NCBI RefSeq assembly: GCF_000230695.2
Contig: NC_020541.1
Location: forward strand, 124,001-188,000
Length of the DNA stretch: 64,000 bases
Reading direction: 5' to 3'
Source of the DNA: Rhodanobacter denitrificans
Lineage (GTDB): Bacteria > Pseudomonadota > Gammaproteobacteria > Xanthomonadales > Rhodanobacteraceae
Each line of letters starts with the position of its first letter. Position 1 is the first letter of the stretch. The translations under genes and the position numbers were made by a program. A model generated the notes under the pieces. The model was given only the letters and a program-made list of their open reading frames with translations. It did no database searches and was not told the origin of the DNA. Below are positions 1 to 64,000 of this stretch, in pieces.

Positions 1-1560
1 CTGCTCGACCTGGCCAATCACCAGTCATACCCGCTGGCCACCGACCCGCTGCCCGGCATCCACGACGATCCGCTGAAGGACCTGCGCACGCGCGCCGTCG
101 CCGCGCTGCAGAAGGCCGGCAAGGCCGAGCAGGCCAAGGCGCTGAAGGCGCCGGAACGGCGCGCCGTGCGCATCGTCGGCAGTGCCGACGACGGCGGTGG
201 CGGCGGCATCGCATGGAGCGACGACGGCCGCCAGCTCGCCATCCAGCTGCGCGCGATCGACAACAAGGACCGCTGGATCGCCAGCGTGGATTTCGCCAGG
301 CACGCGCTGGTGCCGCAGCAGCGGTTGACCGACCCGGCGTGGATCAACTGGAACTTCAACGATTTCGGCTGGCTGAAGGACGGCCGCACGCTGTGGTACC
401 TGAGCGAGCAGACCGGCTGGTCGCAGCTCTACGTCAAGCCGCTCGACGGCAAGGCGAAAGCACTCACCACCGGCCGATTCGAGGTGAGCCACCCGCAGCT
501 CAGCGCGGACGGCCAGTGGTTCTACCTGCGCACGAACCGGGTGGCGCCCTACAGCTACGACGTCTACCGCGTGCCGTCCGCCGGCGGCGAGCTGGCGCGC
601 GTGACGCACTACCAGGGCATGGACGACTTCGCGCTGTCACCCGACGGCACGCAGCTCGCCGTGCTGCATTCCGCGCCCTACGTGCTGCCGCAATTGGCCG
701 TCCAGCCGTCCGCCGGCGGCACGCCGCGCGAGCTGACCAGCACCATGAAGGCGGCGTTCAGCGCGCACGACTGGATCGCGCCGAAGATCGTCGAGGTGCC
801 GTCCTCGCACGGCGCGGGCGGCATCTGGGCGAAGTACTACGGCCCGGCCGACGAGGGTGCGTCGCCGAAGCCGGCGGTGATCTTCGTGCACGGTGCCGGC
901 TACCTGCAGAACGTCACGTTGTCGTGGTCGCACTATTTCCGCGAGCAGATGTTCCACAACCTGCTGGTGAGCCAAGGTTACGTGGTGCTGGACATGGACT
1001 ACCGCGCCTCCGAAGGCTACGGCCGCGCCTGGCGCACCGCGATCTACCGCCAGATGGGCCACCCGGAACTGGAAGACCTGCTCGACGGCAAGGCGTGGCT
1101 GGTCAAGAACCATCACGTCGATCCGCGCCGCGTGGGCATCTACGGCGGCAGCTACGGCGGCTTCATGACCGAGATGGCGCTGCTGCGCGCGCCGGGCGAG
1201 TTCGCCGCCGGCGCCGCGCTGCGCCCGGTCAGCGACTGGACGCTGTACAACCACGAGTACACCGCCAACATCCTCAACGATCCGCAGCTCGATCCCGACG
1301 CGTTCAAGGCCAGCTCGCCGATCGAATACGCCGACCAGTTGCAGGATCCGCTGCTGATCGAACACGGCCTGATCGACGACAACGTGCTGGCCGAGGACTC
1401 GATCCGCCTGTACCAGCGCTTCATCGAGCTGCACAAGAAGAACTTCTGGATGTCGCTGTACCCGCTGGAACGCCACGGCTTCGTGCACGCCGATGCCTGG
1501 TACGACGAGTACCGGCGCATCGACGAGCTGTTCGATACGTACGTGAAGCCGGTGAAGTAG
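1..1560 (+). CDS. S9 family peptidase (prolyl oligopeptidase / DPP-IV type), 5' end missing
   Basis: The reading frame is open from base 1, so the gene begins outside the window and only the C-terminal 519 residues are present. The visible part holds the end of a beta-propeller (WSQLYV, LSADGQWFYL and similar blades) followed by an alpha/beta-hydrolase domain. The catalytic triad can be read directly: Ser in GGSYGGF (codon at 1150-1152), Asp in LIDDN (about 1375-1380) and His in ERHGF (codon 1474-1476). This is typical of secreted or periplasmic serine peptidases that cut after proline or act as acylaminoacyl peptidases. The ATG at 166 lies inside the propeller and is not the start. Exact substrate cannot be told from this fragment. 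A strong hairpin follows the stop codon. Confidence 0.93.
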   Translation: MLDLANHQSYPLATDPLPGIHDDPLKDLRTRAVAALQKAGKAEQAKALKAPERRAVRIVGSADDGGGGGIAWSDDGRQLAIQLRAIDNKDRWIASVDFARHALVPQQRLTDPAWINWNFNDFGWLKDGRTLWYLSEQTGWSQLYVKPLDGKAKALTTGRFEVSHPQLSADGQWFYLRTNRVAPYSYDVYRVPSAGGELARVTHYQGMDDFALSPDGTQLAVLHSAPYVLPQLAVQPSAGGTPRELTSTMKAAFSAHDWIAPKIVEVPSSHGAGGIWAKYYGPADEGASPKPAVIFVHGAGYLQNVTLSWSHYFREQMFHNLLVSQGYVVLDMDYRASEGYGRAWRTAIYRQMGHPELEDLLDGKAWLVKNHHVDPRRVGIYGGSYGGFMTEMALLRAPGEFAAGAALRPVSDWTLYNHEYTANILNDPQLDPDAFKASSPIEYADQLQDPLLIEHGLIDDNVLAEDSIRLYQRFIELHKKNFWMSLYPLERHGFVHADAWYDEYRRIDELFDTYVKPVK

Positions 1561-1629
1561 GCGGCAGCGCGTGGCGGGGCGCCACTCGGCATGGGGGTGC
1601 GCCCGCGGGGGCTCTTGACCGGTTGAACC

Positions 1630-1658
1630 CTGCCAGCCGAAAGTACTTCGGCTGGCAG
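1630..1658 (+). terminator. Hairpin after the S9 peptidase gene
   Basis: A perfect 11-bp stem (TGCCAGCCGAA at 1631-1641 against 1647-1657) with a 5-nt loop lies 70 bp after the peptidase stop. There is no T-run behind it, so it may be a weak terminator or an RNA 3'-end stabiliser. Confidence 0.45.
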
Positions 1659-1716
1659 CACGTGGCCCGAGCGTTCGGCGGCATGCCGGGACGAGGTCTC
1701 TGCCGAGGGGGAAAAC

Positions 1717-2058
1717 ATGCGCAAGTTGCTGTGGATACTCGTGGCGTGCGGCCTGTTGCTGGCCGCTTGCGCCAAGCCGTTGCCGCCGGAGAAGCTGGCG
1801 TATGCCGGGCAGTGGCGGTCGACGACGATGTCGCTGCTGATCACCACCGGCGGCAACGTGAACTACCGGCGGGTGGGCGGCGGCATGAGCAAGTCCGTCA
1901 ACGGTCCGCTGCAGGCGTTCGAGGGTGACAACTTCGTGGTGGGCATTGGCCCGGTCAAGACCACCTTTGTGGTCTCGATGCCGCCGCACGAGGATGGCGG
2001 CGCGTGGAAGATGACGGTGGACGGGGTGGAGCTGACCCGGGTGCCGCCGGGCGAGTAA
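1717..2058 (+). CDS. Small predicted lipoprotein
   Basis: A 113-residue protein with a lipoprotein signal peptide: MRKLLW, a hydrophobic stretch, then the lipobox LLAAC with the lipidated Cys at about residue 18. An AG-rich ribosome site (CGAGGGGGAAAAC) sits just upstream of the ATG. The mature part is short and rich in beta-type residues (SMSLLITTGG, TTFVVSMPP, MTVDGVELTRV) and resembles small single-domain periplasmic lipoproteins, but I do not recognise the family. It is convergent with the DUF4142-cupredoxin operon and separated from it by a strong hairpin. It would be anchored to the inner or outer membrane, facing the periplasm. Confidence 0.8.
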   Translation: MRKLLWILVACGLLLAACAKPLPPEKLAYAGQWRSTTMSLLITTGGNVNYRRVGGGMSKSVNGPLQAFEGDNFVVGIGPVKTTFVVSMPPHEDGGAWKMTVDGVELTRVPPGE

Positions 2059-2064
2059 GCCCGG

Positions 2065-2105
2065 AAAAACGGTCGCAGCGGGATCGTGCGGATCCCGTTG
2101 CGACC
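2065..2105 (-). terminator. Rho-independent terminator of the DUF4142-cupredoxin operon
   Basis: A 15-bp stem with one G-T wobble (2071-2085 against 2091-2105). Read on the minus strand it is followed by GTTTTT (complement of 2065-2070). It lies beyond the cupredoxin stop and between convergent genes. Confidence 0.75.
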
Positions 2106-2178
2106 GGGGGACCGGCAGCACTGCAAGATCGCGGTAAGACGGCCTTGCCAGCTCGGGGGAGCGAGTGCTGCTGCCGGG

Positions 2179-2523
2179 TTACTTGGCGACCAGGGTGCCG
2201 GTCATGCCGGGGTGGAACTTGCAGAAGAACGCGAACGAGCCGGCCTTGGCCGTGGTGCGCACGGTGGCGCCCGGCTTCAGGTCGATGTCGAAGCTGCCGT
2301 CGCGCGCGGTGGCGCTGTGTTCGAAGATGTCGTGGTTGACCCATTCGATGACGTCACCGGCGCGCACGCCGGTGGGCATCGGGCCGAACATCATCTTGTC
2401 GAGCACGATCACGTGCACCGTCTTTGCCTGTGCCGTGGCCGTGGCCGGGGCGGCCGCGAACGCCGGCGCGGCGGCCACGCCCAGGCTCAGCAGGCCGAGG
2501 AACAGAAGCGTGCTGCGGAACAT
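2179..2523 (-). CDS. Periplasmic cupredoxin (plastocyanin/amicyanin-like)
   Basis: A 114-residue protein with a Sec signal peptide (residues 1-24, ending AFAA). It is a small blue-copper domain. The type 1 copper ligands can be read in the usual order and spacing: His69 (FEHSA), then Cys101, His104 and Met107 in FCKFHPGM. It probably carries electrons or binds copper in the periplasm. The gene starts 10 nt after the DUF4142 stop codon, with AAGGAG as ribosome site, so the two are co-transcribed. The adjoining ECF-type promoter motifs suggest stress control. The physiological partner is not visible here. Confidence 0.9.
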   Translation of the reverse strand: MFRSTLLFLGLLSLGVAAAPAFAAAPATATAQAKTVHVIVLDKMMFGPMPTGVRAGDVIEWVNHDIFEHSATARDGSFDIDLKPGATVRTTAKAGSFAFFCKFHPGMTGTLVAK

Positions 2524-2533
2524 GACGTGCTCC

Positions 2534-3064
2534 TTACTTCAGGCTGGCAGCCAGGTGCTCGGCGTGCATCTCGTGCTCGTGGAACAGCTTCGAGCCGGTT
2601 TCCAGCAGCGACTTCAGCTCGGCGTTCTGCGTGGACGGGATCAGCGTGCCGTCGAGCGCGGCCAGCACGGCCTTGTGGAAGGCCACTTCGTTCTCGGCAT
2701 AGGCCTTGTCGTAGGCCGCGCCGCTCAGCGCGGCCAGCTTGGTCTGCTCGGCGGCGGCGCCCTTGGCCAGTGACTGGCTGGTGCCGTTGTCGGCCGGCGT
2801 GACGCCGAGCTTCTTGGCCAGTGCCAGCGCCTGGTCGTTCACGGCGGCGTGGTCGCGCGCCATTTCCTCGGCGAACTGACGCACCGCCTGGTTGTGCGAC
2901 TTGCTCAGCGCCTGCTTGGCGGCGGTGACGTCGATCGCGCCGGCGGTATAGGCGATGTGGGCGATCTGCGCGTCGTTGATGGCCGGCGCCGGGGTGGCGG
3001 CGTGCACGCTGGTGAGCGAGCCGAGGCCGAGCGCGACGACGAGGGCGAACAGGGATTTGTTCAT
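2534..3064 (-). CDS. DUF4142 family periplasmic protein
   Basis: A 176-residue protein with a signal peptide (residues 1-22, ending VHA) and an all-helical ferritin-like DUF4142 domain. It carries the His-rich helices of that family (SHNQAVRQFAEEMARDH near residue 57 and LFHEHEMHAEHL near the C terminus). Function is not established; family members are often linked to envelope or oxidative stress. It is the first gene of a two-gene operon with the cupredoxin. The ATG has a good ribosome site (AAGGAGACACCGCTC). The family call is firm and the role is open. Confidence 0.88.
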   Translation of the reverse strand: MNKSLFALVVALGLGSLTSVHAATPAPAINDAQIAHIAYTAGAIDVTAAKQALSKSHNQAVRQFAEEMARDHAAVNDQALALAKKLGVTPADNGTSQSLAKGAAAEQTKLAALSGAAYDKAYAENEVAFHKAVLAALDGTLIPSTQNAELKSLLETGSKLFHEHEMHAEHLAASLK

Positions 3065-3113
3065 GAGCGGTGTCTCCTTGGATGGATGAAGGGCGAGCGA
3101 AGCTTGCCGGTGC

Positions 3114-3144
3114 CCATGAGATGCAGCAGCGGCGCACAGGTTCC
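3114..3144 (-). promoter_or_regulatory. Candidate ECF promoter of DUF4142-cupredoxin
   Basis: Read on the minus strand, GGAACCT (3144-3138) is followed 10 nt later by GCTGCATC (3127-3120). The promoter-like motif upstream of the sigma gene has GGAACCT, 11 nt, then GCTGCATC. Placement about 50-70 bp upstream of the DUF4142 start fits. The match is less complete than in the two plus-strand copies: it has no CGGATC. Confidence 0.45.
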
Positions 3145-3166
3145 GGCGGGTGCGCGGAGTGCAGCG

Positions 3167-3197
3167 GGAACCTCGGCCGCGGCGCCTGCGTCGGATC
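3167..3197 (+). promoter_or_regulatory. Candidate ECF promoter of folE
   Basis: GGAACC (3167-3172), a 19-nt spacer, then CGGATC (3192-3197). The same two blocks with exactly the same spacing precede the sigma factor gene. GGAAC is the classic -35 core of ECF promoters. The predicted RNA start would lie about 20 nt before the folE ATG. Confidence 0.6.
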
Positions 3198-3224
3198 GGC
3201 TGTCACCCCAGCGAAACCTCTCCC

Positions 3225-3848
3225 ATGCTCGAACTCGATCAATCCATCGCTTCCACCGCCGCGCCGATGCCGGTCGCGGAAACCCCCCGCCCCACGCGCG
3301 CCGAGGCGGAGGCCGCCGTGCGCACGCTGATCCGCTGGGCCGGCGACGAGCCCGCGCGCGAGGGCCTGCTGGCCACCCCGGCGCGGGTGGTACGCGCCTA
3401 CGAGGAATGGTTCGCCGGCTACCGGCAGGATCCGGCCGGCCTGCTCAGCCGTACCTTCAGCGAGGTCGGCGGCTACGACGAACTGGTGCTGCTGCGCGAC
3501 ATCCCGCTGCAGTCCACCTGCGAACACCACCTGGCGGCGATCCGCGGCGTGGTGCACATCGCCTACCTGCCGGATCGGCGCGTGGTGGGCATCTCCAAGC
3601 TGGCGCGGCTGGTCGAGGCGTTCGGCCGGCGCCTGCAGATCCAGGAGCGGCTGACTGTGGAGATCGCCGATACCCTGGCGCAGGTGCTGCATCCGCGCGG
3701 CGTGGCGGTGGTGGTCGAGGCCAGCCACGAATGCCTGTCCTCCCGCGGGGTCCGTTTGCACGGGGTATCGATGCAGACCCGGCGCCTGCTCGGCGAATTC
3801 GCTCAGGAACCGCGGCGCGGCGAGATCCTGGCCACGCTGGCCGGCTGA
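3225..3848 (+). CDS. folE: GTP cyclohydrolase I
   Basis: A 207-residue enzyme converting GTP to 7,8-dihydroneopterin triphosphate, the first step of folate, tetrahydrobiopterin and queuosine-type pathways. Zinc ligands are visible: Cys99 and His102 in STCEHH and Cys170 in SHECL. The GISKLARLVE and RLTVEIAD blocks are also family hallmarks. I chose the ATG at 3225. An in-frame upstream ATG exists (3150), but it precedes the predicted promoter and adds a tail not seen in the family. No folate gene is adjacent. The gene sits instead between a DUF4142-cupredoxin pair and an ECF sigma factor whose promoter motif it shares, which suggests a stress-induced copy. Confidence 0.93.
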   Translation: MLELDQSIASTAAPMPVAETPRPTRAEAEAAVRTLIRWAGDEPAREGLLATPARVVRAYEEWFAGYRQDPAGLLSRTFSEVGGYDELVLLRDIPLQSTCEHHLAAIRGVVHIAYLPDRRVVGISKLARLVEAFGRRLQIQERLTVEIADTLAQVLHPRGVAVVVEASHECLSSRGVRLHGVSMQTRRLLGEFAQEPRRGEILATLAG

Positions 3849-3852
3849 CCCG

Positions 3853-3883
3853 GGAACCTCGGGCCACCCCGCTGCATCGGATC
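3853..3883 (+). promoter_or_regulatory. Candidate autoregulated ECF promoter of the sigma factor gene
   Basis: GGAACC (3853-3858), 19 nt, CGGATC (3878-3883), starting just after the folE stop. It is near-identical in both boxes and identical in spacing to the motif before folE, as expected if the sigma factor transcribes its own gene. Confidence 0.6.
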
Positions 3884-3903
3884 AGGTGTAAAAGGAGAAA
3901 GCC

Positions 3904-4608
3904 ATGTCAGCCCATGCCCATGTTGCATCCGTCGATTACGCCGCGCTGGACGACCACGCGCTGGTGGCGCAGGTTCGCGCCGGCCATCGCGAGGCGTTCC
4001 GCCACATCATGCAGCGCTGCAACCAGCGGTTGTTCCGCGTGGCGCGCGCCGTGCTCGGCGAGGATGCGGAAGCGGAAGACGTGCTGCAGGAATCGTATAT
4101 GCGTGCCTACCACAAGCTGGATTCGTTCCGTGGCGACTCGACCCTGCTGACCTGGCTGACCAGCATCGTGCTGAACGAGGCGCGGGGCCGGTTGCGCAAG
4201 CGCCACATCATGGTCGGCTTGGAGCAGGTCGACGCGGCGCCGGAGGATACCCACCAGATCGTGCAATTCCCCTCGAAGTTCGGCAGCGAGGATCCGGCGG
4301 TGTCGGCTGCGCGCACGCAGATCCGCCACCTGCTCGAACACGCCATCGACAAGCTGCCGGAGGCGTTCCGCACCGTCTACATGATGCGCGAGGTGGAGGA
4401 ATGCTCGGTGGAGGAAACCGCCAGCCTGCTGGCGATCAAGCCGGAGACGGTGAAGACCCGCCTGCACCGCGCGCGCCGGCTGCTGCGCACGTCGCTGCAG
4501 GGCACTTTGGCCGAGACCATGAGTGGGGCGTTCCCGTTCATGGGCCAGCGCTGCGCCCGCGTCACCGACGCGGTGATGGCGCGGCTGGAGACCGAACAAT
4601 CGGCCTGA
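3904..4608 (+). CDS. ECF-type RNA polymerase sigma factor
   Basis: A 234-residue sigma-70 family protein of the extracytoplasmic function group. Region 2 covers about residues 35-105 (HIMQRCNQRLFRVARAVLG, then DVLQESYMRAY and the TLLTWLTSIVLNEARGR helix). Region 4 covers about 135-195 (LPEAFRTVYMMREVEECSVEETA, then IKPETVKTRLHRARRLL, the DNA-recognition helix). The ribosome site is strong (AAAAGGAGAAAGCC). No anti-sigma gene lies next to it; the C-terminal tail of about 35 residues ends with CARVTDAVMARLE. It probably drives its own gene, folE and perhaps the DUF4142-cupredoxin operon. Confidence 0.93.
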   Translation: MSAHAHVASVDYAALDDHALVAQVRAGHREAFRHIMQRCNQRLFRVARAVLGEDAEAEDVLQESYMRAYHKLDSFRGDSTLLTWLTSIVLNEARGRLRKRHIMVGLEQVDAAPEDTHQIVQFPSKFGSEDPAVSAARTQIRHLLEHAIDKLPEAFRTVYMMREVEECSVEETASLLAIKPETVKTRLHRARRLLRTSLQGTLAETMSGAFPFMGQRCARVTDAVMARLETEQSA

Positions 4609-4621
4609 CCCGTGCGGTTGG

Positions 4622-4646
4622 GCAGGGCGGGCAGCGCCCGCCCTGC
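4622..4646 (+). terminator. Hairpin between convergent sigma and TlpA-like genes
   Basis: A perfect 11-bp GC stem (GCAGGGCGGGC, loop AGC) in the short gap between two convergent genes. It lacks a T-run. Confidence 0.45.
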
Positions 4647-4668
4647 GCCGCCGCCCATGGCGATGTGA

Positions 4669-5487
4669 TCAGCGTGGTGCGGCGGCGGGCGGGGTGATCC
4701 GCTGCAGCCGCTCGGCCAGCGTGGCACGCGACAGTTCGCCGATGTGCATGTCGCGCAGGCGGCCGTCGGCGTCGAGGAACAAGGTGGTCGGGTAGCCGCG
4801 GGCGTTGTAGTGGTTCGACAGGTCCAGGTTGCCGTCGATCAGCACGCCGTCCAGCACGAGGCGCTGCACCCGCATGAACTGCTTCACCGCGGCCGCCGAT
4901 TCGCCCTGGTCGGCGAACACGAAGCGCACCTGCGTCGTCGTCCGCTGCGCCTCGGCCAGCACCGGCATCTCGCGCCGGCACGGGCCGCACCAGGTGGCCC
5001 ACAGGTTGATCACGCTGGGCTGGCCGCGCAGCGTTTGCAGTGATACCTCGCGGCCGTCCAGGTCGCGCAGCGCCAGGGCCGGCAAACCGGGATGGCTGGC
5101 CGCGGTCAGCTTGTACGCGAGCAGTCCGGCGAAGGCCCAGGCCGCGATGCCGACCGCCACGCCGGCGGCCAGCGGCCGGCGCAGCGGCGGCCGGCGCCAG
5201 CCGATCAGCATCGCTGCCGCCAGCAGCCCGAGCGCGCCGGCGATCGGGTCGAAGCCCTGGTCGCGGATGTTCAGCATGCTCAGCGGCTGCTGCACGTACT
5301 GCGGCCACCAGCCGGCGACGTAGGCGATGCGCGCGGTCAGCAGACCGACGCCGAGTGCCAGATACAACGCATTGCCGGCGTCGGCGTAACCGCGCCGGGC
5401 CAGGAAGCCGGCCACGGCGAGTGCGGCGACGACGCCGAACAGCAGTGCCAGCAGCGCCGACGAGAGTGCCAGCGGTCCGATATTCAC
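4669..5487 (-). CDS. Membrane-anchored TlpA-like thiol-disulfide oxidoreductase with an Lgt-like membrane domain
   Basis: Predicted 272 residues from a GTG at 5487, which has a GGACGGAAG-type ribosome site. An ATG 18 codons upstream is possible but adds a charged, non-membrane tail. Residues 1-128 form four or so membrane helices. They contain a stretch (TARIAYVAGWW, then PLSMLNIRDQGFDPIAGALG) resembling the core of prolipoprotein diacylglyceryl transferase Lgt, but without the catalytic HGG histidine. Residues about 133-265 are a thioredoxin fold with the redox motif WCGPC (166-170) and the cis-proline loop (YPTTLF). It should reduce or shuffle disulfides in the periplasm, as TlpA/ResA proteins do in cytochrome or copper protein maturation. 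It is convergent with the sigma gene. Confidence 0.87.
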   Translation of the reverse strand: MNIGPLALSSALLALLFGVVAALAVAGFLARRGYADAGNALYLALGVGLLTARIAYVAGWWPQYVQQPLSMLNIRDQGFDPIAGALGLLAAAMLIGWRRPPLRRPLAAGVAVGIAAWAFAGLLAYKLTAASHPGLPALALRDLDGREVSLQTLRGQPSVINLWATWCGPCRREMPVLAEAQRTTTQVRFVFADQGESAAAVKQFMRVQRLVLDGVLIDGNLDLSNHYNARGYPTTLFLDADGRLRDMHIGELSRATLAERLQRITPPAAAPR

Positions 5488-5587
5488 GTGCTTCCGTCCT
5501 TGCCGGTGAGGGCTCGCGCCGATGGCGACGAGTGTGTGCAAGCGGGAACCTTACCCGGTATCGCGTGGCCGGGCGGCGCAGGCCGCG

Positions 5588-6241
5588 TCAGTCCGCCCGG
5601 CGCAAGCCGGCTGCCTCGCGCGCCAGTCGCTCGATGCCGGCCCAGTCGCCGGCGGCGAGCCGGTCGGTGGGAGTGAGCCAGGAGCCGCCCACGCACAGCA
5701 CGTTCGGCAGGGCGAGGAAATCCGGCGCGCTGCTCAGGCCGATGCCGCCGGTGGGGCAGAAGCGGATCTGCGGCAGCGGGCTGGCCCAGGCGCCGAGCAG
5801 CTTGTGGCCGCCGGCTGGTACGGCGGGGAAGAACTTCAGGTGGCGATAGCCGCGTTCGAGCAGGGCCATCGCCTCGCTGGCGGTGGCCACGCCGGGCAGC
5901 AGCGGCAGTTCGCTGTCGTCGGCGGCGTCGAGCAGGCGCGGCGAGGTGCCGGGCGAGACGGCGAAGCGGGCGCCGGCCTGCCGCGCCGCCTGCAGGTCGC
6001 GCGCGCTCAGCGCGGTGCCGCAGCCGACCACGGCGCCTTCCACCTCGGCGGCGATCGCGCGGATCGCCTCCAGTGCCGCCGGCGTGCGCAGGGTGACCTC
6101 GATGGTCGGGATGCCGCCGGCGACCAGCGCACGCGCCATCGGCACCGCAGCCTTCGCGTCGTCGATGATCACCACCGGGATCACCGGCGCCAGCCGCATG
6201 AGGGTTTCGACTTGCTGCTGCTTTTGTTCGATCGAACTCAC
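5588..6241 (-). CDS. eda: 2-dehydro-3-deoxy-6-phosphogluconate aldolase (KDPG aldolase)
   Basis: A 217-residue class I aldolase that splits KDPG into pyruvate and glyceraldehyde 3-phosphate, the last step of the Entner-Doudoroff pathway. The Schiff-base lysine is Lys136 in HLKFFPA, and the catalytic Glu48 sits in IEVTLRT, matching Lys133 and Glu45 of the E. coli enzyme. I start it at the GTG at 6241, which has AGGAG six nt upstream; the frame upstream of that point reads through a palindromic repeat. It is the last gene of zwf-pgl-edd-eda and follows edd across a repeat element of about 115 bp. Confidence 0.95.
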   Translation of the reverse strand: MSSIEQKQQQVETLMRLAPVIPVVIIDDAKAAVPMARALVAGGIPTIEVTLRTPAALEAIRAIAAEVEGAVVGCGTALSARDLQAARQAGARFAVSPGTSPRLLDAADDSELPLLPGVATASEAMALLERGYRHLKFFPAVPAGGHKLLGAWASPLPQIRFCPTGGIGLSSAPDFLALPNVLCVGGSWLTPTDRLAAGDWAGIERLAREAAGLRRAD

Positions 6242-6260
6242 GTCTGGCTCCTGGGGTTTG

Positions 6261-6376
6261 GCCCCTCCCCCTGCAGCGCAGGGGGAGGTTGGGAGGGGGT
6301 TGCTCAGGCTGGCGTGGAAGTGAAGATCAAGAGCGAACCCCACCCCAACCCTCCCCTGCAAAGCAGGGGAGGGAGC
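6261..6376 (-). repeat. Palindromic intercistronic repeat, copy A (between edd and eda)
   Basis: Two hairpins (CCTCCCCCTGC against GCAGGGGGAGG, and CCTCCCCTGC against GCAGGGGAGG) are joined by GGGAGGGGGTTGCTC and GATCAAGAGC arms that also pair partly. It fills almost the whole gap between the edd stop and the eda start. Two further copies occur at 39280-39386 and 63688-63793, all in the same orientation relative to transcription. Confidence 0.85.
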
Positions 6377-6380
6377 AAGG

Positions 6381-8198
6381 CTACAGCACGCCGGCGCCGA
6401 GGTCGGCGTTGGCGGCGGCCTGGCGGAACAGGCCGAACAGTTCGCGGCCCATGCCGCTGTGCTCGCCGGACAGGTCGGCGACGTGCGGCAGGCGGGCATC
6501 CAGTTCGTGCGCTTCCATCAGGACGTCCAGACGTCCGTTCGCCGCGTCCAGCCGGATCATGTCGCCGTCGCGGATCTTGGCGAGGTTGCCGCCGGCAACC
6601 GCCTCCGGGGTCACATGGATCGCCGCCGGCACGCGGCCGGAGGCGCCGGACATGCGGCCGTCGGTGAGCAGGGCGATGCGGTGGCCGCGGTCCTGCAGCA
6701 GCGCCAGCGTGGGGGTGAGCTTGTGCAGTTCGGGCATGCCGTTCGCGCGCGGGCCCTGGAAGCGCACCACCGCCACGAAGTCGCGGTTGAGTTCGCCGCG
6801 CTTGAACGCGCCGGCGACCTCGTCCTGATCGTCGAACACGATCGCCGGCGCCTCGATCAGCAGGCGGTCGTCCGGCACCGAGGAGACCTTGATCACCGCG
6901 CGGCCGAGATTGCCGTCGAGCATGCGCAGGCCGCCGTCGGGGCGGAACGGTTCGTCCACGCCGCGCAGCACGCCGCGGTTGCCGCTCTGCTTCGCCACCG
7001 GCTGCCAGTGCAGCGCACCGCCCGCGTCGAGCGCCGGCACCTGCGCATAGCCGTCCAGGCCGGTGCCGAAGATGGTCTGCACGTCGGCGTGCAGCAGGCC
7101 GGCGCCGAGCAACTGGTCGATCAGGAAGGCCATGCCGCCGGCGTCGTGGAACTGGTTCACGTCGGCGTAGCCGTTCGGGTACACGCGCGCCAGCAACGGG
7201 ATCACGCCGGACAGTGCGTCGAAGTCGTCCCAGCGCAACTGGATGCCGGCCGCGTGCGCGATCGCGACCAGGTGCAGCAGGTGGTTGGTGGAACCGCCGG
7301 TGGCGTGCAGGCCGATCACGCCGTTGATGATCGCGCGCTCGTCGATGATGTGGCCGAGCGGCAGGGACGCGTCGCCCAGCGCGCTGTGGGCGGCGACGCG
7401 GCGCACCACCTCGGCGGTGAGCGCGTCGCGCAGCGGGGTGTCCGGCGCGGTGAAGCTGGCGCCGGGCAGGTGCAGGCCCATGATCTCCATCAGCATCTGG
7501 TTGGAGTTGGCGGTGCCGTAGAAGGTGCAGGTGCCGGGTGCGTGGTACGAGGCCGCCTCCGCTTCCAGCAGCTCGGCTTTGCTCGCCTTGCCGTCGGCGA
7601 ACGCCTGGCGCACCTTCGACTTCTGCTCGTTCGGGATGCCGCTGGGCATCGGCCCCGACGGCACGAACGCGCCCGCCAGGTGGCCGAAGCTCAGCGCGCC
7701 GATCAAGAGGCCCGGCACGATCTTGTCGCAGATGCCGAGGAACAGCGCGCCGTCGAACATGTCGTGCGACAGCGCCACCGCGGTGGCCAGCGCCACCACG
7801 TCGCGCGAGAACAGCGACAGCTGCATGCCGGGGCGACCCTGGGTGATGCCGTCGCACATCGCCGGCACGCCGCCGGCGACCTGCGCAGTGAAGCCGGCGT
7901 CGCGCGCGACCTGGCGGATCAGCGCGGGATAGCGCTCGTACGGCTGGTGCGCCGACAGCATGTCGTTGTAGGCGGTGACGATGGCCAGGTTGGCGCGTCG
8001 GCCGCTGCGCAGCGCCGCCTTGTCCTCGCTGCCGCAGGCGGCGAAGCCGTGCGCCAGGTTGCCGCAGGACAGGTGCTCGCGCTGCGGCCCGCTGCGGTCG
8101 ACCGCGTCGATCCGCCGGAGGTAGGCCGCGCGCGTGTCGCGGCTGCGCTCGCGCAGGCGTTCGGTGACTTCGGCGACGACGGGGTGCAGCGTGGTCAT
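6381..8198 (-). CDS. edd: 6-phosphogluconate dehydratase
   Basis: A 605-residue iron-sulfur dehydratase of the IlvD/Edd family that turns 6-phosphogluconate into KDPG. Length and sequence are those of Edd. The cysteines expected to hold the cluster are in [21 protein letters not shown] and [14 protein letters not shown]. The [15 protein letters not shown] and [10 protein letters not shown] segments are further family signatures. It is the third gene of the zwf-pgl-edd-eda run on the minus strand. A 149-bp gap before it carries a palindromic repeat, so it may depend on read-through or have a weak own promoter. Ribosome site AAGG about 9 nt before the ATG. Confidence 0.96.
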
Positions 8199-8214
8199 GA
8201 TTTCTTACCTTGTC

Positions 8215-8337
8215 TGTAGGAGCGCACGCTGTCCGCAAGGGACTTCCTGCGGTCGTGCGCGATGCTCTTGTTGATGGTTCCCCGGGCGGGTATCGCCTGC
8301 CGTTCGCGCACAGGGCGTGCTCCTGCGGGCGATGCCG
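8215..8337 (-). repeat. REP-like doublet of the GGAGCGCAC type (between pgl and edd)
   Basis: It begins TGTAGGAGCGCACGCTGT and ends GCGCACAGGGCGTGCTCCTGC, which are near inverse complements, with smaller stems inside (CCGCAAGG against CCTGCGG). It occupies nearly all of the pgl-edd gap. A half copy lies at 12603-12636. Confidence 0.7.
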
Positions 8338-8347
8338 TTGGTGGTGG

Positions 8348-9061
8348 TCACGGACACCAGTACACCGCCACCGGTACGCGCGGCTGGGCCAGTACCGCGC
8401 GCACCGGGTAGTCCCGTGCGGCGCCGAGGCCGAGCCGCGCGTCAGCGAGCAGGTCGCGCTTCTTCTCGCCGGCCACCAGCAGGTACAGCGCGCGCGTTTG
8501 CAGCAGGGTCGGCAGGGTCAGCGTGATGCGCGGCTCGCCGGCGCCGGGCGCGTGCATCGGCAGCACGCGCGCCGTGCCGTCCAGGTCCAGCGCCTCGGCC
8601 AGGTGGTCGCCGCCGGGGAAGAACGAGGCGGTGTGGCCGTCCTCGCCCATGCCCAGCACCACCGCGTCGAACGGCAACGGCAACGCCTCGATGCGCGCGT
8701 CGGCGGCAGCCAGGCCAGCCTCGGGACTGGCGTCGCCGGTGTACAGCGGCACGAAGCGCGCCGCGGCGGCGGCATGCAGCAGCAGCCGCGATTTCACCAG
8801 CCGCGCGTTCGAGCGCTCGTCGGTGTCCGCGACCCAGCGCTCGTCGACCAGGGTCACCTGCACCCGGGCCCAGTCGAGCTGCTCATGCGACAGGCGCTCG
8901 AAAAAATCCTTCGGCGTGCTGCCGCCGGAAACCGCCAGCACGGCGTGGCCGCGTTCGGCCAGCCCGCGGCGCAGGCGTTCGGCGACGCGCTCGGCCAGCG
9001 CCGTGGCCTGCGCGCGGCAATCGGTGAAACTGTGCGTGGTGACGTTCAGGTGAGTAGTCAT
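8348..9061 (-). CDS. pgl: 6-phosphogluconolactonase
   Basis: A 237-residue hydrolase opening 6-phosphogluconolactone to 6-phosphogluconate. Family signatures are present: [16 protein letters not shown] near the N terminus, VTLVDERWV, and [17 protein letters not shown] start it at the ATG at 9061, giving the normal family length. A GTG at 9166 overlapping the zwf stop by 8 nt would add 35 residues with no family match, although translational coupling from zwf makes it a real alternative. It lies between zwf and edd in the same operon. Confidence 0.93.
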
Positions 9062-9158
9062 GGCGGCGGTCGCGACGGGCACGCGGGCGTGGCCGGGCGT
9101 AGCGTGGGGAAGGGACTGCCAGTCTGCCGCCGGCCGGTGCAGCGGCAGGTGAACCGGA

Positions 9159-10622
9159 TCATTCACTGTCTTCGTTCCAGGTGCGGCCGTCGCGCTCGAT
9201 CAGCGCCACCGCGGCGCTCGGGCCCCAGCTGCCGGCGGCGTACGGCCGCGGCGGCTCGCCGCTGTCGGCCCAGGCGGCGAGGATCGGGCCGGCCCAGCGC
9301 CACGCCGCCTCCACTTCGTCGCGGCGCATGAACAAGGTGGGGTTGCCGCGCACCACGTCCAGCAGCAGGCGTTCGTACGCGTCGGGCTGCTGCACGCCGA
9401 ACGCCTGGGCGAAGCTCATGTCCAGCGGCACGTGGCGCAGGCGCAGGCCGCCGGGGCCGGGATGCTTGATGGTCAGCCACAGCTTCACCCCCTCGTCCGG
9501 CTGCAGCCGCAGCACCAGCCGGTTCTGCGACAAGGTGCCGGCGTCGGGGTTGAAGATCGAATGCGGCACCGGCTTGAAGGTCACCGCGATCTCCGACACC
9601 CGGCTCGGCAGCCGCTTGCCGGTGCGCAGGTAGAACGGCACGCCGGCCCAGCGCCAGTTGGCGATCTCCGCCTTCAGGGCGACGAAGGTCTCGGTGTTCG
9701 ACTTGCTGTTGCCCAGTTCCTCCGGGTAGCCCGGCACGCCAGCGCCCTCGGCCACGCCGGCGCGGTACTGGCCGCGCACGGTGAGCTGGGCGGCGTTGCT
9801 GTCGTCGATGGCTTTCAGCGAATGCAGCACCTTCAGCTTCTCGTCGCGCACCGCGTCCGGCGCCAGTGACGACGGCGGCTCCATCGCCACCATGCACAGC
9901 AGCTGCAGCATGTGGTTCTGCACCATGTCGCGCAGCGCGCCGGCGCGGTCGTAGTAGGCGCCGCGATGGCCGACGCCGAGGGTTTCGGCCACGGTGATCT
10001 GCACGTGGTCGATGTGCCCGGCGTTCCACAGCGGCTCGAACAGCGCGTTGCCGAAGCGCAGCACCAGGAGGTTCTGCACGGTCTCCTTGCCGAGGTAGTG
10101 GTCGATGCGGAAGGTCTGCGATTCGCTGAACACCTTGCCGACCGCGTCGTTGATCTGGTTCGCGCTGGCCAGGTCGCGGCCGATCGGTTTTTCCAGCACC
10201 ACGCGCGAGGCGCCCTGGTTGAGCCCGTGCTGGCCCAGCCGGGTGCAGATGTCGACGAACAGTTCCGGCGAGGTGGACAGGTAGAACACGCGCACGTGCT
10301 CGGGCTGGGCGCCGATGAACGCGGTGAAGTCGTTCCAGCCCTCGTCCTTGCGCGCGTCCAGCGGACGGTAGAACACCTGCTGCAGGAACACGTCGAGCTG
10401 CGCCGCCGCGCACACCCCGATCAGCGCCTCGCGCAGCTGCGCGCGGTAGCCGGCGTCGTCCAGCGCTTCGCGGGCGATGCCGACGATGCGGCTGCTGGCC
10501 GGGATCTGGCCGTCGAGGAAGCGGTGGAACAAGGCCGGCAGCAGCTTGCGTACGGCGAGGTCGCCGGTGCCGCCGAAGATCACCAGGTCGAACGGTTCGA
10601 CCGATTGGGGGGAAGCAGTCAC
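9159..10622 (-). CDS. zwf: Glucose-6-phosphate 1-dehydrogenase
   Basis: A 487-residue enzyme oxidising glucose 6-phosphate to 6-phosphogluconolactone with NAD(P). The N-terminal Rossmann motif FGGTGDLAVRKLLPAL and the active-site peptide RIDHYLGKE (about residues 170-178) are present. I start it at the GTG at 10622, preceded by GAGGTGA six nt upstream; the longer upstream frame adds 37 residues that overlap the promoter and operator zone. It is the first gene of zwf-pgl-edd-eda and is transcribed away from a GntR/UTRA regulator, whose predicted binding half-sites lie in the shared 184-bp gap. Confidence 0.95.
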   Translation of the reverse strand: MTASPQSVEPFDLVIFGGTGDLAVRKLLPALFHRFLDGQIPASSRIVGIAREALDDAGYRAQLREALIGVCAAAQLDVFLQQVFYRPLDARKDEGWNDFTAFIGAQPEHVRVFYLSTSPELFVDICTRLGQHGLNQGASRVVLEKPIGRDLASANQINDAVGKVFSESQTFRIDHYLGKETVQNLLVLRFGNALFEPLWNAGHIDHVQITVAETLGVGHRGAYYDRAGALRDMVQNHMLQLLCMVAMEPPSSLAPDAVRDEKLKVLHSLKAIDDSNAAQLTVRGQYRAGVAEGAGVPGYPEELGNSKSNTETFVALKAEIANWRWAGVPFYLRTGKRLPSRVSEIAVTFKPVPHSIFNPDAGTLSQNRLVLRLQPDEGVKLWLTIKHPGPGGLRLRHVPLDMSFAQAFGVQQPDAYERLLLDVVRGNPTLFMRRDEVEAAWRWAGPILAAWADSGEPPRPYAAGSWGPSAAVALIERDGRTWNEDSE

Positions 10623-10694
10623 GCGGGTCACCTCGACTCGATGCCGGATGGCGGGCGGAAGGCCTGGCGGCGCGATCGCCCGGATTTCCGTCGA

Positions 10695-10796
10695 TGGTAC
10701 CAGTGAAATACCAGATCGACCACGGGTCTGCATACGAATTCATGCGATGAGGGTGGGCGTGATACGGGCTTGCAGCCAGTGGTTCGCTATTGGTAT
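10695..10796. promoter_or_regulatory. Candidate NagQ/DasR-type operator half-sites
   Basis: The zwf-gntR gap contains TGGTA (10695-10699) and TACCA (10709-10713) as an inverted pair, and a further TGGTAT (10791-10796) just 10 nt before the regulator's start codon. TGGT...ACCA arms are typical of UTRA-domain GntR regulators of amino sugar genes. This is consistent with autoregulation and control of zwf. Confidence 0.4.
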
Positions 10797-10806
10797 CGTT
10801 CGCGAC

Positions 10807-11559
10807 ATGGAAGCCGCCCTCGCCCATGAATACCGCCGGATCTGCCACGACCCGGCCACGCACCAGCCGCTGGCCTACCTGCGGCTGCGCCAGGCGATCC
10901 GCAACATCATCGGGCACCGCGACATCGAGCCGGGCCAGGCGCTGCCCAGCGAGCGCGACCTGTCGCAGACGCTGAAGCTGTCGCGGGTGACCGTGCGCAA
11001 GGCGATCGCCGGCCTGGTCGAGGAGGGCCTGCTGACCCAGCGCCACGGCGCCGGCACCTTCATCGCCGAGCGCATCGTCAAGCCGATGTCGCGGCTGACC
11101 AGCTTCACCGAGGATCTGCGCGAGCGCGGGCTGTCGCCGCGTTCGGAGTTCTTCGAGCGCGGCATCGGCGAGGTGACGCCGGAAGAATCGATGGCGCTGA
11201 ACCTGTCGCCCGGCTCGCTGGTGGTGCGCCTGCACCGCGTGCGTTACGGCCAGGACGAGCCGCTGGCGATCGAGCGCAGCGTGGTGCCGGCCAGCGTGTT
11301 GCCGGACCCGCACCTGGTGCGCGATTCGCTGTACGAGGCACTGGAAAAACTCAACGCCCGCCCGCGTCGCGCGCTGCAGCGGCTGCGTGCGGTGTCGCTG
11401 AACGCGCAGCAGGCGCGGCTGCTGCACGTCAGCGTGGGCAGTGCCGGGCTGAACATCGAGCGGCGCAGCTTCCTCGACGACGGCCGCGTGGTCGAGTTCA
11501 CCTGCTCCTGGTACCGCGGCGACATCTACGACTTCGTCGCCGAACTGCAGACCGATTGA
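10807..11559 (+). CDS. nagQ: GntR family transcriptional regulator with UTRA domain (NagQ-like)
   Basis: A 250-residue regulator. Residues about 20-85 are a winged helix-turn-helix (IEPGQALPSERDLSQTL, then SRVTVRKAIAGLVEEGLL). Residues about 98-245 are the UTRA effector domain, which in the HutC/NagR group binds phosphorylated sugars such as GlcN-6-P. The start at 10807 matches the family; the longer upstream frame runs back into zwf. It stands directly upstream of nagB-II (9-nt gap) and nagA, so it most likely controls GlcNAc breakdown, and perhaps the divergent zwf operon. The name nagQ follows Xanthomonadales usage and is an inference from context. Confidence 0.85.
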   Translation: MEAALAHEYRRICHDPATHQPLAYLRLRQAIRNIIGHRDIEPGQALPSERDLSQTLKLSRVTVRKAIAGLVEEGLLTQRHGAGTFIAERIVKPMSRLTSFTEDLRERGLSPRSEFFERGIGEVTPEESMALNLSPGSLVVRLHRVRYGQDEPLAIERSVVPASVLPDPHLVRDSLYEALEKLNARPRRALQRLRAVSLNAQQARLLHVSVGSAGLNIERRSFLDDGRVVEFTCSWYRGDIYDFVAELQTD

Positions 11560-11568
11560 AGGAACGCC

Positions 11569-12600
11569 ATGGACGCCCGCGACACCCTGATGTACCAGGA
11601 GGCGCACGAGTCGGCCGATGTAGTCGCGCGCCAGTTCGCCGCCAACGAGGCGGTGGTCGGCGCGCTGGCGCAGTCGCTGCGTGCGCAGCCGCCGCGTTTC
11701 ATCGTCACCTGTGCACGCGGCAGCTCCGACCATGCCGCGGCGTATGCGAAGTACGTGTTCGAGACCCAGCTCGGCATCGTCACCGCGTCGGCGTCGCCGT
11801 CGGTGACCTCGGTCTACGCGGCCGAGCAGCAGTGGCAGGGCGCGCTGTTCATCGCGATCTCGCAGTCGGGCAAGAGCCCCGACCTGCTGCGCAATGCGCA
11901 GGCGGCGAAGCTCGCCGGCGCGCGCGTGGTGGCGCTGGTGAACGTGGAGGATTCGCCGCTGGCGGCGCTGGCCGACACGGTGATCCCGCTGCACGCCGGG
12001 CCGGAGCGCAGCGTGGCGGCGACCAAGAGCTATCTTGCCGCGCTGGCCGCGGTGCTGCACCTGTGTGCGCGCTGGCGCGGCGACGGGGAACTGGGCGCCG
12101 CACTGCGCGCCTTGCCGGATGCGCTGCGCGCCGGCTGGGACGCCGACTGGTCGGCGCTGGTCGACGGCCTGGCCGCTGCGCACAACCTGTTCGTGGTCGG
12201 TCGCGGCTACGGCCTCGGCATCGCGCTGGAGGCGGCGCTGAAGTTCAAGGAAACCTGCGGCCTGCACGCCGAGGCGTTCAGCGCGGCCGAGGTGAGGCAC
12301 GGCCCGATGGCGCTGGTCGGCCCCGACTTCCCGGTGCTGTGCTTCGCCCAGGACGACGACACGCTGGACAGCACGCTGGCGGTGGCGCGCGAGTTCCGCG
12401 GCCGCGGTGCGCAGGTGTTCGTGGCCGCGCCCGGCGTGCACGGTGCCGGCACGCTGGCGGTGGCCGGCGGCCTGCCGGCGCTGTGCACGCCGCTGCTGGT
12501 CATCCAGAGTTTCTACCGCGCCGCCAGCGCACTGGCGCTGCGCCGTGGCTTCAACCCCGACGTGCCGCCGCATCTCAACAAGGTCACCGAGACGGTCTGA
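11569..12600 (+). CDS. nagB-II: SIS-domain glucosamine-6-phosphate deaminase (NagB-II type)
   Basis: A 343-residue protein with two SIS sugar-isomerase domains (about 35-165 and 195-330), equal to the isomerase half of GlmS without the glutaminase part. Sugar-phosphate binding motifs are visible: CARGSSDHAA and SQSGKSPD in the first domain, GRGYGLGIALEAALKFKETC in the second, and a C-terminal LNKVTETV. NagB-II enzymes convert GlcN-6-P to fructose 6-phosphate and ammonia and replace NagB in Xanthomonadales and Alteromonadales. It lies between the NagQ-like regulator and nagA, which fixes the role well. Confidence 0.9.
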   Translation: MDARDTLMYQEAHESADVVARQFAANEAVVGALAQSLRAQPPRFIVTCARGSSDHAAAYAKYVFETQLGIVTASASPSVTSVYAAEQQWQGALFIAISQSGKSPDLLRNAQAAKLAGARVVALVNVEDSPLAALADTVIPLHAGPERSVAATKSYLAALAAVLHLCARWRGDGELGAALRALPDALRAGWDADWSALVDGLAAAHNLFVVGRGYGLGIALEAALKFKETCGLHAEAFSAAEVRHGPMALVGPDFPVLCFAQDDDTLDSTLAVAREFRGRGAQVFVAAPGVHGAGTLAVAGGLPALCTPLLVIQSFYRAASALALRRGFNPDVPPHLNKVTETV

Positions 12601-12602
12601 CC

Positions 12603-12636
12603 ATGCAGGAGCGCACCCTGTGCGCGGTGCTCTTCG
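12603..12636 (+). repeat. Half copy of the GGAGCGCAC-type REP element (between nagB-II and nagA)
   Basis: GCAGGAGCGCACCCTGTGCG followed by CGGTGCTCTT forms a hairpin and matches one arm of the element at 8215-8337. It again lies inside an operon gap, in the same orientation relative to transcription. Confidence 0.6.
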
Positions 12637-12700
12637 TTACGTTGCACAAAAGCAGCGTGCACAAGGTGCGCGCCTACACGTCGGCCTGTGAGTATTCGCC

Positions 12701-13840
12701 ATGATCCAATCGCTTGCCAATGCCCGCGTACTCACCCCCGACGGCTGGCGCGACGACCTCGTCGTGCTGCTGGAGGGCGAGCGCATCGCCGACCTGCTGC
12801 CGCCATCCGATCCGCGCGTGCGTGATGCGCAACAGCACGATCTTGGCGGCGCGATGCTGGTGCCCGGCTTCATCGACGTGCAGGTCAATGGCGGCGGTGG
12901 CGTGCTGTTCAACGAGGCGCCCACGGTGGAAACATTGCGCCGGATCGGCGCCGCGCATCGGCGCTTCGGCACCACCGGCTTCCTGCCGACCCTGATCAGC
13001 GACCGCGTGGAGGTGATGCGCGCAGCGCTGGCCGCGGTGGAGCAGGCGCTGGCCGAAGGCGTGCCGGGCGTGCTCGGCATCCATCTGGAAGGCCCCTACC
13101 TGGCGCCGGCGCGCAAGGGCGTGCACGACGCAAAGTATTTCCACGCGCCGAACCGCGACGAGTTGGCGCTGCTGTGCGCACCGCACCGCGGCGTGCGTCT
13201 GCTCACGCTGGCGCCGGACCAGGTGCCGACGGCCAGCATCGGTGCGCTGGTTGACGCCGGGGTGATCGTCTGCGCCGGACATACCGCAGCCGACTACGCC
13301 ACCACCCGTACCGCGCTCGCGGCCGGCGTGCGCGGCTTCACCCACCTGTTCAACGCGATGACCCCGTTCGGCAGCCGCGAGCCCGGCGTGGTCGGCGCCG
13401 CGCTGGAGGATGCCGACAGCTGGTGCGGCATCATCGTCGACGGCCACCACGTGCACCCGGCCAGCCTGCGCGTGGCGCTCGCCGCCAAGCCGCGCGGCAA
13501 GCTGCTGCTGGTCACCGACGCGATGCCGCCGGTCGGTGCGGATCGTCCCGACTACGTGCTGAATGGCGAAACGATCATCGTGAAAGACGGCATCTGCCAG
13601 ACCGCGCAAGGCGTGCTGGCCGGCTCCGCGCTGGACATGGCCAGCGCCGTGCGCAACGGCGTGGAAATGCTCGGCCTGCCGCTGGACGAGGCCGTGCGCA
13701 TGGCCAGCAGCTACCCGGCCGAGTTTCTCGGCCTGGCTGAAAGCCATGGCCGCATCGCGGTGGGCTGCCGCGCCGACCTGGTGACGCTGGATGACGACTA
13801 CCGCGTGCGGTGGCGCTGGGTTGGCGGCGTGGGAGAGTAA
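12701..13840 (+). CDS. nagA: N-acetylglucosamine-6-phosphate deacetylase
   Basis: A 379-residue amidohydrolase removing acetate from GlcNAc-6-P to give GlcN-6-P. Family signatures include PGFIDVQVNGGGGV near residue 50, the metal-site peptide GIHLEGPYLAPARKG, the CAGHTAADY histidine motif, THLFNAMTPF and LVTDAMPP with its catalytic Asp. It ends the gntR-nagB-II-nagA run and feeds NagB-II. The gap before it carries a REP-like hairpin. It is convergent with the sulfotransferase cluster. Confidence 0.95.
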   Translation: MIQSLANARVLTPDGWRDDLVVLLEGERIADLLPPSDPRVRDAQQHDLGGAMLVPGFIDVQVNGGGGVLFNEAPTVETLRRIGAAHRRFGTTGFLPTLISDRVEVMRAALAAVEQALAEGVPGVLGIHLEGPYLAPARKGVHDAKYFHAPNRDELALLCAPHRGVRLLTLAPDQVPTASIGALVDAGVIVCAGHTAADYATTRTALAAGVRGFTHLFNAMTPFGSREPGVVGAALEDADSWCGIIVDGHHVHPASLRVALAAKPRGKLLLVTDAMPPVGADRPDYVLNGETIIVKDGICQTAQGVLAGSALDMASAVRNGVEMLGLPLDEAVRMASSYPAEFLGLAESHGRIAVGCRADLVTLDDDYRVRWRWVGGVGE

Positions 13841-13896
13841 GGCCGGAGCGTTCGCGCGTGCCGGAACGATGATTGCCTCGCCATGCGCGAGCGCGC

Positions 13897-15492
13897 TCAA
13901 CCCACGCCAACCCCCTGTTCGGCGAGGGCCAGCCGCAGCGGTTCGAGTTGTTTGGCGTAGCGGCGCCACTGGCCCAGGTTGCGGGAATGCACCGGCTCGC
14001 GCACCTGCACGCTGCTTGGCGTGGCCACCGGGGCCGGGTTGTGCTCGGGATGCAGGCAGGCTTCTTCCATCGCCAGCCCGCAATGGTGCAGCACGCGGCG
14101 CATGGTCGCCTCGGGCTCGTTCACCAGGGCGGCATAGGAAACCTCGAGCATGGCCCCGGGCATGCTGGCCCGCCAGTGGTTCGTCAGGCGTACATACTGG
14201 CCGTAGTAATGGGCGAGCGCCTGCTGGTCGTAGCAGTAGGGCGAAGCCTTGCCGAACATGACCTTCAGGTTGGAATAGCACACGTCCATCGGCTCACGCG
14301 CCAGGTGCAGGATGGGCGCACGGGGCAGCGCCCGGCGTATGAACGGCACCATCCGCACGTTGATCGGCAACTTGTCGATGTAGAAGCGATGCCCGTGGGC
14401 ACGCCATTGGGTCTGCTGCAGGTAGCGCGCGCCGAGTTCCGCAAAATCCATCCCCGCGCTGCGCTCGATGGCCTTCTGCATGCCTTGCGCGCTTCGTGGC
14501 GCAACATCGGCCATCCAGTGAAGCTGGTGCTGGAAGTCCGGGATCTCCCCGGCGGAAATCACCTGCGAATGACTGGACAGCATCTGGTCCAGCAGGGTCG
14601 ATCCCGATCGGGGCATGCCGACGATGAAGATCGGCATGGGGCCGGCAAACTCCGCCGCGGCGTCGGTTACTGCCGCCGCGAGGGACTCCGGAATGCCGAC
14701 CAGTGCGTCGGTCAGTGCCGCTTCGGCCTGCGCATCGTAGGGGTTGATGTCGTACATGAGGGCATTGCTGCGTGCCAGTGCCGACCACGCCTCGTCGTGG
14801 CGCCCGCAGTCGTCGTGCACCTTGAAGATCGCGGATTCGAACTCGGCGCGGGCGAACTTGTCGCGCCCATCGGTGCTTGCTGCGGAGATTCGTCCGAGCG
14901 ATTCCCGGAAAAGCTCCAGATGGTTGGCTTCCGGTGTCTGCCGGCGCAGGTTCGCCAGGATCACCGCGGCATCGCCGTAGCGCGGCCAGCGTCGCAGACA
15001 GGCCAGCAGCACCGCTTCGGCTTCGGCAAGCCTGCCCAGGAACTGGTACAGCATGGCATCCAGGTAATACTCGCTGCTGGTGTCGACGCCAAGGGCCACG
15101 GCCCGATCCATCAGCGCCCGCGCCACCGGGATCTCGCCGAGTGCCCAGCGCAGGTGGGCCTGCTCGCTGAGCACTTCCGCCGGCGGGTTTGGCGCGCGTG
15201 CCAGGTGCGCGAGACAGGCGCGCGCACCCTGGATCTCGCCGTTCGTGGACAGACGCCATGCCAGTTGCGCGATCAGGCTGGCGTCGTTTGGCAGCAACGG
15301 GATGGCCTGCAGCAGATGCCGGGTTGCGGCACGCATCCTGCCCCGACGGAGAATCACGTCGGCCAGTGCCATGTGGATGGACACGTCGTGCGGCTCGTGC
15401 TGCGCGAGCGACTCGAGTGCGGCCTGCGCCGCATCCCATTGCCCGGCATCCATGGCTTGCTGGGCCTGGCGGCGAAGACGGTCAGCTGTCAT
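13897..15492 (-). CDS. TPR-repeat sulfotransferase, paralogue 1
   Basis: A 531-residue protein. Residues about 1-230 are helical tetratricopeptide-type repeats (for example QWDAAQAALESLAQHEPHD and GEIPVARALMDRAVALG). The remainder is a sulfotransferase domain with the PAPS 5'-phosphosulfate loop FIVGMPRSGSTLLDQ near residue 293 and the region AREPMDVCYSN in place of the 3'-phosphate site. No signal peptide or membrane segment is seen, so it should act in the cytoplasm. I start it at the ATG at 15492, aligned with its two neighbours. It is the last of three tandem paralogues downstream of a TonB-dependent receptor. The substrate is unknown. Confidence 0.88.
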   Translation of the reverse strand: MTADRLRRQAQQAMDAGQWDAAQAALESLAQHEPHDVSIHMALADVILRRGRMRAATRHLLQAIPLLPNDASLIAQLAWRLSTNGEIQGARACLAHLARAPNPPAEVLSEQAHLRWALGEIPVARALMDRAVALGVDTSSEYYLDAMLYQFLGRLAEAEAVLLACLRRWPRYGDAAVILANLRRQTPEANHLELFRESLGRISAASTDGRDKFARAEFESAIFKVHDDCGRHDEAWSALARSNALMYDINPYDAQAEAALTDALVGIPESLAAAVTDAAAEFAGPMPIFIVGMPRSGSTLLDQMLSSHSQVISAGEIPDFQHQLHWMADVAPRSAQGMQKAIERSAGMDFAELGARYLQQTQWRAHGHRFYIDKLPINVRMVPFIRRALPRAPILHLAREPMDVCYSNLKVMFGKASPYCYDQQALAHYYGQYVRLTNHWRASMPGAMLEVSYAALVNEPEATMRRVLHHCGLAMEEACLHPEHNPAPVATPSSVQVREPVHSRNLGQWRRYAKQLEPLRLALAEQGVGVG

Positions 15493-15663
15493 CGGGATGT
15501 CCACGATGGGGATGGGGAGCGGGTATTCGCGCATGTCTTGGCTCGACCAATGCAGCAAGGCATGGCCCGTCGGGCGGCAGCCTGGACGATGCTGCCTCGC
15601 CCCATGGAAACCCGCCAGGGCCGGCGGTGCCGGGCATGCCTGCCACCTGCGTACAAGGCGGGC

Positions 15664-17289
15664 TCACGCAAGGCCATGGATCTGACGCGGCGCTCGCTCG
15701 AGCGCGAGTCGCAAGGGTTCCAGCGGCCCTGCATAACGCTGCCACTCGCCGAGGGTGCGCTGATGGATCGGTTCGCGCACCTGGGCGCTGCTTGGCGTAG
15801 CCACCGGGGCCATGTTGCGTTCGGGATGCAGGCAGCCCTCTTCGACCGCCAGTCCGCAGTGCTCCAGCACCCGGCGCAGGGTCGCTGCCGGCTCGCTCAC
15901 CAGCGACGCGTAGGGAACGTCGAGCATCGCCCCGGGCATGCGCGTGTGCCAGTGATTGGTCAGTCGCACGTACTGTCCGTGGTAGTGGGCCAGCGTCTGC
16001 ATGTCGTAGCTGTAGGCGGAGGCGGGGCCGAGCATGGCCTTGAAGTTGGAGAAGCACACGCCCATCGGTTCGCGGACCATGTGCAGGATCGGCGCATGCG
16101 GCAGCGCGCGGCTTATGAGATGCACCATGCGGATGTTGATCGGCAACTTGTCGATGTAGAACCGGCGCCCCTGCGCACGCCATTGCGTCTGCTGCAGGTA
16201 GCGGGCGCCCAGTTCCGCGAAGTCGATGCCCACGCTGCGCCGCTGTGCGGTCAGCATGCCTTGAACGCCACCCGGGGGAACGTCCGTCATCCAGCGCAGC
16301 TGTCGGCGGAAGTCGTTGATCTCGCCGGCCGAAACCACCTGCGAGTGGCTGGAGAGCATGCGGTCGAGCAGGGTCGTGCCGGATCGGGGCAGGCCGACGA
16401 TGAAGATCGGCGTGGCGTCGCCGGGGGGCGGGGCCGGCCTGGCGAGCTTCGCCGCGAGGGCCTCGGATGCGTGGATGATCGCATCGGTCACGGCCGTCTC
16501 GCCTGCCGCGTCGTAGGGGTGCAGCGCGTGCATGATGGCATTGCTGCGCGCCAGCGCCTGCCATGCCTCGTCCGGGCAGCCGAGGTCGTCCAGCTCCTTG
16601 AAAAGCGCCGACTCGAATCCGGCACGGCTGGCCAGGATTTCCGCGGCATTGCTGTCTTGCGGCATCCGCCGAAGCCGCTCGCGCAACAACCCGAGGTCGT
16701 TGGCTTCCGGCGTTTGCCTGCGCACGTTCGCCAGCGCCACCGCCGCGTCGCCGAAATCCGGCCATCGCCGCAAGCACGTTTCAAGCATGCCGCGGGCCTG
16801 GGCGATGTTCCCGGTGAACTGCGACAGCATCGCGTGCAGGTAGCAGGCATCGGGTGTTTCGACCCCCGCTGCGCTTGCGCGCTCCATCAGGGCCATCGCC
16901 GCGGGTATCTCACCCAGCATCCAGCGCAATTGCGCCTGCTCGGCCAGCAGCGGAGCCGGCGGATCGGGTGCCCGCTCGAGGCGGTCGAGGCAGCTCCGTG
17001 CGGCCACGATTTCGCCATGGAAGTACAGCCGCCGTATCGTCTGCACGAGCAGGCGAACGTTGCCGGCGGGAAGCCGGGCGATTTGCAGGAGCTGGCGGGT
17101 CGACGCCTGCAACTGGCCGCGCCCGAGCAGCAGGTTGGCCAGTTCCATGCGGGCGGGGGCATCGTCGGGCACTCGCTCGAGCAGCGCCTCCAGGGTGATC
17201 TGCGCGGCGTCCGTCAGGCCGGCGTCCAGGTACTGTCTGGCGCGGCGGCGGAGGCGGCTTTCCGCGGCGGAGATGTCATCGGCGGTCAT
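15664..17289 (-). CDS. TPR-repeat sulfotransferase, paralogue 2
   Basis: A 541-residue protein built like its neighbours: helical TPR-like repeats up to about residue 230, then a sulfotransferase domain with FIVGLPRSGTTLLDR near residue 300 and VREPMGVCFSNFKAM further on. The stretches GARYLQQTQWRAQG and YIDKLPINIRMV are nearly identical in all three copies, pointing to gene duplication. The start at ATG 17289 is set by alignment of the N termini (MTADDISAAESRLRRRARQ); a longer upstream frame reads into the next gene. Spacing is 76 bp to copy 3 and 171 bp to copy 1. Confidence 0.88.
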   Translation of the reverse strand: MTADDISAAESRLRRRARQYLDAGLTDAAQITLEALLERVPDDAPARMELANLLLGRGQLQASTRQLLQIARLPAGNVRLLVQTIRRLYFHGEIVAARSCLDRLERAPDPPAPLLAEQAQLRWMLGEIPAAMALMERASAAGVETPDACYLHAMLSQFTGNIAQARGMLETCLRRWPDFGDAAVALANVRRQTPEANDLGLLRERLRRMPQDSNAAEILASRAGFESALFKELDDLGCPDEAWQALARSNAIMHALHPYDAAGETAVTDAIIHASEALAAKLARPAPPPGDATPIFIVGLPRSGTTLLDRMLSSHSQVVSAGEINDFRRQLRWMTDVPPGGVQGMLTAQRRSVGIDFAELGARYLQQTQWRAQGRRFYIDKLPINIRMVHLISRALPHAPILHMVREPMGVCFSNFKAMLGPASAYSYDMQTLAHYHGQYVRLTNHWHTRMPGAMLDVPYASLVSEPAATLRRVLEHCGLAVEEGCLHPERNMAPVATPSSAQVREPIHQRTLGEWQRYAGPLEPLRLALERAPRQIHGLA

Positions 17290-17365
17290 CGGGAGTGGCG
17301 GCCCTGGCGGGGTGGCGGCAGCGCTTCCGCGCCGTGGCGCCGGTCGGCGGTGCGGGCGGGCGTCG

Positions 17366-18988
17366 TCACGATGGCTGCGCCTGGCCGGGAAACTCGTCCA
17401 GCGCCTGGCACAGCGGTTGCAGTTGCGCGGCGTAGTTCTTCCACTGGTCGAGGCTGCGGGTATGGATGGCCTCGCGCACCTGGCCGCTGCTCGGCGTGGC
17501 CACCGGCGAGGTATTGAGCTCCGGCTGCAGGCAGCCTTCCTCCAGTGCCAGCCCGCAATGCTCGAGCACGCCTCGCAAGGTGTTCCCGGGATCGCGCACC
17601 AGGGCGGCATAGGGAACATCGAGCATGGCGTGCGGAAGCCGGGCATGCCAGTGCCGGGTCAGGCGCGCATATTGCCCGTGGTAATGGGCCAGCGCCGGCA
17701 GGTCGTAGCTGTACGGCGAGACGTTGCCGAACATCGCCTTGAAGTTGGAGAAGCAGGTGTCGATCGGATCGCGCACCATGTGCAGGATCGGCGCCTGCGG
17801 CAAGGCCCGACGGATGAACGCGACCATCCGGAAGTTGGCGGGCAGCTTGTCGATGTAGTACGTGCGCCCCTGGGCGCGCCACTGCGTCTGCCGCAGGTAG
17901 CGTGCGCCCAGCCCGGCGTAATCGATATCCGCACTGCGCCGAATGACTTCCAGCAGTTCGCGCGACCCGGCCGGAGCCACGTCGGTGACCCAGTGCAGTT
18001 GGCGCCAGAAGTCGATGATCTCGCCGGCGGAGGCGATCTGCGAATGGCGGGACAGCATCCGATCGAGCAGGGTCGTGCCCGAGCGCGGCATGCCGACGAT
18101 GAAGATGGGCGTGGGGCCCTCGAACGCTGAGGCCGACGTCGCCTGGGACCTGTCGTCCGGCGTGGGCATGCCCATCAGCGCGTCGGTGACGGCGGCCTCG
18201 GCGTCGGCGTCGTACGGATTGAGCTCGTGCATGATGGCGTTGCACCGCGCCAGCGCGGGCCACGCCTCTGCGTAGCGCTGGAGATCGTCCAGTATCTTGA
18301 ATTGCGCGTACTCGAACTCGGCACGGACGAACCGTGCGGCGGGATCCGGGTCGTCGGCGGGAAGGCGGCGCAGCTGCGCCTGCACGTGGCCCAGCGGATG
18401 GCTTTCCGGCCGCTGCCTGCGCAGGTTCACCAGCGCCATCACCGCGTCGCCGAATTGCGGCCAGCGCTCCAGGCAGCCTTCCAGTACGGTGCTGGCGCGG
18501 TCGATGTCGCCGCTGAACTGAAGCAGCATGGCGTACAGATGCAGTTCGCCTGGCGCATCGGCGCCGGCCGCGAGGGCTTTCTCGATCAGCGTCTTCGCCG
18601 CGGCGATCTCGCCGAGGCCGAAGCGCAGATGTGCCTGCGCGACCAGCAGCTCAGGGGGCGGGGCGGGGGCCCGGGCGAGGAGATCGAGGCAGCTGCGGGC
18701 GGCAGGAACTTCGCCAAAGGCGATCAGGCGTTTCGCCACGCCGACGATCAGCGGGCCATTCCGTGGCAGCCGGGCCGCGACCCGCAGCATCTGTGCGCTC
18801 GCTTCACGCAACCGGCCGCGCCTGAACAGGACATCGGCCAGCTCGACCATTACCGCAGCGTCGTGCGGCAGCTGTCGGGCAAGCGACTCCAGGACAGCCT
18901 GCGCAGCGCCCCATTGTCGGCCGTCGATGTGCTGCCGGGCGAGCATGCGCAGGCGGTTTTCCGCCGTGCCGGTGTCCTGAGGATTCAT
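17366..18988 (-). CDS. TPR-repeat sulfotransferase, paralogue 3
   Basis: A 540-residue protein, first of the tandem set in transcription order. TPR-like helices fill the N-terminal half and the sulfotransferase domain carries FIVGMPRSGTTLLDR near residue 303, MVRDPIDTCFSNFKAMFG and YIDKLPANFRMV. Sulfotransferases of this type move sulfate from PAPS to a hydroxyl or amino group on sugars, lipids or peptides; the acceptor here is unknown. It begins about 130 bp beyond the terminator of the TonB-dependent receptor, so it probably has its own promoter. Confidence 0.88.
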   Translation of the reverse strand: MNPQDTGTAENRLRMLARQHIDGRQWGAAQAVLESLARQLPHDAAVMVELADVLFRRGRLREASAQMLRVAARLPRNGPLIVGVAKRLIAFGEVPAARSCLDLLARAPAPPPELLVAQAHLRFGLGEIAAAKTLIEKALAAGADAPGELHLYAMLLQFSGDIDRASTVLEGCLERWPQFGDAVMALVNLRRQRPESHPLGHVQAQLRRLPADDPDPAARFVRAEFEYAQFKILDDLQRYAEAWPALARCNAIMHELNPYDADAEAAVTDALMGMPTPDDRSQATSASAFEGPTPIFIVGMPRSGTTLLDRMLSRHSQIASAGEIIDFWRQLHWVTDVAPAGSRELLEVIRRSADIDYAGLGARYLRQTQWRAQGRTYYIDKLPANFRMVAFIRRALPQAPILHMVRDPIDTCFSNFKAMFGNVSPYSYDLPALAHYHGQYARLTRHWHARLPHAMLDVPYAALVRDPGNTLRGVLEHCGLALEEGCLQPELNTSPVATPSSGQVREAIHTRSLDQWKNYAAQLQPLCQALDEFPGQAQPS

Positions 18989-19120
18989 TCGGGCATAGTA
19001 ACTTCAGGGGCGGGAAAACGTGCGCTCCACCGCGGTGTTCCACGTGCCTTGCCGAGGTCGCGCCCGCGCTGGCCGGGTCCCGCCGGATCGTCGTGGACGC
19101 GCGCCGCCGTGGCCACCTCA

Positions 19121-19152
19121 AAGAAAAAGCCACCGGCCGGAGCCGGTGGCTT
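19121..19152 (-). terminator. Rho-independent terminator of the TonB-dependent receptor gene
   Basis: A perfect 9-bp stem GCCACCGGC (19129-19137 against 19142-19150) followed on the minus strand by TTTTTCTT. It lies 25 bp after the receptor stop. Confidence 0.9.
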
Positions 19153-19177
19153 TCAAGACGCGAATCAGCTCGTACGA

Positions 19178-22100
19178 TCAGTAGTCGTAGGTTACCGACA
19201 GGCGAACCGTGCGCGGCGGCTGGAAGAAGATGCCGTCGCCGTAGCTGTTGTTGATGTTGAGGGTATTGGTGGTCCGGTTGTACGAGCTGTTGCCGGCCGG
19301 ATCGGTCTGCACGGCCCTCTGCTGGTCCAGCGCGTTGAAGATGTCCAGATTGATCCCGAGCTTGTTGTCGGCAAACGCCGGCGCGTAGTGGATGCCGAGG
19401 TTGAGCTGCTCGGTCCACGGCGTATGGCCGAGGGTACCCGCCGGGTAGCGCACGCCATTGCACCAGTGATAGTTGCCGCTGCCGTAGTTGTTGTAACCGG
19501 ACGGATCGCCCGGCTTGCCCGGGCCATAGTAGGCCTTGCCCGAACCACCCACGCCGTAGTAACCGAGGCACTCCTTCGGATAGCCGGACTGCGCCAGCAG
19601 CGTCGCGGACACCAGCCACTCCGGGGTGATCTGGTAGGCGCCGCGGATGCGCAGCTGGTGCTTGCGGACGTTGGCGAGCTCGCCGTTCGCGCCGTCCATG
19701 AGCTGCCAGGAATCCCAGTCTTCGGTCTTGGACACGTCGGCCTGGCCGAAGTCGGAGCGCACCTGGCCCTCGGTGTTGCCGAAGCCGCGGGTGTAGGTGT
19801 AGTCCACGCGCGCCTGCCACTTGCCGTCGAACGGATGCTCCAGGTACAGGTTCAGCGAGCCGGTCTTGCGCTTCACGCCCTGCTGGTAACCCCAATCCTT
19901 CTGGCTCATCGTGACGAGAAGGTCGGGATGGGTGCTGTCGCTCGACTTCACCAGAATGTCGTTGGTCAGGCCCGGGTTGATCAGGCGGCAGTAGCTGGCA
20001 CCGTACAGTGAATCGTAGTAGGCGCCGCCCAATGCGGCCGGGTCCACGCCTTGGGCCACCATCTTGTTGCCGATCCGGCCCGGCGAGCACTCGTCGTCGA
20101 TGGCGGTCTTCAGGTCGCGCCACATCGCCTTGGCGCCGTAGGTCCAGCTGTCGTTGAGCTTCTTGTCGAAACCGACGATGAACTCATCCAGGTACTCGGC
20201 CTTCAGGTTGCGCGCGGTGACCTGCTGCGGGTCCTTGGGCAGACCCTTCTCGCCATCCGGCGAAGTCGTCGCCGGGTCGTCCAGCGTCGCCAGGCCGGTC
20301 GGGATGCCGTTGGCGTCGATGCCGGTGTAGCTGTAGTTGGTGGTGAGGTAGGTCGAGATGTTTGCCGCGCGTTCCGCCGCGTTATCCGGCAGCGCAAGGT
20401 AGTAGCGCCCCGCGTTGCCGTAGATCTTGAACGAGGAGTCGCCGTTCACGTCCCAGCTGGCGCCGATGCGCGGTTCCCACTGGTTCTTCTCGTCGACGAA
20501 CGCCTTGCCCACATCGTTGTAGTTGGTGAAGTGGTCATTGCGCACGCCGATGTCCAGCAGCAGGTTCGGCAGCACCTGCCAGCTGTCCTGCAGGTAGTAG
20601 GCCTTCTGGGTCATCGTCATGCTGGTCTGCCAGCCGATCTCGCGCTTCTGCACGACGCCGCCTGCGAGGTAGCGCCAGTAGTAGTTGATCGACGGGTTGA
20701 ACGGGTTCTGCTGGTTCGGGCCCTGGTTGCGGGCCTTGTAGGTCATGTTGTCGATGCCGACGGCAAGGTCGTGGTCACCCAGCCGGTAATCGAAGTCGAC
20801 GCGCAAACCATGGGTACCGTTGGTTGCGTTGCTCGCGGACCAGCTGGTGTTGGTCTGGTTGTTGGTGATGCCGTTCGGCCCCGTGCCCGGCGGCAGGTAG
20901 GCCGGGTTCTGGTTGTAGGGGCGGGAAATGAACGGCAACGGGCTGGTGTTGCCATAGATCGTCGGGTTCTGGAAATTCGCCTTGCCGTACAGGATGCTCA
21001 GCGTGGCCGCGTCGGTGATGTAGCTGGTGAAATGGCCAAGGTAGAACTGGGCGTTGTCCTTGGTCACGTCGTTGTTGGCGACGAAGGCACCCGACTTCAG
21101 CGTGTTGTAATCGAACGCGTAGGTGGCTCCTGCGCCGCTGCGGGAACGGTTGTTCAGCGCGGTCAGCTCGAGGATGTTGCTGTCGGTGATATTCCAGTCC
21201 AACTTGCCGTAGAACTTGGTGTCCTTGTCGTTGTTGTACTGCACCTTCTGGTTGGACGCGATTTCCACGTTGTTGGACTGCGTCTCGGAGGTCTCGGCCG
21301 CCAGGAACATGAACAGCTTGTCCTGAATCAGCGGGCCACCGACGTAAGCGGAGTAGATCGTCTGCCACTGCTTGTTGTCGTTGCGGTACTGGTGCAGCGT
21401 GCCCGCCAGGGCCGGTTTTTCCAGCGCGTAGTTGACCTGGCTGGTCGACGCCGGGACGGTCGGGTGGCCGTAATAGTTGTTGACCGGGGTCCCTTCGAGG
21501 AACCTCGGCTCCCAGGCCACCTGGGCGCCGAAATGCCACTCGTTGGTGCCGCGCCTGCCGAGCTGGTTGATCACGCCACCGTCGGAGCGGCCGTACTTGG
21601 CGTTGTAGCCGCCGGTGAGCGTTTCCTGCTGGTCGATCGCGCCGTAGGGCAGCTGGAAGCCGCCCAGGTTCTTGTACGGCTCGCCGGTGTTGTAGCCGTT
21701 CACGTAGTACGCATTCTCAGTCACGCTCGAACCGCCGAACGAGACCAGCGAGTGCCCGCCCGGGCCGTTGAAGAAGTTGCTGCCACTGGTGGTGCCTGGC
21801 GCCAGCAGGGCGATGGACTCCGCGTTGCGGCTGACCGGCAGCTTGCGCAGGTCGGCGGCGGTGATGACCGTGCTGGAACTCACGCTGGAGACGTCGATGG
21901 CCGGCAGCGCATTGGCCGAGACGGTGACCGCGCTCAGCGAGGTGGTTTCGGCGCTGAAGGTGACTGCCGTGCCGGCGCCGGGCGCCAGGGACACCTTGCG
22001 CGAGTCGACGACCGCGCCATCCTTCTTCAGCGAGACCGTATAGGTACCCACCGGCACGTTGCTGATCTGGAAACGCCCGGAGCTATCGACAGCAACCTCG

Positions 22101-22279
22101 CGCGTCAGGCCCGAAGCGTTGGTGGCGCTGACGGTTTCGCCCGCGGCCGCCGGAGCCTGGCCGAAGATCGAGCCCGTGGTGGACTGGGCCATGGCGACGC
22201 CGCCGAGACTCATGCTCAGGGCTACGGCCAGAGCGGTGTGGCGCCACCTCGGATTATGTATTTTGTTGTGCCTGCTCAT
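19178..22279 (-). CDS. TonB-dependent receptor, Oar-like, with carboxypeptidase-type regulatory domain
   Basis: A 1033-residue outer membrane protein. A signal peptide (about residues 1-31, ending AMAQ) is followed by an Ig-like carboxypeptidase regulatory domain (about 33-110; GRFQISNVPVGTYTVSLKKDG). Then come the plug (ITAADLRKLPVSRNAESIALLAPG, then GGHSLVSFGGSSVTENAYYVNGYN) and a 22-strand-type beta-barrel ending in LSVTYDY with a terminal aromatic residue. Oar-type receptors import large substrates such as peptides or are used in protein secretion. It is upstream of, and on the same strand as, three sulfotransferases. Its -35/-10 can be read at 22444-22473. Confidence 0.92.
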   Translation of the reverse strand: MSRHNKIHNPRWRHTALAVALSMSLGGVAMAQSTTGSIFGQAPAAAGETVSATNASGLTREVAVDSSGRFQISNVPVGTYTVSLKKDGAVVDSRKVSLAPGAGTAVTFSAETTSLSAVTVSANALPAIDVSSVSSSTVITAADLRKLPVSRNAESIALLAPGTTSGSNFFNGPGGHSLVSFGGSSVTENAYYVNGYNTGEPYKNLGGFQLPYGAIDQQETLTGGYNAKYGRSDGGVINQLGRRGTNEWHFGAQVAWEPRFLEGTPVNNYYGHPTVPASTSQVNYALEKPALAGTLHQYRNDNKQWQTIYSAYVGGPLIQDKLFMFLAAETSETQSNNVEIASNQKVQYNNDKDTKFYGKLDWNITDSNILELTALNNRSRSGAGATYAFDYNTLKSGAFVANNDVTKDNAQFYLGHFTSYITDAATLSILYGKANFQNPTIYGNTSPLPFISRPYNQNPAYLPPGTGPNGITNNQTNTSWSASNATNGTHGLRVDFDYRLGDHDLAVGIDNMTYKARNQGPNQQNPFNPSINYYWRYLAGGVVQKREIGWQTSMTMTQKAYYLQDSWQVLPNLLLDIGVRNDHFTNYNDVGKAFVDEKNQWEPRIGASWDVNGDSSFKIYGNAGRYYLALPDNAAERAANISTYLTTNYSYTGIDANGIPTGLATLDDPATTSPDGEKGLPKDPQQVTARNLKAEYLDEFIVGFDKKLNDSWTYGAKAMWRDLKTAIDDECSPGRIGNKMVAQGVDPAALGGAYYDSLYGASYCRLINPGLTNDILVKSSDSTHPDLLVTMSQKDWGYQQGVKRKTGSLNLYLEHPFDGKWQARVDYTYTRGFGNTEGQVRSDFGQADVSKTEDWDSWQLMDGANGELANVRKHQLRIRGAYQITPEWLVSATLLAQSGYPKECLGYYGVGGSGKAYYGPGKPGDPSGYNNYGSGNYHWCNGVRYPAGTLGHTPWTEQLNLGIHYAPAFADNKLGINLDIFNALDQQRAVQTDPAGNSSYNRTTNTLNINNSYGDGIFFQPPRTVRLSVTYDY

Positions 22280-22689
22280 TGGTAATGATTTCCCCAGAGT
22301 GAAAGGCCCATGAGGGCCGGGTGATGCAACGCAATTGATTCATCCCAAAACAGCAGGCCGGGCATATGTCGTCGACTGCCGCCAAGTGGCCAGCCAAACC
22401 TGCCAAGGCCCGTAGCCATGCCGTTTGGGCGACCTGCCTTCTGAACATAAGGCGATGTAAATACTGCAGTCAACAAAATCTTTATGATTAATCGCCAATT
22501 AGCAAGAAGTTACGTTTCGCTATTATTTTTCCGAAAGAATCTACGGTTATCGTTTCTCGATTTCAGCTATTTGCCGGTGCGTCGCGAAGCTGTAGATGGG
22601 CACCGGAACAATCGGGTGTGGCAGGGCGGACCAGCCGTTAACGCGGCGATTCGATTGCATGTGCTCCCCGGTCGGCGCTAGAGTCGCGC
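22280..22689. other. AT-rich divergent promoter region
   Basis: A gap of about 410 bp between the TonB-dependent receptor (minus) and the cobalamin riboswitch (plus). The stretch 22440-22565 is much richer in A and T than its surroundings and holds the receptor promoter. I see no convincing gene in it. Confidence 0.6.
22444..22473 (-). promoter_or_regulatory. Sigma-70-type promoter of the TonB-dependent receptor
   Basis: On the minus strand TTGACT (22473-22468), 18 nt, TATGTT (22449-22444). The leader to the ATG at 22279 would be about 160 nt. Confidence 0.5.
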
Positions 22690-22693
22690 CGTT

Positions 22694-22895
22694 CAGGTGT
22701 CCCGACGGCGCATGGCCGGAGGGATGAAACGGGAAGCCGGTGCGTGGTGTGCGAACACACTGCAAGGCCGGCGCTGCCCCCGCAACGGTAAGCGAGATCA
22801 CCGGCGGCGAACGCCACTGTGCATGGCACGGGAAGGCGCCGCTCGGGGCATGCAGGTCACCGCATGCCACTCGCCAGCCCGGAGACCGGCCCGAA
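22694..22895 (+). ncRNA. Cobalamin (B12) riboswitch
   Basis: The conserved blocks of the AdoCbl riboswitch appear in order: GGGAAGCCGGTGCG (22731 on), GCTGCCCCCGCAACGGTAAG (22773 on), GCCACTG then GGGAAGGCGC, and the B12 box with AGCCCGGAGACCGGCC near 22876. It lies 145 bp upstream of btuB on the same strand. When bound to cobalamin it should shut off btuB, probably by masking the ribosome site, since no T-run terminator is evident before the gene. Confidence 0.93.
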
Positions 22896-23039
22896 CGCTT
22901 CCTGGTGGCTCGCGGTGGGCGAGGCCGAACCACGTGTCGGTCGTTGCCGCCTGCCCGTCGTTCCGTCTTCCTCCCTCGCTTGCCGCCAGCTCATTGAACC
23001 CATGAGCCGTGCGCGGGTGCACGGCGTAGAGGAACGAAC

Positions 23040-24887
23040 ATGAAGAAGACCCTGCTGGCCGCGGCACTGCTCGGCGGCACGCTGGCCGCCCACGCGGCCG
23101 ACCAGAACGCGGCGTCGGCGCTGGCGCCGGTGATCGTCACCGCCACGCGCACCGCGATCACCGCCGACCAGGCGCTGTCGTCGGTGACGGTGATCACCCG
23201 CGCCGACATCGAGCGGCTGCAGCCGCTGTCGGTGCCGGACCTGCTGGCCGGTCTGCCCGGCCTGAGCTTCGCCAACAGCGGCGGCTACGGCCAGCAGACC
23301 TCGCTGTTCCTGCGCGGCAGCAACTCCACCCACACCCTGCTGCTGGTCGACGGCGTGCGGGTGGCCTCGGTCAGCGCCGGGCTGGCGGCGTTCGAGCAGA
23401 TCCCGGTGGAGCAGATCGAGCGCATCGAGGTGGTGCGCGGCCCGCGTTCGAGCCTGTACGGCGCCGACGCGATCGGCGGGGTGATCCAGATCTTCACCCG
23501 GCGTGGTACGCCGGGCGGCGGCCTGCAACCCTCGTTCAGCGTGACCACCGGCAGCAACCGCCTGCTGCGCGGCCAGGCTGGACTGTCCGGCGGCGATGGG
23601 CACGCCTGGTACAACCTCGGCGTCGGCGCCCAGTACACCCGTGGCATCAACGCGTGCCGCATCGGCGCGGCCGAAGCGTTCGCCGGCTGCTTCACCGACG
23701 AGCCGGACCGCGACGCCTTCCGCAACAAGAACCTCAGCGCCAGTGGCGGCTATCGCTGGGACAATGGCGCCGAGCTCACCGGCACCTGGCTGCGCAGCCT
23801 CGGCGAGATCCATTTCGACGGCAGCTACCAGAACCGCAGCCGCACCCTGCAGCAGGTTGCCGGCAGCAGCTTCAGCTTCAATCCGCTCCCGGCGTGGAAG
23901 ACCACGCTGAGCGTGGGCCAGAACCTGGACCGCTACGACAACTACGAGAACCGGGACTTCGTCGGCTACATCTACTCGCGGCGCAACCAGGCGGCGTGGC
24001 AGAACGACCTCAGCATGGCCGACAACCAGCTGCTGACCCTGGGTGTCGACTGGCAGGGCGAGCACATCGACAGCGACACCGGCTTCCTCGCCAGCCGCCG
24101 CAACAACACCGGCGGCTACGTGCAGTACCAGGGCACGTTCGGCCGCCACGAGGTGCAGCTGTCGGCGCGGCGCGACCACAACGGCCAGTTCGGCGACCAC
24201 AACACCGGCGCCGCGGCGTGGGGCTACCACTTCGATCATGGCCTGCGCCTGTCGGCCAGCTACGGCAGTGCGTTCCATGCGCCGACCTTCAACGACCTGT
24301 ACTACCCGTACGGCAGCGGCAACCCGCAGCTGAAGCCGGAGCAATCGCGCAGCGCCGAACTGGGCCTGAGCCAGCAGCAGGATGCGTGGAACTGGGCGCT
24401 GAACGCCTACCAGACCCGCATCGACCAGCTGATCGCGCTGGACGCCAACTACTTCCCGTCCAACATCAGCAAGGCGCGCATCCGGGGCGTGGAAGGCCAG
24501 CTCGGCGCGACCCTCGCCGGCTGGCAGCTGCAGGGCTACCTGACCTGGCTGCAGCCGCGCAACGACGACGGCGGCGCCAACGACGGCAAGTGGCTGCCGC
24601 GCCGGCCCGGGCGCACCGCGCGACTGGACCTGGACCGGCGCTATGGTGCGTTCGGCGTGGGCGCCAGCGTCAACGCGGCCGGACGCAGCTACGACGACGC
24701 GGCCAACCGCCACCCGCTGGCCGGCTACACCACCGCCGACCTGCGCACCAGCTGGCACTTCGCGCCGGACTGGCAGCTCGAGGCGCGGCTGGCCAACGTG
24801 TTCGACCGCCACTACGAGACCGTGTGGTACTTCAACCAGCCCGGCCGCGGTGCGTTCCTGACCTTGCGCTACAGCCCGGCGCGCTGA
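23040..24887 (+). CDS. btuB: Vitamin B12 outer membrane receptor
   Basis: A 615-residue TonB-dependent transporter of the BtuB type. A signal peptide (residues 1-19, ending AHA) is followed by a TonB box (APVIVTATRT, residues 29-38), the plug (SVPDLLAGLPG, SLFLRGSNSTHTLLLVDGVRV, VEVVRGPRSSLYGADAIGGVIQI) and the barrel ending in an aromatic-rich strand (FLTLRYSPAR). Length fits BtuB (about 600). The riboswitch just upstream confirms corrinoid as the substrate. Ribosome site GAGGAACGAAC. No other B12 gene follows; a strong hairpin closes the unit. Confidence 0.94.
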   Translation: MKKTLLAAALLGGTLAAHAADQNAASALAPVIVTATRTAITADQALSSVTVITRADIERLQPLSVPDLLAGLPGLSFANSGGYGQQTSLFLRGSNSTHTLLLVDGVRVASVSAGLAAFEQIPVEQIERIEVVRGPRSSLYGADAIGGVIQIFTRRGTPGGGLQPSFSVTTGSNRLLRGQAGLSGGDGHAWYNLGVGAQYTRGINACRIGAAEAFAGCFTDEPDRDAFRNKNLSASGGYRWDNGAELTGTWLRSLGEIHFDGSYQNRSRTLQQVAGSSFSFNPLPAWKTTLSVGQNLDRYDNYENRDFVGYIYSRRNQAAWQNDLSMADNQLLTLGVDWQGEHIDSDTGFLASRRNNTGGYVQYQGTFGRHEVQLSARRDHNGQFGDHNTGAAAWGYHFDHGLRLSASYGSAFHAPTFNDLYYPYGSGNPQLKPEQSRSAELGLSQQQDAWNWALNAYQTRIDQLIALDANYFPSNISKARIRGVEGQLGATLAGWQLQGYLTWLQPRNDDGGANDGKWLPRRPGRTARLDLDRRYGAFGVGASVNAAGRSYDDAANRHPLAGYTTADLRTSWHFAPDWQLEARLANVFDRHYETVWYFNQPGRGAFLTLRYSPAR

Positions 24888-24898
24888 CCCCGCCGCGA

Positions 24899-24934
24899 CG
24901 CCGGCAGGAGCCCGGTGGCGGGTTCCTGCCGGCG
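24899..24934 (+). terminator. Terminator hairpin after btuB
   Basis: An 11-bp perfect stem CGCCGGCAGGA (24899-24909) against TCCTGCCGGCG (24924-24934). It has no T-run. It abuts the conserved leader block of the RND gene. Confidence 0.55.
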
Positions 24935-24935
24935 G

Positions 24936-24980
24936 GTGGACTTCAGGCACATGCGCCAGGAGCGCGGCAGCTGGCATAAA
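24936..24980 (+). promoter_or_regulatory. Conserved leader block upstream of RND pump 1
   Basis: GTGGACTTCAGGCACAT (24936-24952), then 22 nt, then CATAAA (24975-24980) and an ATG six nt later. The same 17-mer, CATAAA and ATG stand before the second RND gene (28270-28313). CATAAA at that distance could be a -10 box giving a leaderless transcript. Confidence 0.5.
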
Positions 24981-24986
24981 GCGGGC

Positions 24987-25064
24987 ATGAATGGAACTCT
25001 CGTCATGCCGCGGGTCGTGTTGCTGGCCCTCACGCCACGCCGCTGCGCCAGGGAGGCTGTCTGA
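24987..25064 (+). CDS. Short leader ORF (25 codons) overlapping the RND pump 1 start
   Basis: Starts at the ATG just after the CATAAA box and ends with TGA at 25062-25064, so that CTGA fuses the presumed CTG start of the pump with the stop of the leader. The peptide begins MNGTLVMPRVV and ends PRRCAREAV. Its counterpart before the second pump overlaps in the same way as ATGA. Expression is not proven. It may serve translational coupling or attenuation. Confidence 0.4.
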   Translation: MNGTLVMPRVVLLALTPRRCAREAV

Positions 25065-28000
25065 ATATCTTCGCGCCGCTGGTCCGCCGTCCGGTCGGCA
25101 CCTCGTTGCTCGCGATCGGCCTGATGCTGGGCGGCTTGTGGGCGTACCTGCTGCTCGGCGTGGCGGCGTTCCCGTCGATCGAGTTTCCCGGCGTGGCGGT
25201 GTTCGCGCAGATGCCCGGCGCCAGCGCGCAGACCATGGCCTCCACCGTGGTGGCGCCGCTGGAACGCCATCTCGGGCGCATCCCCGGGGTGCGCATGATG
25301 GCCTCCAGCGCCAGCGAGGGCGGCGCGCAGATCCAGGTCATCTTCAACATGGACCGCGGCGCCGACAAGGCTGCGCGCGACGTGCAGGCGGCGATCAACG
25401 CGGCCGCGCCGGACCTGCCGCCCGGGCTGCCCAGCCCGCCCGGCTACGTCAAGTTCGACACCTCGCAGATTCCGGTACTGCTGGTCTCGCTGACCTCCTC
25501 CAGCCTGCCGCCGGACCAGCTGTACGATCTCGCCGACACCTTGCTGAAGCCGGCGGTGGCGCAGATCGCCGGCGTGGCCCAGGTGCAGGTGGGCGGCGGC
25601 ACGCCGCATGCGGTGCGCATCGTGCTGGACACCCGTGCGCTGGTGGGCATGGGCGTCACCGCCAACGACGTGGCCAATGCGCTGCGCGCGGCCAACGTCA
25701 GCTCGCCGCAGGGCATGCTCAGCAACGGCGTCACGCGCATGACGGTGAGCGCCAGCGACGCGCTGCACACGGTGCCGGACTTCGCCGCGCTGGTGGTCGC
25801 CAGCCGCAACGGCGTGCCGGTGCGCCTGGCCGACGTGGCGACGATCAGCGGCGGCCAGGAAAACAAGTACGCCGCGGCGTGGTTCAACGGCCAGCGTGCG
25901 GTGGTGATGCAGATCAACAAGCGGTCGGAGGCGAACGCGGTGGCCACCGTGCAAGCGGTCCGCGCACGCCTGCCCGAGCTGCGCGGCCTGCTGCCGGCCG
26001 ACGCCACCATCACCCCGATCTTCGACTTCACCCCGACCACGCTGTCGGCGCTGCACGAGGTGCAGGTAGCGCTGCTGATGGGCATCGTGATGGTGGCGCT
26101 GGTGATGCTGGTGTTCCTGCGCCGGCTGCGGCCCACCGTGATCGCGATGTTCAGCGTGCCGCTGTCGCTGGCCGGCGCGTTCGTGGCGATGTGGATGCTC
26201 GGCTTCACCCTGAACATCTTCTCGCTGGTGGCGCTGGTGCTGTGCGTGGGTTTCGTGGTGGACGATGCGATCGTGGTGATCGAGAACATCGTGCGTCACA
26301 TGGAACGCGGCGAGCCGCCGCTGCAGGCGGCGCTGACCGGCGTGCGCGAGATCGGCTTCACCGTGCTCTCGATCACGCTGTCGCTGATCGCCGTGTTCGG
26401 GCCGATGGTGTTCGGCAACAACATGTTCACCATGCTGATGCGCGAGTTCTCGGTGACCCTGATCGCCACCATCGTGATCTCCGCACTGGTCTCGCTCACG
26501 CTGACCCCGGCGTTGTGCGGCGCCTGGCTGGCGCACGAGCCCTCCGGCGCGCGCACAGCGGGGCGGCTGGAGCGGCTGGCCGAGCGTTTCGACAGCGGCA
26601 TGCTGCGCATCTACGAGCGCGCGCTGGACTGGGCGATGCGGCACCGCCGGATCATGCGCTGGCAGCCGATCATCCTGCTGGTGCTTACCATCGGCCTGGC
26701 GGTGGTGGTGGTGATGACCGCCGGCGGCGGCCTGATGCCGAAGGAGGACACCGGCTTGCTGCAGGCGAGCATCACCGCCGACGCCAACGTCTCGCCGCTG
26801 CTGCTGTCCCGGCGCACGCAGGAGGTGGCGGCGAAGGTCAAGGCCGACCCGGCGGTGCGCGACGTCTCCGCCTTCCTCGGCGGCAACAACGGCGGCGGCG
26901 CGGTCGGCAACCAGGCCAGCCTGTTCGTCGACCTGAAGCCGCCGGGCGATCGGCCCGGCGACCGCCACGTCAGCTCCCAGGCGGTGGTCGACCGGCTGGA
27001 CAAGGTCTTCAGGAACGTGCCGGACCTGGACGTGTCGCTCTCGGTCAACCAGTTCATCGGCGGCGGTGGTGGCGGTGGCGGCGGCAGCGGGCAGTATGCG
27101 TTCCAGCTCGACAGCGTGGACGGCGTGCCGCTGCAGCAGCCCACCCTGAAGCTGGCGCGGGTGATGCGCGGCATGAAGCAGTTCCGCAACGTCAGCACCA
27201 GCTTCGACAGCATCGGCAAGCAGCAGATGCTGCAGGTGGACCGCAACGCCGCCGCGCGGCTGCACGTCAGCCTGGCCCAGGTCGACACGGCGCTGGCCAA
27301 CGCGTTCGGGCAGACCCCGGTTTCCACCATCTATTCGGACATCAACCAGTACCGCGTGGTGATCACCGCCGAGAGTGCCGAGTCGCTGAGCCCGGCCACC
27401 CTGCTCAATACCTACGTGCGCAACACGCAGGGAAAGATGATTCCGCTGTCCGCGCTGGCACAGATCCGGCCGCACATCGCGCCGGTCAGCATCAGCCACT
27501 TCGACCAGCTCGAATCGGCCGCGATCAACTACAACCTGGCCAAGGGCGTCACCCAGGCCGAGGGCCTGAAGCTGGTGGAGCAGGCGATGTTCGCCGCGCA
27601 GTTGCCGCCCGGCGTACACAAGAAGTACAGCGGCGACAACAAGAACCTGGTCGACGCGATGAACAACGCGCTGATCATGCTGCTGGCGGTGATCCTGGTG
27701 ATGTACGTGGTGCTCGGCGTCCTCTACGAGAGCCTGGTCCACCCGCTGACCATCCTTTCCACCCTGCCGGCCGCCGGCATGGGCGCGTTCCTGGCGATGC
27801 TGGTGACGCATACCCAGCTGACCCTGATGTCGGTGATCGCGGTGCTGATGCTGATCGGCATCGTCAAGAAGAACGCGATCCTGATGGTCGACTTTGCGCT
27901 GGTCGCCGAGCGCGACCACGGCATGTCGCCGCCGGCGGCGATCCGCGAGGCGGCGCTGGTGCGCTTCCGCCCGATCACCATGACCACCCTGGTGGCGATG

Positions 28001-28237
28001 GGCGCGGCGCTGCCGCTGGCGATCGGCTTCGGCTACGGTTCGGAGATGCGCCAGCCGCTCGGCATCGCCATCCTCGGCGGCCTGCTGGTGTCGCAGCTGC
28101 TGACCCTGCTGAGCACCCCGGCGATCTACCTGTGGCAGCACGACCACCGCGAGCGCAAGGCGGCGCGGCGGCGGCTGCGTGCCGAGATCCGGCGCCAGCG
28201 ACTGGTGCAGCAGCAGATGCCGGCGCTGCCGAGGTAG
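25061..28237 (+). CDS. RND efflux transporter inner membrane subunit 1 (MdtB/MdtC-like)
   Basis: A proton-driven pump of the HAE1 resistance-nodulation-division family, predicted at 1058 residues. The alignment with its neighbour starts at a CTG (25061; L/M-NIFAPLVRRPVGTSLLAIG) that has GGGAGG 4-5 nt upstream. No ATG, GTG or TTG fits, and the ATG at 25106 would cut off part of the first membrane helix. Membrane helix 4 carries the proton-relay pair in VVDDAIVVIENI. The large periplasmic loops hold an unusual run of nine glycines around residue 670. No adaptor or outer membrane factor is next to it, so it must share one encoded elsewhere. Substrate unknown. Confidence 0.9.
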   Translation: MNIFAPLVRRPVGTSLLAIGLMLGGLWAYLLLGVAAFPSIEFPGVAVFAQMPGASAQTMASTVVAPLERHLGRIPGVRMMASSASEGGAQIQVIFNMDRGADKAARDVQAAINAAAPDLPPGLPSPPGYVKFDTSQIPVLLVSLTSSSLPPDQLYDLADTLLKPAVAQIAGVAQVQVGGGTPHAVRIVLDTRALVGMGVTANDVANALRAANVSSPQGMLSNGVTRMTVSASDALHTVPDFAALVVASRNGVPVRLADVATISGGQENKYAAAWFNGQRAVVMQINKRSEANAVATVQAVRARLPELRGLLPADATITPIFDFTPTTLSALHEVQVALLMGIVMVALVMLVFLRRLRPTVIAMFSVPLSLAGAFVAMWMLGFTLNIFSLVALVLCVGFVVDDAIVVIENIVRHMERGEPPLQAALTGVREIGFTVLSITLSLIAVFGPMVFGNNMFTMLMREFSVTLIATIVISALVSLTLTPALCGAWLAHEPSGARTAGRLERLAERFDSGMLRIYERALDWAMRHRRIMRWQPIILLVLTIGLAVVVVMTAGGGLMPKEDTGLLQASITADANVSPLLLSRRTQEVAAKVKADPAVRDVSAFLGGNNGGGAVGNQASLFVDLKPPGDRPGDRHVSSQAVVDRLDKVFRNVPDLDVSLSVNQFIGGGGGGGGGSGQYAFQLDSVDGVPLQQPTLKLARVMRGMKQFRNVSTSFDSIGKQQMLQVDRNAAARLHVSLAQVDTALANAFGQTPVSTIYSDINQYRVVITAESAESLSPATLLNTYVRNTQGKMIPLSALAQIRPHIAPVSISHFDQLESAAINYNLAKGVTQAEGLKLVEQAMFAAQLPPGVHKKYSGDNKNLVDAMNNALIMLLAVILVMYVVLGVLYESLVHPLTILSTLPAAGMGAFLAMLVTHTQLTLMSVIAVLMLIGIVKKNAILMVDFALVAERDHGMSPPAAIREAALVRFRPITMTTLVAMGAALPLAIGFGYGSEMRQPLGIAILGGLLVSQLLTLLSTPAIYLWQHDHRERKAARRRLRAEIRRQRLVQQQMPALPR

Positions 28238-28250
28238 GGCAGGAGGCCAC

Positions 28251-28268
28251 CCCTGCCTTCCGGCAGGG
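28251..28268 (+). terminator. Small hairpin between the two RND genes
   Basis: CCCTGCC (28251-28257), loop TTCC, GGCAGGG (28262-28268). It abuts the second copy of the leader block, as the btuB hairpin does the first. Confidence 0.4.
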
Positions 28269-28269
28269 T

Positions 28270-28313
28270 GTGGACTTCAGGCACATACGCCGCGGGGCGC
28301 CGAAAGGCATAAA
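28270..28313 (+). promoter_or_regulatory. Conserved leader block upstream of RND pump 2
   Basis: GTGGACTTCAGGCACAT (28270-28286), identical to 24936-24952, then 21 nt and CATAAA (28308-28313), followed six nt later by the ATG of a short ORF. Confidence 0.5.
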
Positions 28314-28319
28314 GTGGGC

Positions 28320-28388
28320 ATGCACGGATTGCCCGCCACCTCCCCGACCCTCTCACGCCCGCCGCGCGCGCGGGCGGAAGCGCCATGA
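28320..28388 (+). CDS. Short leader ORF (22 codons) overlapping the RND pump 2 start
   Basis: Begins at the ATG after the CATAAA box and ends with TGA at 28386-28388, overlapping the pump ATG as ATGA. The peptide is MHGLPATSP...RARAEAP, rich in Pro and Arg. It shares position, start context and overlap with the leader before pump 1, but little sequence. Confidence 0.4.
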   Translation: MHGLPATSPTLSRPPRARAEAP

Positions 28389-31300
28389 ACATCTTCGCCC
28401 CGTTGATCCGCCGCCCGGTCGGCACCTCGCTGCTCGCGCTCGGCCTGATGCTGGCCGGGCTGTGGGCGTACCTGCTGCTCGGCGTGGCGGCGCTGCCGTC
28501 GCTGGATTTCCCCGGCGTGTACGTGGTGGCCAGCCAGCCCGGCGCCAGCGCGCAGACCATGGCCAACACCGTGCTGGCGCCGCTGGAGCGGCACCTGGGG
28601 CGCATTCCCGGCGTCGACGAGATGTACGGCAACGCCAGCGAGGGCCAGGCCTCGGTGATGGTGCGCTTCACCTTCGACCGCACCGCAGACAGCGCCGCGC
28701 GCGACGTGCAGGCGGCGATCAACGCGGCCGCGGTCGACCTGCCCAGCGGCATGCCGTCGCCACCGCAGTACTTCAAGTTCGACACCGCGCAGATCCCGAT
28801 CCTGTTCCTCACGCTGACCTCGACCGGGCTGCCGCAGGACCAGCTGTTCGACCTGGCCGACACTATGCTGAAGCCGGCGGTGGCGCAGATCGACGGCGTG
28901 GCCCAGGTGCAGGTGTTCGGCGGCACCCCGCATGCGGTGCGCATCGAGCTGGACAACGGTGCGCTGGCGGCCAAGGGCCTCACCACCAACGACGTGGCCA
29001 ACGCGCTGCGCGCGGCCAACGTCACCTCGCCGCAGGGCACGCTGAGCGACGGCCGCACGCAGATGACGGTGAGCGCCAGCGACGGCCTGCAGACGCCGGC
29101 CGAGTTCGCCCGCCTGCTGATCTCGGTGAAGAACGGCACGCCGGTGCGGCTGTCCGACGTGGCGAAGGTCTACAGCGGCCAGCAGGATGAGTACCAGGCG
29201 GCCTGGTTCAACGACGCGCGCGCGGTCGGCCTGCAGATCAGCAAGCGGCCGGAGGCGAATGCGGTGGCCACGGTGGAGGCGATCCGCGCGCGATTGCCGC
29301 AGCTGCGCGCTTCGCTGCCGCAGAACGTGACGATGACGCCGGTGTTCGACCTCACCCAGACCACCAAGTCGGCGCTGCACGAGGTGCAGGTGGCGCTGCT
29401 GATCTCGATTGCGATGGTGGTGCTGGTGATGCTGGTGTTCCTGCGCCGGCTGCGGCCCACGCTGATCGCCACGCTGAGCGTGCCGCTGTCGCTGGCCGGC
29501 GCGTTCGTGGTGATGTGGGCGCTGGGCTACACGCTCAACACGCTGTCGTTGGTGGCGCTGGTGCTGTGCATCGGCTTCGTGGTGGACGACGCGATCGTGG
29601 TGATCGAGAACATCGTGCGCCACATGGAGCGCGGCGAGCCGCCGATGCAGGCCGCGCTCACCGGCGTGCGCGAGATCGGCTTCACGGTGATCTCGATCAC
29701 CTTGTCGCTGGTGGCGGTGTTCGCGCCGCTCCTGTTCGGCAACAACATGCTGATCATGCTGCTGCGCGAGTTCTCGGTGACGCTGACCGCGGCGGTGGTG
29801 ATCTCGGCGCTGGTCTCGCTCACGCTGACCCCGGCGCTGTGCGCGTGGATGCTGACCCACGAGCCGGAGCGCAGCAGGCCGCCCGGGCGGATCGAGCAGG
29901 CGGTGGAGAACTTCGACCGCAAGCTGCTGCACGTCTACCAGCGTGCGCTGGACTGGGCGATGCACCATCGCCGGATCATGCGCTGGCAGCCGCTCACGCT
30001 GCTGGTGCTGACCTTCGTGCTCGGTTTCGCGGTGGCCAAGACCGCCGGCGGCACCTTCATGCCCGACGAGGACACCGGCCAGCTGCAGGTGGACATCAGC
30101 GCCGACGCCAACATCTCGCCGGCCGAACTGACCGCGCGTGCGCTGGCGGTGGCCAAGATCATGCAGGCCGACCCCGCCGTGCTCGACCAGCTCACCATGC
30201 TCGGCCGCGACGGTGGCGGTGGCGGCGCGGTGGGCAACAACGCGCAGATGTTCGTCGACCTCAAGCCGCGCGGCAGCGGGCCGGGCCAGCGCCGCGAAGG
30301 CATCAAGCAGGTGGTCGAGCGGCTGTCCAAGCAGTACGACAAGCTGGCCAACGTGAAGGTCTCGGTCAGCGCCGCGCAGTTCCTCGGCGGCGGCGGCAGC
30401 GGCGACAAGGGCGGCCAATACGAATTCCAGCTGGTCAGCAGCAACGGCGGCGACCTGCAGCCGTGGACGCTGAAGATGGTGCGGCAGCTGCGCGGCATGC
30501 AGCAGTTCCGCGACGTCAGCAGCAGCTTCGACCAGGTCGGCAAGCAGCAGCTGCTGCGGATCGACCGCGAGGCGGCCGCTCGCCTGCACGTGGGCGTCGG
30601 CACCATCGACTCGGCGCTGTACAACGCGTTCGGCCAGCGCCAGGTCTCGCAGATCTATTCCGACATCAACCAGTACGCGGTGGTACTCAGCACCGGCGCG
30701 GCCGAGCGGGTGAGCCCGGAGTCGCTGCTGGACGTGCGCGTGCGCAACGAGCAGGGGCGGATGATTCCGCTGTCGGCGCTGGCGACGATCGAGCCGAACA
30801 TGAGTCCGCTGCGCGTGCGCCACCACAACCAGCTGGAGGCGGCCACGATCAGCTACAACCTGGCCAAGGACGTCACCCAGGACGTCGGCGTGAAGCTGGT
30901 CGAGCAGGCCGCCTACGCCGCGCGCCTGCCGGCCGGCATGCGGGTGGATTTCACCGGCGCCAACCAGCGCCTGAAGCAGGCCCAGTCCAACGGCATGGTG
31001 CTGCTGCTCGGCTCGATCCTGGCGATGTACATCGTGCTGGGCATCCTCTATGAAAGCCTCGGCCATCCGCTGACCATCCTGTCCACCCTGCCGGCGGCCG
31101 GCGCCGGTGCGTTCCTGGCGATGCTGGTGACGCAGACGCAGATCTCGATGATGGCGATCATCGCGATCCTGATGCTGATCGGCATCGTCAAGAAGAACGC
31201 GATCCTGATGGTCGACTTCGCGCTGGTCGCCGAACGCGAGCGGGGATTGCCCGCACCCGAGGCGATCCGCGAGGCGGCACTGGTGCGCTTTCGCCCGATC

Positions 31301-31555
31301 ACCATGACCACCCTGGTGGCGATGGGTGCCGCGCTGCCGCTGGCGATCGGCTTCGGCATCGGCTCGGAAATGCGCCAGCCGCTCGGCATCGCCATCGTCG
31401 GCGGTTTGCTGGTGTCGCAGTTGCTGACCCTGCTGAGCACGCCGGCGATCTACCTGTGGAATTACGACCGCAAGATCCGCAAGGCGGCGCGCAGGGAGCG
31501 CAAGGCGGAGAAGAAACGCTTGAAGACGTTGGGCAAGGTGCAGACGGCGTCCTGA
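28385..31555 (+). CDS. RND efflux transporter inner membrane subunit 2 (MdtB/MdtC-like)
   Basis: A 1056-residue HAE1-type pump subunit, closely related along its whole length to the preceding gene. It starts MNIFAPLIRRPVGTSLLALG; the proton-relay motif VVDDAIVVIENIVRHMERGE is in helix 4, and the C-terminal half repeats the fold (KKNAILMVDFALVAERERG). The two genes probably form a heteromeric pump as MdtB and MdtC do; this is an inference from tandem arrangement. It ends with a basic cytoplasmic tail (RKIRKAARRERKAEKKR). It is convergent with an MFS gene. Confidence 0.92.
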   Translation: MNIFAPLIRRPVGTSLLALGLMLAGLWAYLLLGVAALPSLDFPGVYVVASQPGASAQTMANTVLAPLERHLGRIPGVDEMYGNASEGQASVMVRFTFDRTADSAARDVQAAINAAAVDLPSGMPSPPQYFKFDTAQIPILFLTLTSTGLPQDQLFDLADTMLKPAVAQIDGVAQVQVFGGTPHAVRIELDNGALAAKGLTTNDVANALRAANVTSPQGTLSDGRTQMTVSASDGLQTPAEFARLLISVKNGTPVRLSDVAKVYSGQQDEYQAAWFNDARAVGLQISKRPEANAVATVEAIRARLPQLRASLPQNVTMTPVFDLTQTTKSALHEVQVALLISIAMVVLVMLVFLRRLRPTLIATLSVPLSLAGAFVVMWALGYTLNTLSLVALVLCIGFVVDDAIVVIENIVRHMERGEPPMQAALTGVREIGFTVISITLSLVAVFAPLLFGNNMLIMLLREFSVTLTAAVVISALVSLTLTPALCAWMLTHEPERSRPPGRIEQAVENFDRKLLHVYQRALDWAMHHRRIMRWQPLTLLVLTFVLGFAVAKTAGGTFMPDEDTGQLQVDISADANISPAELTARALAVAKIMQADPAVLDQLTMLGRDGGGGGAVGNNAQMFVDLKPRGSGPGQRREGIKQVVERLSKQYDKLANVKVSVSAAQFLGGGGSGDKGGQYEFQLVSSNGGDLQPWTLKMVRQLRGMQQFRDVSSSFDQVGKQQLLRIDREAAARLHVGVGTIDSALYNAFGQRQVSQIYSDINQYAVVLSTGAAERVSPESLLDVRVRNEQGRMIPLSALATIEPNMSPLRVRHHNQLEAATISYNLAKDVTQDVGVKLVEQAAYAARLPAGMRVDFTGANQRLKQAQSNGMVLLLGSILAMYIVLGILYESLGHPLTILSTLPAAGAGAFLAMLVTQTQISMMAIIAILMLIGIVKKNAILMVDFALVAERERGLPAPEAIREAALVRFRPITMTTLVAMGAALPLAIGFGIGSEMRQPLGIAIVGGLLVSQLLTLLSTPAIYLWNYDRKIRKAARRERKAEKKRLKTLGKVQTAS

Positions 31556-31613
31556 CCCGGCGCCGCCACGGAACGTCAACTCGCTCCCGTCGCCCGGCGC
31601 CGCGCCGGAGATC

Positions 31614-32903
31614 TCATGCTGGCGCTGCCCCGGGCCGCGCCGCACCGATGCTGCGCAGCGCCGGGCTGGTCATGCAGGCGAGGGCGATCGCGCTCAGTGT
31701 CAGTCCCGCCGCGGTGAACAAGGTCGCCAGTGAGGCCACCTTCAACAGGCTGCCGGCGATCGCGGCCGCCAGCGGGCCCAGCCCCATGAAGGCGAACATC
31801 AGCACGCTCATGGTACGGCCCATCATCTCCGGGGCCACGCGGTGCTGGATCCAGCTGATGATGGCAATCTGCGCGATACCGGCGAGCACGCCGGTGCAGG
31901 CCAGCAGCATGGCGCCGGCGAAGGTCGAGTGCACCAGCGCCAGCGTGGCCAGCGCCAGCCCGGCGAGGCTGTCGATGCCCAGCACCATCAGGCCGAGCCG
32001 GCCGCGTACCAGCTTCGTCGCGACACCGGAGAGGACGCTGCCCAGCAGCATGCCGCCACCGTTCGCGGTCATCAGGATGCCCAGCGACGCAGCACCCAGG
32101 TCCAGCCGGGTATCGGCCAGCACCGGCAGGCCGACCTGGATCGGGCCACCCACGAACACCGATACCACGGCGGCATAGAGGATGAATGCGCGCAGCGGCA
32201 GGTCGGCCCAGATGTTGCGGATGCCGCTGGCGACGTTCGCCAGCACGCTGCCGACCGGGGCCTTCGGGTGGTGGTCGCTGTGGATGCGGATCAGCAGCAG
32301 CGAGCCGAGCGAGAACAGGAAGCTCACCGCATCGATGCCGAACGCGAGTCCGAGCCCGGCGGCATCGGCCACGCCGTTGCCGTGGCTACCGTGCGCGCCG
32401 ACGCTGATCAGCAGGCCGGCGATCGCCGGGCCGACGATCATGCTCAGCTGGCGCGTGCCCATGAACAGCGCGTTGGCCGGCTGCAGCTGCTGCGGCGGGA
32501 TCAGCTGCGGCAGGATCGCCGAACCCGCCGGATAGGCAAACGCGGTGGACAGGCCGATGCCCAGCGCGAGCGCGTAGACCGTCCACATCTGGATCGCCCC
32601 GGCCAGCACCAGCACGGCGAGCAGGCTGACCAGCAGCGCATTGACCGCGCGCGCGCCGAGCAGCACCCGCCGCGGCGACATGCGATCCACCACCGCACCA
32701 CCGATCAGCATGAACAGCGCCCGCGGCAGCGCCATCGCGGCCAGCACCAGGCCGAGCGCGGCCGGGTCGCCGGTGAGTTTCAGCACCAGCCACGGCAACG
32801 CCACCAGGGTGAACTGGTCGCCGATCGCCGAGATCGTGCTGCCGCCGAACAGCAAAGTGAAGTTGTGGTTGGCGAACAGCGATGATCGAGCTGTTGTAGG
32901 CAT
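31614..32903 (-). CDS. MFS transporter (enterobactin-exporter/MFS_3 type)
   Basis: A 429-residue twelve-helix major facilitator. The start at ATG 32903 has GAGGGACG upstream and begins MPTTARSSLFANHNFTLLFGG, typical for the group. Signatures are WLVLKLTGDPAALGLVLAAMALPRALFMLIGGAVVDRMSPRRVLLG (helices 2-3 and loop) and the C-terminal EMMGRTMSVLMFAFMGLGP. Members export drugs or siderophores by proton antiport; substrate not predictable. The longer upstream frame adds a Cys-rich tail without membrane character and was rejected. Confidence 0.88.
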   Translation of the reverse strand: MPTTARSSLFANHNFTLLFGGSTISAIGDQFTLVALPWLVLKLTGDPAALGLVLAAMALPRALFMLIGGAVVDRMSPRRVLLGARAVNALLVSLLAVLVLAGAIQMWTVYALALGIGLSTAFAYPAGSAILPQLIPPQQLQPANALFMGTRQLSMIVGPAIAGLLISVGAHGSHGNGVADAAGLGLAFGIDAVSFLFSLGSLLLIRIHSDHHPKAPVGSVLANVASGIRNIWADLPLRAFILYAAVVSVFVGGPIQVGLPVLADTRLDLGAASLGILMTANGGGMLLGSVLSGVATKLVRGRLGLMVLGIDSLAGLALATLALVHSTFAGAMLLACTGVLAGIAQIAIISWIQHRVAPEMMGRTMSVLMFAFMGLGPLAAAIAGSLLKVASLATLFTAAGLTLSAIALACMTSPALRSIGAARPGAAPA

Positions 32904-32990
32904 CGAACGTCCCTCGATGATGGATTGGCAGTGCGCCGGCGCAGCGCAGCGGCAGGCCTGGCGTGCGTTTTTGCGGATCGTACAGGGCAA

Positions 32991-33947
32991 TCAATCGTGG
33001 AAGTGGTGGCGCTGGGCATGCCACCAGCGACCCCAGAACACGCCGATCACTACGGAAATGCCGCCGAACACGACTGCCGGCACGCGCGCATCGCCGAGGT
33101 CGGTGCGTACGAGCGGGCTGATGATCGAGTAGACCATGCTTGCCGCCAGCAGCACGAAGCCCGACCACCAGGCGAACAGCATGCGTCGATAGATGCCGAG
33201 GGCGACGCCGAGCATCGCGATGGAGCCCGCGCCGGCGACCATGCGCAGCGTATCGTTCGCATAGTGTGTGATCACGGCTCCGTCAGGGCCGCCGCGATAG
33301 GTCTGGATGCCGCTGATCGCCGAGATGATGCCCAGGAGCCCGAACAGGGTGAACAGCCCGGTCAGCGTGTAGATGAATACGGGTGTCTTGCCACTCGCCG
33401 CCTGGCCGGCAAGGCCTGCACCCTGGCTCGGCGTGGCGGTGTCCGGCAGTACTTGCAGAGCGGTGCGCATGACATGGGTGAGCCAGGCGGCGTCGTTCCG
33501 TGAAAACCATTGACCCAGCGCCGTCAGCCCGACGCCGAAGCCCATCATCCCGACGGCCGCCAGCGGGAACATGGCGGCTTTCGGCGATGCCACGGCGGCC
33601 ACCGAGCCGGCCACCGCGAACGATGCAAGCATGCCAAGCCAGAACGCCATGAACACCTTCACCAATAGCATCATGGTGAAACGGCCGCGCAGCACCACCT
33701 TGCCCTGCCGTTGCTCGAACCTGCCGATGAAGAACGGCTTGAACGAGTTGCCGACCATCGGAATGACCCGCTGCAACGACACGCGGTTTTCCTTCACCGT
33801 GCCAGCCGCGCATTCCTGCGTGGCGAACGGAAACGACCACCGGCGCGTCGCGGCTCGCAGTCGCTCCACGGATTCGTTCATGCCGAACGCGCTCACGAAT
33901 TCAACGGGCTCGGAACCCGTCCAGACGTTCTTGATCCAGCGGAACAT
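32991..33947 (-). CDS. Multi-spanning membrane protein of unknown function
   Basis: 318 residues with a soluble N terminus of about 85 residues (MFRWIKNVWTGSEPVEFVSAFGMNESVERL, with Arg/Lys-rich segments) and then six or so membrane helices (around 92-118, 126-146, 196-218, 235-255, 262-282, 290-310). The ribosome site GAGGGGGTGGC stands before the ATG. I do not recognise the family. It lies on the same strand just upstream of the MFS gene (87-bp gap), so the two may be co-transcribed. Confidence 0.75.
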   Translation of the reverse strand: MFRWIKNVWTGSEPVEFVSAFGMNESVERLRAATRRWSFPFATQECAAGTVKENRVSLQRVIPMVGNSFKPFFIGRFEQRQGKVVLRGRFTMMLLVKVFMAFWLGMLASFAVAGSVAAVASPKAAMFPLAAVGMMGFGVGLTALGQWFSRNDAAWLTHVMRTALQVLPDTATPSQGAGLAGQAASGKTPVFIYTLTGLFTLFGLLGIISAISGIQTYRGGPDGAVITHYANDTLRMVAGAGSIAMLGVALGIYRRMLFAWWSGFVLLAASMVYSIISPLVRTDLGDARVPAVVFGGISVVIGVFWGRWWHAQRHHFHD

Positions 33948-34128
33948 GCCACCCCCTCACGACAGGCTCGCGTTTGCCCATCATCGCAGATCGCCCGGTT
34001 CGCCATGTGGCTCGACCTCGGACAAGTCGAGCGGTATCCGGGCATGCCTGCGCGGACAGGCGGCAAGTCACGAGCATGGCTCGGCACGACTTGCTAAGGT
34101 TGAGCCCTTTCCACCAAAGGGACCGCCC

Positions 34129-35508
34129 ATGCATCTGCGTCCGGCTGCCTTGCTCGCCCCGCTCGTCCTGCTGGCCGCGCTGGCTTCGCCGCCGCTGCTC
34201 GCGGCCGAACTGGCCATTCCGCCGATCCAGTACCACCAGCGCACCTTGCCGAACGGCTTGCAGGTGCTCAGCGTGGAGGATCACGCCAGCCCGAACGTGG
34301 CGGTGCAGGTGTGGTACCACGTCGGCTCGAAGGACGACCCGCAGGGGCGCTCCGGCTTCGCGCATCTGTTCGAGCACCTGATGTTCAAGAGCACCAAGCA
34401 CATGCACGCCGAGCAGTTCGACCGGCTCACCGAGGACGTCGGCGGCGCCAACAACGCGTCCACCGGCGACGACGTCACCAACTACTTCGAGGTGGTGCCG
34501 AGCAACCACCTGCAGACCCTGCTGTGGGCCGAGGCCGAGCGGCTGTCCAACCTCAACGTGGACGAGGCGAATTTCAAGTCCGAGCGCGCGGTGGTGCAGG
34601 AGGAATACCGCCAGAGCGTGCTGGCCAACCCGTACGGCAAGCTGTTCAACGCGATCGACCCGCACTCGTACACCGTGCATCCGTACAAGCGCCCCACCAT
34701 CGGCAGCATCGAGGACCTGGAGGCGGCCTCGCTGCCGGACGTGGTCGCGTTCCACCAGACCTTCTACCGACCGGACAACGCCACCCTGATCGTCGCCGGC
34801 GACTTCGACCCGAATCAGCTCGACGCCTGGGTCGACCAGTATTTCGGCTGGATCCCGAAACCGGCCGCGCCGATCCCGCAGGTCACCGCGCAGGAACCGA
34901 AGCGCAAGAAGAACCTGCGCTACACCGTCACCAGCGAAACCGCGCCGCTGCCCGCGGTGGCGCTCACCTGGCTGCTGCCGCCGGCGTCCGACACGGCCGA
35001 CCGCATCCCGCTGCAGGTCGCCGCCGCGCTGCTTTCGCAGGGCGATTCCTCGCGGTTGTACCAGTCGCTGGTGTATCGCCACCAGGTTGCCCAGCGGGTC
35101 GGTGCCGATGCCGACGGCCGGGTCGGCCCGGGCCTGTTCACCGCCTATGCGATCCTCGCCAGCGGCCACCCGCCGGCCGAGGCGGAGAAGCTGCTGCACG
35201 AGGAGATCATCTGGCTGGCGACCCAGCCGATTCCCGCCGCCGAGCTGGACAAGGTGAAGACCCAGCTGCTGACCAGCGAGTTGAAGCAGCGGCAGACCGC
35301 GCAGGGCCTGGCGTTCGCGCTGGGCCAGGCGACGCTGATCGACGGCAATCCGGAACACGTCAACACCGACCTGGCCGCGCTGCAGAAAGTCAGCGAGCAG
35401 GACGTGCACCGCGTGCTGCAGAAATACGTCACCGGCGCCCACAGCGTCACTATCGACTACCTGCCGCAGCCCGCCGGGGCGGCGACGACCTCGGGAGCAG
35501 CGAAATGA
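34129..35508 (+). CDS. M16 family zinc metallopeptidase (active subunit)
   Basis: A 459-residue secreted peptidase of the pitrilysin/processing-peptidase family. A signal peptide (about 1-25, ending LLAAE) is followed by the inverted zinc motif HLFEH (His79, Glu82, His83), with the distal Glu in the SERAVVQEEYRQ region. The C-terminal M16 half follows (YTVTSETAPLPAVALTWLLP). The start at ATG 34129 gives a normal signal peptide; the frame continues open upstream but with no family match. Its stop overlaps the next gene's start by 4 nt, and the two should form a periplasmic heterodimer that degrades peptides. Confidence 0.92.
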   Translation: MHLRPAALLAPLVLLAALASPPLLAAELAIPPIQYHQRTLPNGLQVLSVEDHASPNVAVQVWYHVGSKDDPQGRSGFAHLFEHLMFKSTKHMHAEQFDRLTEDVGGANNASTGDDVTNYFEVVPSNHLQTLLWAEAERLSNLNVDEANFKSERAVVQEEYRQSVLANPYGKLFNAIDPHSYTVHPYKRPTIGSIEDLEAASLPDVVAFHQTFYRPDNATLIVAGDFDPNQLDAWVDQYFGWIPKPAAPIPQVTAQEPKRKKNLRYTVTSETAPLPAVALTWLLPPASDTADRIPLQVAAALLSQGDSSRLYQSLVYRHQVAQRVGADADGRVGPGLFTAYAILASGHPPAEAEKLLHEEIIWLATQPIPAAELDKVKTQLLTSELKQRQTAQGLAFALGQATLIDGNPEHVNTDLAALQKVSEQDVHRVLQKYVTGAHSVTIDYLPQPAGAATTSGAAK

Positions 35509-36977
35509 GCCGCCGCAAGAACGCCTGCCGTCTGGCCGTCTTTACGGCCATCGCGATCGCCGCCGGCAACGTGGCGGCCGCCGAGTTTCCCGCCACGCCG
35601 CCTGCGCCGGGCCCCGCGCCGCAGCTGACCGTGCCGACGCCGTCGACGCAAACCCTGGCGAACGGCCTGCAGGTGATCAGCGTGCGCCGCGCCGGCCTGC
35701 CGCTGGTCACCGCGCAGCTGGTGTTGCGCAGCGGCGGCGAGATGGACCCGCCGGCGCTGGCCGGCCTGGCCGACCTCACCGCGAGCCTGCTGACCAAGGG
35801 CGCCGCCGGCCAGAGCGCGCCACAGATCGCCGCCGCCGCCGAGGCGTTGGGCGGTTCGCTGGATGCCGATGCCGGCTGGGACGAAAGTGCGGTCGGCATC
35901 ACCGTGACTACGCCGAAGTTGCCGCAGGCGCTGGGCCTGCTCGCCGAAGTGGTGCGCCAGCCGGATTTCAGCGCGGCCGAGCTGAAACGGGCGCAGGCGC
36001 AGGCGATCGACGACCTGCGCCTGCTGCTGAGCCGGCCTACCGCGCTGGCCTCGCTGGCGGCCAGCCGTGGCGTGTTCGGCGATGGCGCCTACGGCCATTC
36101 GCGCGGCGGCACGCCGGCCTCGATCGCGCGGATCGGACGCGCCGACGTGCAGCGGCTGCATGCCGCGCTGTACCGGCCGGACAACGCGATCCTGATCCTC
36201 GCCGGCGACGTCACTGCGGCGCAGGCGCTTGCGCTGGGGCAGGCCAGCTTCGGCGACTGGGCCAGGCCGGCCACGCCGCTGCCGGCGCGACCGGCGGGCA
36301 AGGCCGCCAGCCGCGTGCCGGCGATCGTGCTGATCGACCAGCGCGGCGCCGGGCAGGCCGGCGTGGTCGCGGCACATGCGGCGCCGTCGCGCGGCGATGA
36401 CGGCTACTACGTGGGCACGCTCGCCAACGCGGTGCTCGGCGGCTCGTACTCGGCGCGCCTGAACGAGGAGATCCGCATCAAGCGCGGCCTGTCCTATGGC
36501 GCCAACAGCCGGCTGCAGCCGTTGCGCGACGCCGGCCTGTGGCTGGCCGCGGCACAGACCAAGAATCCGTCCGCGGCGCAGGTGGTCGAGCTGATGCTGG
36601 GCGAGTTCAAACGCCTGGGCGACAACCGCGTCGGCGACGCCGAGCTGGCCGCGCGCAAGGCCACCCTGATCGGCGCCTACGGCCGCAGCCTGGAGACCAC
36701 CGCGGGGCTGGCCGAACAGGTCGGCGAGCTGGCTGTCTACGGCGTGCCGCTGGACGAGATCGGTCGCTACATCGCCAAGGTGCAGGCGGTGACGCCGAAG
36801 CAGATCGAGAAGTACGCGGACAAGCATCTGAATGCCGGCGCCAGCACGGTGGTGGTGGTCGGCGACGCCGCGCAGTTCGCCGCGGACGTCCGCAAGGCGC
36901 ATCCGCAGGCCGCGCTGCTGGAATCGACCGCGCTGGACCTGGACAGCCCGACCCTGCAGCCGGTGGTCGGCAAGTAG
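35505..36977 (+). CDS. M16 family peptidase-like protein, zinc site missing (partner subunit)
   Basis: 490 residues with a signal peptide (about 1-26, ending VAAAE) and two M16 domains. Where the active family members have HxxEH, this one reads GLADLTASLL, so it cannot bind the catalytic zinc. The C-terminal half keeps the R-x-Y substrate loop region (EEIRIKRGLSYGANS). Catalytic/non-catalytic pairs of this kind are known from mitochondrial-type processing peptidases and bacterial homologues. It starts in an ATGA overlap with the active subunit, ensuring coupled translation. A clear terminator follows. Confidence 0.9.
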   Translation: MSRRKNACRLAVFTAIAIAAGNVAAAEFPATPPAPGPAPQLTVPTPSTQTLANGLQVISVRRAGLPLVTAQLVLRSGGEMDPPALAGLADLTASLLTKGAAGQSAPQIAAAAEALGGSLDADAGWDESAVGITVTTPKLPQALGLLAEVVRQPDFSAAELKRAQAQAIDDLRLLLSRPTALASLAASRGVFGDGAYGHSRGGTPASIARIGRADVQRLHAALYRPDNAILILAGDVTAAQALALGQASFGDWARPATPLPARPAGKAASRVPAIVLIDQRGAGQAGVVAAHAAPSRGDDGYYVGTLANAVLGGSYSARLNEEIRIKRGLSYGANSRLQPLRDAGLWLAAAQTKNPSAAQVVELMLGEFKRLGDNRVGDAELAARKATLIGAYGRSLETTAGLAEQVGELAVYGVPLDEIGRYIAKVQAVTPKQIEKYADKHLNAGASTVVVVGDAAQFAADVRKAHPQAALLESTALDLDSPTLQPVVGK

Positions 36978-37005
36978 TTTTTCTCCAGCGCGGGCGGCAC
37001 CCGAA

Positions 37006-37030
37006 CCCCGGCCATCGTGCCGGGGTTTTT
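37006..37030 (+). terminator. Rho-independent terminator of the M16 operon
   Basis: CCCCGGC (37006-37012), loop CATCGT, GCCGGGG (37019-37025), followed by TTTTT. Confidence 0.9.
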
Positions 37031-37145
37031 ACATCGCGCGGGCAACAATCCGTTGCCGAAATCGCACCAAAGGAAAGCTGCGCCGGGCGTCGGCCATTTG
37101 TATACTATGCGGTACATAAAAAGAAACCTGCCGCGAGGTTGCCCC

Positions 37146-37667
37146 ATGTCCCTTCGTCCCCTCATCCGCAGCGCGCTCGCGCTCGCCCTGGTCACCGCCG
37201 CGCTGCCTGCGACGGCCGCCCGCTTCGAGCTGCAGGCCGGCCGCAGCTATTCGAACAGCCACGGCGCGAACACCGCCTTCGTCGAGGCCGTGTTCGCGCC
37301 GCAGCCGCTGGGCCAGACCCGCTTCACTTGGGCGCCGGATGTCTCGCTCGGCTGGATCGACGGCCGCCCCGTGGCGACCGACGACAGCCGCTACACCAAT
37401 CGCGACTCGGTGGCGTTGCTGGCCGCCGGCGCGCGCTTCCACTTCGGCGAGACCGGCGATTGGTACCAGCCGCTGTTCTTCAGCGAACAGCTCGCCGTCA
37501 CCAATCACGCCACCCACGCGCTCTCCAGCCACTACCAGTTCGTCAGCACGCTGGGCTGGCAGGCGAAGCATTTCAGCGTGGCGCTGCGGCACGTCTCCAA
37601 TGGCGGGCTGCACCGCCCGAACACCGGCGAGACGATGGCGCTGGTCGGCGTCGCGTTCGATCTCTGA
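37146..37667 (+). CDS. pagL: PagL-like lipid A 3-O-deacylase
   Basis: A 173-residue outer membrane beta-barrel with a signal peptide (about 1-22, ending ATAA). The C-terminal signature RHVSNGGLHRPNTGE contains the His-Ser pair that forms the PagL active site, and the last residues (LVGVAFDL) are a typical outer membrane strand. It should remove the 3-linked acyl chain from lipid A and so alter recognition by host or antimicrobial peptides. I start it at ATG 37146 after CGAGG; an ATG at 37107 in frame lacks a signal peptide fit. A TATACT -10 box lies at 37101-37106. Confidence 0.85.
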   Translation: MSLRPLIRSALALALVTAALPATAARFELQAGRSYSNSHGANTAFVEAVFAPQPLGQTRFTWAPDVSLGWIDGRPVATDDSRYTNRDSVALLAAGARFHFGETGDWYQPLFFSEQLAVTNHATHALSSHYQFVSTLGWQAKHFSVALRHVSNGGLHRPNTGETMALVGVAFDL

Positions 37668-37677
37668 GATCGCGGCG

Positions 37678-37700
37678 GACGGCTCCGTGCGGAGCCGTTC
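37678..37700. terminator. Hairpin between convergent pagL and emrB
   Basis: CGGCTCC (37680-37686), loop GTGC, GGAGCCG (37691-37697), extendable by one or two pairs. No T-run; it can serve both strands. Confidence 0.5.
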
Positions 37701-37726
37701 GTCGGTGCCAATGCGTGCCGGCGGCT

Positions 37727-39253
37727 TCAGTGGCCGCCGGAGACGCTGCGCGCCTTCGGCGTGAACGGCGGCTTGGCCAGCCAGATCACCAGCACCAGCG
37801 CGAGGAAGATCCAGCCCAGCGCGTGGAACACCTCGTTGAACGAGATCTGGTAGGCCTGCTGGGTGATGATGTCGTTGAGCACGCCGGCGGCAGCCTGCTG
37901 GTCGCCCTGGCCGAGCTGATGCATCGCGGCCTGCGTGGTCGGACTGTAGGCGGTGATGTGCTCGGTCAGCTGTTCGTGGTGGGTCACCGCGCGGCGCTCC
38001 CACAGCAAGGTGGTGAGCGAGGCGGAGAAGCTGCCGCCCAGCGTGCGCAGGAAGGTGGCCAGGCCGGAGCCGGAGGCGATCTCGTTCTGCTGCAGGTCCG
38101 ACAGCAGGATGGTCAGCACCGGCATGAAGAACAGCGCCACGCCCAGGCCCTGCCACAGCTGCACCATCGCCACGTGGTAGAAGTCGATGCCGATGAAGAA
38201 ATCCGAGCGCATGAAGCAGGTCAGGCCCATCACCACGAACGCGGCCGCCGCCAGCAGCCGCAGATCCATGCGCGGCCCGTACTTGCCGACGACGAAGGTC
38301 AGCAGCACCGGGATGATGCCCAGCGGTGCGCTGGCGTAGCCGGCCCAGATCGAGGTGTAGCCGAGGTTGCGCTGCAGCCACAGCGGCACCATCAGTGCGA
38401 TCGCGAAGAACGCCGCGTAACCGAGGATCAGCGCAATCGTGCCGACGGTGAAGTTGCGGTGGCGGAACAGTTTCAGGTCGACGATCGGGTCCTTGTCGGT
38501 CAGCTCCCAGATCAGGAACACCGCAATGCCGATCGCCGCGACGATGCTGGTGACGACGATGAAGGTGGAATTGAACCAGTCCTCGTCGTTGCCCTTGTCC
38601 AGCACGATCTGCAGCGCGCCCACGCCGATGATCAGGCTGATCAGGCCGACGTAGTCGATCTTCGGCCGCTCGGTCTTCTCCACCTTCCCGCGCAGCTGGT
38701 CGGCCACCACCATGCTGGCGAAGATGCCGATCGGCACGTTGATGAAGAAGATCCACGGCCATGAATAGTTGTCGGTGATCCAGCCGCCGAGGATCGGGCC
38801 GGCGATCGGCGCCACCACCGTCACCATCGCCAGCAGCGCCAGCGCCATGCCGCGCTTGGCCGGCGGATAGATGCCGATCAGCAGGCTCTGCGTGATCGGG
38901 TACATCGGCCCGGCCACCGCGCCCTGCAGCGCGCGGAACAGGATCAGCATGCCCATGCTCTGCGACACGCCGCACAGGAACGAGGCCAGCGCGAACAGCA
39001 GCGTGCAGGCGGTGAACAGCCGCACCTCGCCGAAGCGGCGGCTGAGGAAGCCGGTCAGCGGCAGCGCGATCGCCATGCTCACCGCGAACGAGGTGATCAC
39101 CCAGGTGCTCTGGTTGCTGCTCACGCCGAGGTTGCCGGCGATGGTCGGCAGCGACACGTTGGCGATGGTGGTGTCCAGCACCTGCATGAAGGTGGCCAGC
39201 GACAGGCCGATCGTGCTGAGCGCCAGGTTGGGTGGGCGGAATTCGGTAGTCAT
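37727..39253 (-). CDS. emrB: DHA2-family MFS multidrug efflux permease (EmrB/QacA type)
   Basis: A 508-residue, fourteen-helix drug:proton antiporter. Motif C-type sequence appears in VVAPIAGPILGGWITDNYSWPWIFFINVPIG, and the N terminus has FMQVLDTTIANVSLPTIAGNLG, both diagnostic for EmrB. ATG 39253 gives the standard N terminus. It works with the EmrA adaptor and the outer membrane factor of the same operon to push hydrophobic compounds across both membranes. A palindromic repeat separates it from emrA. Confidence 0.94.
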   Translation of the reverse strand: MTTEFRPPNLALSTIGLSLATFMQVLDTTIANVSLPTIAGNLGVSSNQSTWVITSFAVSMAIALPLTGFLSRRFGEVRLFTACTLLFALASFLCGVSQSMGMLILFRALQGAVAGPMYPITQSLLIGIYPPAKRGMALALLAMVTVVAPIAGPILGGWITDNYSWPWIFFINVPIGIFASMVVADQLRGKVEKTERPKIDYVGLISLIIGVGALQIVLDKGNDEDWFNSTFIVVTSIVAAIGIAVFLIWELTDKDPIVDLKLFRHRNFTVGTIALILGYAAFFAIALMVPLWLQRNLGYTSIWAGYASAPLGIIPVLLTFVVGKYGPRMDLRLLAAAAFVVMGLTCFMRSDFFIGIDFYHVAMVQLWQGLGVALFFMPVLTILLSDLQQNEIASGSGLATFLRTLGGSFSASLTTLLWERRAVTHHEQLTEHITAYSPTTQAAMHQLGQGDQQAAAGVLNDIITQQAYQISFNEVFHALGWIFLALVLVIWLAKPPFTPKARSVSGGH

Positions 39254-39279
39254 CGGAATCGGCCGGAGGTGGAAGATCT

Positions 39280-39386
39280 GCTCCTCCCCCTGCAACGCAG
39301 GGGGAGGTCGGGAGGGGGTTGCTCCTGGCCTGAAAGATCAAGAGCACCCCACCCCAACCCTCCCCTGCGCAGCAGGGGAGGGAGCT
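39280..39386 (-). repeat. Palindromic intercistronic repeat, copy B (between emrA and emrB)
   Basis: Same double-hairpin element as 6261-6376: CTCCCCCTGC/GCAGGGGGAG, GGGAGGGGGTTGCTC, AGATCAAGAGC, CCCCACCCCAACC, and CTCCCCTGC/GCAGGGGAG. It starts 8 nt after the emrA stop and ends 27 nt before the emrB start in transcription order. Confidence 0.85.
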
Positions 39387-39393
39387 GCTGGAA

Positions 39394-40578
39394 TTACTTG
39401 GTGCGGGCCATGTTGGCGTGGACGATCTGCGTGATCGCCGCGTCGGCTTTGGCCAGTTGCTGCCGATAGACGTCGGTGCTGAAGGCGGGCTTGCTCGGCG
39501 AGCGCTGCGACAGCATCGGGCCGCTGCGGTCGTGCAGGCTCACGTCCACGTCCAGCGACATGCCGATGCGCAGCGGGTGCTGGTCGAGCTGGGCCGGATC
39601 GTCGAACACGATGCGCACCGGGATGCGCTGCACGATCTTGATCCAGTTGCCGGTGGCGTTCTGCGCCGGCAGCAGCGAGAACGCGCTGCCGGTGCCGACG
39701 CCCAGGCTCTGCACCTTGCCCTTGTATTCCACCGCGCTGCCGTAGACGTCGGACCTGATCGTCACCGGCTGGCCGATGCGCATGTCGGTGAGCTGGGTTT
39801 CCTTGAAGTTCGCATCCACCCACACGCCATGCAGCGGCACCACCGCCATCAGCGCGGCGCCCGGCTGCACGCGCTGGCCGACCTGCACCGAGCGTTTGGC
39901 CACATAGCCATCCACCGGCGCGATCAGGGTGGCGCGCACGTCGTCGAGGAAGGCGGCGCGCAGGCGGGCCGAGGCGGCCTGCACGTCCGGGTGCGAGGCG
40001 ACCACGGTGTCGTCGACCAGCACCTTGCTGGTCTGGTACTGCTGCTGCGCCGCGGTCAGCGCGCTCTCGGCGCTGGTCAGCGCGTCGCTGGCATGCGCCA
40101 GCTCCTCGGCCGAGATCGCGCCGGACCTGGCCAGCGCCACGCGCCGGTGGTAGTCCGCGCGCGCCTTGTCCACCGCAGTCTGGCGCGCGGCCACGTCGGC
40201 GCGGGCACCGCTGACGCTGGAGTACAGCCCGCGCACCTTGCGCACGGTGTTGGCCAGGTTGGCCTTCGCCTCGGCCAGCGCCACGTCGGCATCGCTGGGG
40301 TCGAGCCGCACCAGCACGTCGCCGGCGTGCACCCGGTCGCCGTCATCGGCGCCGATGCTGACCACGGTGCCGGGCACCTGCGGGGTGATCTGCACCACGT
40401 TGCCGTTGACGTAGGCGTCGTCGGTGCCTTCGTACCAGCGCCCGTCGAGGAAATACCACAGCGCCCAGCCGATCACGGCGAGCAGCACCACGACGGCGAG
40501 CAGGCGCAGCAGCGGGCCGCGCGGGTTCTTCCGCGCGGACGGGGCGAGCTCGGGCGCGGTTGGATTCTGGCTGGACAT
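39394..40578 (-). CDS. emrA: Membrane fusion protein of the Emr-type efflux system
   Basis: A 394-residue HlyD-family adaptor. One N-terminal membrane helix (about 27-45, LLAVVVLLAVIGWALWYFL) precedes the lipoyl-like segment (TDDAYVNGNVVQITPQVPGTV), a long coiled-coil hairpin (about 95-205) and the beta-barrel domain (VDGYVAKRSVQVGQRV, VWVDANFKETQLTDM). It links EmrB to the outer membrane factor across the periplasm. It lies 9 nt after the upstream outer membrane factor gene. Confidence 0.94.
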   Translation of the reverse strand: MSSQNPTAPELAPSARKNPRGPLLRLLAVVVLLAVIGWALWYFLDGRWYEGTDDAYVNGNVVQITPQVPGTVVSIGADDGDRVHAGDVLVRLDPSDADVALAEAKANLANTVRKVRGLYSSVSGARADVAARQTAVDKARADYHRRVALARSGAISAEELAHASDALTSAESALTAAQQQYQTSKVLVDDTVVASHPDVQAASARLRAAFLDDVRATLIAPVDGYVAKRSVQVGQRVQPGAALMAVVPLHGVWVDANFKETQLTDMRIGQPVTIRSDVYGSAVEYKGKVQSLGVGTGSAFSLLPAQNATGNWIKIVQRIPVRIVFDDPAQLDQHPLRIGMSLDVDVSLHDRSGPMLSQRSPSKPAFSTDVYRQQLAKADAAITQIVHANMARTK

Positions 40579-40587
40579 GGGGCTGCC

Positions 40588-42027
40588 TCAGGAATGTGAC
40601 GGGGTGGGAGACGGGGTGTCGGCCTGCGGCTGGAAACCGCCGCCGAGGGCCTGGATCAGCTGCACCGACAGATCGATCTGCTGCGCCGCGAGCGCGGCGC
40701 TGCCGCGTTCGGCGGCGAGCAGCTGCTGGCGCACGCTGAGCGCTTCCAGGTAGCTGCCGATGCCGGCCCGGTAGCGTTGTTCGGCAAGCTCCCAGGCCTG
40801 TTGCGCGGCATCCTGCGCGCGTTGCTGCGCGGCAATCTGCGTCTGCAGCGAGTCGCGCGCGGACAGCTCGTCGGCGACCTGGTTGAGCGCGCCGACCAGG
40901 GTCTGGTTGTACTGCGCCACGGCGAGGTCGTATTGCGCATCCTTGCCGGACAGGTTCGCGCGCCGGCGGCCGCCGTCGAAGATCGGCAGGCTGAGCGATG
41001 GCCCGACCTGGTAGAACCGTCCGGCCAGGCTGAACGGGTTGGCGCCGCCCATGCTGACCACGCCGGCCATCGCGCCGATGCTGATGTTCGGCAGGAAAGT
41101 GGTCTTCGCCGCCTTGATGTCCTTGCCCGCCGCCTCGACGCGCCAGCGCGCGGCGACCAGGTCGGCGCGGTGGCCGAGCAGGTCCAGCGGCAGATTGGAC
41201 GGCACCGCCAGCACGCCCGGCTGCAGCAATCGCGGCCGGGCGATCTGCAGCCCGCGGTCGGGGCCCTTGCCCAGCAGCACCGCCAGCGACGAGCGCGCAG
41301 CCTCGACCGCGCGGCTGGCCAGCGCCACCTGCTGCTCGGCGCTGGCCACCTCGGCGTCGCCCTGCTTCAGCGCGATCTGGTTGTCGATGCCGGCGGCGAC
41401 GCGCTGGCGGGTCAGCTCGCGCGACTGCTGCGCGCGCTGCAGCTCGCCGGCGGTCAGGTCCTGCTGGGTGAACGCGTAGCCGAGCTGCGCATAGGCGCGG
41501 GCCAGGTTGCCGGAAAGTTCGATGCGTGCGGCGCGGGCGTCGACCTCGGCGGCGCGCGCCTGGCCCACGGCCGCTTCCCACGCGGCGCGCTTGCCGCCCC
41601 ACAGGTCCAGGTCCCACTGAAAGCTGGCGTAGCCGTACTTGGCCAGCGCGAAGTGCGCCTTGTCGCCGAGCAGCGCGGCCGGCGGCCGGGCGCCGGCGAT
41701 CGCGGCGCCGCCATTCACGCTGGGCCCGCGTGCGGCACCGGCGATGCCCGCCGCGGCCTGCGCCGCGCGGGCGCGGGCGTCGGCGACGCCGAGGCCGGGG
41801 TTGTCCTGCAGCGCCTCGGCGATCAGCGCGTCGAGCTGCGGGTCGCCCAGCCCGCGCCACCAGTCGGTGGTCGGCCACGCGGCCGCGGACAGGTGGGCCA
41901 GGCTGCGTCCGGCCTTCAGCGCAGCCGGATCGATCGGCGTGCCGTCGGGGTGCAGGCCGCCGCTGCTGGCGCAGGCGGCCAGCGCAAGGGTCAGGGCGGC
42001 CGCAGCCGCAAGTCGATGCAGACGCAT
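40588..42027 (-). CDS. Outer membrane efflux lipoprotein (NodT/OprM family)
   Basis: A 479-residue TolC-like channel. A lipoprotein signal (MRLHRLAAAAALTLALAAC) puts the lipidated Cys at about residue 19. Two repeats of long helices and beta-strands follow (LGDPQLDALIAEALQDNPGLGVADARARAAQA and later LDLLGHRADLVAARWRVEAAGKDIKAAKTTFLPNISI, a strong family signature). The start at ATG 42027 was chosen because it gives the lipobox; the open frame further upstream has no signal. It completes the tripartite Emr pump and sits between marR and emrA. Confidence 0.92.
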   Translation of the reverse strand: MRLHRLAAAAALTLALAACASSGGLHPDGTPIDPAALKAGRSLAHLSAAAWPTTDWWRGLGDPQLDALIAEALQDNPGLGVADARARAAQAAAGIAGAARGPSVNGGAAIAGARPPAALLGDKAHFALAKYGYASFQWDLDLWGGKRAAWEAAVGQARAAEVDARAARIELSGNLARAYAQLGYAFTQQDLTAGELQRAQQSRELTRQRVAAGIDNQIALKQGDAEVASAEQQVALASRAVEAARSSLAVLLGKGPDRGLQIARPRLLQPGVLAVPSNLPLDLLGHRADLVAARWRVEAAGKDIKAAKTTFLPNISIGAMAGVVSMGGANPFSLAGRFYQVGPSLSLPIFDGGRRRANLSGKDAQYDLAVAQYNQTLVGALNQVADELSARDSLQTQIAAQQRAQDAAQQAWELAEQRYRAGIGSYLEALSVRQQLLAAERGSAALAAQQIDLSVQLIQALGGGFQPQADTPSPTPSHS

Positions 42028-42050
42028 GGGAAGGTCCAGGGTGGAAAGGG

Positions 42051-42509
42051 TCAATGCTTGTCGCGCAGCGCGTGCAGCACGCGCTCCAGGTAATCGTGCA
42101 GCCGCGCCTGCTCGGCTTCGTCCAGCGAGCGCTGGGCTGCCCTGAGCACGCGATCGTTGCAGTCGGTCAGCTCCTGCCACAGCGTGGTGCCGGCCGCGGT
42201 CAGCTCGATCCGCAGGGCGCGGCGATCCTGCTCATGCCGGCGGCGGCGCAGGTAGCCCTTGCCCTCGAGATGGTCGAGCTGGCGGGTCATCGCGCCGCCG
42301 TCCAGTTCGACCGAACGGGCCAACTCGCTGGCCGACATCGGGCCGAGCCGGGCCAGCCGCTTGAGGATCAGGAACTGGGTGAAGCTCAGGTTCAGGCCCT
42401 TCGCCGCCAGTTCGGCTTCCATCGCGCGCACGATCTCGGCGCGGACGAGCCCGAGCAGGATGCCGAGACTTTCCCGGGGGGTGGCGAAAGCTAGCGATTC
42501 GGAGTTCAT
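42051..42509 (-). CDS. MarR family transcriptional repressor of the efflux operon (EmrR-like)
   Basis: A 152-residue winged-helix regulator. The HTH spans about residues 50-100 (MSASELARSVELDGGAMTRQLDHLEGKGYLRRRRHEQDRRALRIELTAAG), with the family's conserved wing DRR. It is the first gene of marR-outer membrane factor-emrA-emrB, so it most likely represses its own operon and is released by pump substrates. A palindrome covering the -35 box lies about 30 bp before its start. Confidence 0.93.
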   Translation of the reverse strand: MNSESLAFATPRESLGILLGLVRAEIVRAMEAELAAKGLNLSFTQFLILKRLARLGPMSASELARSVELDGGAMTRQLDHLEGKGYLRRRRHEQDRRALRIELTAAGTTLWQELTDCNDRVLRAAQRSLDEAEQARLHDYLERVLHALRDKH

Positions 42510-42517
42510 GGCCGCGC

Positions 42518-42555
42518 ATTCTATTGCCTAAAGTATATTTGTCAAGGCAAATATA
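42518..42555 (-). promoter_or_regulatory. Promoter and palindromic operator of the marR-emrAB operon
   Basis: On the minus strand TTGACA (42545-42540), 16 nt, TAGAAT (42523-42518) makes a good sigma-70 promoter. The palindrome TATATTTG - 6 nt - CAAATATA (42534-42555) covers the -35 box, as expected for MarR-type repression. Confidence 0.7.
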
Positions 42556-42584
42556 TGCTGAATTGCATTTGCTTCGGCAAGAGG

Positions 42585-42845
42585 TCAGGCGGCGCGCATC
42601 CGCTGGGCCTGCAGCTCGTCGTGCACCAGCGCGCGCAGCGCCGGATCGCGGAGGGTGAACAGCTCGAACACGCCCAGCGCCTGCAGGGTCGGCAGTTGCG
42701 CCAGCAGGCGGGGTTCGGCGTCGCGGCGTACCGATTCGGGGGTGGCCGGATCCAGCATCAACTGCGCGTGCACCACGAAGTCGGTGAGCGCGTCGCTGCG
42801 TGCGGCGTGCAGCGGGGCGGGGACGGGGACGGGGAGTAACGACAT
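42585..42845 (-). CDS. Small protein of unknown function
   Basis: 86 residues from an ATG at 42845 with an ideal ribosome site (AGGAG, seven nt upstream). Sequence begins MSLLPVPVPAPLHAARSDALTDFVVHAQLML and is helical, without signal peptide or membrane segment. I do not recognise it. The frame is open further upstream but without a better start. It stands alone between the marR operon promoter and a divergent XRE-type regulator, and may be controlled by the latter. Confidence 0.65.
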   Translation of the reverse strand: MSLLPVPVPAPLHAARSDALTDFVVHAQLMLDPATPESVRRDAEPRLLAQLPTLQALGVFELFTLRDPALRALVHDELQAQRMRAA

Positions 42846-43080
42846 GTCGATCTCCTGCATGGATGGACACAAGGACGTCTGCGCGTGGCGCGCCGTGACA
42901 GGCTGTTGCCGCACGGGCTGGCGTGGCGAGCGGGGCGGCAGGCCGCAGACCGGGTGGGGCCGCACCGCCGGCGTCACGGTCACGTGCGGGCACATGACTT
43001 GGGGGACAGGCGACGGTAGGTCGCTGCCGCTAGCATGGGAAGGCAGTCCCCACTGCTGGTACTCCCACTACCACCCGGGC

Positions 43081-43950
43081 ATGCCCATGCGCACCTCCCT
43101 GCAACGCACCGAGCTGAAGGCTTTCCTGCGCGCGCGCCGCGCCGCGCTCGTCCCCGAGGCGGTCGGCCTGCCGCGCGGGCCGCGCCGGCTGACGCCGGGG
43201 CTGCGTCGCGAGGAGGTGGCGGCGTTGGCCCAGGTCGGCGTCAGCTGGTACACGTGGCTGGAGCAGGGCCGCGCGATCAACGTGTCGGCCGCGGCGCTGA
43301 CGCGGATCGCGCGTGCGCTGGCGCTGTCGCCGACCGACGAAGCCTACCTGTTCGCGCTGATGGGGCTGACCCGCACCGACGTGCCGGAGCACCACTTCAG
43401 CCTGCCGCCGGTCATGCGCGAGGTGCTGGACCTGTACCAGGCGCCGGCCTTCGTGCTGGACACGGTGTTCAACCTGCTGGCGTGGAACCGCATGGCCGAG
43501 CGCCTGTACGATTTCGGCGAATTCAGCGGGCCGTTCGCCGACAACCACCTGTGGAACGCGTTCATGAACCCGGCGCGGCGGCGGCTGTACCCGGGTTTCG
43601 AGAACGGCGCACTGAACCTGCTCGGCATGTTCCGCATGAACCAGGCGGCGCATCCGGAAGACCCGCGCTTCCACCAGCTGATCGAGGCGCTGAACGCGGC
43701 CAGCGCGGAGTTCGTCGCGCTGTGGCAGCGCTGCCACACCGCGCCGCTGAGCGCGATCACGGTGCCGTTCTTCCATCCCGAGTTCGGCGACCTCAGCATC
43801 CACTCGATGCGCCTGCCGATCCGCGACGGCGACCACGTCGACCGCGCCACCGCGTTCTTCTTCGCGCCGGCGAATGCCGAAACCGCCGCGAGCTTCGCCC
43901 GCGTCGCCCGCCGCCTTGCTGCGCAGCAGGCCGCACCGGCGCAGGCCTGA
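43081..43950 (+). CDS. XRE family regulator with MmyB-like ligand-binding domain
   Basis: 289 residues. The N-terminal helix-turn-helix (LKAFLRARRAALVPEAVGLP, then TPGLRREEVAALAQVGVSWYTWLEQGR) is followed by a PAS-like MmyB domain from about residue 110 (YQAPAFVLDTVFNLLAWNRMAERLYDFGEFS, then FHPEFGDLSIHSMRLPI). Proteins of this type bind small hydrophobic ligands and often control a divergent oxidoreductase or transporter. The start at ATG 43081 has a second ATG two codons later. The open frame upstream carries no domain. The divergent neighbour here is the 86-residue protein. Confidence 0.88.
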   Translation: MPMRTSLQRTELKAFLRARRAALVPEAVGLPRGPRRLTPGLRREEVAALAQVGVSWYTWLEQGRAINVSAAALTRIARALALSPTDEAYLFALMGLTRTDVPEHHFSLPPVMREVLDLYQAPAFVLDTVFNLLAWNRMAERLYDFGEFSGPFADNHLWNAFMNPARRRLYPGFENGALNLLGMFRMNQAAHPEDPRFHQLIEALNAASAEFVALWQRCHTAPLSAITVPFFHPEFGDLSIHSMRLPIRDGDHVDRATAFFFAPANAETAASFARVARRLAAQQAAPAQA

Positions 43951-43981
43951 GCGTCGCGCCGCCGGCGTGGCGGCGTGACGC
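43951..43981. terminator. Hairpin between convergent XRE and RND genes
   Basis: GCGTC-GC-GCCGCC (43951-43963) pairs with GGCGGC-GT-GACGC (43969-43981), with one internal 2x2 loop. Confidence 0.55.
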
Positions 43982-46900
43982 TCAGCCCGCGTCGTGGCCG
44001 GGCAGGTGGCGGCCGCCGCCGCGGGACAACCAGGCGTAGTACAGCAGCGGAATCACCAGCAGGGTCAGCACGGTCGATACCAGCACGCCGAACACCAGCG
44101 ACACCGCCAGGCCCTGGAAGATCGGGTCGCCGAGGATGAAGAACGCGCCGAGCATCGCCGCCAGCGCGGTGAGGATGATCGGCTTGGCGCGCACCGCGCC
44201 GGCCTCGACCACGGCGGCTTCCAGGCTCAGCCCCGCCGCCAGCGAATGGTTGATGAAGTCCACCAGCAGGATCGAGTTGCGCACGATGATGCCGGCCAGC
44301 GCGATCATGCCGATCATCGAGGTGGCGGTGAACTGCGCGCCGAACAGCCAGTGGCCCGGCATCACGCCGATCACGGTCAGCGGGATCGGCGCCATGATGA
44401 TCAGCGGCACCAGGTAGCTGCGGAATTGCCCGACCACCAGCAGGTAGATCAGCAGCAGTCCGATCGAGTAGGCGATGCCCATGTCGCGGAACGTCTCCAG
44501 GGTGATCTCCCACTCGCCGCTCCAGCGCACCAAGAAGCCGCTGTCGCCGGTCGGCGGCCCGGTGAACTCCTGCGCCAGCTGATGGCCGTGCAGGCGCGTC
44601 TGGCCGATCTTGCCGACCAGCCGGAACATGCCGTAGACCGGGCTGTCCTCGCTGCCGGCGTCGTCGCCGGTGACGAAGGCGTAGGGCAGCAAGTCCTTGT
44701 GGTAGACCGCGTCGGCCCACGGCCGGGCAACCACCTTCACCACCTCGGAGATCGGCACCAGCTGGCCCGCGGCGGAGCGCACGCGCAGCGTGAGCACGCT
44801 GTCCAGCGAGCCCAGCGCGGCCGGCGGCAGCCGCAGCACGATCGGCACCGCGTACTTGGCGTTCTCGTCCGCCACGTAGCTGGCCGGCATGCCGCCCAGG
44901 CCGGCGCGCAGGGCGTCGACGATGTCGGCCTGGCTGATGCCCAGCGCGGCCGCGCGCGCGCGGTCGATCTCGACCAGCCGGCGCGTCGCCTGCGGGTTCT
45001 CCGTGCTCAGGTTGACGTCGACGATGCCCGGCGTGCGCTCGAACAGCTGCGCCAGCGCCAGCGCGACGGCGCGCTGGTCGCGGTAGTCCGGCCCGTAGAT
45101 CTCAGCCACGATCGGCGCCATCACCGGCGGCCCCGGCGGCACCTCGGCCACCACCAGCCGGGCGTGGAAGCGCTGCGCCACCGCCGCCAGCGCCGGGCGC
45201 GCCGCCAGCGCGATCTGGTGGCTCTGCCGCTGGCGCTCGCCCTTGTCGACCAGGTTGACCTGGATGTCGCCCTGGTACGGCTGGTTGCGCAGGTAGTACT
45301 GGCGCACCAGGCCGTTGAAGTTCATCGGCGCCGAAGTGCCGGCGTACAGCTGGTAGTCCTTCACCTCCGGCACGCCGTCCAGCACGCGGCCGAGCTCGAC
45401 CAGCACGCGCTGGGTCTGCTCCAGGGTCGAGCCCTCGGGCATGTTCAGCACCACCTGGAACTCGGACTTGTTGTCGAACGGCAGCATCTTCAGCACCACC
45501 AGCTTGACCCCGGCCAAGCCGGCGGCCAGCAGCACCAGCACGGTCATGCCGAGGAACAGCCGGCGCCGGTTGCGCGCCGCCTTCGGGTGGCCGAGGAACG
45601 GACGCATTACGCGGGTGAACAGGTGCTGCAGGAAGCCGTCGATGCGCGAGTGCTCCGCCGCGCCGGCCGCCGGCGCGTGGCGGCGCAGCAGCTGGTAGGC
45701 CAGCCACGGCGTGACCACGAAGGCCACCGCCAGCGAGATCAGCATGCCGACCGAGGCGTTGATCGGGATCGGCCGCATGTACGGCCCCATCAGCCCGCCG
45801 ACGAAGGCCATCGGCAGCAGCGCGGCGATCACCGTGAAGGTGGCCAGGATGGTCGGCCCGCCCACTTCGTCCACCGCGGCGGGAATCGCCTGCAGCAGGC
45901 TCTTGTCGCCGCGCGCCATGTGCCGGTGGATGTTCTCCACCACCACGATCGCGTCGTCGACCAGGATGCCGATCGAGAAGATCAGCGCGAACAGCGAGAC
46001 GCGGTTGATGGTGAAGCCGATCGCCCACGAGGCGAACAGGGTCACCGCCAGCGTCACCACCACGGCGGTGCCGACCACCACCGCCTCGCGCCAGCCCAGC
46101 GCCAGCAGCACCAGCAGCACCACCGCCAGCGCGGCCAGGCCCAGGTGCAGCATCAGCTCGTCGGCCTTGTCGTTGGCGGTCTGCCCGTAGTCGCGGGTCA
46201 CCGTGGCGTGCACGCCGGCGGGGATGTCCACCCCGCGCAAGGCGTCCAGCCGCTCGCGCACGGCGCCGGCGATGGTGTGGGCATTGCTGCCGGCCTTCTT
46301 GGCGATCGCCAGGGTCACCGCCGGCGCCAGCCCGGCCAGCGGCCCGGCCCGGCCCGGCGGCGTGCCGAACGAGGCCAGCCGCGTCACGTGGTTGCTGCCC
46401 GCTTCCACGCGGGCCACGTCGGACAGGTACAGCGGACGGCCGTCGCTCAGCCCGATCACCAGCTGCGCCACCTCGTCCGCATTCATCAGCAAGCTGCCGG
46501 CCTTGACCGGCAGGTCGCGGTTGCCGCCGATCTCGCTGCCGGCGTCGACCGCCACGTTGGCCGCCTTCAGCGTGCGCACCAGATCGGCGACGCCGAGCTG
46601 ATGGGTGGCCAGTCTGGCCGGATCCAGCTCGACCATCACCGCCCGCTCCGGCGCGCCGATGGTGTAGACGTCGCGCGTGCCGGGCACGCGCTTGAGCTCG
46701 GTCTCCAGCGTGTGCGCCACCTTGGCCAGCTGCTCGGGCGTGGCCTCCGGGCGGTCGGACCACAGGGTCACCGCCATCATCGGCACATCGTCGATCCCGT
46801 ACGGCTTCACCAGCGGCTGGCCGACGCCGAGCCCCGGCGGCACCCAGTCGGCGTTGGAGTACAGCTTGTTGTACAGGTCCACCAGCGCCTGCTGGCGCGG

Positions 46901-47224
46901 CACGCCGACGTCGAACTCCACCGTCACCACCGCCATGCCGGCGCGGCTCATCGAGTAGACGTGCTTGACGCCCTTGATCTCGCCGACCTTCTGCTCCAGC
47001 GGAAAACTCACCAGGTTCTCGACGCTCTGCACGCTGGCGCCGGGATACGGCACCAGCACGTTGGCCATGGTCACTTCGATCTGCGGGTCTTCCTCCTTCG
47101 GCGTGATGATCGTCGCGGCGATGCCCAGCAGCAGCCCGGCCAGCGCCAGCAGGGGCGTGATCTGCGAGGCCTGGAACGCGCGCGCGATGCGCCCGGAGAT
47201 ACCCAGTCGGGCCGGCTCAGTCAT
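43982..47224 (-). CDS. RND efflux transporter inner membrane subunit of the sulfide-linked operon
   Basis: A 1080-residue HAE1/HME-type pump. It starts MTEPARLGISGRIARAFQASQITPLLALAGLL, overlapping the adaptor gene by 8 nt. The proton-relay pair is in ILVDDAIVVVENIHRHMARGD. The periplasmic porter loops are typical, but there is no methionine ladder that would mark a copper or silver pump. It is the last of five genes with sqr, DUF2892, DUF302 and its adaptor, which suggests an exporter tied to sulfide or thiol stress. The substrate is an open question. The closest group seems to be the RND pumps found in sulfur-oxidising bacteria rather than AcrB. Confidence 0.9.
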   Translation of the reverse strand: MTEPARLGISGRIARAFQASQITPLLALAGLLLGIAATIITPKEEDPQIEVTMANVLVPYPGASVQSVENLVSFPLEQKVGEIKGVKHVYSMSRAGMAVVTVEFDVGVPRQQALVDLYNKLYSNADWVPPGLGVGQPLVKPYGIDDVPMMAVTLWSDRPEATPEQLAKVAHTLETELKRVPGTRDVYTIGAPERAVMVELDPARLATHQLGVADLVRTLKAANVAVDAGSEIGGNRDLPVKAGSLLMNADEVAQLVIGLSDGRPLYLSDVARVEAGSNHVTRLASFGTPPGRAGPLAGLAPAVTLAIAKKAGSNAHTIAGAVRERLDALRGVDIPAGVHATVTRDYGQTANDKADELMLHLGLAALAVVLLVLLALGWREAVVVGTAVVVTLAVTLFASWAIGFTINRVSLFALIFSIGILVDDAIVVVENIHRHMARGDKSLLQAIPAAVDEVGGPTILATFTVIAALLPMAFVGGLMGPYMRPIPINASVGMLISLAVAFVVTPWLAYQLLRRHAPAAGAAEHSRIDGFLQHLFTRVMRPFLGHPKAARNRRRLFLGMTVLVLLAAGLAGVKLVVLKMLPFDNKSEFQVVLNMPEGSTLEQTQRVLVELGRVLDGVPEVKDYQLYAGTSAPMNFNGLVRQYYLRNQPYQGDIQVNLVDKGERQRQSHQIALAARPALAAVAQRFHARLVVAEVPPGPPVMAPIVAEIYGPDYRDQRAVALALAQLFERTPGIVDVNLSTENPQATRRLVEIDRARAAALGISQADIVDALRAGLGGMPASYVADENAKYAVPIVLRLPPAALGSLDSVLTLRVRSAAGQLVPISEVVKVVARPWADAVYHKDLLPYAFVTGDDAGSEDSPVYGMFRLVGKIGQTRLHGHQLAQEFTGPPTGDSGFLVRWSGEWEITLETFRDMGIAYSIGLLLIYLLVVGQFRSYLVPLIIMAPIPLTVIGVMPGHWLFGAQFTATSMIGMIALAGIIVRNSILLVDFINHSLAAGLSLEAAVVEAGAVRAKPIILTALAAMLGAFFILGDPIFQGLAVSLVFGVLVSTVLTLLVIPLLYYAWLSRGGGRHLPGHDAG

Positions 47225-48326
47225 GGGCGGAGGCGCCGCTGGAAGGCTGGCCGGCCGCGTGCCGCGCGACCAGCCAGGCACGCGCCGCCTGCGGGTCGCG
47301 GGCCACGCGCTCGCCGTCGTCGAGCCCGGCCAGGATCTCGACCTGCTCGCCCTCGTGCGCGCCGAGGCGCAGCTGGCGCAGGCTCACCCCGTGCGCGTCG
47401 ATCACGTAGGCGCCGACCAGCTCGCCGCGCCGCACCAGCGCCGAGGCGGGCAGCAGCAGGCGCTTCGCCGCACCGGTGGCGAACGCCACCTTCACCGTCA
47501 TGCCCGGATACAGCCCGTCGCTGTCCGCCGGCAGCGGCAGCCGCACGTTGAAGGTGTGGGTCTGCGGGTCGGCATAGGGAAACACCTCGACCGCCGCGGC
47601 CGCGATGCGTCGGTCGCCGCTCAGCACCTGCGCCGAGTGGAACTGGCGGATCGCCTCGACCGCGCTCTGCGGCACCTGCACGTTGACCCGCAGCTGGTCC
47701 AGCGCCTGCAGCTGGATCAGCGGCTGCGGCGACGGCGGCCCGGCCTGCACCGCCTCGCCCACGTGCACGAACCGGCGCGTGATGATGCCGGCGAACGGCG
47801 CGCGCAGCACGGTGTAGTCCAGCTGCTGGCCGACGTTCGCCAGCTGGGCGCGCGCGGCGTCGCGCGCCGCCCGGGCCGCATCGCGCGCGGCGCGCTGCTG
47901 GTCCATCTGCGCGGCGGACACGTAGCCTTTCGCGTAGACCGCCTCGATGCGCTGGAAAGCAGCCTGCGCATCCTTGTAGGTGGCTTCGGCCGAGGCCAGC
48001 TGCGCCTGCGCGGCCTGGCGCGCGGATTGCTGCTCCACGTCGCTGAAGCGCACCAGCACGTCGCCCTTGGCCACCACGTCGTTGACGTCGTGCGGCAGTT
48101 CGCGCACGCGCGCATTGGTCTGCGCGGTGATGGTCACCTGCTGCACGGCCTCGACCACCCCGTCCCAGAGCTGCTGCCGCGGCGCGTCCTCCGCGTGCAC
48201 GACTAGCGCCGCCAGGGCCGGCGGTTTCGCCGCGCCGGCGCCGGCGGATGGCTTGCCGCCGCAGCCGGCGAGCAGGCCGAGCGCCAGCAGCGCGGTGGGC
48301 AGCAGGCGGTGTCGGTGCATGCTCAT
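47217..48326 (-). CDS. RND periplasmic adaptor lipoprotein
   Basis: A 369-residue HlyD/AcrA-type membrane fusion protein. The lipoprotein signal MSMHRHRLLPTALLALGLLAGC sets the lipidated Cys at residue 22. Then come a lipoyl-type half (VTITAQTNARVRELPHDVNDVVAKGDVLVRFSD), an Ala/Arg/Gln-rich coiled-coil hairpin (about 95-165), and the second lipoyl half and barrel (LRAPFAGIITRRFVHVGEAV). It starts in an ATGA overlap with the DUF302 gene and overlaps the pump gene downstream by 8 nt. It should couple the pump to an outer membrane channel encoded elsewhere. Confidence 0.9.
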   Translation of the reverse strand: MSMHRHRLLPTALLALGLLAGCGGKPSAGAGAAKPPALAALVVHAEDAPRQQLWDGVVEAVQQVTITAQTNARVRELPHDVNDVVAKGDVLVRFSDVEQQSARQAAQAQLASAEATYKDAQAAFQRIEAVYAKGYVSAAQMDQQRAARDAARAARDAARAQLANVGQQLDYTVLRAPFAGIITRRFVHVGEAVQAGPPSPQPLIQLQALDQLRVNVQVPQSAVEAIRQFHSAQVLSGDRRIAAAAVEVFPYADPQTHTFNVRLPLPADSDGLYPGMTVKVAFATGAAKRLLLPASALVRRGELVGAYVIDAHGVSLRQLRLGAHEGEQVEILAGLDDGERVARDPQAARAWLVARHAAGQPSSGASAHD

Positions 48327-48706
48327 GCGGCCTCGTCGATCATCCGCATCGTCGCGCTTTCGACCTCCTGCGCGATCGCGGCCAGCGAGGCATCCTGCGA
48401 GAGCATGCCGAGCATCGGCACCGGCTTGATCATGCCGATGCGCGTGCGGCCGTGTTCGGTGTACACCGAGATGCGGCAGGGCAGCGCCATGTTCATGCGC
48501 AGGTCGGTAGCCAGCACGCTGGCGGCGTGGCGCGGGCTGCACACCTCGAACACCTTGCATTGCTCGGCGAACGGAAAGCCCTTGCCGCGCAAGGTGGCGC
48601 CCAGGTCGTGCACGTGCAGCACGCCGAACTGGTGGCGTTTGACCGCGGCGTCGAGATCGCTGACCGCGTCCTCGAACGATTTTGCCGATTCCACAATGTA
48701 GTACAT
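48323..48706 (-). CDS. DUF302 domain protein
   Basis: 127 residues, cytoplasmic, nearly all DUF302 (MYYIVESAKSFEDAVSDLDAAVKRHQFGVLHVHDL, then FEVCSPRHAASVLATDLRMNMALPCRISVYTEHGRTRIGMIKP). The family's function is unknown but it is often found beside sulfide-oxidation and metal-detoxification genes. Cys residues in EVCSP and LPCRIS could be functional. ATG 48706 has GAGGCAGG upstream. Its stop overlaps the adaptor start by 4 nt. Confidence 0.88.
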   Translation of the reverse strand: MYYIVESAKSFEDAVSDLDAAVKRHQFGVLHVHDLGATLRGKGFPFAEQCKVFEVCSPRHAASVLATDLRMNMALPCRISVYTEHGRTRIGMIKPVPMLGMLSQDASLAAIAQEVESATMRMIDEAA

Positions 48707-48735
48707 GGTGCCTGCCTCACTCGCGCGCGGCGCGT

Positions 48736-48942
48736 TCACGACTTGACCGCGCAGGCCGGCTTCAGGCCGAGCTTGCGCAGGACGGTGGCCAGCGGGCAGA
48801 AGCCGCTGAAGGCGGACTGGAACAGGTTCAGTCCGACAAAGGCGGTCAGCCACAACCAGCCGGGCGACACGAAGTGGGCGAGGCCCAGGCTGATCAGGAT
48901 CACCGCGCCGGCGAAGGCTCGTACCGCGTTTTCGATGGTCAT
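48736..48942 (-). CDS. DUF2892 (YgaP-like membrane domain) protein
   Basis: 68 residues with two membrane helices (about 7-24 and 29-48). It matches the small DUF2892 family, which forms the membrane part of the rhodanese YgaP. Signatures are NAVRAFAGAVILISLGLAH and the C-terminal GFCPLATVLRKLGLKPAC with two Cys. In E. coli YgaP the corresponding part is fused to a rhodanese; here it stands alone within the sqr operon, 73 bp after sqr and 29 bp before the DUF302 gene. It may help move or hold sulfane sulfur at the membrane (inference). Confidence 0.88.
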   Translation of the reverse strand: MTIENAVRAFAGAVILISLGLAHFVSPGWLWLTAFVGLNLFQSAFSGFCPLATVLRKLGLKPACAVKS

Positions 48943-49015
48943 GTTGTTCTCCTGCAGTGGATGGAGGGTGGCGCGGCGTGTCGGCCCTTCATGGGGGCAG
49001 CCTCGCTGCGGGCGG

Positions 49016-50317
49016 TCATGGAGCCGGCGTCTCGTCGGCCTTGACGTCCGGTTTCAGGCGGTCGATGCCGAACGCCTCCATGATGGTTTTCTCGTAGATC
49101 GGGTCGGCCTGGCCCTTGCGCATCTTGCGCAGGAAGTACTTCTCGTAGGCGACCTTGGCCAGGTGCACCCATTTGCCGGTCATCGCCTTGGTCACGTTGC
49201 GCGGCGGAATCTGCGGCAGGGCGATGAAGGCGAAGCCGCGGTCGCCCATGTCGGCCAGGCACATCGCGTTCCAGGTGGCGCGCGCGTGCGGCGGCCGGCC
49301 GGCGATGGCGTCGCGCAGGTTGTGCGCGATGGCGGTGACCATCGACTCGATCATCAGCCCGGTCTTGGGCGCGCCGGTGGGCACCGGGGTCACTTCCACC
49401 GGCGGAATCGCCACGCACACGCCGGCGGCGTAGACGTTGGGGTAGCTCGGGTTGCGCTGGAATTCGTCGATCAGCACGAAGCCGCCCGGATTGACCAGGC
49501 CCTCGACGTCCTTCACCGCGTCGACGCCGGCAAACGAGGGCAGCAGCATCGAGAAGGCAAACGGCAGCTCGTGCTGCTGCTGCAGCTGGCCGCGTTCGTC
49601 CAGCTGCTCGACATGCATCTTGCCGGATTCGACCGAGGTCACCCGCGCGTTGGTGATCCACTTGATGTGGCGCTGGCGCAGTTCCGATTCGAGCAACCCC
49701 TTGGAGTCGCCGATGCCGCCCAGGCCCATGTGGCCGATGTACGGTTCGGCGCTGACGTAGGTCATCGGCACCCGGTCGCGCAGCTTGCGCCGGCGCAGGT
49801 CGGTGTCCACGATCATCGCAAACTCGTAGGCGGGGCCGAAGCAGCTGGCGCCCTGCGCTGCGCCGATCACGATCGGCCCCGGGTGCTTCAGGAACTCCTG
49901 GTAGGCCAGCCAGGCGCGATGCGCGTGCGGGCCGGTGCAGATCGACTGCGTGAACCCGTCCGGCCCGCTGCCCGGCACCCGCTCGAACGCCAGGCGCGGC
50001 CCGGTGGTGATCACCAGGTAGTCGTAATCGAGCGTGCGCCCGTCGCCCAGCTCGATCCGGTTGTCCGCCGGGCGCACCTTGCTGGCGCTGGCGTCGATGA
50101 AATGGATGTCGCGCCGGGCCAGCGGCTGGGCGACGTCCACCCGGATCTCGTCCTGCCCGCGCCAGCCCACCGCCACCCAGGGGTTGGACGGCGTGAAGTT
50201 GAATTGCGGCCCCTCGCCGACCACGGTGATCGCGTGTTCGCTGCCCACGGTGTCGCGGATCTCGTAGGCCGCCGACATGCCGCCCAGGCCTGCTCCAAGG
50301 ATGATGATGTTTGCCAT
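49016..50317 (-). CDS. sqr: Sulfide:quinone oxidoreductase
   Basis: A 433-residue FAD flavoprotein that oxidises sulfide to polysulfide or persulfide and passes electrons to quinone at the inner membrane. The N-terminal FAD motif is ILGAGLGGMSAAYE. The three cysteines of type I SQR are present and correctly spaced: Cys127 (ICTGP), Cys159 (ASCFGP) and Cys353 (AMCLAD), matching Cys128/160/356 of the Acidithiobacillus enzyme, so the enzyme should be active. Cys301 (GVCVAIPP) is extra. It heads a five-gene operon and is divergent from a BigR-like repressor and a persulfide dioxygenase. Confidence 0.93.
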   Translation of the reverse strand: MANIIILGAGLGGMSAAYEIRDTVGSEHAITVVGEGPQFNFTPSNPWVAVGWRGQDEIRVDVAQPLARRDIHFIDASASKVRPADNRIELGDGRTLDYDYLVITTGPRLAFERVPGSGPDGFTQSICTGPHAHRAWLAYQEFLKHPGPIVIGAAQGASCFGPAYEFAMIVDTDLRRRKLRDRVPMTYVSAEPYIGHMGLGGIGDSKGLLESELRQRHIKWITNARVTSVESGKMHVEQLDERGQLQQQHELPFAFSMLLPSFAGVDAVKDVEGLVNPGGFVLIDEFQRNPSYPNVYAAGVCVAIPPVEVTPVPTGAPKTGLMIESMVTAIAHNLRDAIAGRPPHARATWNAMCLADMGDRGFAFIALPQIPPRNVTKAMTGKWVHLAKVAYEKYFLRKMRKGQADPIYEKTIMEAFGIDRLKPDVKADETPAP

Positions 50318-50408
50318 GGCTCGACACTCCTCTGGGGTGTGTGGAAACGGGACTGCTCATCTCGGCTGAAGCCAGTTGCCACGGTAGGCGCTGGTGCGGT
50401 GCGGCGGC

Positions 50409-50422
50409 TTGACCAGGGTCAA
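50409..50422. promoter_or_regulatory. FNR/DNR-like palindrome
   Basis: TTGACCAGGGTCAA is a perfect inverted repeat of the form TTGAC-N4-GTCAA in the sqr-bigR gap. FNR/DNR-family regulators bind TTGAT-N4-ATCAA and related sequences, so this may link sulfide oxidation to oxygen or nitrogen-oxide status. Confidence 0.4.
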
Positions 50423-50439
50423 CATCCGCTAATAGAAAA

Positions 50440-50452
50440 ATCTACATTAGAT
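50440..50452. promoter_or_regulatory. Candidate BigR/SqrR operator
   Basis: ATCTA-CAT-TAGAT is an inverted repeat followed by a second TTAGAT at 50462, inside an AT-rich stretch (50431-50466) between the divergent sqr and bigR genes. AT-rich operators of this kind are usual for ArsR-type sulfide repressors. A -10-like TATAGC lies in the same stretch. Confidence 0.5.
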
Positions 50453-50525
50453 ATAGCTTATTTAGATGGCTGTGCTAAAGTCAAGCCCTGACATCCCGCG
50501 GACCGACCTGCCCGGAGGCGCAGCC

Positions 50526-50876
50526 ATGCCGTTACCGAACCATGCGGACCTGGGCGCCATGCGTGCCTGCGCCGACGATGCGTCGCGGCTGCTCAAGGCG
50601 CTCGGCAACGCCCAGCGCCTGCGCGTGTTGTGCCTGCTGGTCGACCACGAAATGTCGGTGGGGCAGATCAATGAGCAGTTGCCCGACCTGGCCCAGTCCG
50701 CGCTCTCGCAGCACCTGGCCAGGCTGCGCGAGGAAGGCCTGGTGACCACGCGGCGCGAGTCGCAGACCATCTGGTACGCGCTCGCGCCGGGGCCGGCCGA
50801 ACGGATCATCGACGCGCTGTATGGCATCTATTGCGCGCCTGCGGAAAAATCGCGCACACGGAAGTCGCGGGCCTGA
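50526..50876 (+). CDS. bigR: ArsR-family sulfide/persulfide-sensing repressor (BigR/SqrR-like)
   Basis: A 116-residue winged-helix dimer of the ArsR fold (LLKALGNAQRLRVLCLLVDHEMSVGQINEQL, then AQSALSQHLARLREEGLV). Cys36 and Cys103 lie 67 residues apart, close to the 66 between the redox pair Cys41/Cys107 of SqrR and Cys42/Cys108 of BigR. Cys15 matches the extra N-terminal Cys of that group. Persulfides should link the pair and release DNA. I start it at ATG 50526 with GGAGG seven nt upstream rather than at the ATG at 50466, which lies within the presumed promoter. It is followed by the persulfide dioxygenase. Confidence 0.85.
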   Translation: MPLPNHADLGAMRACADDASRLLKALGNAQRLRVLCLLVDHEMSVGQINEQLPDLAQSALSQHLARLREEGLVTTRRESQTIWYALAPGPAERIIDALYGIYCAPAEKSRTRKSRA

Positions 50877-50919
50877 GCCGCGCGCGGCCGCGCTTCGATC
50901 ACCCAACGGGGGAGCCTCC

Positions 50920-51786
50920 ATGCCACAGCCCGACGTGACGGCGTTCTTCCACGCCGCCAGCCACACCTTCAGCTACGTGGTGGCGGACCCGGCCACGCGC
51001 CGCGCCGCGGTGATCGACGCGGTGCTCGACTACGACGCGGCGTCCGGGCGCAGCGGGCACCCGTCGGCCGACGCGCTGGTGGCGTTCGTGCAGGCGCAGG
51101 GGCTGGCGGTCGACTGGATCATCGAGACGCACGTGCACGCCGACCACCTGTCGGCGGCGCCGTACGTGCAGGCGCAGCTTGGCGGCCGGATCGGCATCGG
51201 CGAGCACGTGCGCGCGGTGCAGGCGACCTTCGGCGAGCTGTTCAACGCCGGCGCCGGCTTCGCCCGCGACGGCAGCCAGTTCGACCACCTGTTCGCCGAC
51301 GGCGAGCGCTACCTGGTCGGCGGCATCGAGGCGCAGGCGCTGCACACGCCCGGCCATACGCCGGCGTGCATGACGCACGTGATCGGCGATGCGGCATTCG
51401 TCGGCGACACCCTGTTCATGCCCGACTACGGCACCGCGCGCTGCGACTTTCCCGGCGGCGACGCGGCGACGCTGTACCGCTCGATCCGGCGCCTCTTCGA
51501 GCTGCCGGACCGCATGCGGATCTTCCTCTGCCACGACTACAAGGCGCCCGGCCGCGAGACGTTCGCGCACCAGACCACGGTGGCGGCCGAGCGCACCGGC
51601 AATGTCCACGTGCACGACGGCATCGGCGAGGCCGAGTTCGTCACCCTGCGCCGCGCGCGCGACGCCACGCTGGCCGTGCCGCCGCTGCTGCTGCCGGCAG
51701 TGCAGGTGAACATGCGCGCGGGCCGGCTGCCGCCGGCCGAGGACAACGGCGTGCATTACCTGAAAATCCCGCTGGATGCGTTCTGA
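50920..51786 (+). CDS. Persulfide dioxygenase (ETHE1/Blh-type metallo-beta-lactamase fold)
   Basis: A 288-residue iron enzyme oxidising glutathione persulfide to sulfite. The metal motif is THVHADHLS (His71, His73, Asp75, His76), with further ligands in HTPGHTPACM and GDTLFMPDYGTARCDFPGG. The glycine-rich FLCHDYKAPGRE near the C terminus is also family-typical. The gene starts 43 nt after bigR, with GGGGGAGCC as ribosome site. Together with sqr it gives a full sulfide-to-sulfite route; no rhodanese or sulfurtransferase domain is fused. Confidence 0.92.
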   Translation: MPQPDVTAFFHAASHTFSYVVADPATRRAAVIDAVLDYDAASGRSGHPSADALVAFVQAQGLAVDWIIETHVHADHLSAAPYVQAQLGGRIGIGEHVRAVQATFGELFNAGAGFARDGSQFDHLFADGERYLVGGIEAQALHTPGHTPACMTHVIGDAAFVGDTLFMPDYGTARCDFPGGDAATLYRSIRRLFELPDRMRIFLCHDYKAPGRETFAHQTTVAAERTGNVHVHDGIGEAEFVTLRRARDATLAVPPLLLPAVQVNMRAGRLPPAEDNGVHYLKIPLDAF

Positions 51787-51837
51787 GCAACGGCCACGCT
51801 GCGGCACAATGGCGGTTTGCCGCGGCCGGAGTGAGGG

Positions 51838-52695
51838 ATGATCTACGTACTGCTCAGCGTGGCGTGCAGCGTGCTGGTGTCGGTGCTGCTGAAGCTGGCG
51901 CGGCGCTTCGACGTCGACGTGGGCCAGGCGATCGCCTGGAACTACGTAGTCGCCGCCGCGCTCACCGCGTGGCTGCTGCAGCCGTCGCTGGCCACGCTGT
52001 GCGCGCCGGGCGTGCCGAGGCTGGCACTGGCCGCACTGGGCATCCTGCTGCCCACGATCTTCCTGGCGCTGGCCGCGTCCGTGCGCCATGCCGGCATCGT
52101 GCGCAGCGACGCGGCGCAGCGCCTGTCGTTGCTGCTGTCGCTGCTGGCTGCGTTCGTGCTGTTCGGCGAACGGCTCACCGCATTCAAGGCGCTGGGCATC
52201 GCGCTGGGCCTGCTCGCCCTGCTGGGCATGGTCTGGCGCAGCGGGCACGGCACGGTGACGCGCGGCACGGCGGGGTGGCTGTATCCGTTGGCGGTATTCG
52301 CCGGCTTCGGCGTGATCGACATCCTGTTCAAGCGCGTGGCCCAGGCCGGCGTGCCGCTGGGCGCCTCGCTGCAGGCGATGTTCGCGCTGGCCCTGCTGGT
52401 CGCCTTCGCGCTGCAGCTGTGGCGGCGCGCGCGGGGGCAGGCCCGCTTCACCGCGCGCAGCGCGCTGGCCGGCGCGCTGCTCGGCCTGGCCAACTTCGGC
52501 AACATCCTGTTCTACCTGCGCGGCCACCGCGCGCTGCCGCAGCACCCGGCGCTGGTCTTCGCCAGCATGAACCTCGGCGTGGTCGCGCTGGGCGCGCTGG
52601 TCGGCCTGCTGCTGTTCCGCGAGCGGCTGAGCCGGCTCAACCTCGCTGGGGTGGGGCTGGCGTTGCTGGCGATCGGGGTGATCGCGCACGGTTGA
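51838..52695 (+). CDS. EamA/DMT-superfamily membrane transporter
   Basis: 285 residues with about ten membrane helices in two EamA-type halves. It starts MIYVLLSVACSVLVSVLLKLARR and carries the repeat features LFGERLTAFKALGIALGLLALLG and LLFRERLSRLNLAGVGLALLAIG at the ends of each half. The ribosome site is GGAGTGAGGG. The substrate is unknown; family members export amino acids or metabolites. It follows the persulfide dioxygenase by 51 bp but has no clear tie to sulfur. Confidence 0.85.
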   Translation: MIYVLLSVACSVLVSVLLKLARRFDVDVGQAIAWNYVVAAALTAWLLQPSLATLCAPGVPRLALAALGILLPTIFLALAASVRHAGIVRSDAAQRLSLLLSLLAAFVLFGERLTAFKALGIALGLLALLGMVWRSGHGTVTRGTAGWLYPLAVFAGFGVIDILFKRVAQAGVPLGASLQAMFALALLVAFALQLWRRARGQARFTARSALAGALLGLANFGNILFYLRGHRALPQHPALVFASMNLGVVALGALVGLLLFRERLSRLNLAGVGLALLAIGVIAHG

Positions 52696-52788
52696 GCTGT
52701 GACTTCTGGGCTATGAAATCGCGCGGCCGCGGTGCCTATGCTGTGACGCTCCGGGGCGGTGGTGCCCCAGCCATCGGGGATTCCGGCC

Positions 52789-54390
52789 GTGCGCAAGCTT
52801 CCTTTCGTCGTTGCATTGTCCGCGCTGCTGCTGAGCACGGTCGCGGTCGCCGCACCGGACAAGAAAGACGACAAGGCCAAGCCGGAGCAGCCCGACGCGG
52901 CGCTGGTCGAGCCGCAGTCGTCGGCCAGCGAGGGTTCGGTGTCGGTCGAGGGCCATCGCGTCGACTACAAGGCGGTGGCCGGCACGCTGGTGCTGCACGG
53001 CACGGGCGACAAGGAAGACGAGCCGCAGGTCAGCATGTTCTACGTCGCCTACTTCAAGAAAGGCGCGGCGGCGACCAAGCGGCCGATCACCTTCATCTAC
53101 AACGGCGGCCCCGGTTCGGCCACGGTGTGGCTGCACATGGGCGCGTTCGGCCCGAAGCGCGTGGTCACCAGCGACGACAGCCACACGCCGGCGGCGCCGT
53201 ACGGGCTGGTCAACAACGACTACAGCTTGCTCGACGCCTCCGACCTGGTGTTCATCGATGCGCCCGGCGCCGGTTTCAGCCGGCTGATCGCCGCCGACAC
53301 GGACAAGTCCAAGCGCGACGAGCAGATGAAGGAGCGCAAGAAGGCGACCTACGGCGTCGACGGCGACGGGCATGCGTTCGCCCAGTTCGTCACCCGCTTC
53401 CTGTCGAAGTACGACCGCTGGAACTCGCCGAAGTACCTGTTCGGCGAAAGCTACGGCACCACCCGCTCGGCAGTGCTGGCCAACATCCTGGAGAACGAGG
53501 ACAGCGTCGACCTCAACGGGGTGATCCTGCTCTCGCAGATCCTCAGTTTCGACACCAGCATCGACGGGCCGGAGTTCAACCCGGGCATCGACCTGCCGTA
53601 CGAGCTGGCGCTGCCGACCTTCGCCGCCACCGCGTTCTACCACCACAAGCTGCCGCAGCAGCCGGCCGCGCTGGAGCCGTTCCTACGCGAGGTGGAGCAG
53701 TACGCGCTGGGCGACTACGCGCAGGCGCTGATGGCCGGCTCGCGCCTGGACGACGCGCGCAAGCAGGCGGTGGCGCAGAAACTGCACGAGTACACCGGCC
53801 TGCCGGTGGCCTACCTGCTGAAGGCGAACCTGCGCGTGACCGGCGGCATGTTCGAGCACGAACTGCAGACCGACGGTGACATCACCACCGGCCGGCTGGA
53901 CAGCCGCTTCGCGGGGCCGTCGATCGACCCGCTGAGCAAGGATTCCGAGTACGACCCGCAGTCCTCGGCGATCAGCTCGGCCTACGTGGCCGCGTTCAAC
54001 GACTACGTGCGGCGCGACCTCAAGTTCGGCCAGGGCCGGCAGTACCGGCTGTTCGCCGACATCGACCACTGGGACTTCTCGCACAAGGCGCCCGGCGTGC
54101 ACGGCGAGGCGCTGCAGTCGTCGACCAACGTGATGCCGGACCTGGCCATGGCGATGAAGACCAACCCCAACCTCAAGGTCTATCTGCACGGCGGCTACTA
54201 CGACCTGGCCACGCCGTACTTCGCCGCCGACTACGAGATGCACCACCTGCCGATCCCGGCCAGCCTGGAGGCCAACATCAGCTATGCGTGGTATCCGTCC
54301 GGGCACATGGTGTACGCGCACGAGACCTCGCTGAAGCTGCTGCACGACAACGTCGGGCGCTTCATCGGGCAGACCGACAACGTCAAGTAG
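52789..54390 (+). CDS. S10 family serine carboxypeptidase-like secreted protein
   Basis: 533 residues from a GTG at 52789, giving the signal peptide MRKLPFVVALSALLLSTVAVAA. The GTG at 52759 would add ten residues before the signal. The nucleophile is Ser221 in FGESYGTTRS, with the oxyanion region FIYNGGPGSATVWLHMGAFGP ahead of it. The His-containing WYPSGHMVY near residue 505 and the Asp in YDLATPYFAADY complete a likely triad. Bacterial S10 enzymes of this kind cut C-terminal residues in the periplasm or outside. Its 3' end overlaps the convergent LacI gene by 8 nt. Confidence 0.9.
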   Translation: MRKLPFVVALSALLLSTVAVAAPDKKDDKAKPEQPDAALVEPQSSASEGSVSVEGHRVDYKAVAGTLVLHGTGDKEDEPQVSMFYVAYFKKGAAATKRPITFIYNGGPGSATVWLHMGAFGPKRVVTSDDSHTPAAPYGLVNNDYSLLDASDLVFIDAPGAGFSRLIAADTDKSKRDEQMKERKKATYGVDGDGHAFAQFVTRFLSKYDRWNSPKYLFGESYGTTRSAVLANILENEDSVDLNGVILLSQILSFDTSIDGPEFNPGIDLPYELALPTFAATAFYHHKLPQQPAALEPFLREVEQYALGDYAQALMAGSRLDDARKQAVAQKLHEYTGLPVAYLLKANLRVTGGMFEHELQTDGDITTGRLDSRFAGPSIDPLSKDSEYDPQSSAISSAYVAAFNDYVRRDLKFGQGRQYRLFADIDHWDFSHKAPGVHGEALQSSTNVMPDLAMAMKTNPNLKVYLHGGYYDLATPYFAADYEMHHLPIPASLEANISYAWYPSGHMVYAHETSLKLLHDNVGRFIGQTDNVK

Positions 54391-55456
54391 CCGGCTTGCG
54401 CCTGGCGCCGCGCCCGGACGGCGCGCTGTGCCGCGGCGCAGTGGAGCCGCGCACCACCAGTTCCGGGCTGAAGCCTTCGTTGCGGCTGTCGATCGGCTCG
54501 CCGTTGGCTTCGCGCTGCAGGTCGCCGATCAGCCGCTGCGCGGCGTGCCGCGCGATGTCCTCGGTGGCCTGGCGCGCGGTGGTCAACGCGGGCCAGGACT
54601 GCTTGGAGAACGGGCTGTCCTCGAAGCCGGCGATCGACAGTTCGTACGGCACGTTGATGCCGTCCGAATGCGCGGCGGCCAGCACGCCGGCGGCGATCTC
54701 GTCGTTCGAGCCGAAGATCGCGCTGGGACGGTCCTTCAGCGCCAGCAGTTTGCGCGCACCGCGGAAGCCGTCGTCGAAGGTGTAGTCGCCGGGCACGATC
54801 AGCTTGCGGTCGAGCGCGATGCCGTAGTCCTTCAGCGCGTCGGCGTAGCCCTGGTAGCGTTCCTGGCTGGAGCGGTGTTCGCGGCCGCCCCACAGGAAAC
54901 CGATGCGCTGGTGGCCGAGCTGGATCAGGTGCTCGGTGATCGCATAGGCCGCGTCGCGGTCGTCGACGTAGACGCAGGGCGAGCCGTCGGCGGGGTCCTC
55001 GCGCGCGGAGATGATGCGGATGAACGGCACCTTGGCCGCGCTCAGCGCGTGGATCAGCGCCGGCTGCTCGGACATCGGCGGCGCCAGCACCAGCCCGGCC
55101 AGGCGCGAGCGATGCACCAGCTCGCGCAGTTCATCGGCCAGCTTCGGCGAGGACGAGTCGCACGGATGGATCTGCAGGCCGAAGCCGCTCGAACGGCATG
55201 CCGCCAGCACGCCGCGCTGCAGGTTGATGATGTAGTGCGCGTTCGGGTTGTCGTAGACCAGGCCGATCGCGTAGGCGCGCGTGCTGCGCAGGCTGCGCGC
55301 GGACGGGTCGGGCTGGTAGCCGAGCGCGTCGATCTCGCGCTGCACCTTCTCGCGCGTGCGCGCGTGCACCGACGGTTCGTTGTTGATCACGCGCGAGACG
55401 GTCTTCAGCGAGACGCCGGCCCGTTCCGCGACATCCTTGATGGTGGCGCTGCGCAC
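54383..55456 (-). CDS. LacI family transcriptional regulator
   Basis: 357 residues from a GTG at 55456 with GAGG upstream. The N-terminal helix-turn-helix (ATIKDVAERAGVSLKTVSRVIN) and hinge (DPSARSLRSTRAYAIGLVYDNP) lead to a periplasmic-binding-type sugar domain. Location next to a NagP-like permease and near a glucokinase, and two LacI-type palindromes over the promoters of both, make it the likely local repressor, a NagR-type role in the Xanthomonadales scheme. The basic tail (PSGRGARRKPAT) is unremarkable. It follows the permease by 95 bp on the same strand. Confidence 0.88.
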   Translation of the reverse strand: MRSATIKDVAERAGVSLKTVSRVINNEPSVHARTREKVQREIDALGYQPDPSARSLRSTRAYAIGLVYDNPNAHYIINLQRGVLAACRSSGFGLQIHPCDSSSPKLADELRELVHRSRLAGLVLAPPMSEQPALIHALSAAKVPFIRIISAREDPADGSPCVYVDDRDAAYAITEHLIQLGHQRIGFLWGGREHRSSQERYQGYADALKDYGIALDRKLIVPGDYTFDDGFRGARKLLALKDRPSAIFGSNDEIAAGVLAAAHSDGINVPYELSIAGFEDSPFSKQSWPALTTARQATEDIARHAAQRLIGDLQREANGEPIDSRNEGFSPELVVRGSTAPRHSAPSGRGARRKPAT

Positions 55457-55551
55457 CCGCTGAACCTCGTGTATCGAAAGGAATGGTCGCCGGTCGCGCC
55501 ATCGTGCCGGCGGCGCCGCACGCGTCGGTGCAGCGGCGTGAGCATCCTAGC

Positions 55552-56853
55552 CTAGAGCCCGGGCCGTAGCGAATCCGTGTGCTGGCCGACCCGGTGGCCG
55601 GCCAGTCCGTAGTACAGGATGTACAGGTAGCACGGCACCATCAGCAGGGCGAAGGCGAGCTGGAAATCGACGTGCTGCTTCAGGTGCACGAACAGCTGCG
55701 GCACCACCGCACCGCCGGCGATCGCCATGATCAGCAGCGCCGAGCCGCGCTCGGTCAGACTGCCCAGGCCCTTGATCGCCAGCGGGAAGATCGCCGGCCA
55801 CATCATTGCGTTGGCGAAGCCGAGCGCGGCGACGAAGCCGACCGAGACGTAGCCGCGGCTGAGGTAGGCGCCGATCGAGAACAGCACGCCGAGCACCGCC
55901 GAGATCGCCAGGTAGCGCTGCTGCGAGACGAAGCGCGGGATCAGCAGCAGGCCGACGACATAGCCGATCAACATGCCGCTGAGGGTGAACGCGGTGAAGA
56001 ACTTGGTCTGGTCGAGCGGCAGATGGAAGCTGGCGCCATACGTGCCGATCGCATCGCCGGCCATCACCTCGACGCCGACGTAGAGGAACAGGCACAGCAC
56101 GCCCAGCCACAGGTGCGGGACCTGCAGAATGCCGGTGCGCGCCGCGCCGGCGCGGACGGGGGTGCTATTCGCCGTGGTCGCCTCGATGTCCGGCAGCGAG
56201 GAGCGCGCAATCCAGATCGCCAGCAGCGCGAGGATGCCGGCCATCACCAGGTACGGCGCGTGGATCTTCGCGGCAAATTCGTTGAGCAGCAGTTCACGTG
56301 CGGTCGGGTCGGCCGCCTTCACCTTCGCATCGAGATCGCCGATACCGTTCAGCACGAGCGTGCCGATCAGCAACGGCGCCAGGATGCCGGCGACCTTGTT
56401 GCAGATGCCCATGAACGCGATGCGTTGCGCCGCGCTGTCGATCGGCCCGAGGATGCTGATGTACGGGTTCGAGGCGGTCTGTAGCAGCGACAGCCCGGCG
56501 CCGATCACGAACAACCCGGTCAGCGCGCCGGCGAACTCGCGCCAGCTGACGAACTGGCCGAACAGCACCGCACCGATCGCCATCACGAACAGGCCCAGCG
56601 CCATGCCTTTCTTCATGCCGGTGCGGCGCAGGATCAGCGACGCGGGCAGCGAGAACACCAGGTACGACACGTAGAACGCCGACGGCACCAGGAACGCGTA
56701 GACGTCCTCGACCTGGAACGCCAGCTTGACGAAGGTGATCAGCGGCCCGTTGAGCCAGGTGACGAAGCCGAAGATGAAGAACAGCAGGCCGATGATCAGC
56801 ATCGGGCCGAGGTGGGTGCGGTCGGACGGCGCCGCCGCCAGCGTGGTTGCCAT
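55552..56853 (-). CDS. nagP: Sugar permease of the FucP/NagP MFS group
   Basis: A 433-residue twelve-helix symporter. It begins MATTLAAAPSDRTHLGPMLIIGLLFFIFGFVTWLNGPLI, the N-terminal signature of the FucP/GluP/NagP branch, and carries LQTASNPYISILGP and LWLGVLCLFLYVGVEVMAGD. NagP imports GlcNAc in Xanthomonadales and Shewanella; glucose/galactose is the alternative. The ribosome site is GGGGAG. Its promoter has TTGACA inside the palindrome at 56934-56946, pointing to repression by the LacI protein. The name nagP rests on context. Confidence 0.8.
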   Translation of the reverse strand: MATTLAAAPSDRTHLGPMLIIGLLFFIFGFVTWLNGPLITFVKLAFQVEDVYAFLVPSAFYVSYLVFSLPASLILRRTGMKKGMALGLFVMAIGAVLFGQFVSWREFAGALTGLFVIGAGLSLLQTASNPYISILGPIDSAAQRIAFMGICNKVAGILAPLLIGTLVLNGIGDLDAKVKAADPTARELLLNEFAAKIHAPYLVMAGILALLAIWIARSSLPDIEATTANSTPVRAGAARTGILQVPHLWLGVLCLFLYVGVEVMAGDAIGTYGASFHLPLDQTKFFTAFTLSGMLIGYVVGLLLIPRFVSQQRYLAISAVLGVLFSIGAYLSRGYVSVGFVAALGFANAMMWPAIFPLAIKGLGSLTERGSALLIMAIAGGAVVPQLFVHLKQHVDFQLAFALLMVPCYLYILYYGLAGHRVGQHTDSLRPGL

Positions 56854-56918
56854 GGATGGTGCTCCCCGGAGTCGCCGTGCCGCCCGGCCGGATGGCCGGG
56901 GCAGGCAGGAATGTCTCC

Positions 56919-56947
56919 TTAATTGCCGAAAAGTGCAACGTTGTCAA
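56919..56947 (-). promoter_or_regulatory. nagP promoter with LacI-type operator
   Basis: On the minus strand TTGACA (56947-56942), 17 nt, AATTAA (56924-56919). The operator TGCAACGTTGTCA (56934-56946) overlaps the -35 box. Confidence 0.7.
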
Positions 56948-57174
56948 TCCGTCGTCTGGATCGGCCCCCGGCAGGTGGTCGTGGCCGCACCGTTTGGACG
57001 GCCATCGCGAGCTACCCCTGTGGCGGTGCAGCAGGCCGCCGCCGCGTGGCGAAATTACATGCATATGCTCTACAAAAGGCCATTTGTACGATCTCATGAC
57101 GAGCGGCTGCGGAGTGCCATGGCAGCTATGCTGCGTCGCCACATCGAATCTCCGGAAAATTTTTGCCCGCCCGG

Positions 57175-57189
57175 TTGACAACGTTGTCA
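57175..57189 (+). promoter_or_regulatory. glk promoter -35 with LacI-type operator
   Basis: TTGACA at 57175-57180 lies inside the perfect palindrome TGACAACGTTGTCA (57176-57189), the same core as before nagP. The -10 (GCAGAC or CAGACT region) is weak. The central CG and the symmetric arms are typical of LacI family sites. Confidence 0.65.
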
Positions 57190-57278
57190 TTCCGACAGCA
57201 GACTCCGCCCGAATCAGGCCGTACCCGGCGCGCGTCCGCGCAGTCGGGTCGGGGAGTCACCGGCCACGGGAGAACGCA

Positions 57279-58379
57279 GTGGGGGAAGTCGCGAACCAGC
57301 GTCATGCGGCGGCGGCGGCGACGGCCGTGGCCGACGCGTCGGCAGCGAACGGGGTCGGTGCGCCAGGGCCGGGTCCGCAGCAGCCGTTCCTGGCCGCCGA
57401 CGTCGGCGGCACGCATGCGCGCATCGGCCTGGTCGTCGGCAACACGAACGGCCCGTGCCCGGTCAGCGTGCTGCACTACCACCGCTACAGCTGCGCCGAG
57501 TGGCCCGGGCTCACCGCGATGCTGCGGGACTTCGTCGCGCAGCTGGCGAACACGCCGCACGCGGCGCTGCGCAGCCAGCTGCACCATGGCGCGGTGGCCT
57601 GCGCCGGCTACGTGCTGGACGACGCGATCGTCAACGGCAACCTGCCGTGGCCGGTGTCGATCCGCGAGATCCGCGACGGCCTCGGCATCCGGCGGCTGGC
57701 GGTGATCAACGATTTCGAGGCGCTCGCCTACGCCACCCAGTTCATCGCCACCGACGAGACCCGGCCGATCATCGAGACCGCGCAGCCGGCGGCCAGCGGG
57801 CCGGTGTTGGTGATGGGGCCGGGCACCGGGCTGGGTTCGGCGGTGCTGCTGCCGGGCCACCCGCGCGCGCAGGTGCTGGCCACCGAGGCGGGCCAGGTAT
57901 CGCTGGCGCCGGGCAACGAACGCGAGATCGAGATCCTGCGCCTGTTCCGCCGCGAGCGTGCGCACGTGTCGTTCGAGGATGCGCTGTCCGGCCCCGGTCT
58001 GCTGAAACTCTACGGCGCGCTGTGCGAACTGCGCGGCAGCCCTTTGCGCCTGCTGACCCCGGCCGAAGTCACCATGGCCGCACTGGCCGGCAGCGATGGC
58101 GCCGCGGTGGAGGCGCTGGAAGTGTTCTGCGGTCTGCTCGGCAGCTTCGTCGGCGACCTGGTGCTGCTGTACGGCGCCCGCGGCGGGGTCTACCTGGCCG
58201 GCGGCATCCTGCCGCAGATCCAGCCGTTCCTGCTGGCCAGCCGCTTCGCCGAACGCTACTTCAACAAGGGCGTGATGCGCGCCTACCTGCAACAGGTTCC
58301 CGTACGACTGATCGAGCACGGCCAGCTTGGTGTCATTGGCGCCGCAGGCTGGTTTCTGGATGAGCGTTCAGGAGAGTGA
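57279..58379 (+). CDS. glk: Glucokinase-family sugar kinase (Glk or NagK-II)
   Basis: 366 residues from a GTG at 57279 with GGGAGA upstream. After a poorly conserved tail of about 35 residues comes the nucleotide-binding motif LAADVGGTHARIGLVVG, then INDFEALAYATQF (with the catalytic Asp), VMGPGTGLGSAVLL and EAGQVSLAPG. It phosphorylates glucose or GlcNAc with ATP; in Xanthomonadales the GlcNAc kinase NagK-II belongs to the same family. Neighbours (NagP, TBDR, GH20, NagX) favour GlcNAc, but glucose is not excluded. The longer frame upstream has no family match. Confidence 0.87.
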   Translation: MGEVANQRHAAAAATAVADASAANGVGAPGPGPQQPFLAADVGGTHARIGLVVGNTNGPCPVSVLHYHRYSCAEWPGLTAMLRDFVAQLANTPHAALRSQLHHGAVACAGYVLDDAIVNGNLPWPVSIREIRDGLGIRRLAVINDFEALAYATQFIATDETRPIIETAQPAASGPVLVMGPGTGLGSAVLLPGHPRAQVLATEAGQVSLAPGNEREIEILRLFRRERAHVSFEDALSGPGLLKLYGALCELRGSPLRLLTPAEVTMAALAGSDGAAVEALEVFCGLLGSFVGDLVLLYGARGGVYLAGGILPQIQPFLLASRFAERYFNKGVMRAYLQQVPVRLIEHGQLGVIGAAGWFLDERSGE

Positions 58380-58380
58380 G

Positions 58381-58473
58381 ATGAACGCCATCCGGCGACA
58401 CGGCGCCAAGCCAAACCACTACACAACGTCCGCGACCGTCGTCATGCCGGTCTTGATTCAAGCCAGCCTCTGA
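58381..58473 (+). CDS. Candidate 30-residue ORF between glk and the TonB-dependent receptor
   Basis: An ATG two nt after the glk stop, with AGGAG ten nt before it, opens a 30-codon frame ending 12 nt before the receptor ATG. The peptide starts MNAIRRHGAKPNHYTTSATV and ends PVLIQASL. No family is recognised. It could be a coupling leader or chance. Confidence 0.3.
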   Translation: MNAIRRHGAKPNHYTTSATVVMPVLIQASL

Positions 58474-58485
58474 GGGGAGGAGATC

Positions 58486-61236
58486 ATGAACTACCGCAAG
58501 ACATTGCTAGCCGCGAGCATCGTCGCCAGCCTGTGTGCATCCGGCGTGCTGTACGCCCAGGACGCCGCGCAGGGCGGCCCCGCCAGCCAGAGTCGCGCCG
58601 ACAAGGCCAAGGCGAAGGAGCTTGCCACCGTCACCGTCGTCGGCATCCGCGACAGCGAGGCCGAATCGCTGGCGCTGAAGAAGGATGCCGCCTCGCACGT
58701 CGAGGTGGTCACCGCCGAAGACATCGGCAAGCTGCCGGCCAAGAACGTGGCCGACACGCTGCAGCGCCTGCCCGGCGTCAACATCAGTTCGTCCAGTGCC
58801 AGCGAGGGCGGCTTCGACGAGAGCGACCGCGTCAGCCTGCGCGGCACCGCGCCCAGCCTCACCCAGACCCTGGTCAACGGGCACAGCGTGGGCACCGGCG
58901 ACTGGTTCGTGCTGAGCCAGGTGCAGACCGTGGGGCGCAGCGTCAGCTACACCCTGCTGCCATCGGAGATCGTCAGCCAGGTGGTGGTGCACAAGACTTC
59001 CGAGGCCCGTATCGTCGAAGGCGGCAGCGCCGGCTCGGTCGACATCATCACCCGCAAGCCGCTGGAGTTCGCCAAGCCGGTCACTGCCGAGGCGTCGATC
59101 GGCGGCGTGTACTCGGACCTGCCCGGCGACACCAAGCCGCAGTTCAGCGGCCTGTTCAACTGGAAGAACGACGCCAACACCGTCGGCGTGCTGGTGCAGG
59201 CCTTCTACGAGAAGCGCAGCCTGCAGCGCAACGGCCAGGAGATCGTGGGCGGCTACAACCAGATCGGCGCCAACGACCCGATCGCCGTCGCCCATCCGGA
59301 CCTGGCCGGCGTCTACTACCCCAACCTCACCGGCGCGGCGCTGTTCACCCAGCAGCGCGAGCGCAAGGGCGGTGTGATCGACTTCGAGATCAAGCCCACC
59401 GACAACCTCACGCTGGACCTGAGCGGTTTCTACTCCAAGCTCAAGGCCGACAACTACAACCGCAACTACCTGATGTGGGCCAGCCAGTTCGTGCCCTCGG
59501 GTGCGGGCCTGCAGCCGGGCTACACGGTCAGCAACAACGTGCTGACCAACGCGGTGTTCGCCCCGGTGGCCGGCAGCACCACGCCGTACGGCGTGTACGA
59601 CCAGATCTCGCGTCCCGGCGCCTCGTCCGAGTCCAAGTACCTCACGCTGGGCGCCGACTGGCGCGTCACCGACCACTTCGACCTGAAGGGCCAGATCGGC
59701 ACCACCCGCGGCAGCGGCGCCAGCCCGACCCAGGACGTGATCGAGCTGGGCACCGCCGTGGGCGCGGGCGCCAACTGGATGATGCGCGGCATCGGCCAGC
59801 CGACCAACTGGAACCTGGGCGGTGACAACAGCTCGCCGTCGGGCATCTATCCGCAGGCCGGCTGGATCTTCGGCGGCCAGGGCATCAAGGTGAAGGACAA
59901 GGAGGACTGGGCGCAGTTCGACGGCGAACTCAGCTTCGACGACGGCGCGCTCACCTCGCTGCAGTTCGGCGGCCGCTACGCCAAGCACGAGCGCAGCAAC
60001 CCGTTCGAGGTGGCGCAGGGGCCGAACTGGGCCTCCGACTGGCAGAACCCGGCCGCCTATCCGACCAGCCACCAGAACTACCCCGGCGACTTCGGCAGCT
60101 CGCTCGGCGGCAGCTTCCCGTCCGACATCTGGTACTACACGCCGGGCCAGCTGGCGCAGATCGATGCGCAGTTCGCCAACCGCGACCCGGTCAGCCGCTT
60201 CTACTTCAACGACATCTACAAGGTGCAGGAGAAGGATTCGGCCGCCTACGTGCAGCTGAACTGGGAGTCGGGCATCGCCAGCGGCAACGTCGGCGTGCGC
60301 TACGTGAAGACCGACGAGACCATCGGCTACACCAGTACCGCACCGGACGCGGAAGCCAGCAGCGTCACCGGCCCGATCACCGGCTCGGCGTTCGGCGACT
60401 ACTACTGGAACGTCTACAAGCACAGCTACGGCAAGCTGCTGCCCAGCGCCAACCTGAAGTTCGACATCAACGACCAGTGGGTGGCACGCTTCGCCGCCTC
60501 GCAGACGATGACCCGTCCGGACTACTCCGCGCTGGCCGGCTCGGTGTCGGCCGACGACCTGACCCACACCGGCAGCGGCGGTAACCCCAAGCTGAAGCCG
60601 CTGATCTCGACCAACTTCGATGCGGCGGTGGAGTGGTACTTCGCACCGCGCGGCCTGCTGTCGGCCGGCGTGTACGCGATGAACCTGAAGGACTACGTCA
60701 GCTTCGGCAACCAGGTGCGCAGCTTCAAGGACCTGCAGGCCACCCAGAACGCCGGCCACGACGTCTACTCGGACTACCTGATCAGCGTGCCGACCAACGT
60801 CAACGGCAAGGTGCGCGGCGTGGAGCTGAACTACATCCAGCCGATCGGCGACAACTTCGGCGTGCAGGCCAACTACACCTACGCCGACGGTCATGCCACC
60901 GGCGACAAGCCGCTGCAGGGCACCTCGAAGAACACCTACAACGTGTCGGGCTACTTCGAGAACCAGCGCTTCAACGCGCGCATCAGCTACACCTACCGCT
61001 CGCAGTTCTACGCCGGCGTGAGCCGCACCGACACCTACTTCCAGCAGGGCATCGGCAACCTCGCCGCCTCGTTCGGGGTGAACATCACCGACTGGATGGC
61101 GCTGTCGCTGGACGCGATGAACCTCAACAAGCCGAAGCTGAAGTACTACACGCAGAACGCGGCCTACGGCAAACAGCCGTACGCGTTCTACGACAACGGC
61201 CGGCAGTACTACCTCAACCTGCGCTTCAAGCTCTGA
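58486..61236 (+). CDS. TonB-dependent receptor of the GlcNAc/chito-oligosaccharide type
   Basis: A 916-residue outer membrane transporter. A signal peptide (about 1-24, ending LYAQ) is followed by a linker, a TonB-box-like ELATVTVVGIRDS (about 46-58), the plug (VEVVTAEDIGKLPAKNVADTLQRLPGVNISS, VSLRGTAPSLTQTLVNGHSV) and a barrel ending in YLNLRFKL. It belongs to the TonB-dependent receptors common in carbohydrate-utilisation loci of Xanthomonadales and Caulobacter. It lies after glk and before a secreted hexosaminidase, so it probably imports chitin fragments. Ribosome site GGGGAGGAG. A strong terminator follows, so GH20 is a separate unit or relies on read-through. Confidence 0.92.
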   Translation: MNYRKTLLAASIVASLCASGVLYAQDAAQGGPASQSRADKAKAKELATVTVVGIRDSEAESLALKKDAASHVEVVTAEDIGKLPAKNVADTLQRLPGVNISSSSASEGGFDESDRVSLRGTAPSLTQTLVNGHSVGTGDWFVLSQVQTVGRSVSYTLLPSEIVSQVVVHKTSEARIVEGGSAGSVDIITRKPLEFAKPVTAEASIGGVYSDLPGDTKPQFSGLFNWKNDANTVGVLVQAFYEKRSLQRNGQEIVGGYNQIGANDPIAVAHPDLAGVYYPNLTGAALFTQQRERKGGVIDFEIKPTDNLTLDLSGFYSKLKADNYNRNYLMWASQFVPSGAGLQPGYTVSNNVLTNAVFAPVAGSTTPYGVYDQISRPGASSESKYLTLGADWRVTDHFDLKGQIGTTRGSGASPTQDVIELGTAVGAGANWMMRGIGQPTNWNLGGDNSSPSGIYPQAGWIFGGQGIKVKDKEDWAQFDGELSFDDGALTSLQFGGRYAKHERSNPFEVAQGPNWASDWQNPAAYPTSHQNYPGDFGSSLGGSFPSDIWYYTPGQLAQIDAQFANRDPVSRFYFNDIYKVQEKDSAAYVQLNWESGIASGNVGVRYVKTDETIGYTSTAPDAEASSVTGPITGSAFGDYYWNVYKHSYGKLLPSANLKFDINDQWVARFAASQTMTRPDYSALAGSVSADDLTHTGSGGNPKLKPLISTNFDAAVEWYFAPRGLLSAGVYAMNLKDYVSFGNQVRSFKDLQATQNAGHDVYSDYLISVPTNVNGKVRGVELNYIQPIGDNFGVQANYTYADGHATGDKPLQGTSKNTYNVSGYFENQRFNARISYTYRSQFYAGVSRTDTYFQQGIGNLAASFGVNITDWMALSLDAMNLNKPKLKYYTQNAAYGKQPYAFYDNGRQYYLNLRFKL

Positions 61237-61285
61237 CGCCGAAGTTCGACCCCGGGCCACGGACGGCCCGATCCTCCCCAACCGG

Positions 61286-61320
61286 GCCCGGACCGTGCGT
61301 TGCCGGGCCCGCTTTTTTGC
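61286..61320 (+). terminator. Rho-independent terminator of the TonB-dependent receptor gene
   Basis: GGGCCCGG (61286-61293) pairs with CCGGGCCC (61305-61312), followed by GCTTTTTT. Confidence 0.9.
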
Positions 61321-61354
61321 TAGCGTGTTCCACTTGCCGCGACGGAGACCGCCG

Positions 61355-63661
61355 ATGACCCGCCGTTTGATCCTGTTCGGCTGCGCGATTCTGGCGCTGG
61401 GCGGCGCCGGCTTCGTCCGTGCTGCCGCGCCGCCGGTGCCTGCGCTGTTGCCGCTGCCGGCGCAGCTGCACGTCGACGCCGGCCGCTTCACCGTCGATGC
61501 GCGCACGCCGATCGTGCTGGCCGACGATGCCGCCTCGACCCGGCGCACCGGCGCGTGGCTGGCCGGCCTGCTCGCGCACACCCGCGGCCTGCCGCTGCCG
61601 CTGCAACGCGGCGCGGCGACCACCGCACGCGCGATCGTGCTGCAACGCGATCCTGCTGCGCCGGTGGCGGACCGCGAGGGCTATGCGCTGGATATCACGC
61701 CGCAAGGCATCCGGGTCAGCGCGCGCGACGACGCCGGCCTGTTCTACGGCGCGGTAACCCTGTGGCAACTGCTCACGCCCGATGCGCAGCAGGGCGCGGT
61801 CGAGCTGCCGGCGCTGTCGATCCGCGACCAGCCGCGCTTCGCCTGGCGCGGGCTGATGCTGGATTCGGTGCGGCACTTCCAGAGCGTTGCCGAGATCGAG
61901 CGGTTGCTGGAGCAGATGGCCCAGCACAAGCTCAACACCTTCCACTGGCACCTCACCGACGACCAGGGCTGGCGCATCCAGATCAAGCGCTACCCCGAGC
62001 TCACCCGCATCGGCGCGTGGCGCACCTCGCCTGATGCCGGGCACGACGGCCAGCCGAGCCGCTACGGCGGCTACTACACCCAGGCGCAGATTCGCCGCAT
62101 CGTCGCCTACGCCGCCGCGCGCCACATCACCGTGGTGCCGGAGATCGACATGCCGGGCCACGCGCAGGCTGCGGTGGCCGCGTATCCGCGGTTCGGCGTC
62201 ACCGGCGCCCGTCCGCCGGTATCGGTCGACTGGGGTATCAACCCGTACCTGTACAACGTCGACGACGCCACCTTCACCTTCATCGAGAACGTGCTCGACG
62301 AAGTGATGGCGCTGTTCCCCTCGACCTACATCCACGTCGGTGGCGACGAGGCGATCAAGGACCAGTGGCAGGCCGCGCCGGCGGTGCAGGCGAAGATGCG
62401 CGCGCTCGGTATCGCCAGCGAAGACGCGCTGCAAGGCTGGTTCATCGGCCGCATCGGCCAGTACCTCGACAAGCATGGCCGCAAGCTGGTCGGCTGGGAC
62501 GAGATCCTCGATGGCGACAACCTGCCGGCTGATGCCACCGTGATGTCCTGGCGCGGTACCGACGGCGCGATCAAGGCGGCGATGATGGGCCACGACGTGG
62601 TGCTGTCGCCCGCCCCGCAGCTGTATTTCGATCACGTGCAGGGCGACCTCGCTGACGAGTACGCCGGCCGCCTCGGCGTGGAATCGCTGCAGAGCGTGTA
62701 CGCCTTCCCGACCGTGCCGGCCGTGCTGGGCGCGGCGCAGGCGAAGCACGTGCTGGGCGTGCAGGCCAACGTGTGGACCGAGCACATGCCCGCGTTCGCC
62801 CACGTGGAGCACGCCGTGTTCCCGCGGCTGGATGCGCTCAGCGAGGTGGCCTGGTCGCCAGCGACCGCGCTGAACTGGCCGGGCTTCCTCGCCCGTCTGC
62901 CGGTGCAGCTCGGGCGCTACCGCGCGCAGCACGTCAACGTGGCCGACAGCGCCTTCGCCGTGGAGATCGTCACCGAGCGCAACGTGGCGCTGGCCACCGG
63001 CCGCGCCACGGTGGCGCTGGCCAACCAGGCCGGCTTCGGCGTGATCCGCTACACCCTGGACGGCAGCGCGCCCACGGCCGACTCGCCGCGCTACGACGCG
63101 CCGCTGGTGCTGCAGCTGCCGGTCACCGTGCGGGCCGCCAGCTTCGCCGCCGACGGCAGCGCGCTGGCCGCCCCGCGCGAGCGCGTGCTCGATCGCGCCG
63201 GCCTGCTCGGCCTGCCCGGCGGCCTGCTGGCGAACTGCCCCGGCAGCGACTTCCGCCTGCGCCTGCAGCCCATGCCCGACGCGCCGAGCACCCAGCCGGT
63301 GTACGCGGTGAACGTGTTCGACGGCTGCCAGCTGTTCCCCGCCACGCGGATGGACGAGGTCGCCGCGATCCGCGTCGACGCGGTGCGGCTGCCGCGCAAC
63401 TTCGCCCTGGCGCACGAGGCGAAGCTGGTGGTGTCGCGCCCGCGCGCCACGCCGTTCGGCGAGCTGGTGGTGCATGCCGACAGCTGCGCTGGCGTGGTGC
63501 TGGCCAGCATGCCGCTGCCCGATCCCGCCCGCGGCGCGCGCCGCTTCACGCTGCAGGCCGAGCTGCCGGCGCAGCAGGGTGAACGCGCGCTGTGCCTGAT
63601 CTACACCGCGCCCACCGACGGGCCGCTGTACGCGATCGACCGCGTGGCGCTGGAGCCGTGA
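61355..63661 (+). CDS. GH20 beta-N-acetylhexosaminidase
   Basis: A 768-residue secreted glycosidase. Signal peptide about 1-23 (ending VRAA), a GH20b-type N-terminal domain (about 25-155; PLPAQLHVDAGRFTVDARTPIVL), then the GH20 barrel (about 160-500). The catalytic pair Asp331-Glu332 is in HVGGDEA, and HWHLTDDQGWRIQIKRYPELT and VVPEIDMPGHAQAA are hallmark segments. A C-terminal chitobiase-like domain (RYTLDGSAPTADSPRY) and a further beta-rich domain follow. It frees GlcNAc from chito-oligosaccharides in the periplasm. Start at ATG 61355 with GGAGA upstream. A palindromic repeat separates it from nagX. Confidence 0.95.
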   Translation: MTRRLILFGCAILALGGAGFVRAAAPPVPALLPLPAQLHVDAGRFTVDARTPIVLADDAASTRRTGAWLAGLLAHTRGLPLPLQRGAATTARAIVLQRDPAAPVADREGYALDITPQGIRVSARDDAGLFYGAVTLWQLLTPDAQQGAVELPALSIRDQPRFAWRGLMLDSVRHFQSVAEIERLLEQMAQHKLNTFHWHLTDDQGWRIQIKRYPELTRIGAWRTSPDAGHDGQPSRYGGYYTQAQIRRIVAYAAARHITVVPEIDMPGHAQAAVAAYPRFGVTGARPPVSVDWGINPYLYNVDDATFTFIENVLDEVMALFPSTYIHVGGDEAIKDQWQAAPAVQAKMRALGIASEDALQGWFIGRIGQYLDKHGRKLVGWDEILDGDNLPADATVMSWRGTDGAIKAAMMGHDVVLSPAPQLYFDHVQGDLADEYAGRLGVESLQSVYAFPTVPAVLGAAQAKHVLGVQANVWTEHMPAFAHVEHAVFPRLDALSEVAWSPATALNWPGFLARLPVQLGRYRAQHVNVADSAFAVEIVTERNVALATGRATVALANQAGFGVIRYTLDGSAPTADSPRYDAPLVLQLPVTVRAASFAADGSALAAPRERVLDRAGLLGLPGGLLANCPGSDFRLRLQPMPDAPSTQPVYAVNVFDGCQLFPATRMDEVAAIRVDAVRLPRNFALAHEAKLVVSRPRATPFGELVVHADSCAGVVLASMPLPDPARGARRFTLQAELPAQQGERALCLIYTAPTDGPLYAIDRVALEP

Positions 63662-63687
63662 GTCGCGCCGTGCAGGCGGGCTCGGCT

Positions 63688-63793
63688 TGCTCCCTCCCCT
63701 GCTTGCAGGGGAGGGCCGGGGAGGGGTTCGCTTTTGATCTTTCCGGCGACCCCGAGCAACCCCCTCCCTGCCTCCCCCTTGCAGGGGGAGGTG
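63688..63793 (+). repeat. Palindromic intercistronic repeat, copy C (between GH20 and nagX)
   Basis: The element of 6261-6376 and 39280-39386 in inverse orientation on the map, but the same orientation relative to transcription: GCTCCCTCCCCTGC/GCAGGGGAGGG, GGGGTTCGCTTTTGATCTT, then CCCCCTCCC and CTCCCCCTTGCAGGGGGAG. It starts 27 nt after the GH20 stop and ends 28 nt before the next ATG. Confidence 0.85.
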
Positions 63794-63821
63794 TTCCCGC
63801 TCTTTTGTGCCTACTCGCTGC

Positions 63822-64000
63822 ATGAAGCGCCTCGCCTCGCTCGACGCCCTGCGCGGCTGCACCGTGGCGGCGATGCTGCTGGTCAACGATCCCGGCGACT
63901 GGGGGCACGTCTACTGGCCGCTGGAGCACGCCGCGTGGCACGGCTGCACGCCGACCGATCTGGTGTTTCCGTTCTTCCTGTTCGTGGTCGGTGTATCGGT
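63822..64000 (+). CDS. nagX: NagX-like membrane acyltransferase, 3' end beyond the window
   Basis: Only the first 59 codons are present. The sequence begins [31 protein letters not shown] and continues [21 protein letters not shown]. This is the N terminus of the DUF5009/heparan-alpha-glucosaminide N-acetyltransferase-like family, with the first two membrane helices. In Xanthomonadales NagX belongs to the GlcNAc regulon and lies beside hexosaminidase genes, as here. Its exact reaction is not established. Confidence 0.82.

Follow-up and report, generated by a model that had tools for sequence, protein, structure and literature searches.

Organization of the Locus

The window, a stretch of 64,000 nucleotides, comes from a Rhodanobacter denitrificans genome that consists of one 4.2-Mb contig. 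On its minus strand, three intact TPR-sulfotransferase genes lie head to tail behind the gene of an Oar-type TonB-dependent receptor (TBDR), as the first-pass annotation had described. The receptor gene (19178..22279) encodes 1033 aa and is followed by ST1 (17366..18988, 540 aa), ST2 (15664..17289, 541 aa) and ST3 (13897..15492, 531 aa counted from its ATG). In the Pfam search, the receptor matched CarboxypepD_reg, Plug, TonB barrel and OMP_b-brl_4, which gives the N-terminal extension, plug and barrel of the Oar-type architecture. Its structural model is that of a canonical TonB-dependent transporter that carries an extension at the N terminus, and the sequence search alone found no solved relative at E 0.001. 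The three enzymes matched Sulfotransfer_3 (PF13469) with 147-157 bits against a cut-off of 27, and TPR families were also matched in each. ST2 (147.4 bits) and ST3 (150.6 bits), both scanned as longer ORFs, were further placed by alignment and tree lineage. The stretches PRSG(T/S)TLLD, GARYL-QTQWRA-G and YIDKLP-N-RMV, noted in the first-pass annotation, were common to ST1, ST2 and ST3 in the alignment.

The site is flanked on the left by a nagA-like amidohydrolase gene (12701..13840, plus strand; Pfam and synteny) and on the right by a cobalamin riboswitch (22678..22908, plus strand; Rfam RF00174, 92.3 bits), behind which lies a btuB-like gene (23040-24887, plus strand; Pfam). The riboswitch and the btuB-like receptor gene (22678-24887) are thus divergent from the Oar-type receptor. 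ARAGORN called a tRNA-Gly on the minus strand within the btuB-like gene (23452-23539), which is probably a false match. Elsewhere in the window that holds the nag genes, a TonB receptor gene is followed by a GH20 hexosaminidase gene (58486-63661).

No gene for PAPS synthesis was found among the annotated window ORFs (30 ORFs scanned), which agrees with the first-pass annotation, and the single APS-kinase match of the source genome lies about 0.5 Mb from the locus. The absence of a nearby exporter, claimed at the same time, did not hold: RND and HlyD/OEP efflux genes are present in the window, beyond the btuB-like gene. The source genome carries not just these three but ten Sulfotransfer_3 genes at six loci. 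A plug domain lay within 7 kb at four of the six loci (8 of the 10 genes), with 29 plug matches in total.

Transcription Layout

A terminator hairpin on the minus strand (19118..19153), with a 12-bp stem and a 4-base loop followed by the T-run TTCTTTGA, occupies the gap between the receptor gene and ST1. It was missing from the output of a generic terminator scan. A terminator of the same kind stood between receptor and enzyme in all 10 tandem loci. Moreover, the -10-like box TACTAT lies 6 bases 5' of the ST1 start codon (18986..19000, minus strand), in the manner of a leaderless-type promoter. The pattern TACTATN6ATG had one match in the window against 0.01 expected. A TACTAT-like box, always at 6 bases, preceded 13 of 23 close relatives, a count that includes ST1, compared with 1 of the other 65 sulfotransferases; neither ST2 nor ST3 has one. 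This arrangement would be the layout of a leaderless transcript. Since the gap holds both a terminator and a leaderless-type promoter, ST1 is probably expressed separately from the receptor at this locus. The enzymes are therefore downstream in the sense of a same-strand position behind the receptor, while the terminator, present in each of the 10 tandem loci, rules out a single operon of receptor and enzymes here. In other genera, 9 of the 11 closest receptor-enzyme pairs (all within 160 bp) were tandem with small gaps and 2 were convergent, and receptor-enzyme operons are possible at other loci.

Domain Architecture and Active Site of the Enzymes

ST1 comprises a TPR half (about residues 1-272) and a catalytic half (about residues 290-540). 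For the catalytic half, which has the TPST catalytic fold, the best solved relative was tyrosylprotein sulfotransferase (TPST; 8w5z, E 8.6e-17), followed by the curacin and olefin synthase sulfotransferase domains (4gbm, 4gox). The best solved relative of the TPR half was the TPR of O-GlcNAc transferase (OGT; 1w3b, E 1.1e-15), and in the enzyme model the TPR helices are predicted to begin at residue 9. R302, E323, K381 and S414 aligned with the active-site residues of TPST, and we take this Arg, Glu, Lys and Ser to have the same roles as in TPST. R302, E323 and S414 were invariant in 16 of 16 relatives. As set out in PMC6637879, a PAPS sulfotransferase has an Arg in the 5' PAPS motif, a Ser in the 3' motif and a Glu or His base between them; the enzymes have all three (R302, S414 and E323). 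The enzymes are very probably catalytically active, and they are presumably located in the cytoplasm. The likeness of the TPR half to OGT makes the earlier suggestion of polypeptide binding plausible.

Linkage of Receptor and Enzyme Within the Genus

Among the matches listed for 36 genomes of the genus, in which short enzyme-type fragments may be missing, 13 genomes had both the receptor type and the enzyme type, one (G029) had the enzyme type only, none had the receptor type only, and 22 had neither (Fisher p 6e-9, ignoring descent). The receptor type was taken at an identity of at least 60% (next match 54%) and the enzyme type at an identity of at least 54% (next 46%). Genome G034, which holds only fragments of both types, was counted as having neither.

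At the site between nagA and btuB, receptor and enzymes occurred together in 11 genomes, and the regulator adjoining the site was found in 23. The pair was missing from the site in 16 genomes, of which 15 had neither gene there and one (G012) had a receptor alone, a more distant Oar receptor (L210:9440-12562) with no sulfotransferase. The flanking genes were also rearranged in about one third of the 15 genomes with an empty site, and G011, one of the 15, carries a receptor-enzyme pair elsewhere. Of the 10 sister loci at the site, 8 have a single enzyme gene and the other 2 have two.

Linkage in Wider Samples

A search of named genomes with the enzyme sequence alone gave 75 loci, 10 of which were dropped (8 with short flanks and 2 in which the enzyme ORF was incomplete). 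A TBDR, taken as an ORF of at least 400 aa resembling one of three window receptors, lay within 2.5 kb at 59 of the 65 evaluable loci, the nearest enzyme-receptor pair being used at each. Orthologous loci are non-independent; collapsing by shared flanking genes, which covers the named-genome loci only, reduced the 65 loci to 14 contexts, 11 of them with a receptor and one of them holding 31 loci. L154 was scored as a miss on account of its fragmented receptor gene. A receptor gene that appears as two ORFs beside a full-length sulfotransferase ORF was seen at L046:4270-7376, L151 and L154.

At the 59 linked loci, Oar-type pairs were tandem in 8 cases, convergent in 9 and divergent in 3, compared with 3, 35 and 1 for other receptor types. 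The receptor was thus of a non-Oar type at 39 loci, up to 30 of which share one genomic context. The pairing is independent of gene orientation and of receptor type.

Of the 25 enzyme loci in three single-contig genomes plus the main contig of a fourth, 14 had a plug domain no more than 7 kb away, compared with a mean of 2.5 and a maximum of 10 in random shifts (0 of 20,000 reached 14), and over all six genomes 23 of 40 loci had one, all counted among the plug matches listed (150 of 162).

Across the phylum sample, the enzyme family was matched at E 1e-50 in 101 of 299 genomes, many of the matches being confined to the catalytic half and the final repeats before it. Twenty loci of other genera in 12 families were hand-picked from the matches listed, for high score and family spread; a TBDR lay within 160 bp at 11 of them and within 3 kb at 2 more, and was undetected at 7. 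Loci with a receptor fell in 5 of the 12 families and loci without a detected one in 7. The search for these receptors used a profile built here from 17 TBDRs, and the misses may therefore reflect under-detection; 10 of 10 tested receptors were confirmed by Pfam.

The view that receptor and TPR-sulfotransferases belong together was therefore borne out by co-occurrence across the genus, the named genomes and the phylum, and the pairing is real, recurrent and wide. Judged by titles and abstract openings, the open-licence papers searched gave no description of it, and no function of any TPR-sulfotransferase turned up in the open-licence literature searched. A term search of the main text of PLoS One 2:e224, which catalogued the TonB receptors of Xanthomonas in 2007, gave no hit for "sulfotransferase". 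As far as searched, the pairing is undescribed.

The link also has limits. No TPR-sulfotransferase lay within 2.5 kb of 34 of the 57 Oar receptors compared (the L173 stretch ends 950 bases from its receptor). Linkage tracks receptor lineage, being present in 13 of 13 receptors of the window's clade and 7 of 8 of a second clade, with 6 changes between linked and unlinked on the receptor tree compared with 18.2 in shuffles. Oar receptors as such therefore need no TPR-sulfotransferase, and certain lineages nearly always have one.

Age and Specificity of the Three Copies

In a quick enzyme tree with SH-aLRT support only, ST1 and ST3 fell into separate groups that had support of at least 95 and also contained enzymes of other species and of genera such as Dyella, Frateuria and Oleiagrimonas, while the group of ST2 had a support of only 93-94. 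On this tree the copies are old lineages, that of ST2 being the least well supported. Recent redundant duplication, which would have undermined the first-pass reading, is ruled out by the separate, supported lineages of ST1 and ST3, and less firmly for ST2.

Split acceptor specificity of the copies had also been proposed, and it found no support so far. The TPR halves of the ST1-ST3 pairs were 51-54% identical and the catalytic halves 64-71%; compared with all pairs of 16 relatives, the TPR halves showed no extra divergence (residual z 0.03, 0.98 and -0.13). The single-copy state of most sister loci points the same way. Closely related receptors adjoin ST1-type enzymes in some species and ST3-type enzymes in others, so there is no strict one-to-one match of receptor and enzyme, and the copies may be partly interchangeable. 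Because the TPR divergence is within expectation and the copies are perhaps interchangeable, a split of specificity is no more than possible from these sequences.

Neighboring Genes at the Enzyme Loci

Among the neighbors looked at, some of which were run against Pfam, the receptor alone recurred across contexts, the others tested being housekeeping or varied catabolic genes, and no shared biosynthetic neighborhood was apparent. Other neighbors of the distant pairs varied and included a Rieske oxygenase, an amidohydrolase, a TPP enzyme, a fatty-acid hydroxylase and a permease. Two candidates for a constant partner were rejected. Proteins of about 450 aa next to the enzymes were mostly mutually unrelated, and of the 10 examined 8 resembled neither a hydroxylase nor a flavin halogenase. 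A gene of about 740 aa in Xanthomonas and some others was glycyl-tRNA synthetase beta in 2 of 2 tested. At L135:7707-14590 and similar Xanthomonas loci, the end of glyS is overlapped by the enzyme gene, which faces the gene of a TonB receptor (Pfam on L135 only).

A second kind of TPR-fused modifying enzyme occurs at such loci. TPR-fused Asp/Asn beta-hydroxylase genes lie beside TPR-sulfotransferases and a TonB receptor at L058:5738-7165 (source genome about 3695737-3697164) and L064:4606-6015, and in another family a gene for a TPR-fused 2OG-Fe(II) oxygenase adjoins a receptor/TPR-sulfotransferase pair (L213:8524-10353). Tryptophan halogenase-like flavin enzymes were seen at L075:14158-15537, which is also QhpG-like below the cut-off, and at L078:12956-14380, near three and two TPR-sulfotransferases, respectively, with two TonB receptors each. 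Given the recurrence of the receptor and the TPR-fused hydroxylases and oxygenase, the pattern of neighbors would fit receptor-serving protein-modifying enzymes better than one sulfated-metabolite pathway.

Candidate Acceptors and Alternative Explanations

We tentatively favor, at somewhat less than even confidence, a two-component partnership of a TBDR with one to three cytoplasmic TPR-sulfotransferases, in which protein sulfation serves the partner receptor. The TPR superhelix would dock a polypeptide, and the TPST-like half would move sulfate from PAPS onto a side chain before export. First among the candidate acceptors would be the partner receptor itself, modified before leaving the cytoplasm, followed by a polypeptide moved by that receptor. 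That the acceptor is a polypeptide of some kind appears on balance probable; that it is the partner receptor is possible rather than probable. Linked receptors had fewer acid-flanked tyrosines than unlinked ones, with means of 0.91 vs 1.85 at a net acidity of at least 3 (p 0.0015) and 6.30 vs 8.12 at a net acidity of at least 2 (p 0.022), both ignoring descent. TPST-like tyrosine sulfation of the receptor, the simplest form of the idea, is therefore disfavored. The analysis detected neither an acceptor nor a product; sulfate may go to a different residue, a different protein or a small molecule.

The last of these would mean sulfation of a compound taken up through the receptor, or of one that the cell makes, exports and retakes, with the TPR half serving assembly rather than acceptor binding. 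The Rieske oxygenase, amidohydrolase and TPP enzyme genes near some distant pairs suit such tailoring, as do the curacin and olefin synthase domains as next solved relatives. However, TPST outscores these domains, a TPR half resembling that of OGT is characteristic of enzymes that modify proteins, and the neighbors looked at have no apparent biosynthetic theme in common. We consider small-molecule tailoring rather unlikely.

Less likely still is a sulfated protein or peptide cargo, which the Oar-type receptor would move across the outer membrane once the enzyme has modified it. The Oar domain architecture is suggestive here, and precedents exist in Myxococcus Oar, which is needed for PopC secretion (PMC6434023), and in the RaxX peptide sulfated by RaxST in Xanthomonas. 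Against it, no conserved ORF for a small precursor was found upstream of the receptor (10 loci, one intergenic region), where the most strongly conserved of the small ORFs listed run through the riboswitch region, and many linked receptors at other loci are not Oar-type (39 of 59, up to 30 from one genomic context).

Loose hitch-hiking of housekeeping sulfation genes, through shared insertion sites or joint transfer without shared function, would account for enzymes without a detected receptor (6 of 65 named-genome loci, 7 of 20 distant loci, and G029 with the enzyme type alone), but it is very improbable, since linkage is far more frequent than random placement gives (14 of 25 vs 2.5, among the plug matches listed) and recurs with different receptor types and contexts.

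Returning to the partnership of receptor and enzymes, a recurrent receptor partner is a first handle on the acceptor of TPR-sulfotransferases. Sulfation of the receptor or its cargo would add a new layer of control to bacterial outer-membrane transport. The broader idea that bacteria sulfate their own TBDRs, or the cargo of these receptors, by dedicated TPR-sulfotransferases, as a counterpart of animal receptor sulfation by TPST, is speculative and for now doubtful; under it, sulfation might adjust how ligands bind, or shield the receptor from phages and bacteriocins that use it.

Comparison With Known Systems

TPST1 and TPST2 (PF13469) resemble the enzymes described here in the fold and sequence of the catalytic half, including the aligned active-site Arg, Glu, Lys and Ser. 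TPSTs work in the Golgi as stand-alone enzymes and have no TPR half, whereas the enzymes here are predicted to have TPR helices from model residue 9, and their partner receptors have no excess of acid-flanked tyrosines. OGT likewise joins a TPR superhelix to a protein-modifying catalytic domain, although other TPR proteins fit the TPR half equally well. OGT transfers sugar rather than sulfate and has a different catalytic fold.

Myxococcus xanthus Oar shares the CarboxypepD_reg N-terminal extension, plug and barrel with the receptor; its known role is protease (PopC) secretion, and a sulfotransferase partner goes unmentioned in the consulted portion of its description (PMC6434023). RaxST (PMC6637879) is a bacterial TPST-like, PAPS-using enzyme of the same order; encoded in the raxX-raxSTAB cluster, it modifies the RaxX peptide and is accompanied by a type I exporter. 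Nothing resembling raxX was noticed at the locus here, the dedicated search having covered small ORFs upstream of the receptor. The locus also differs in combining a TPR half with a TBDR, where RaxST has a type I exporter.
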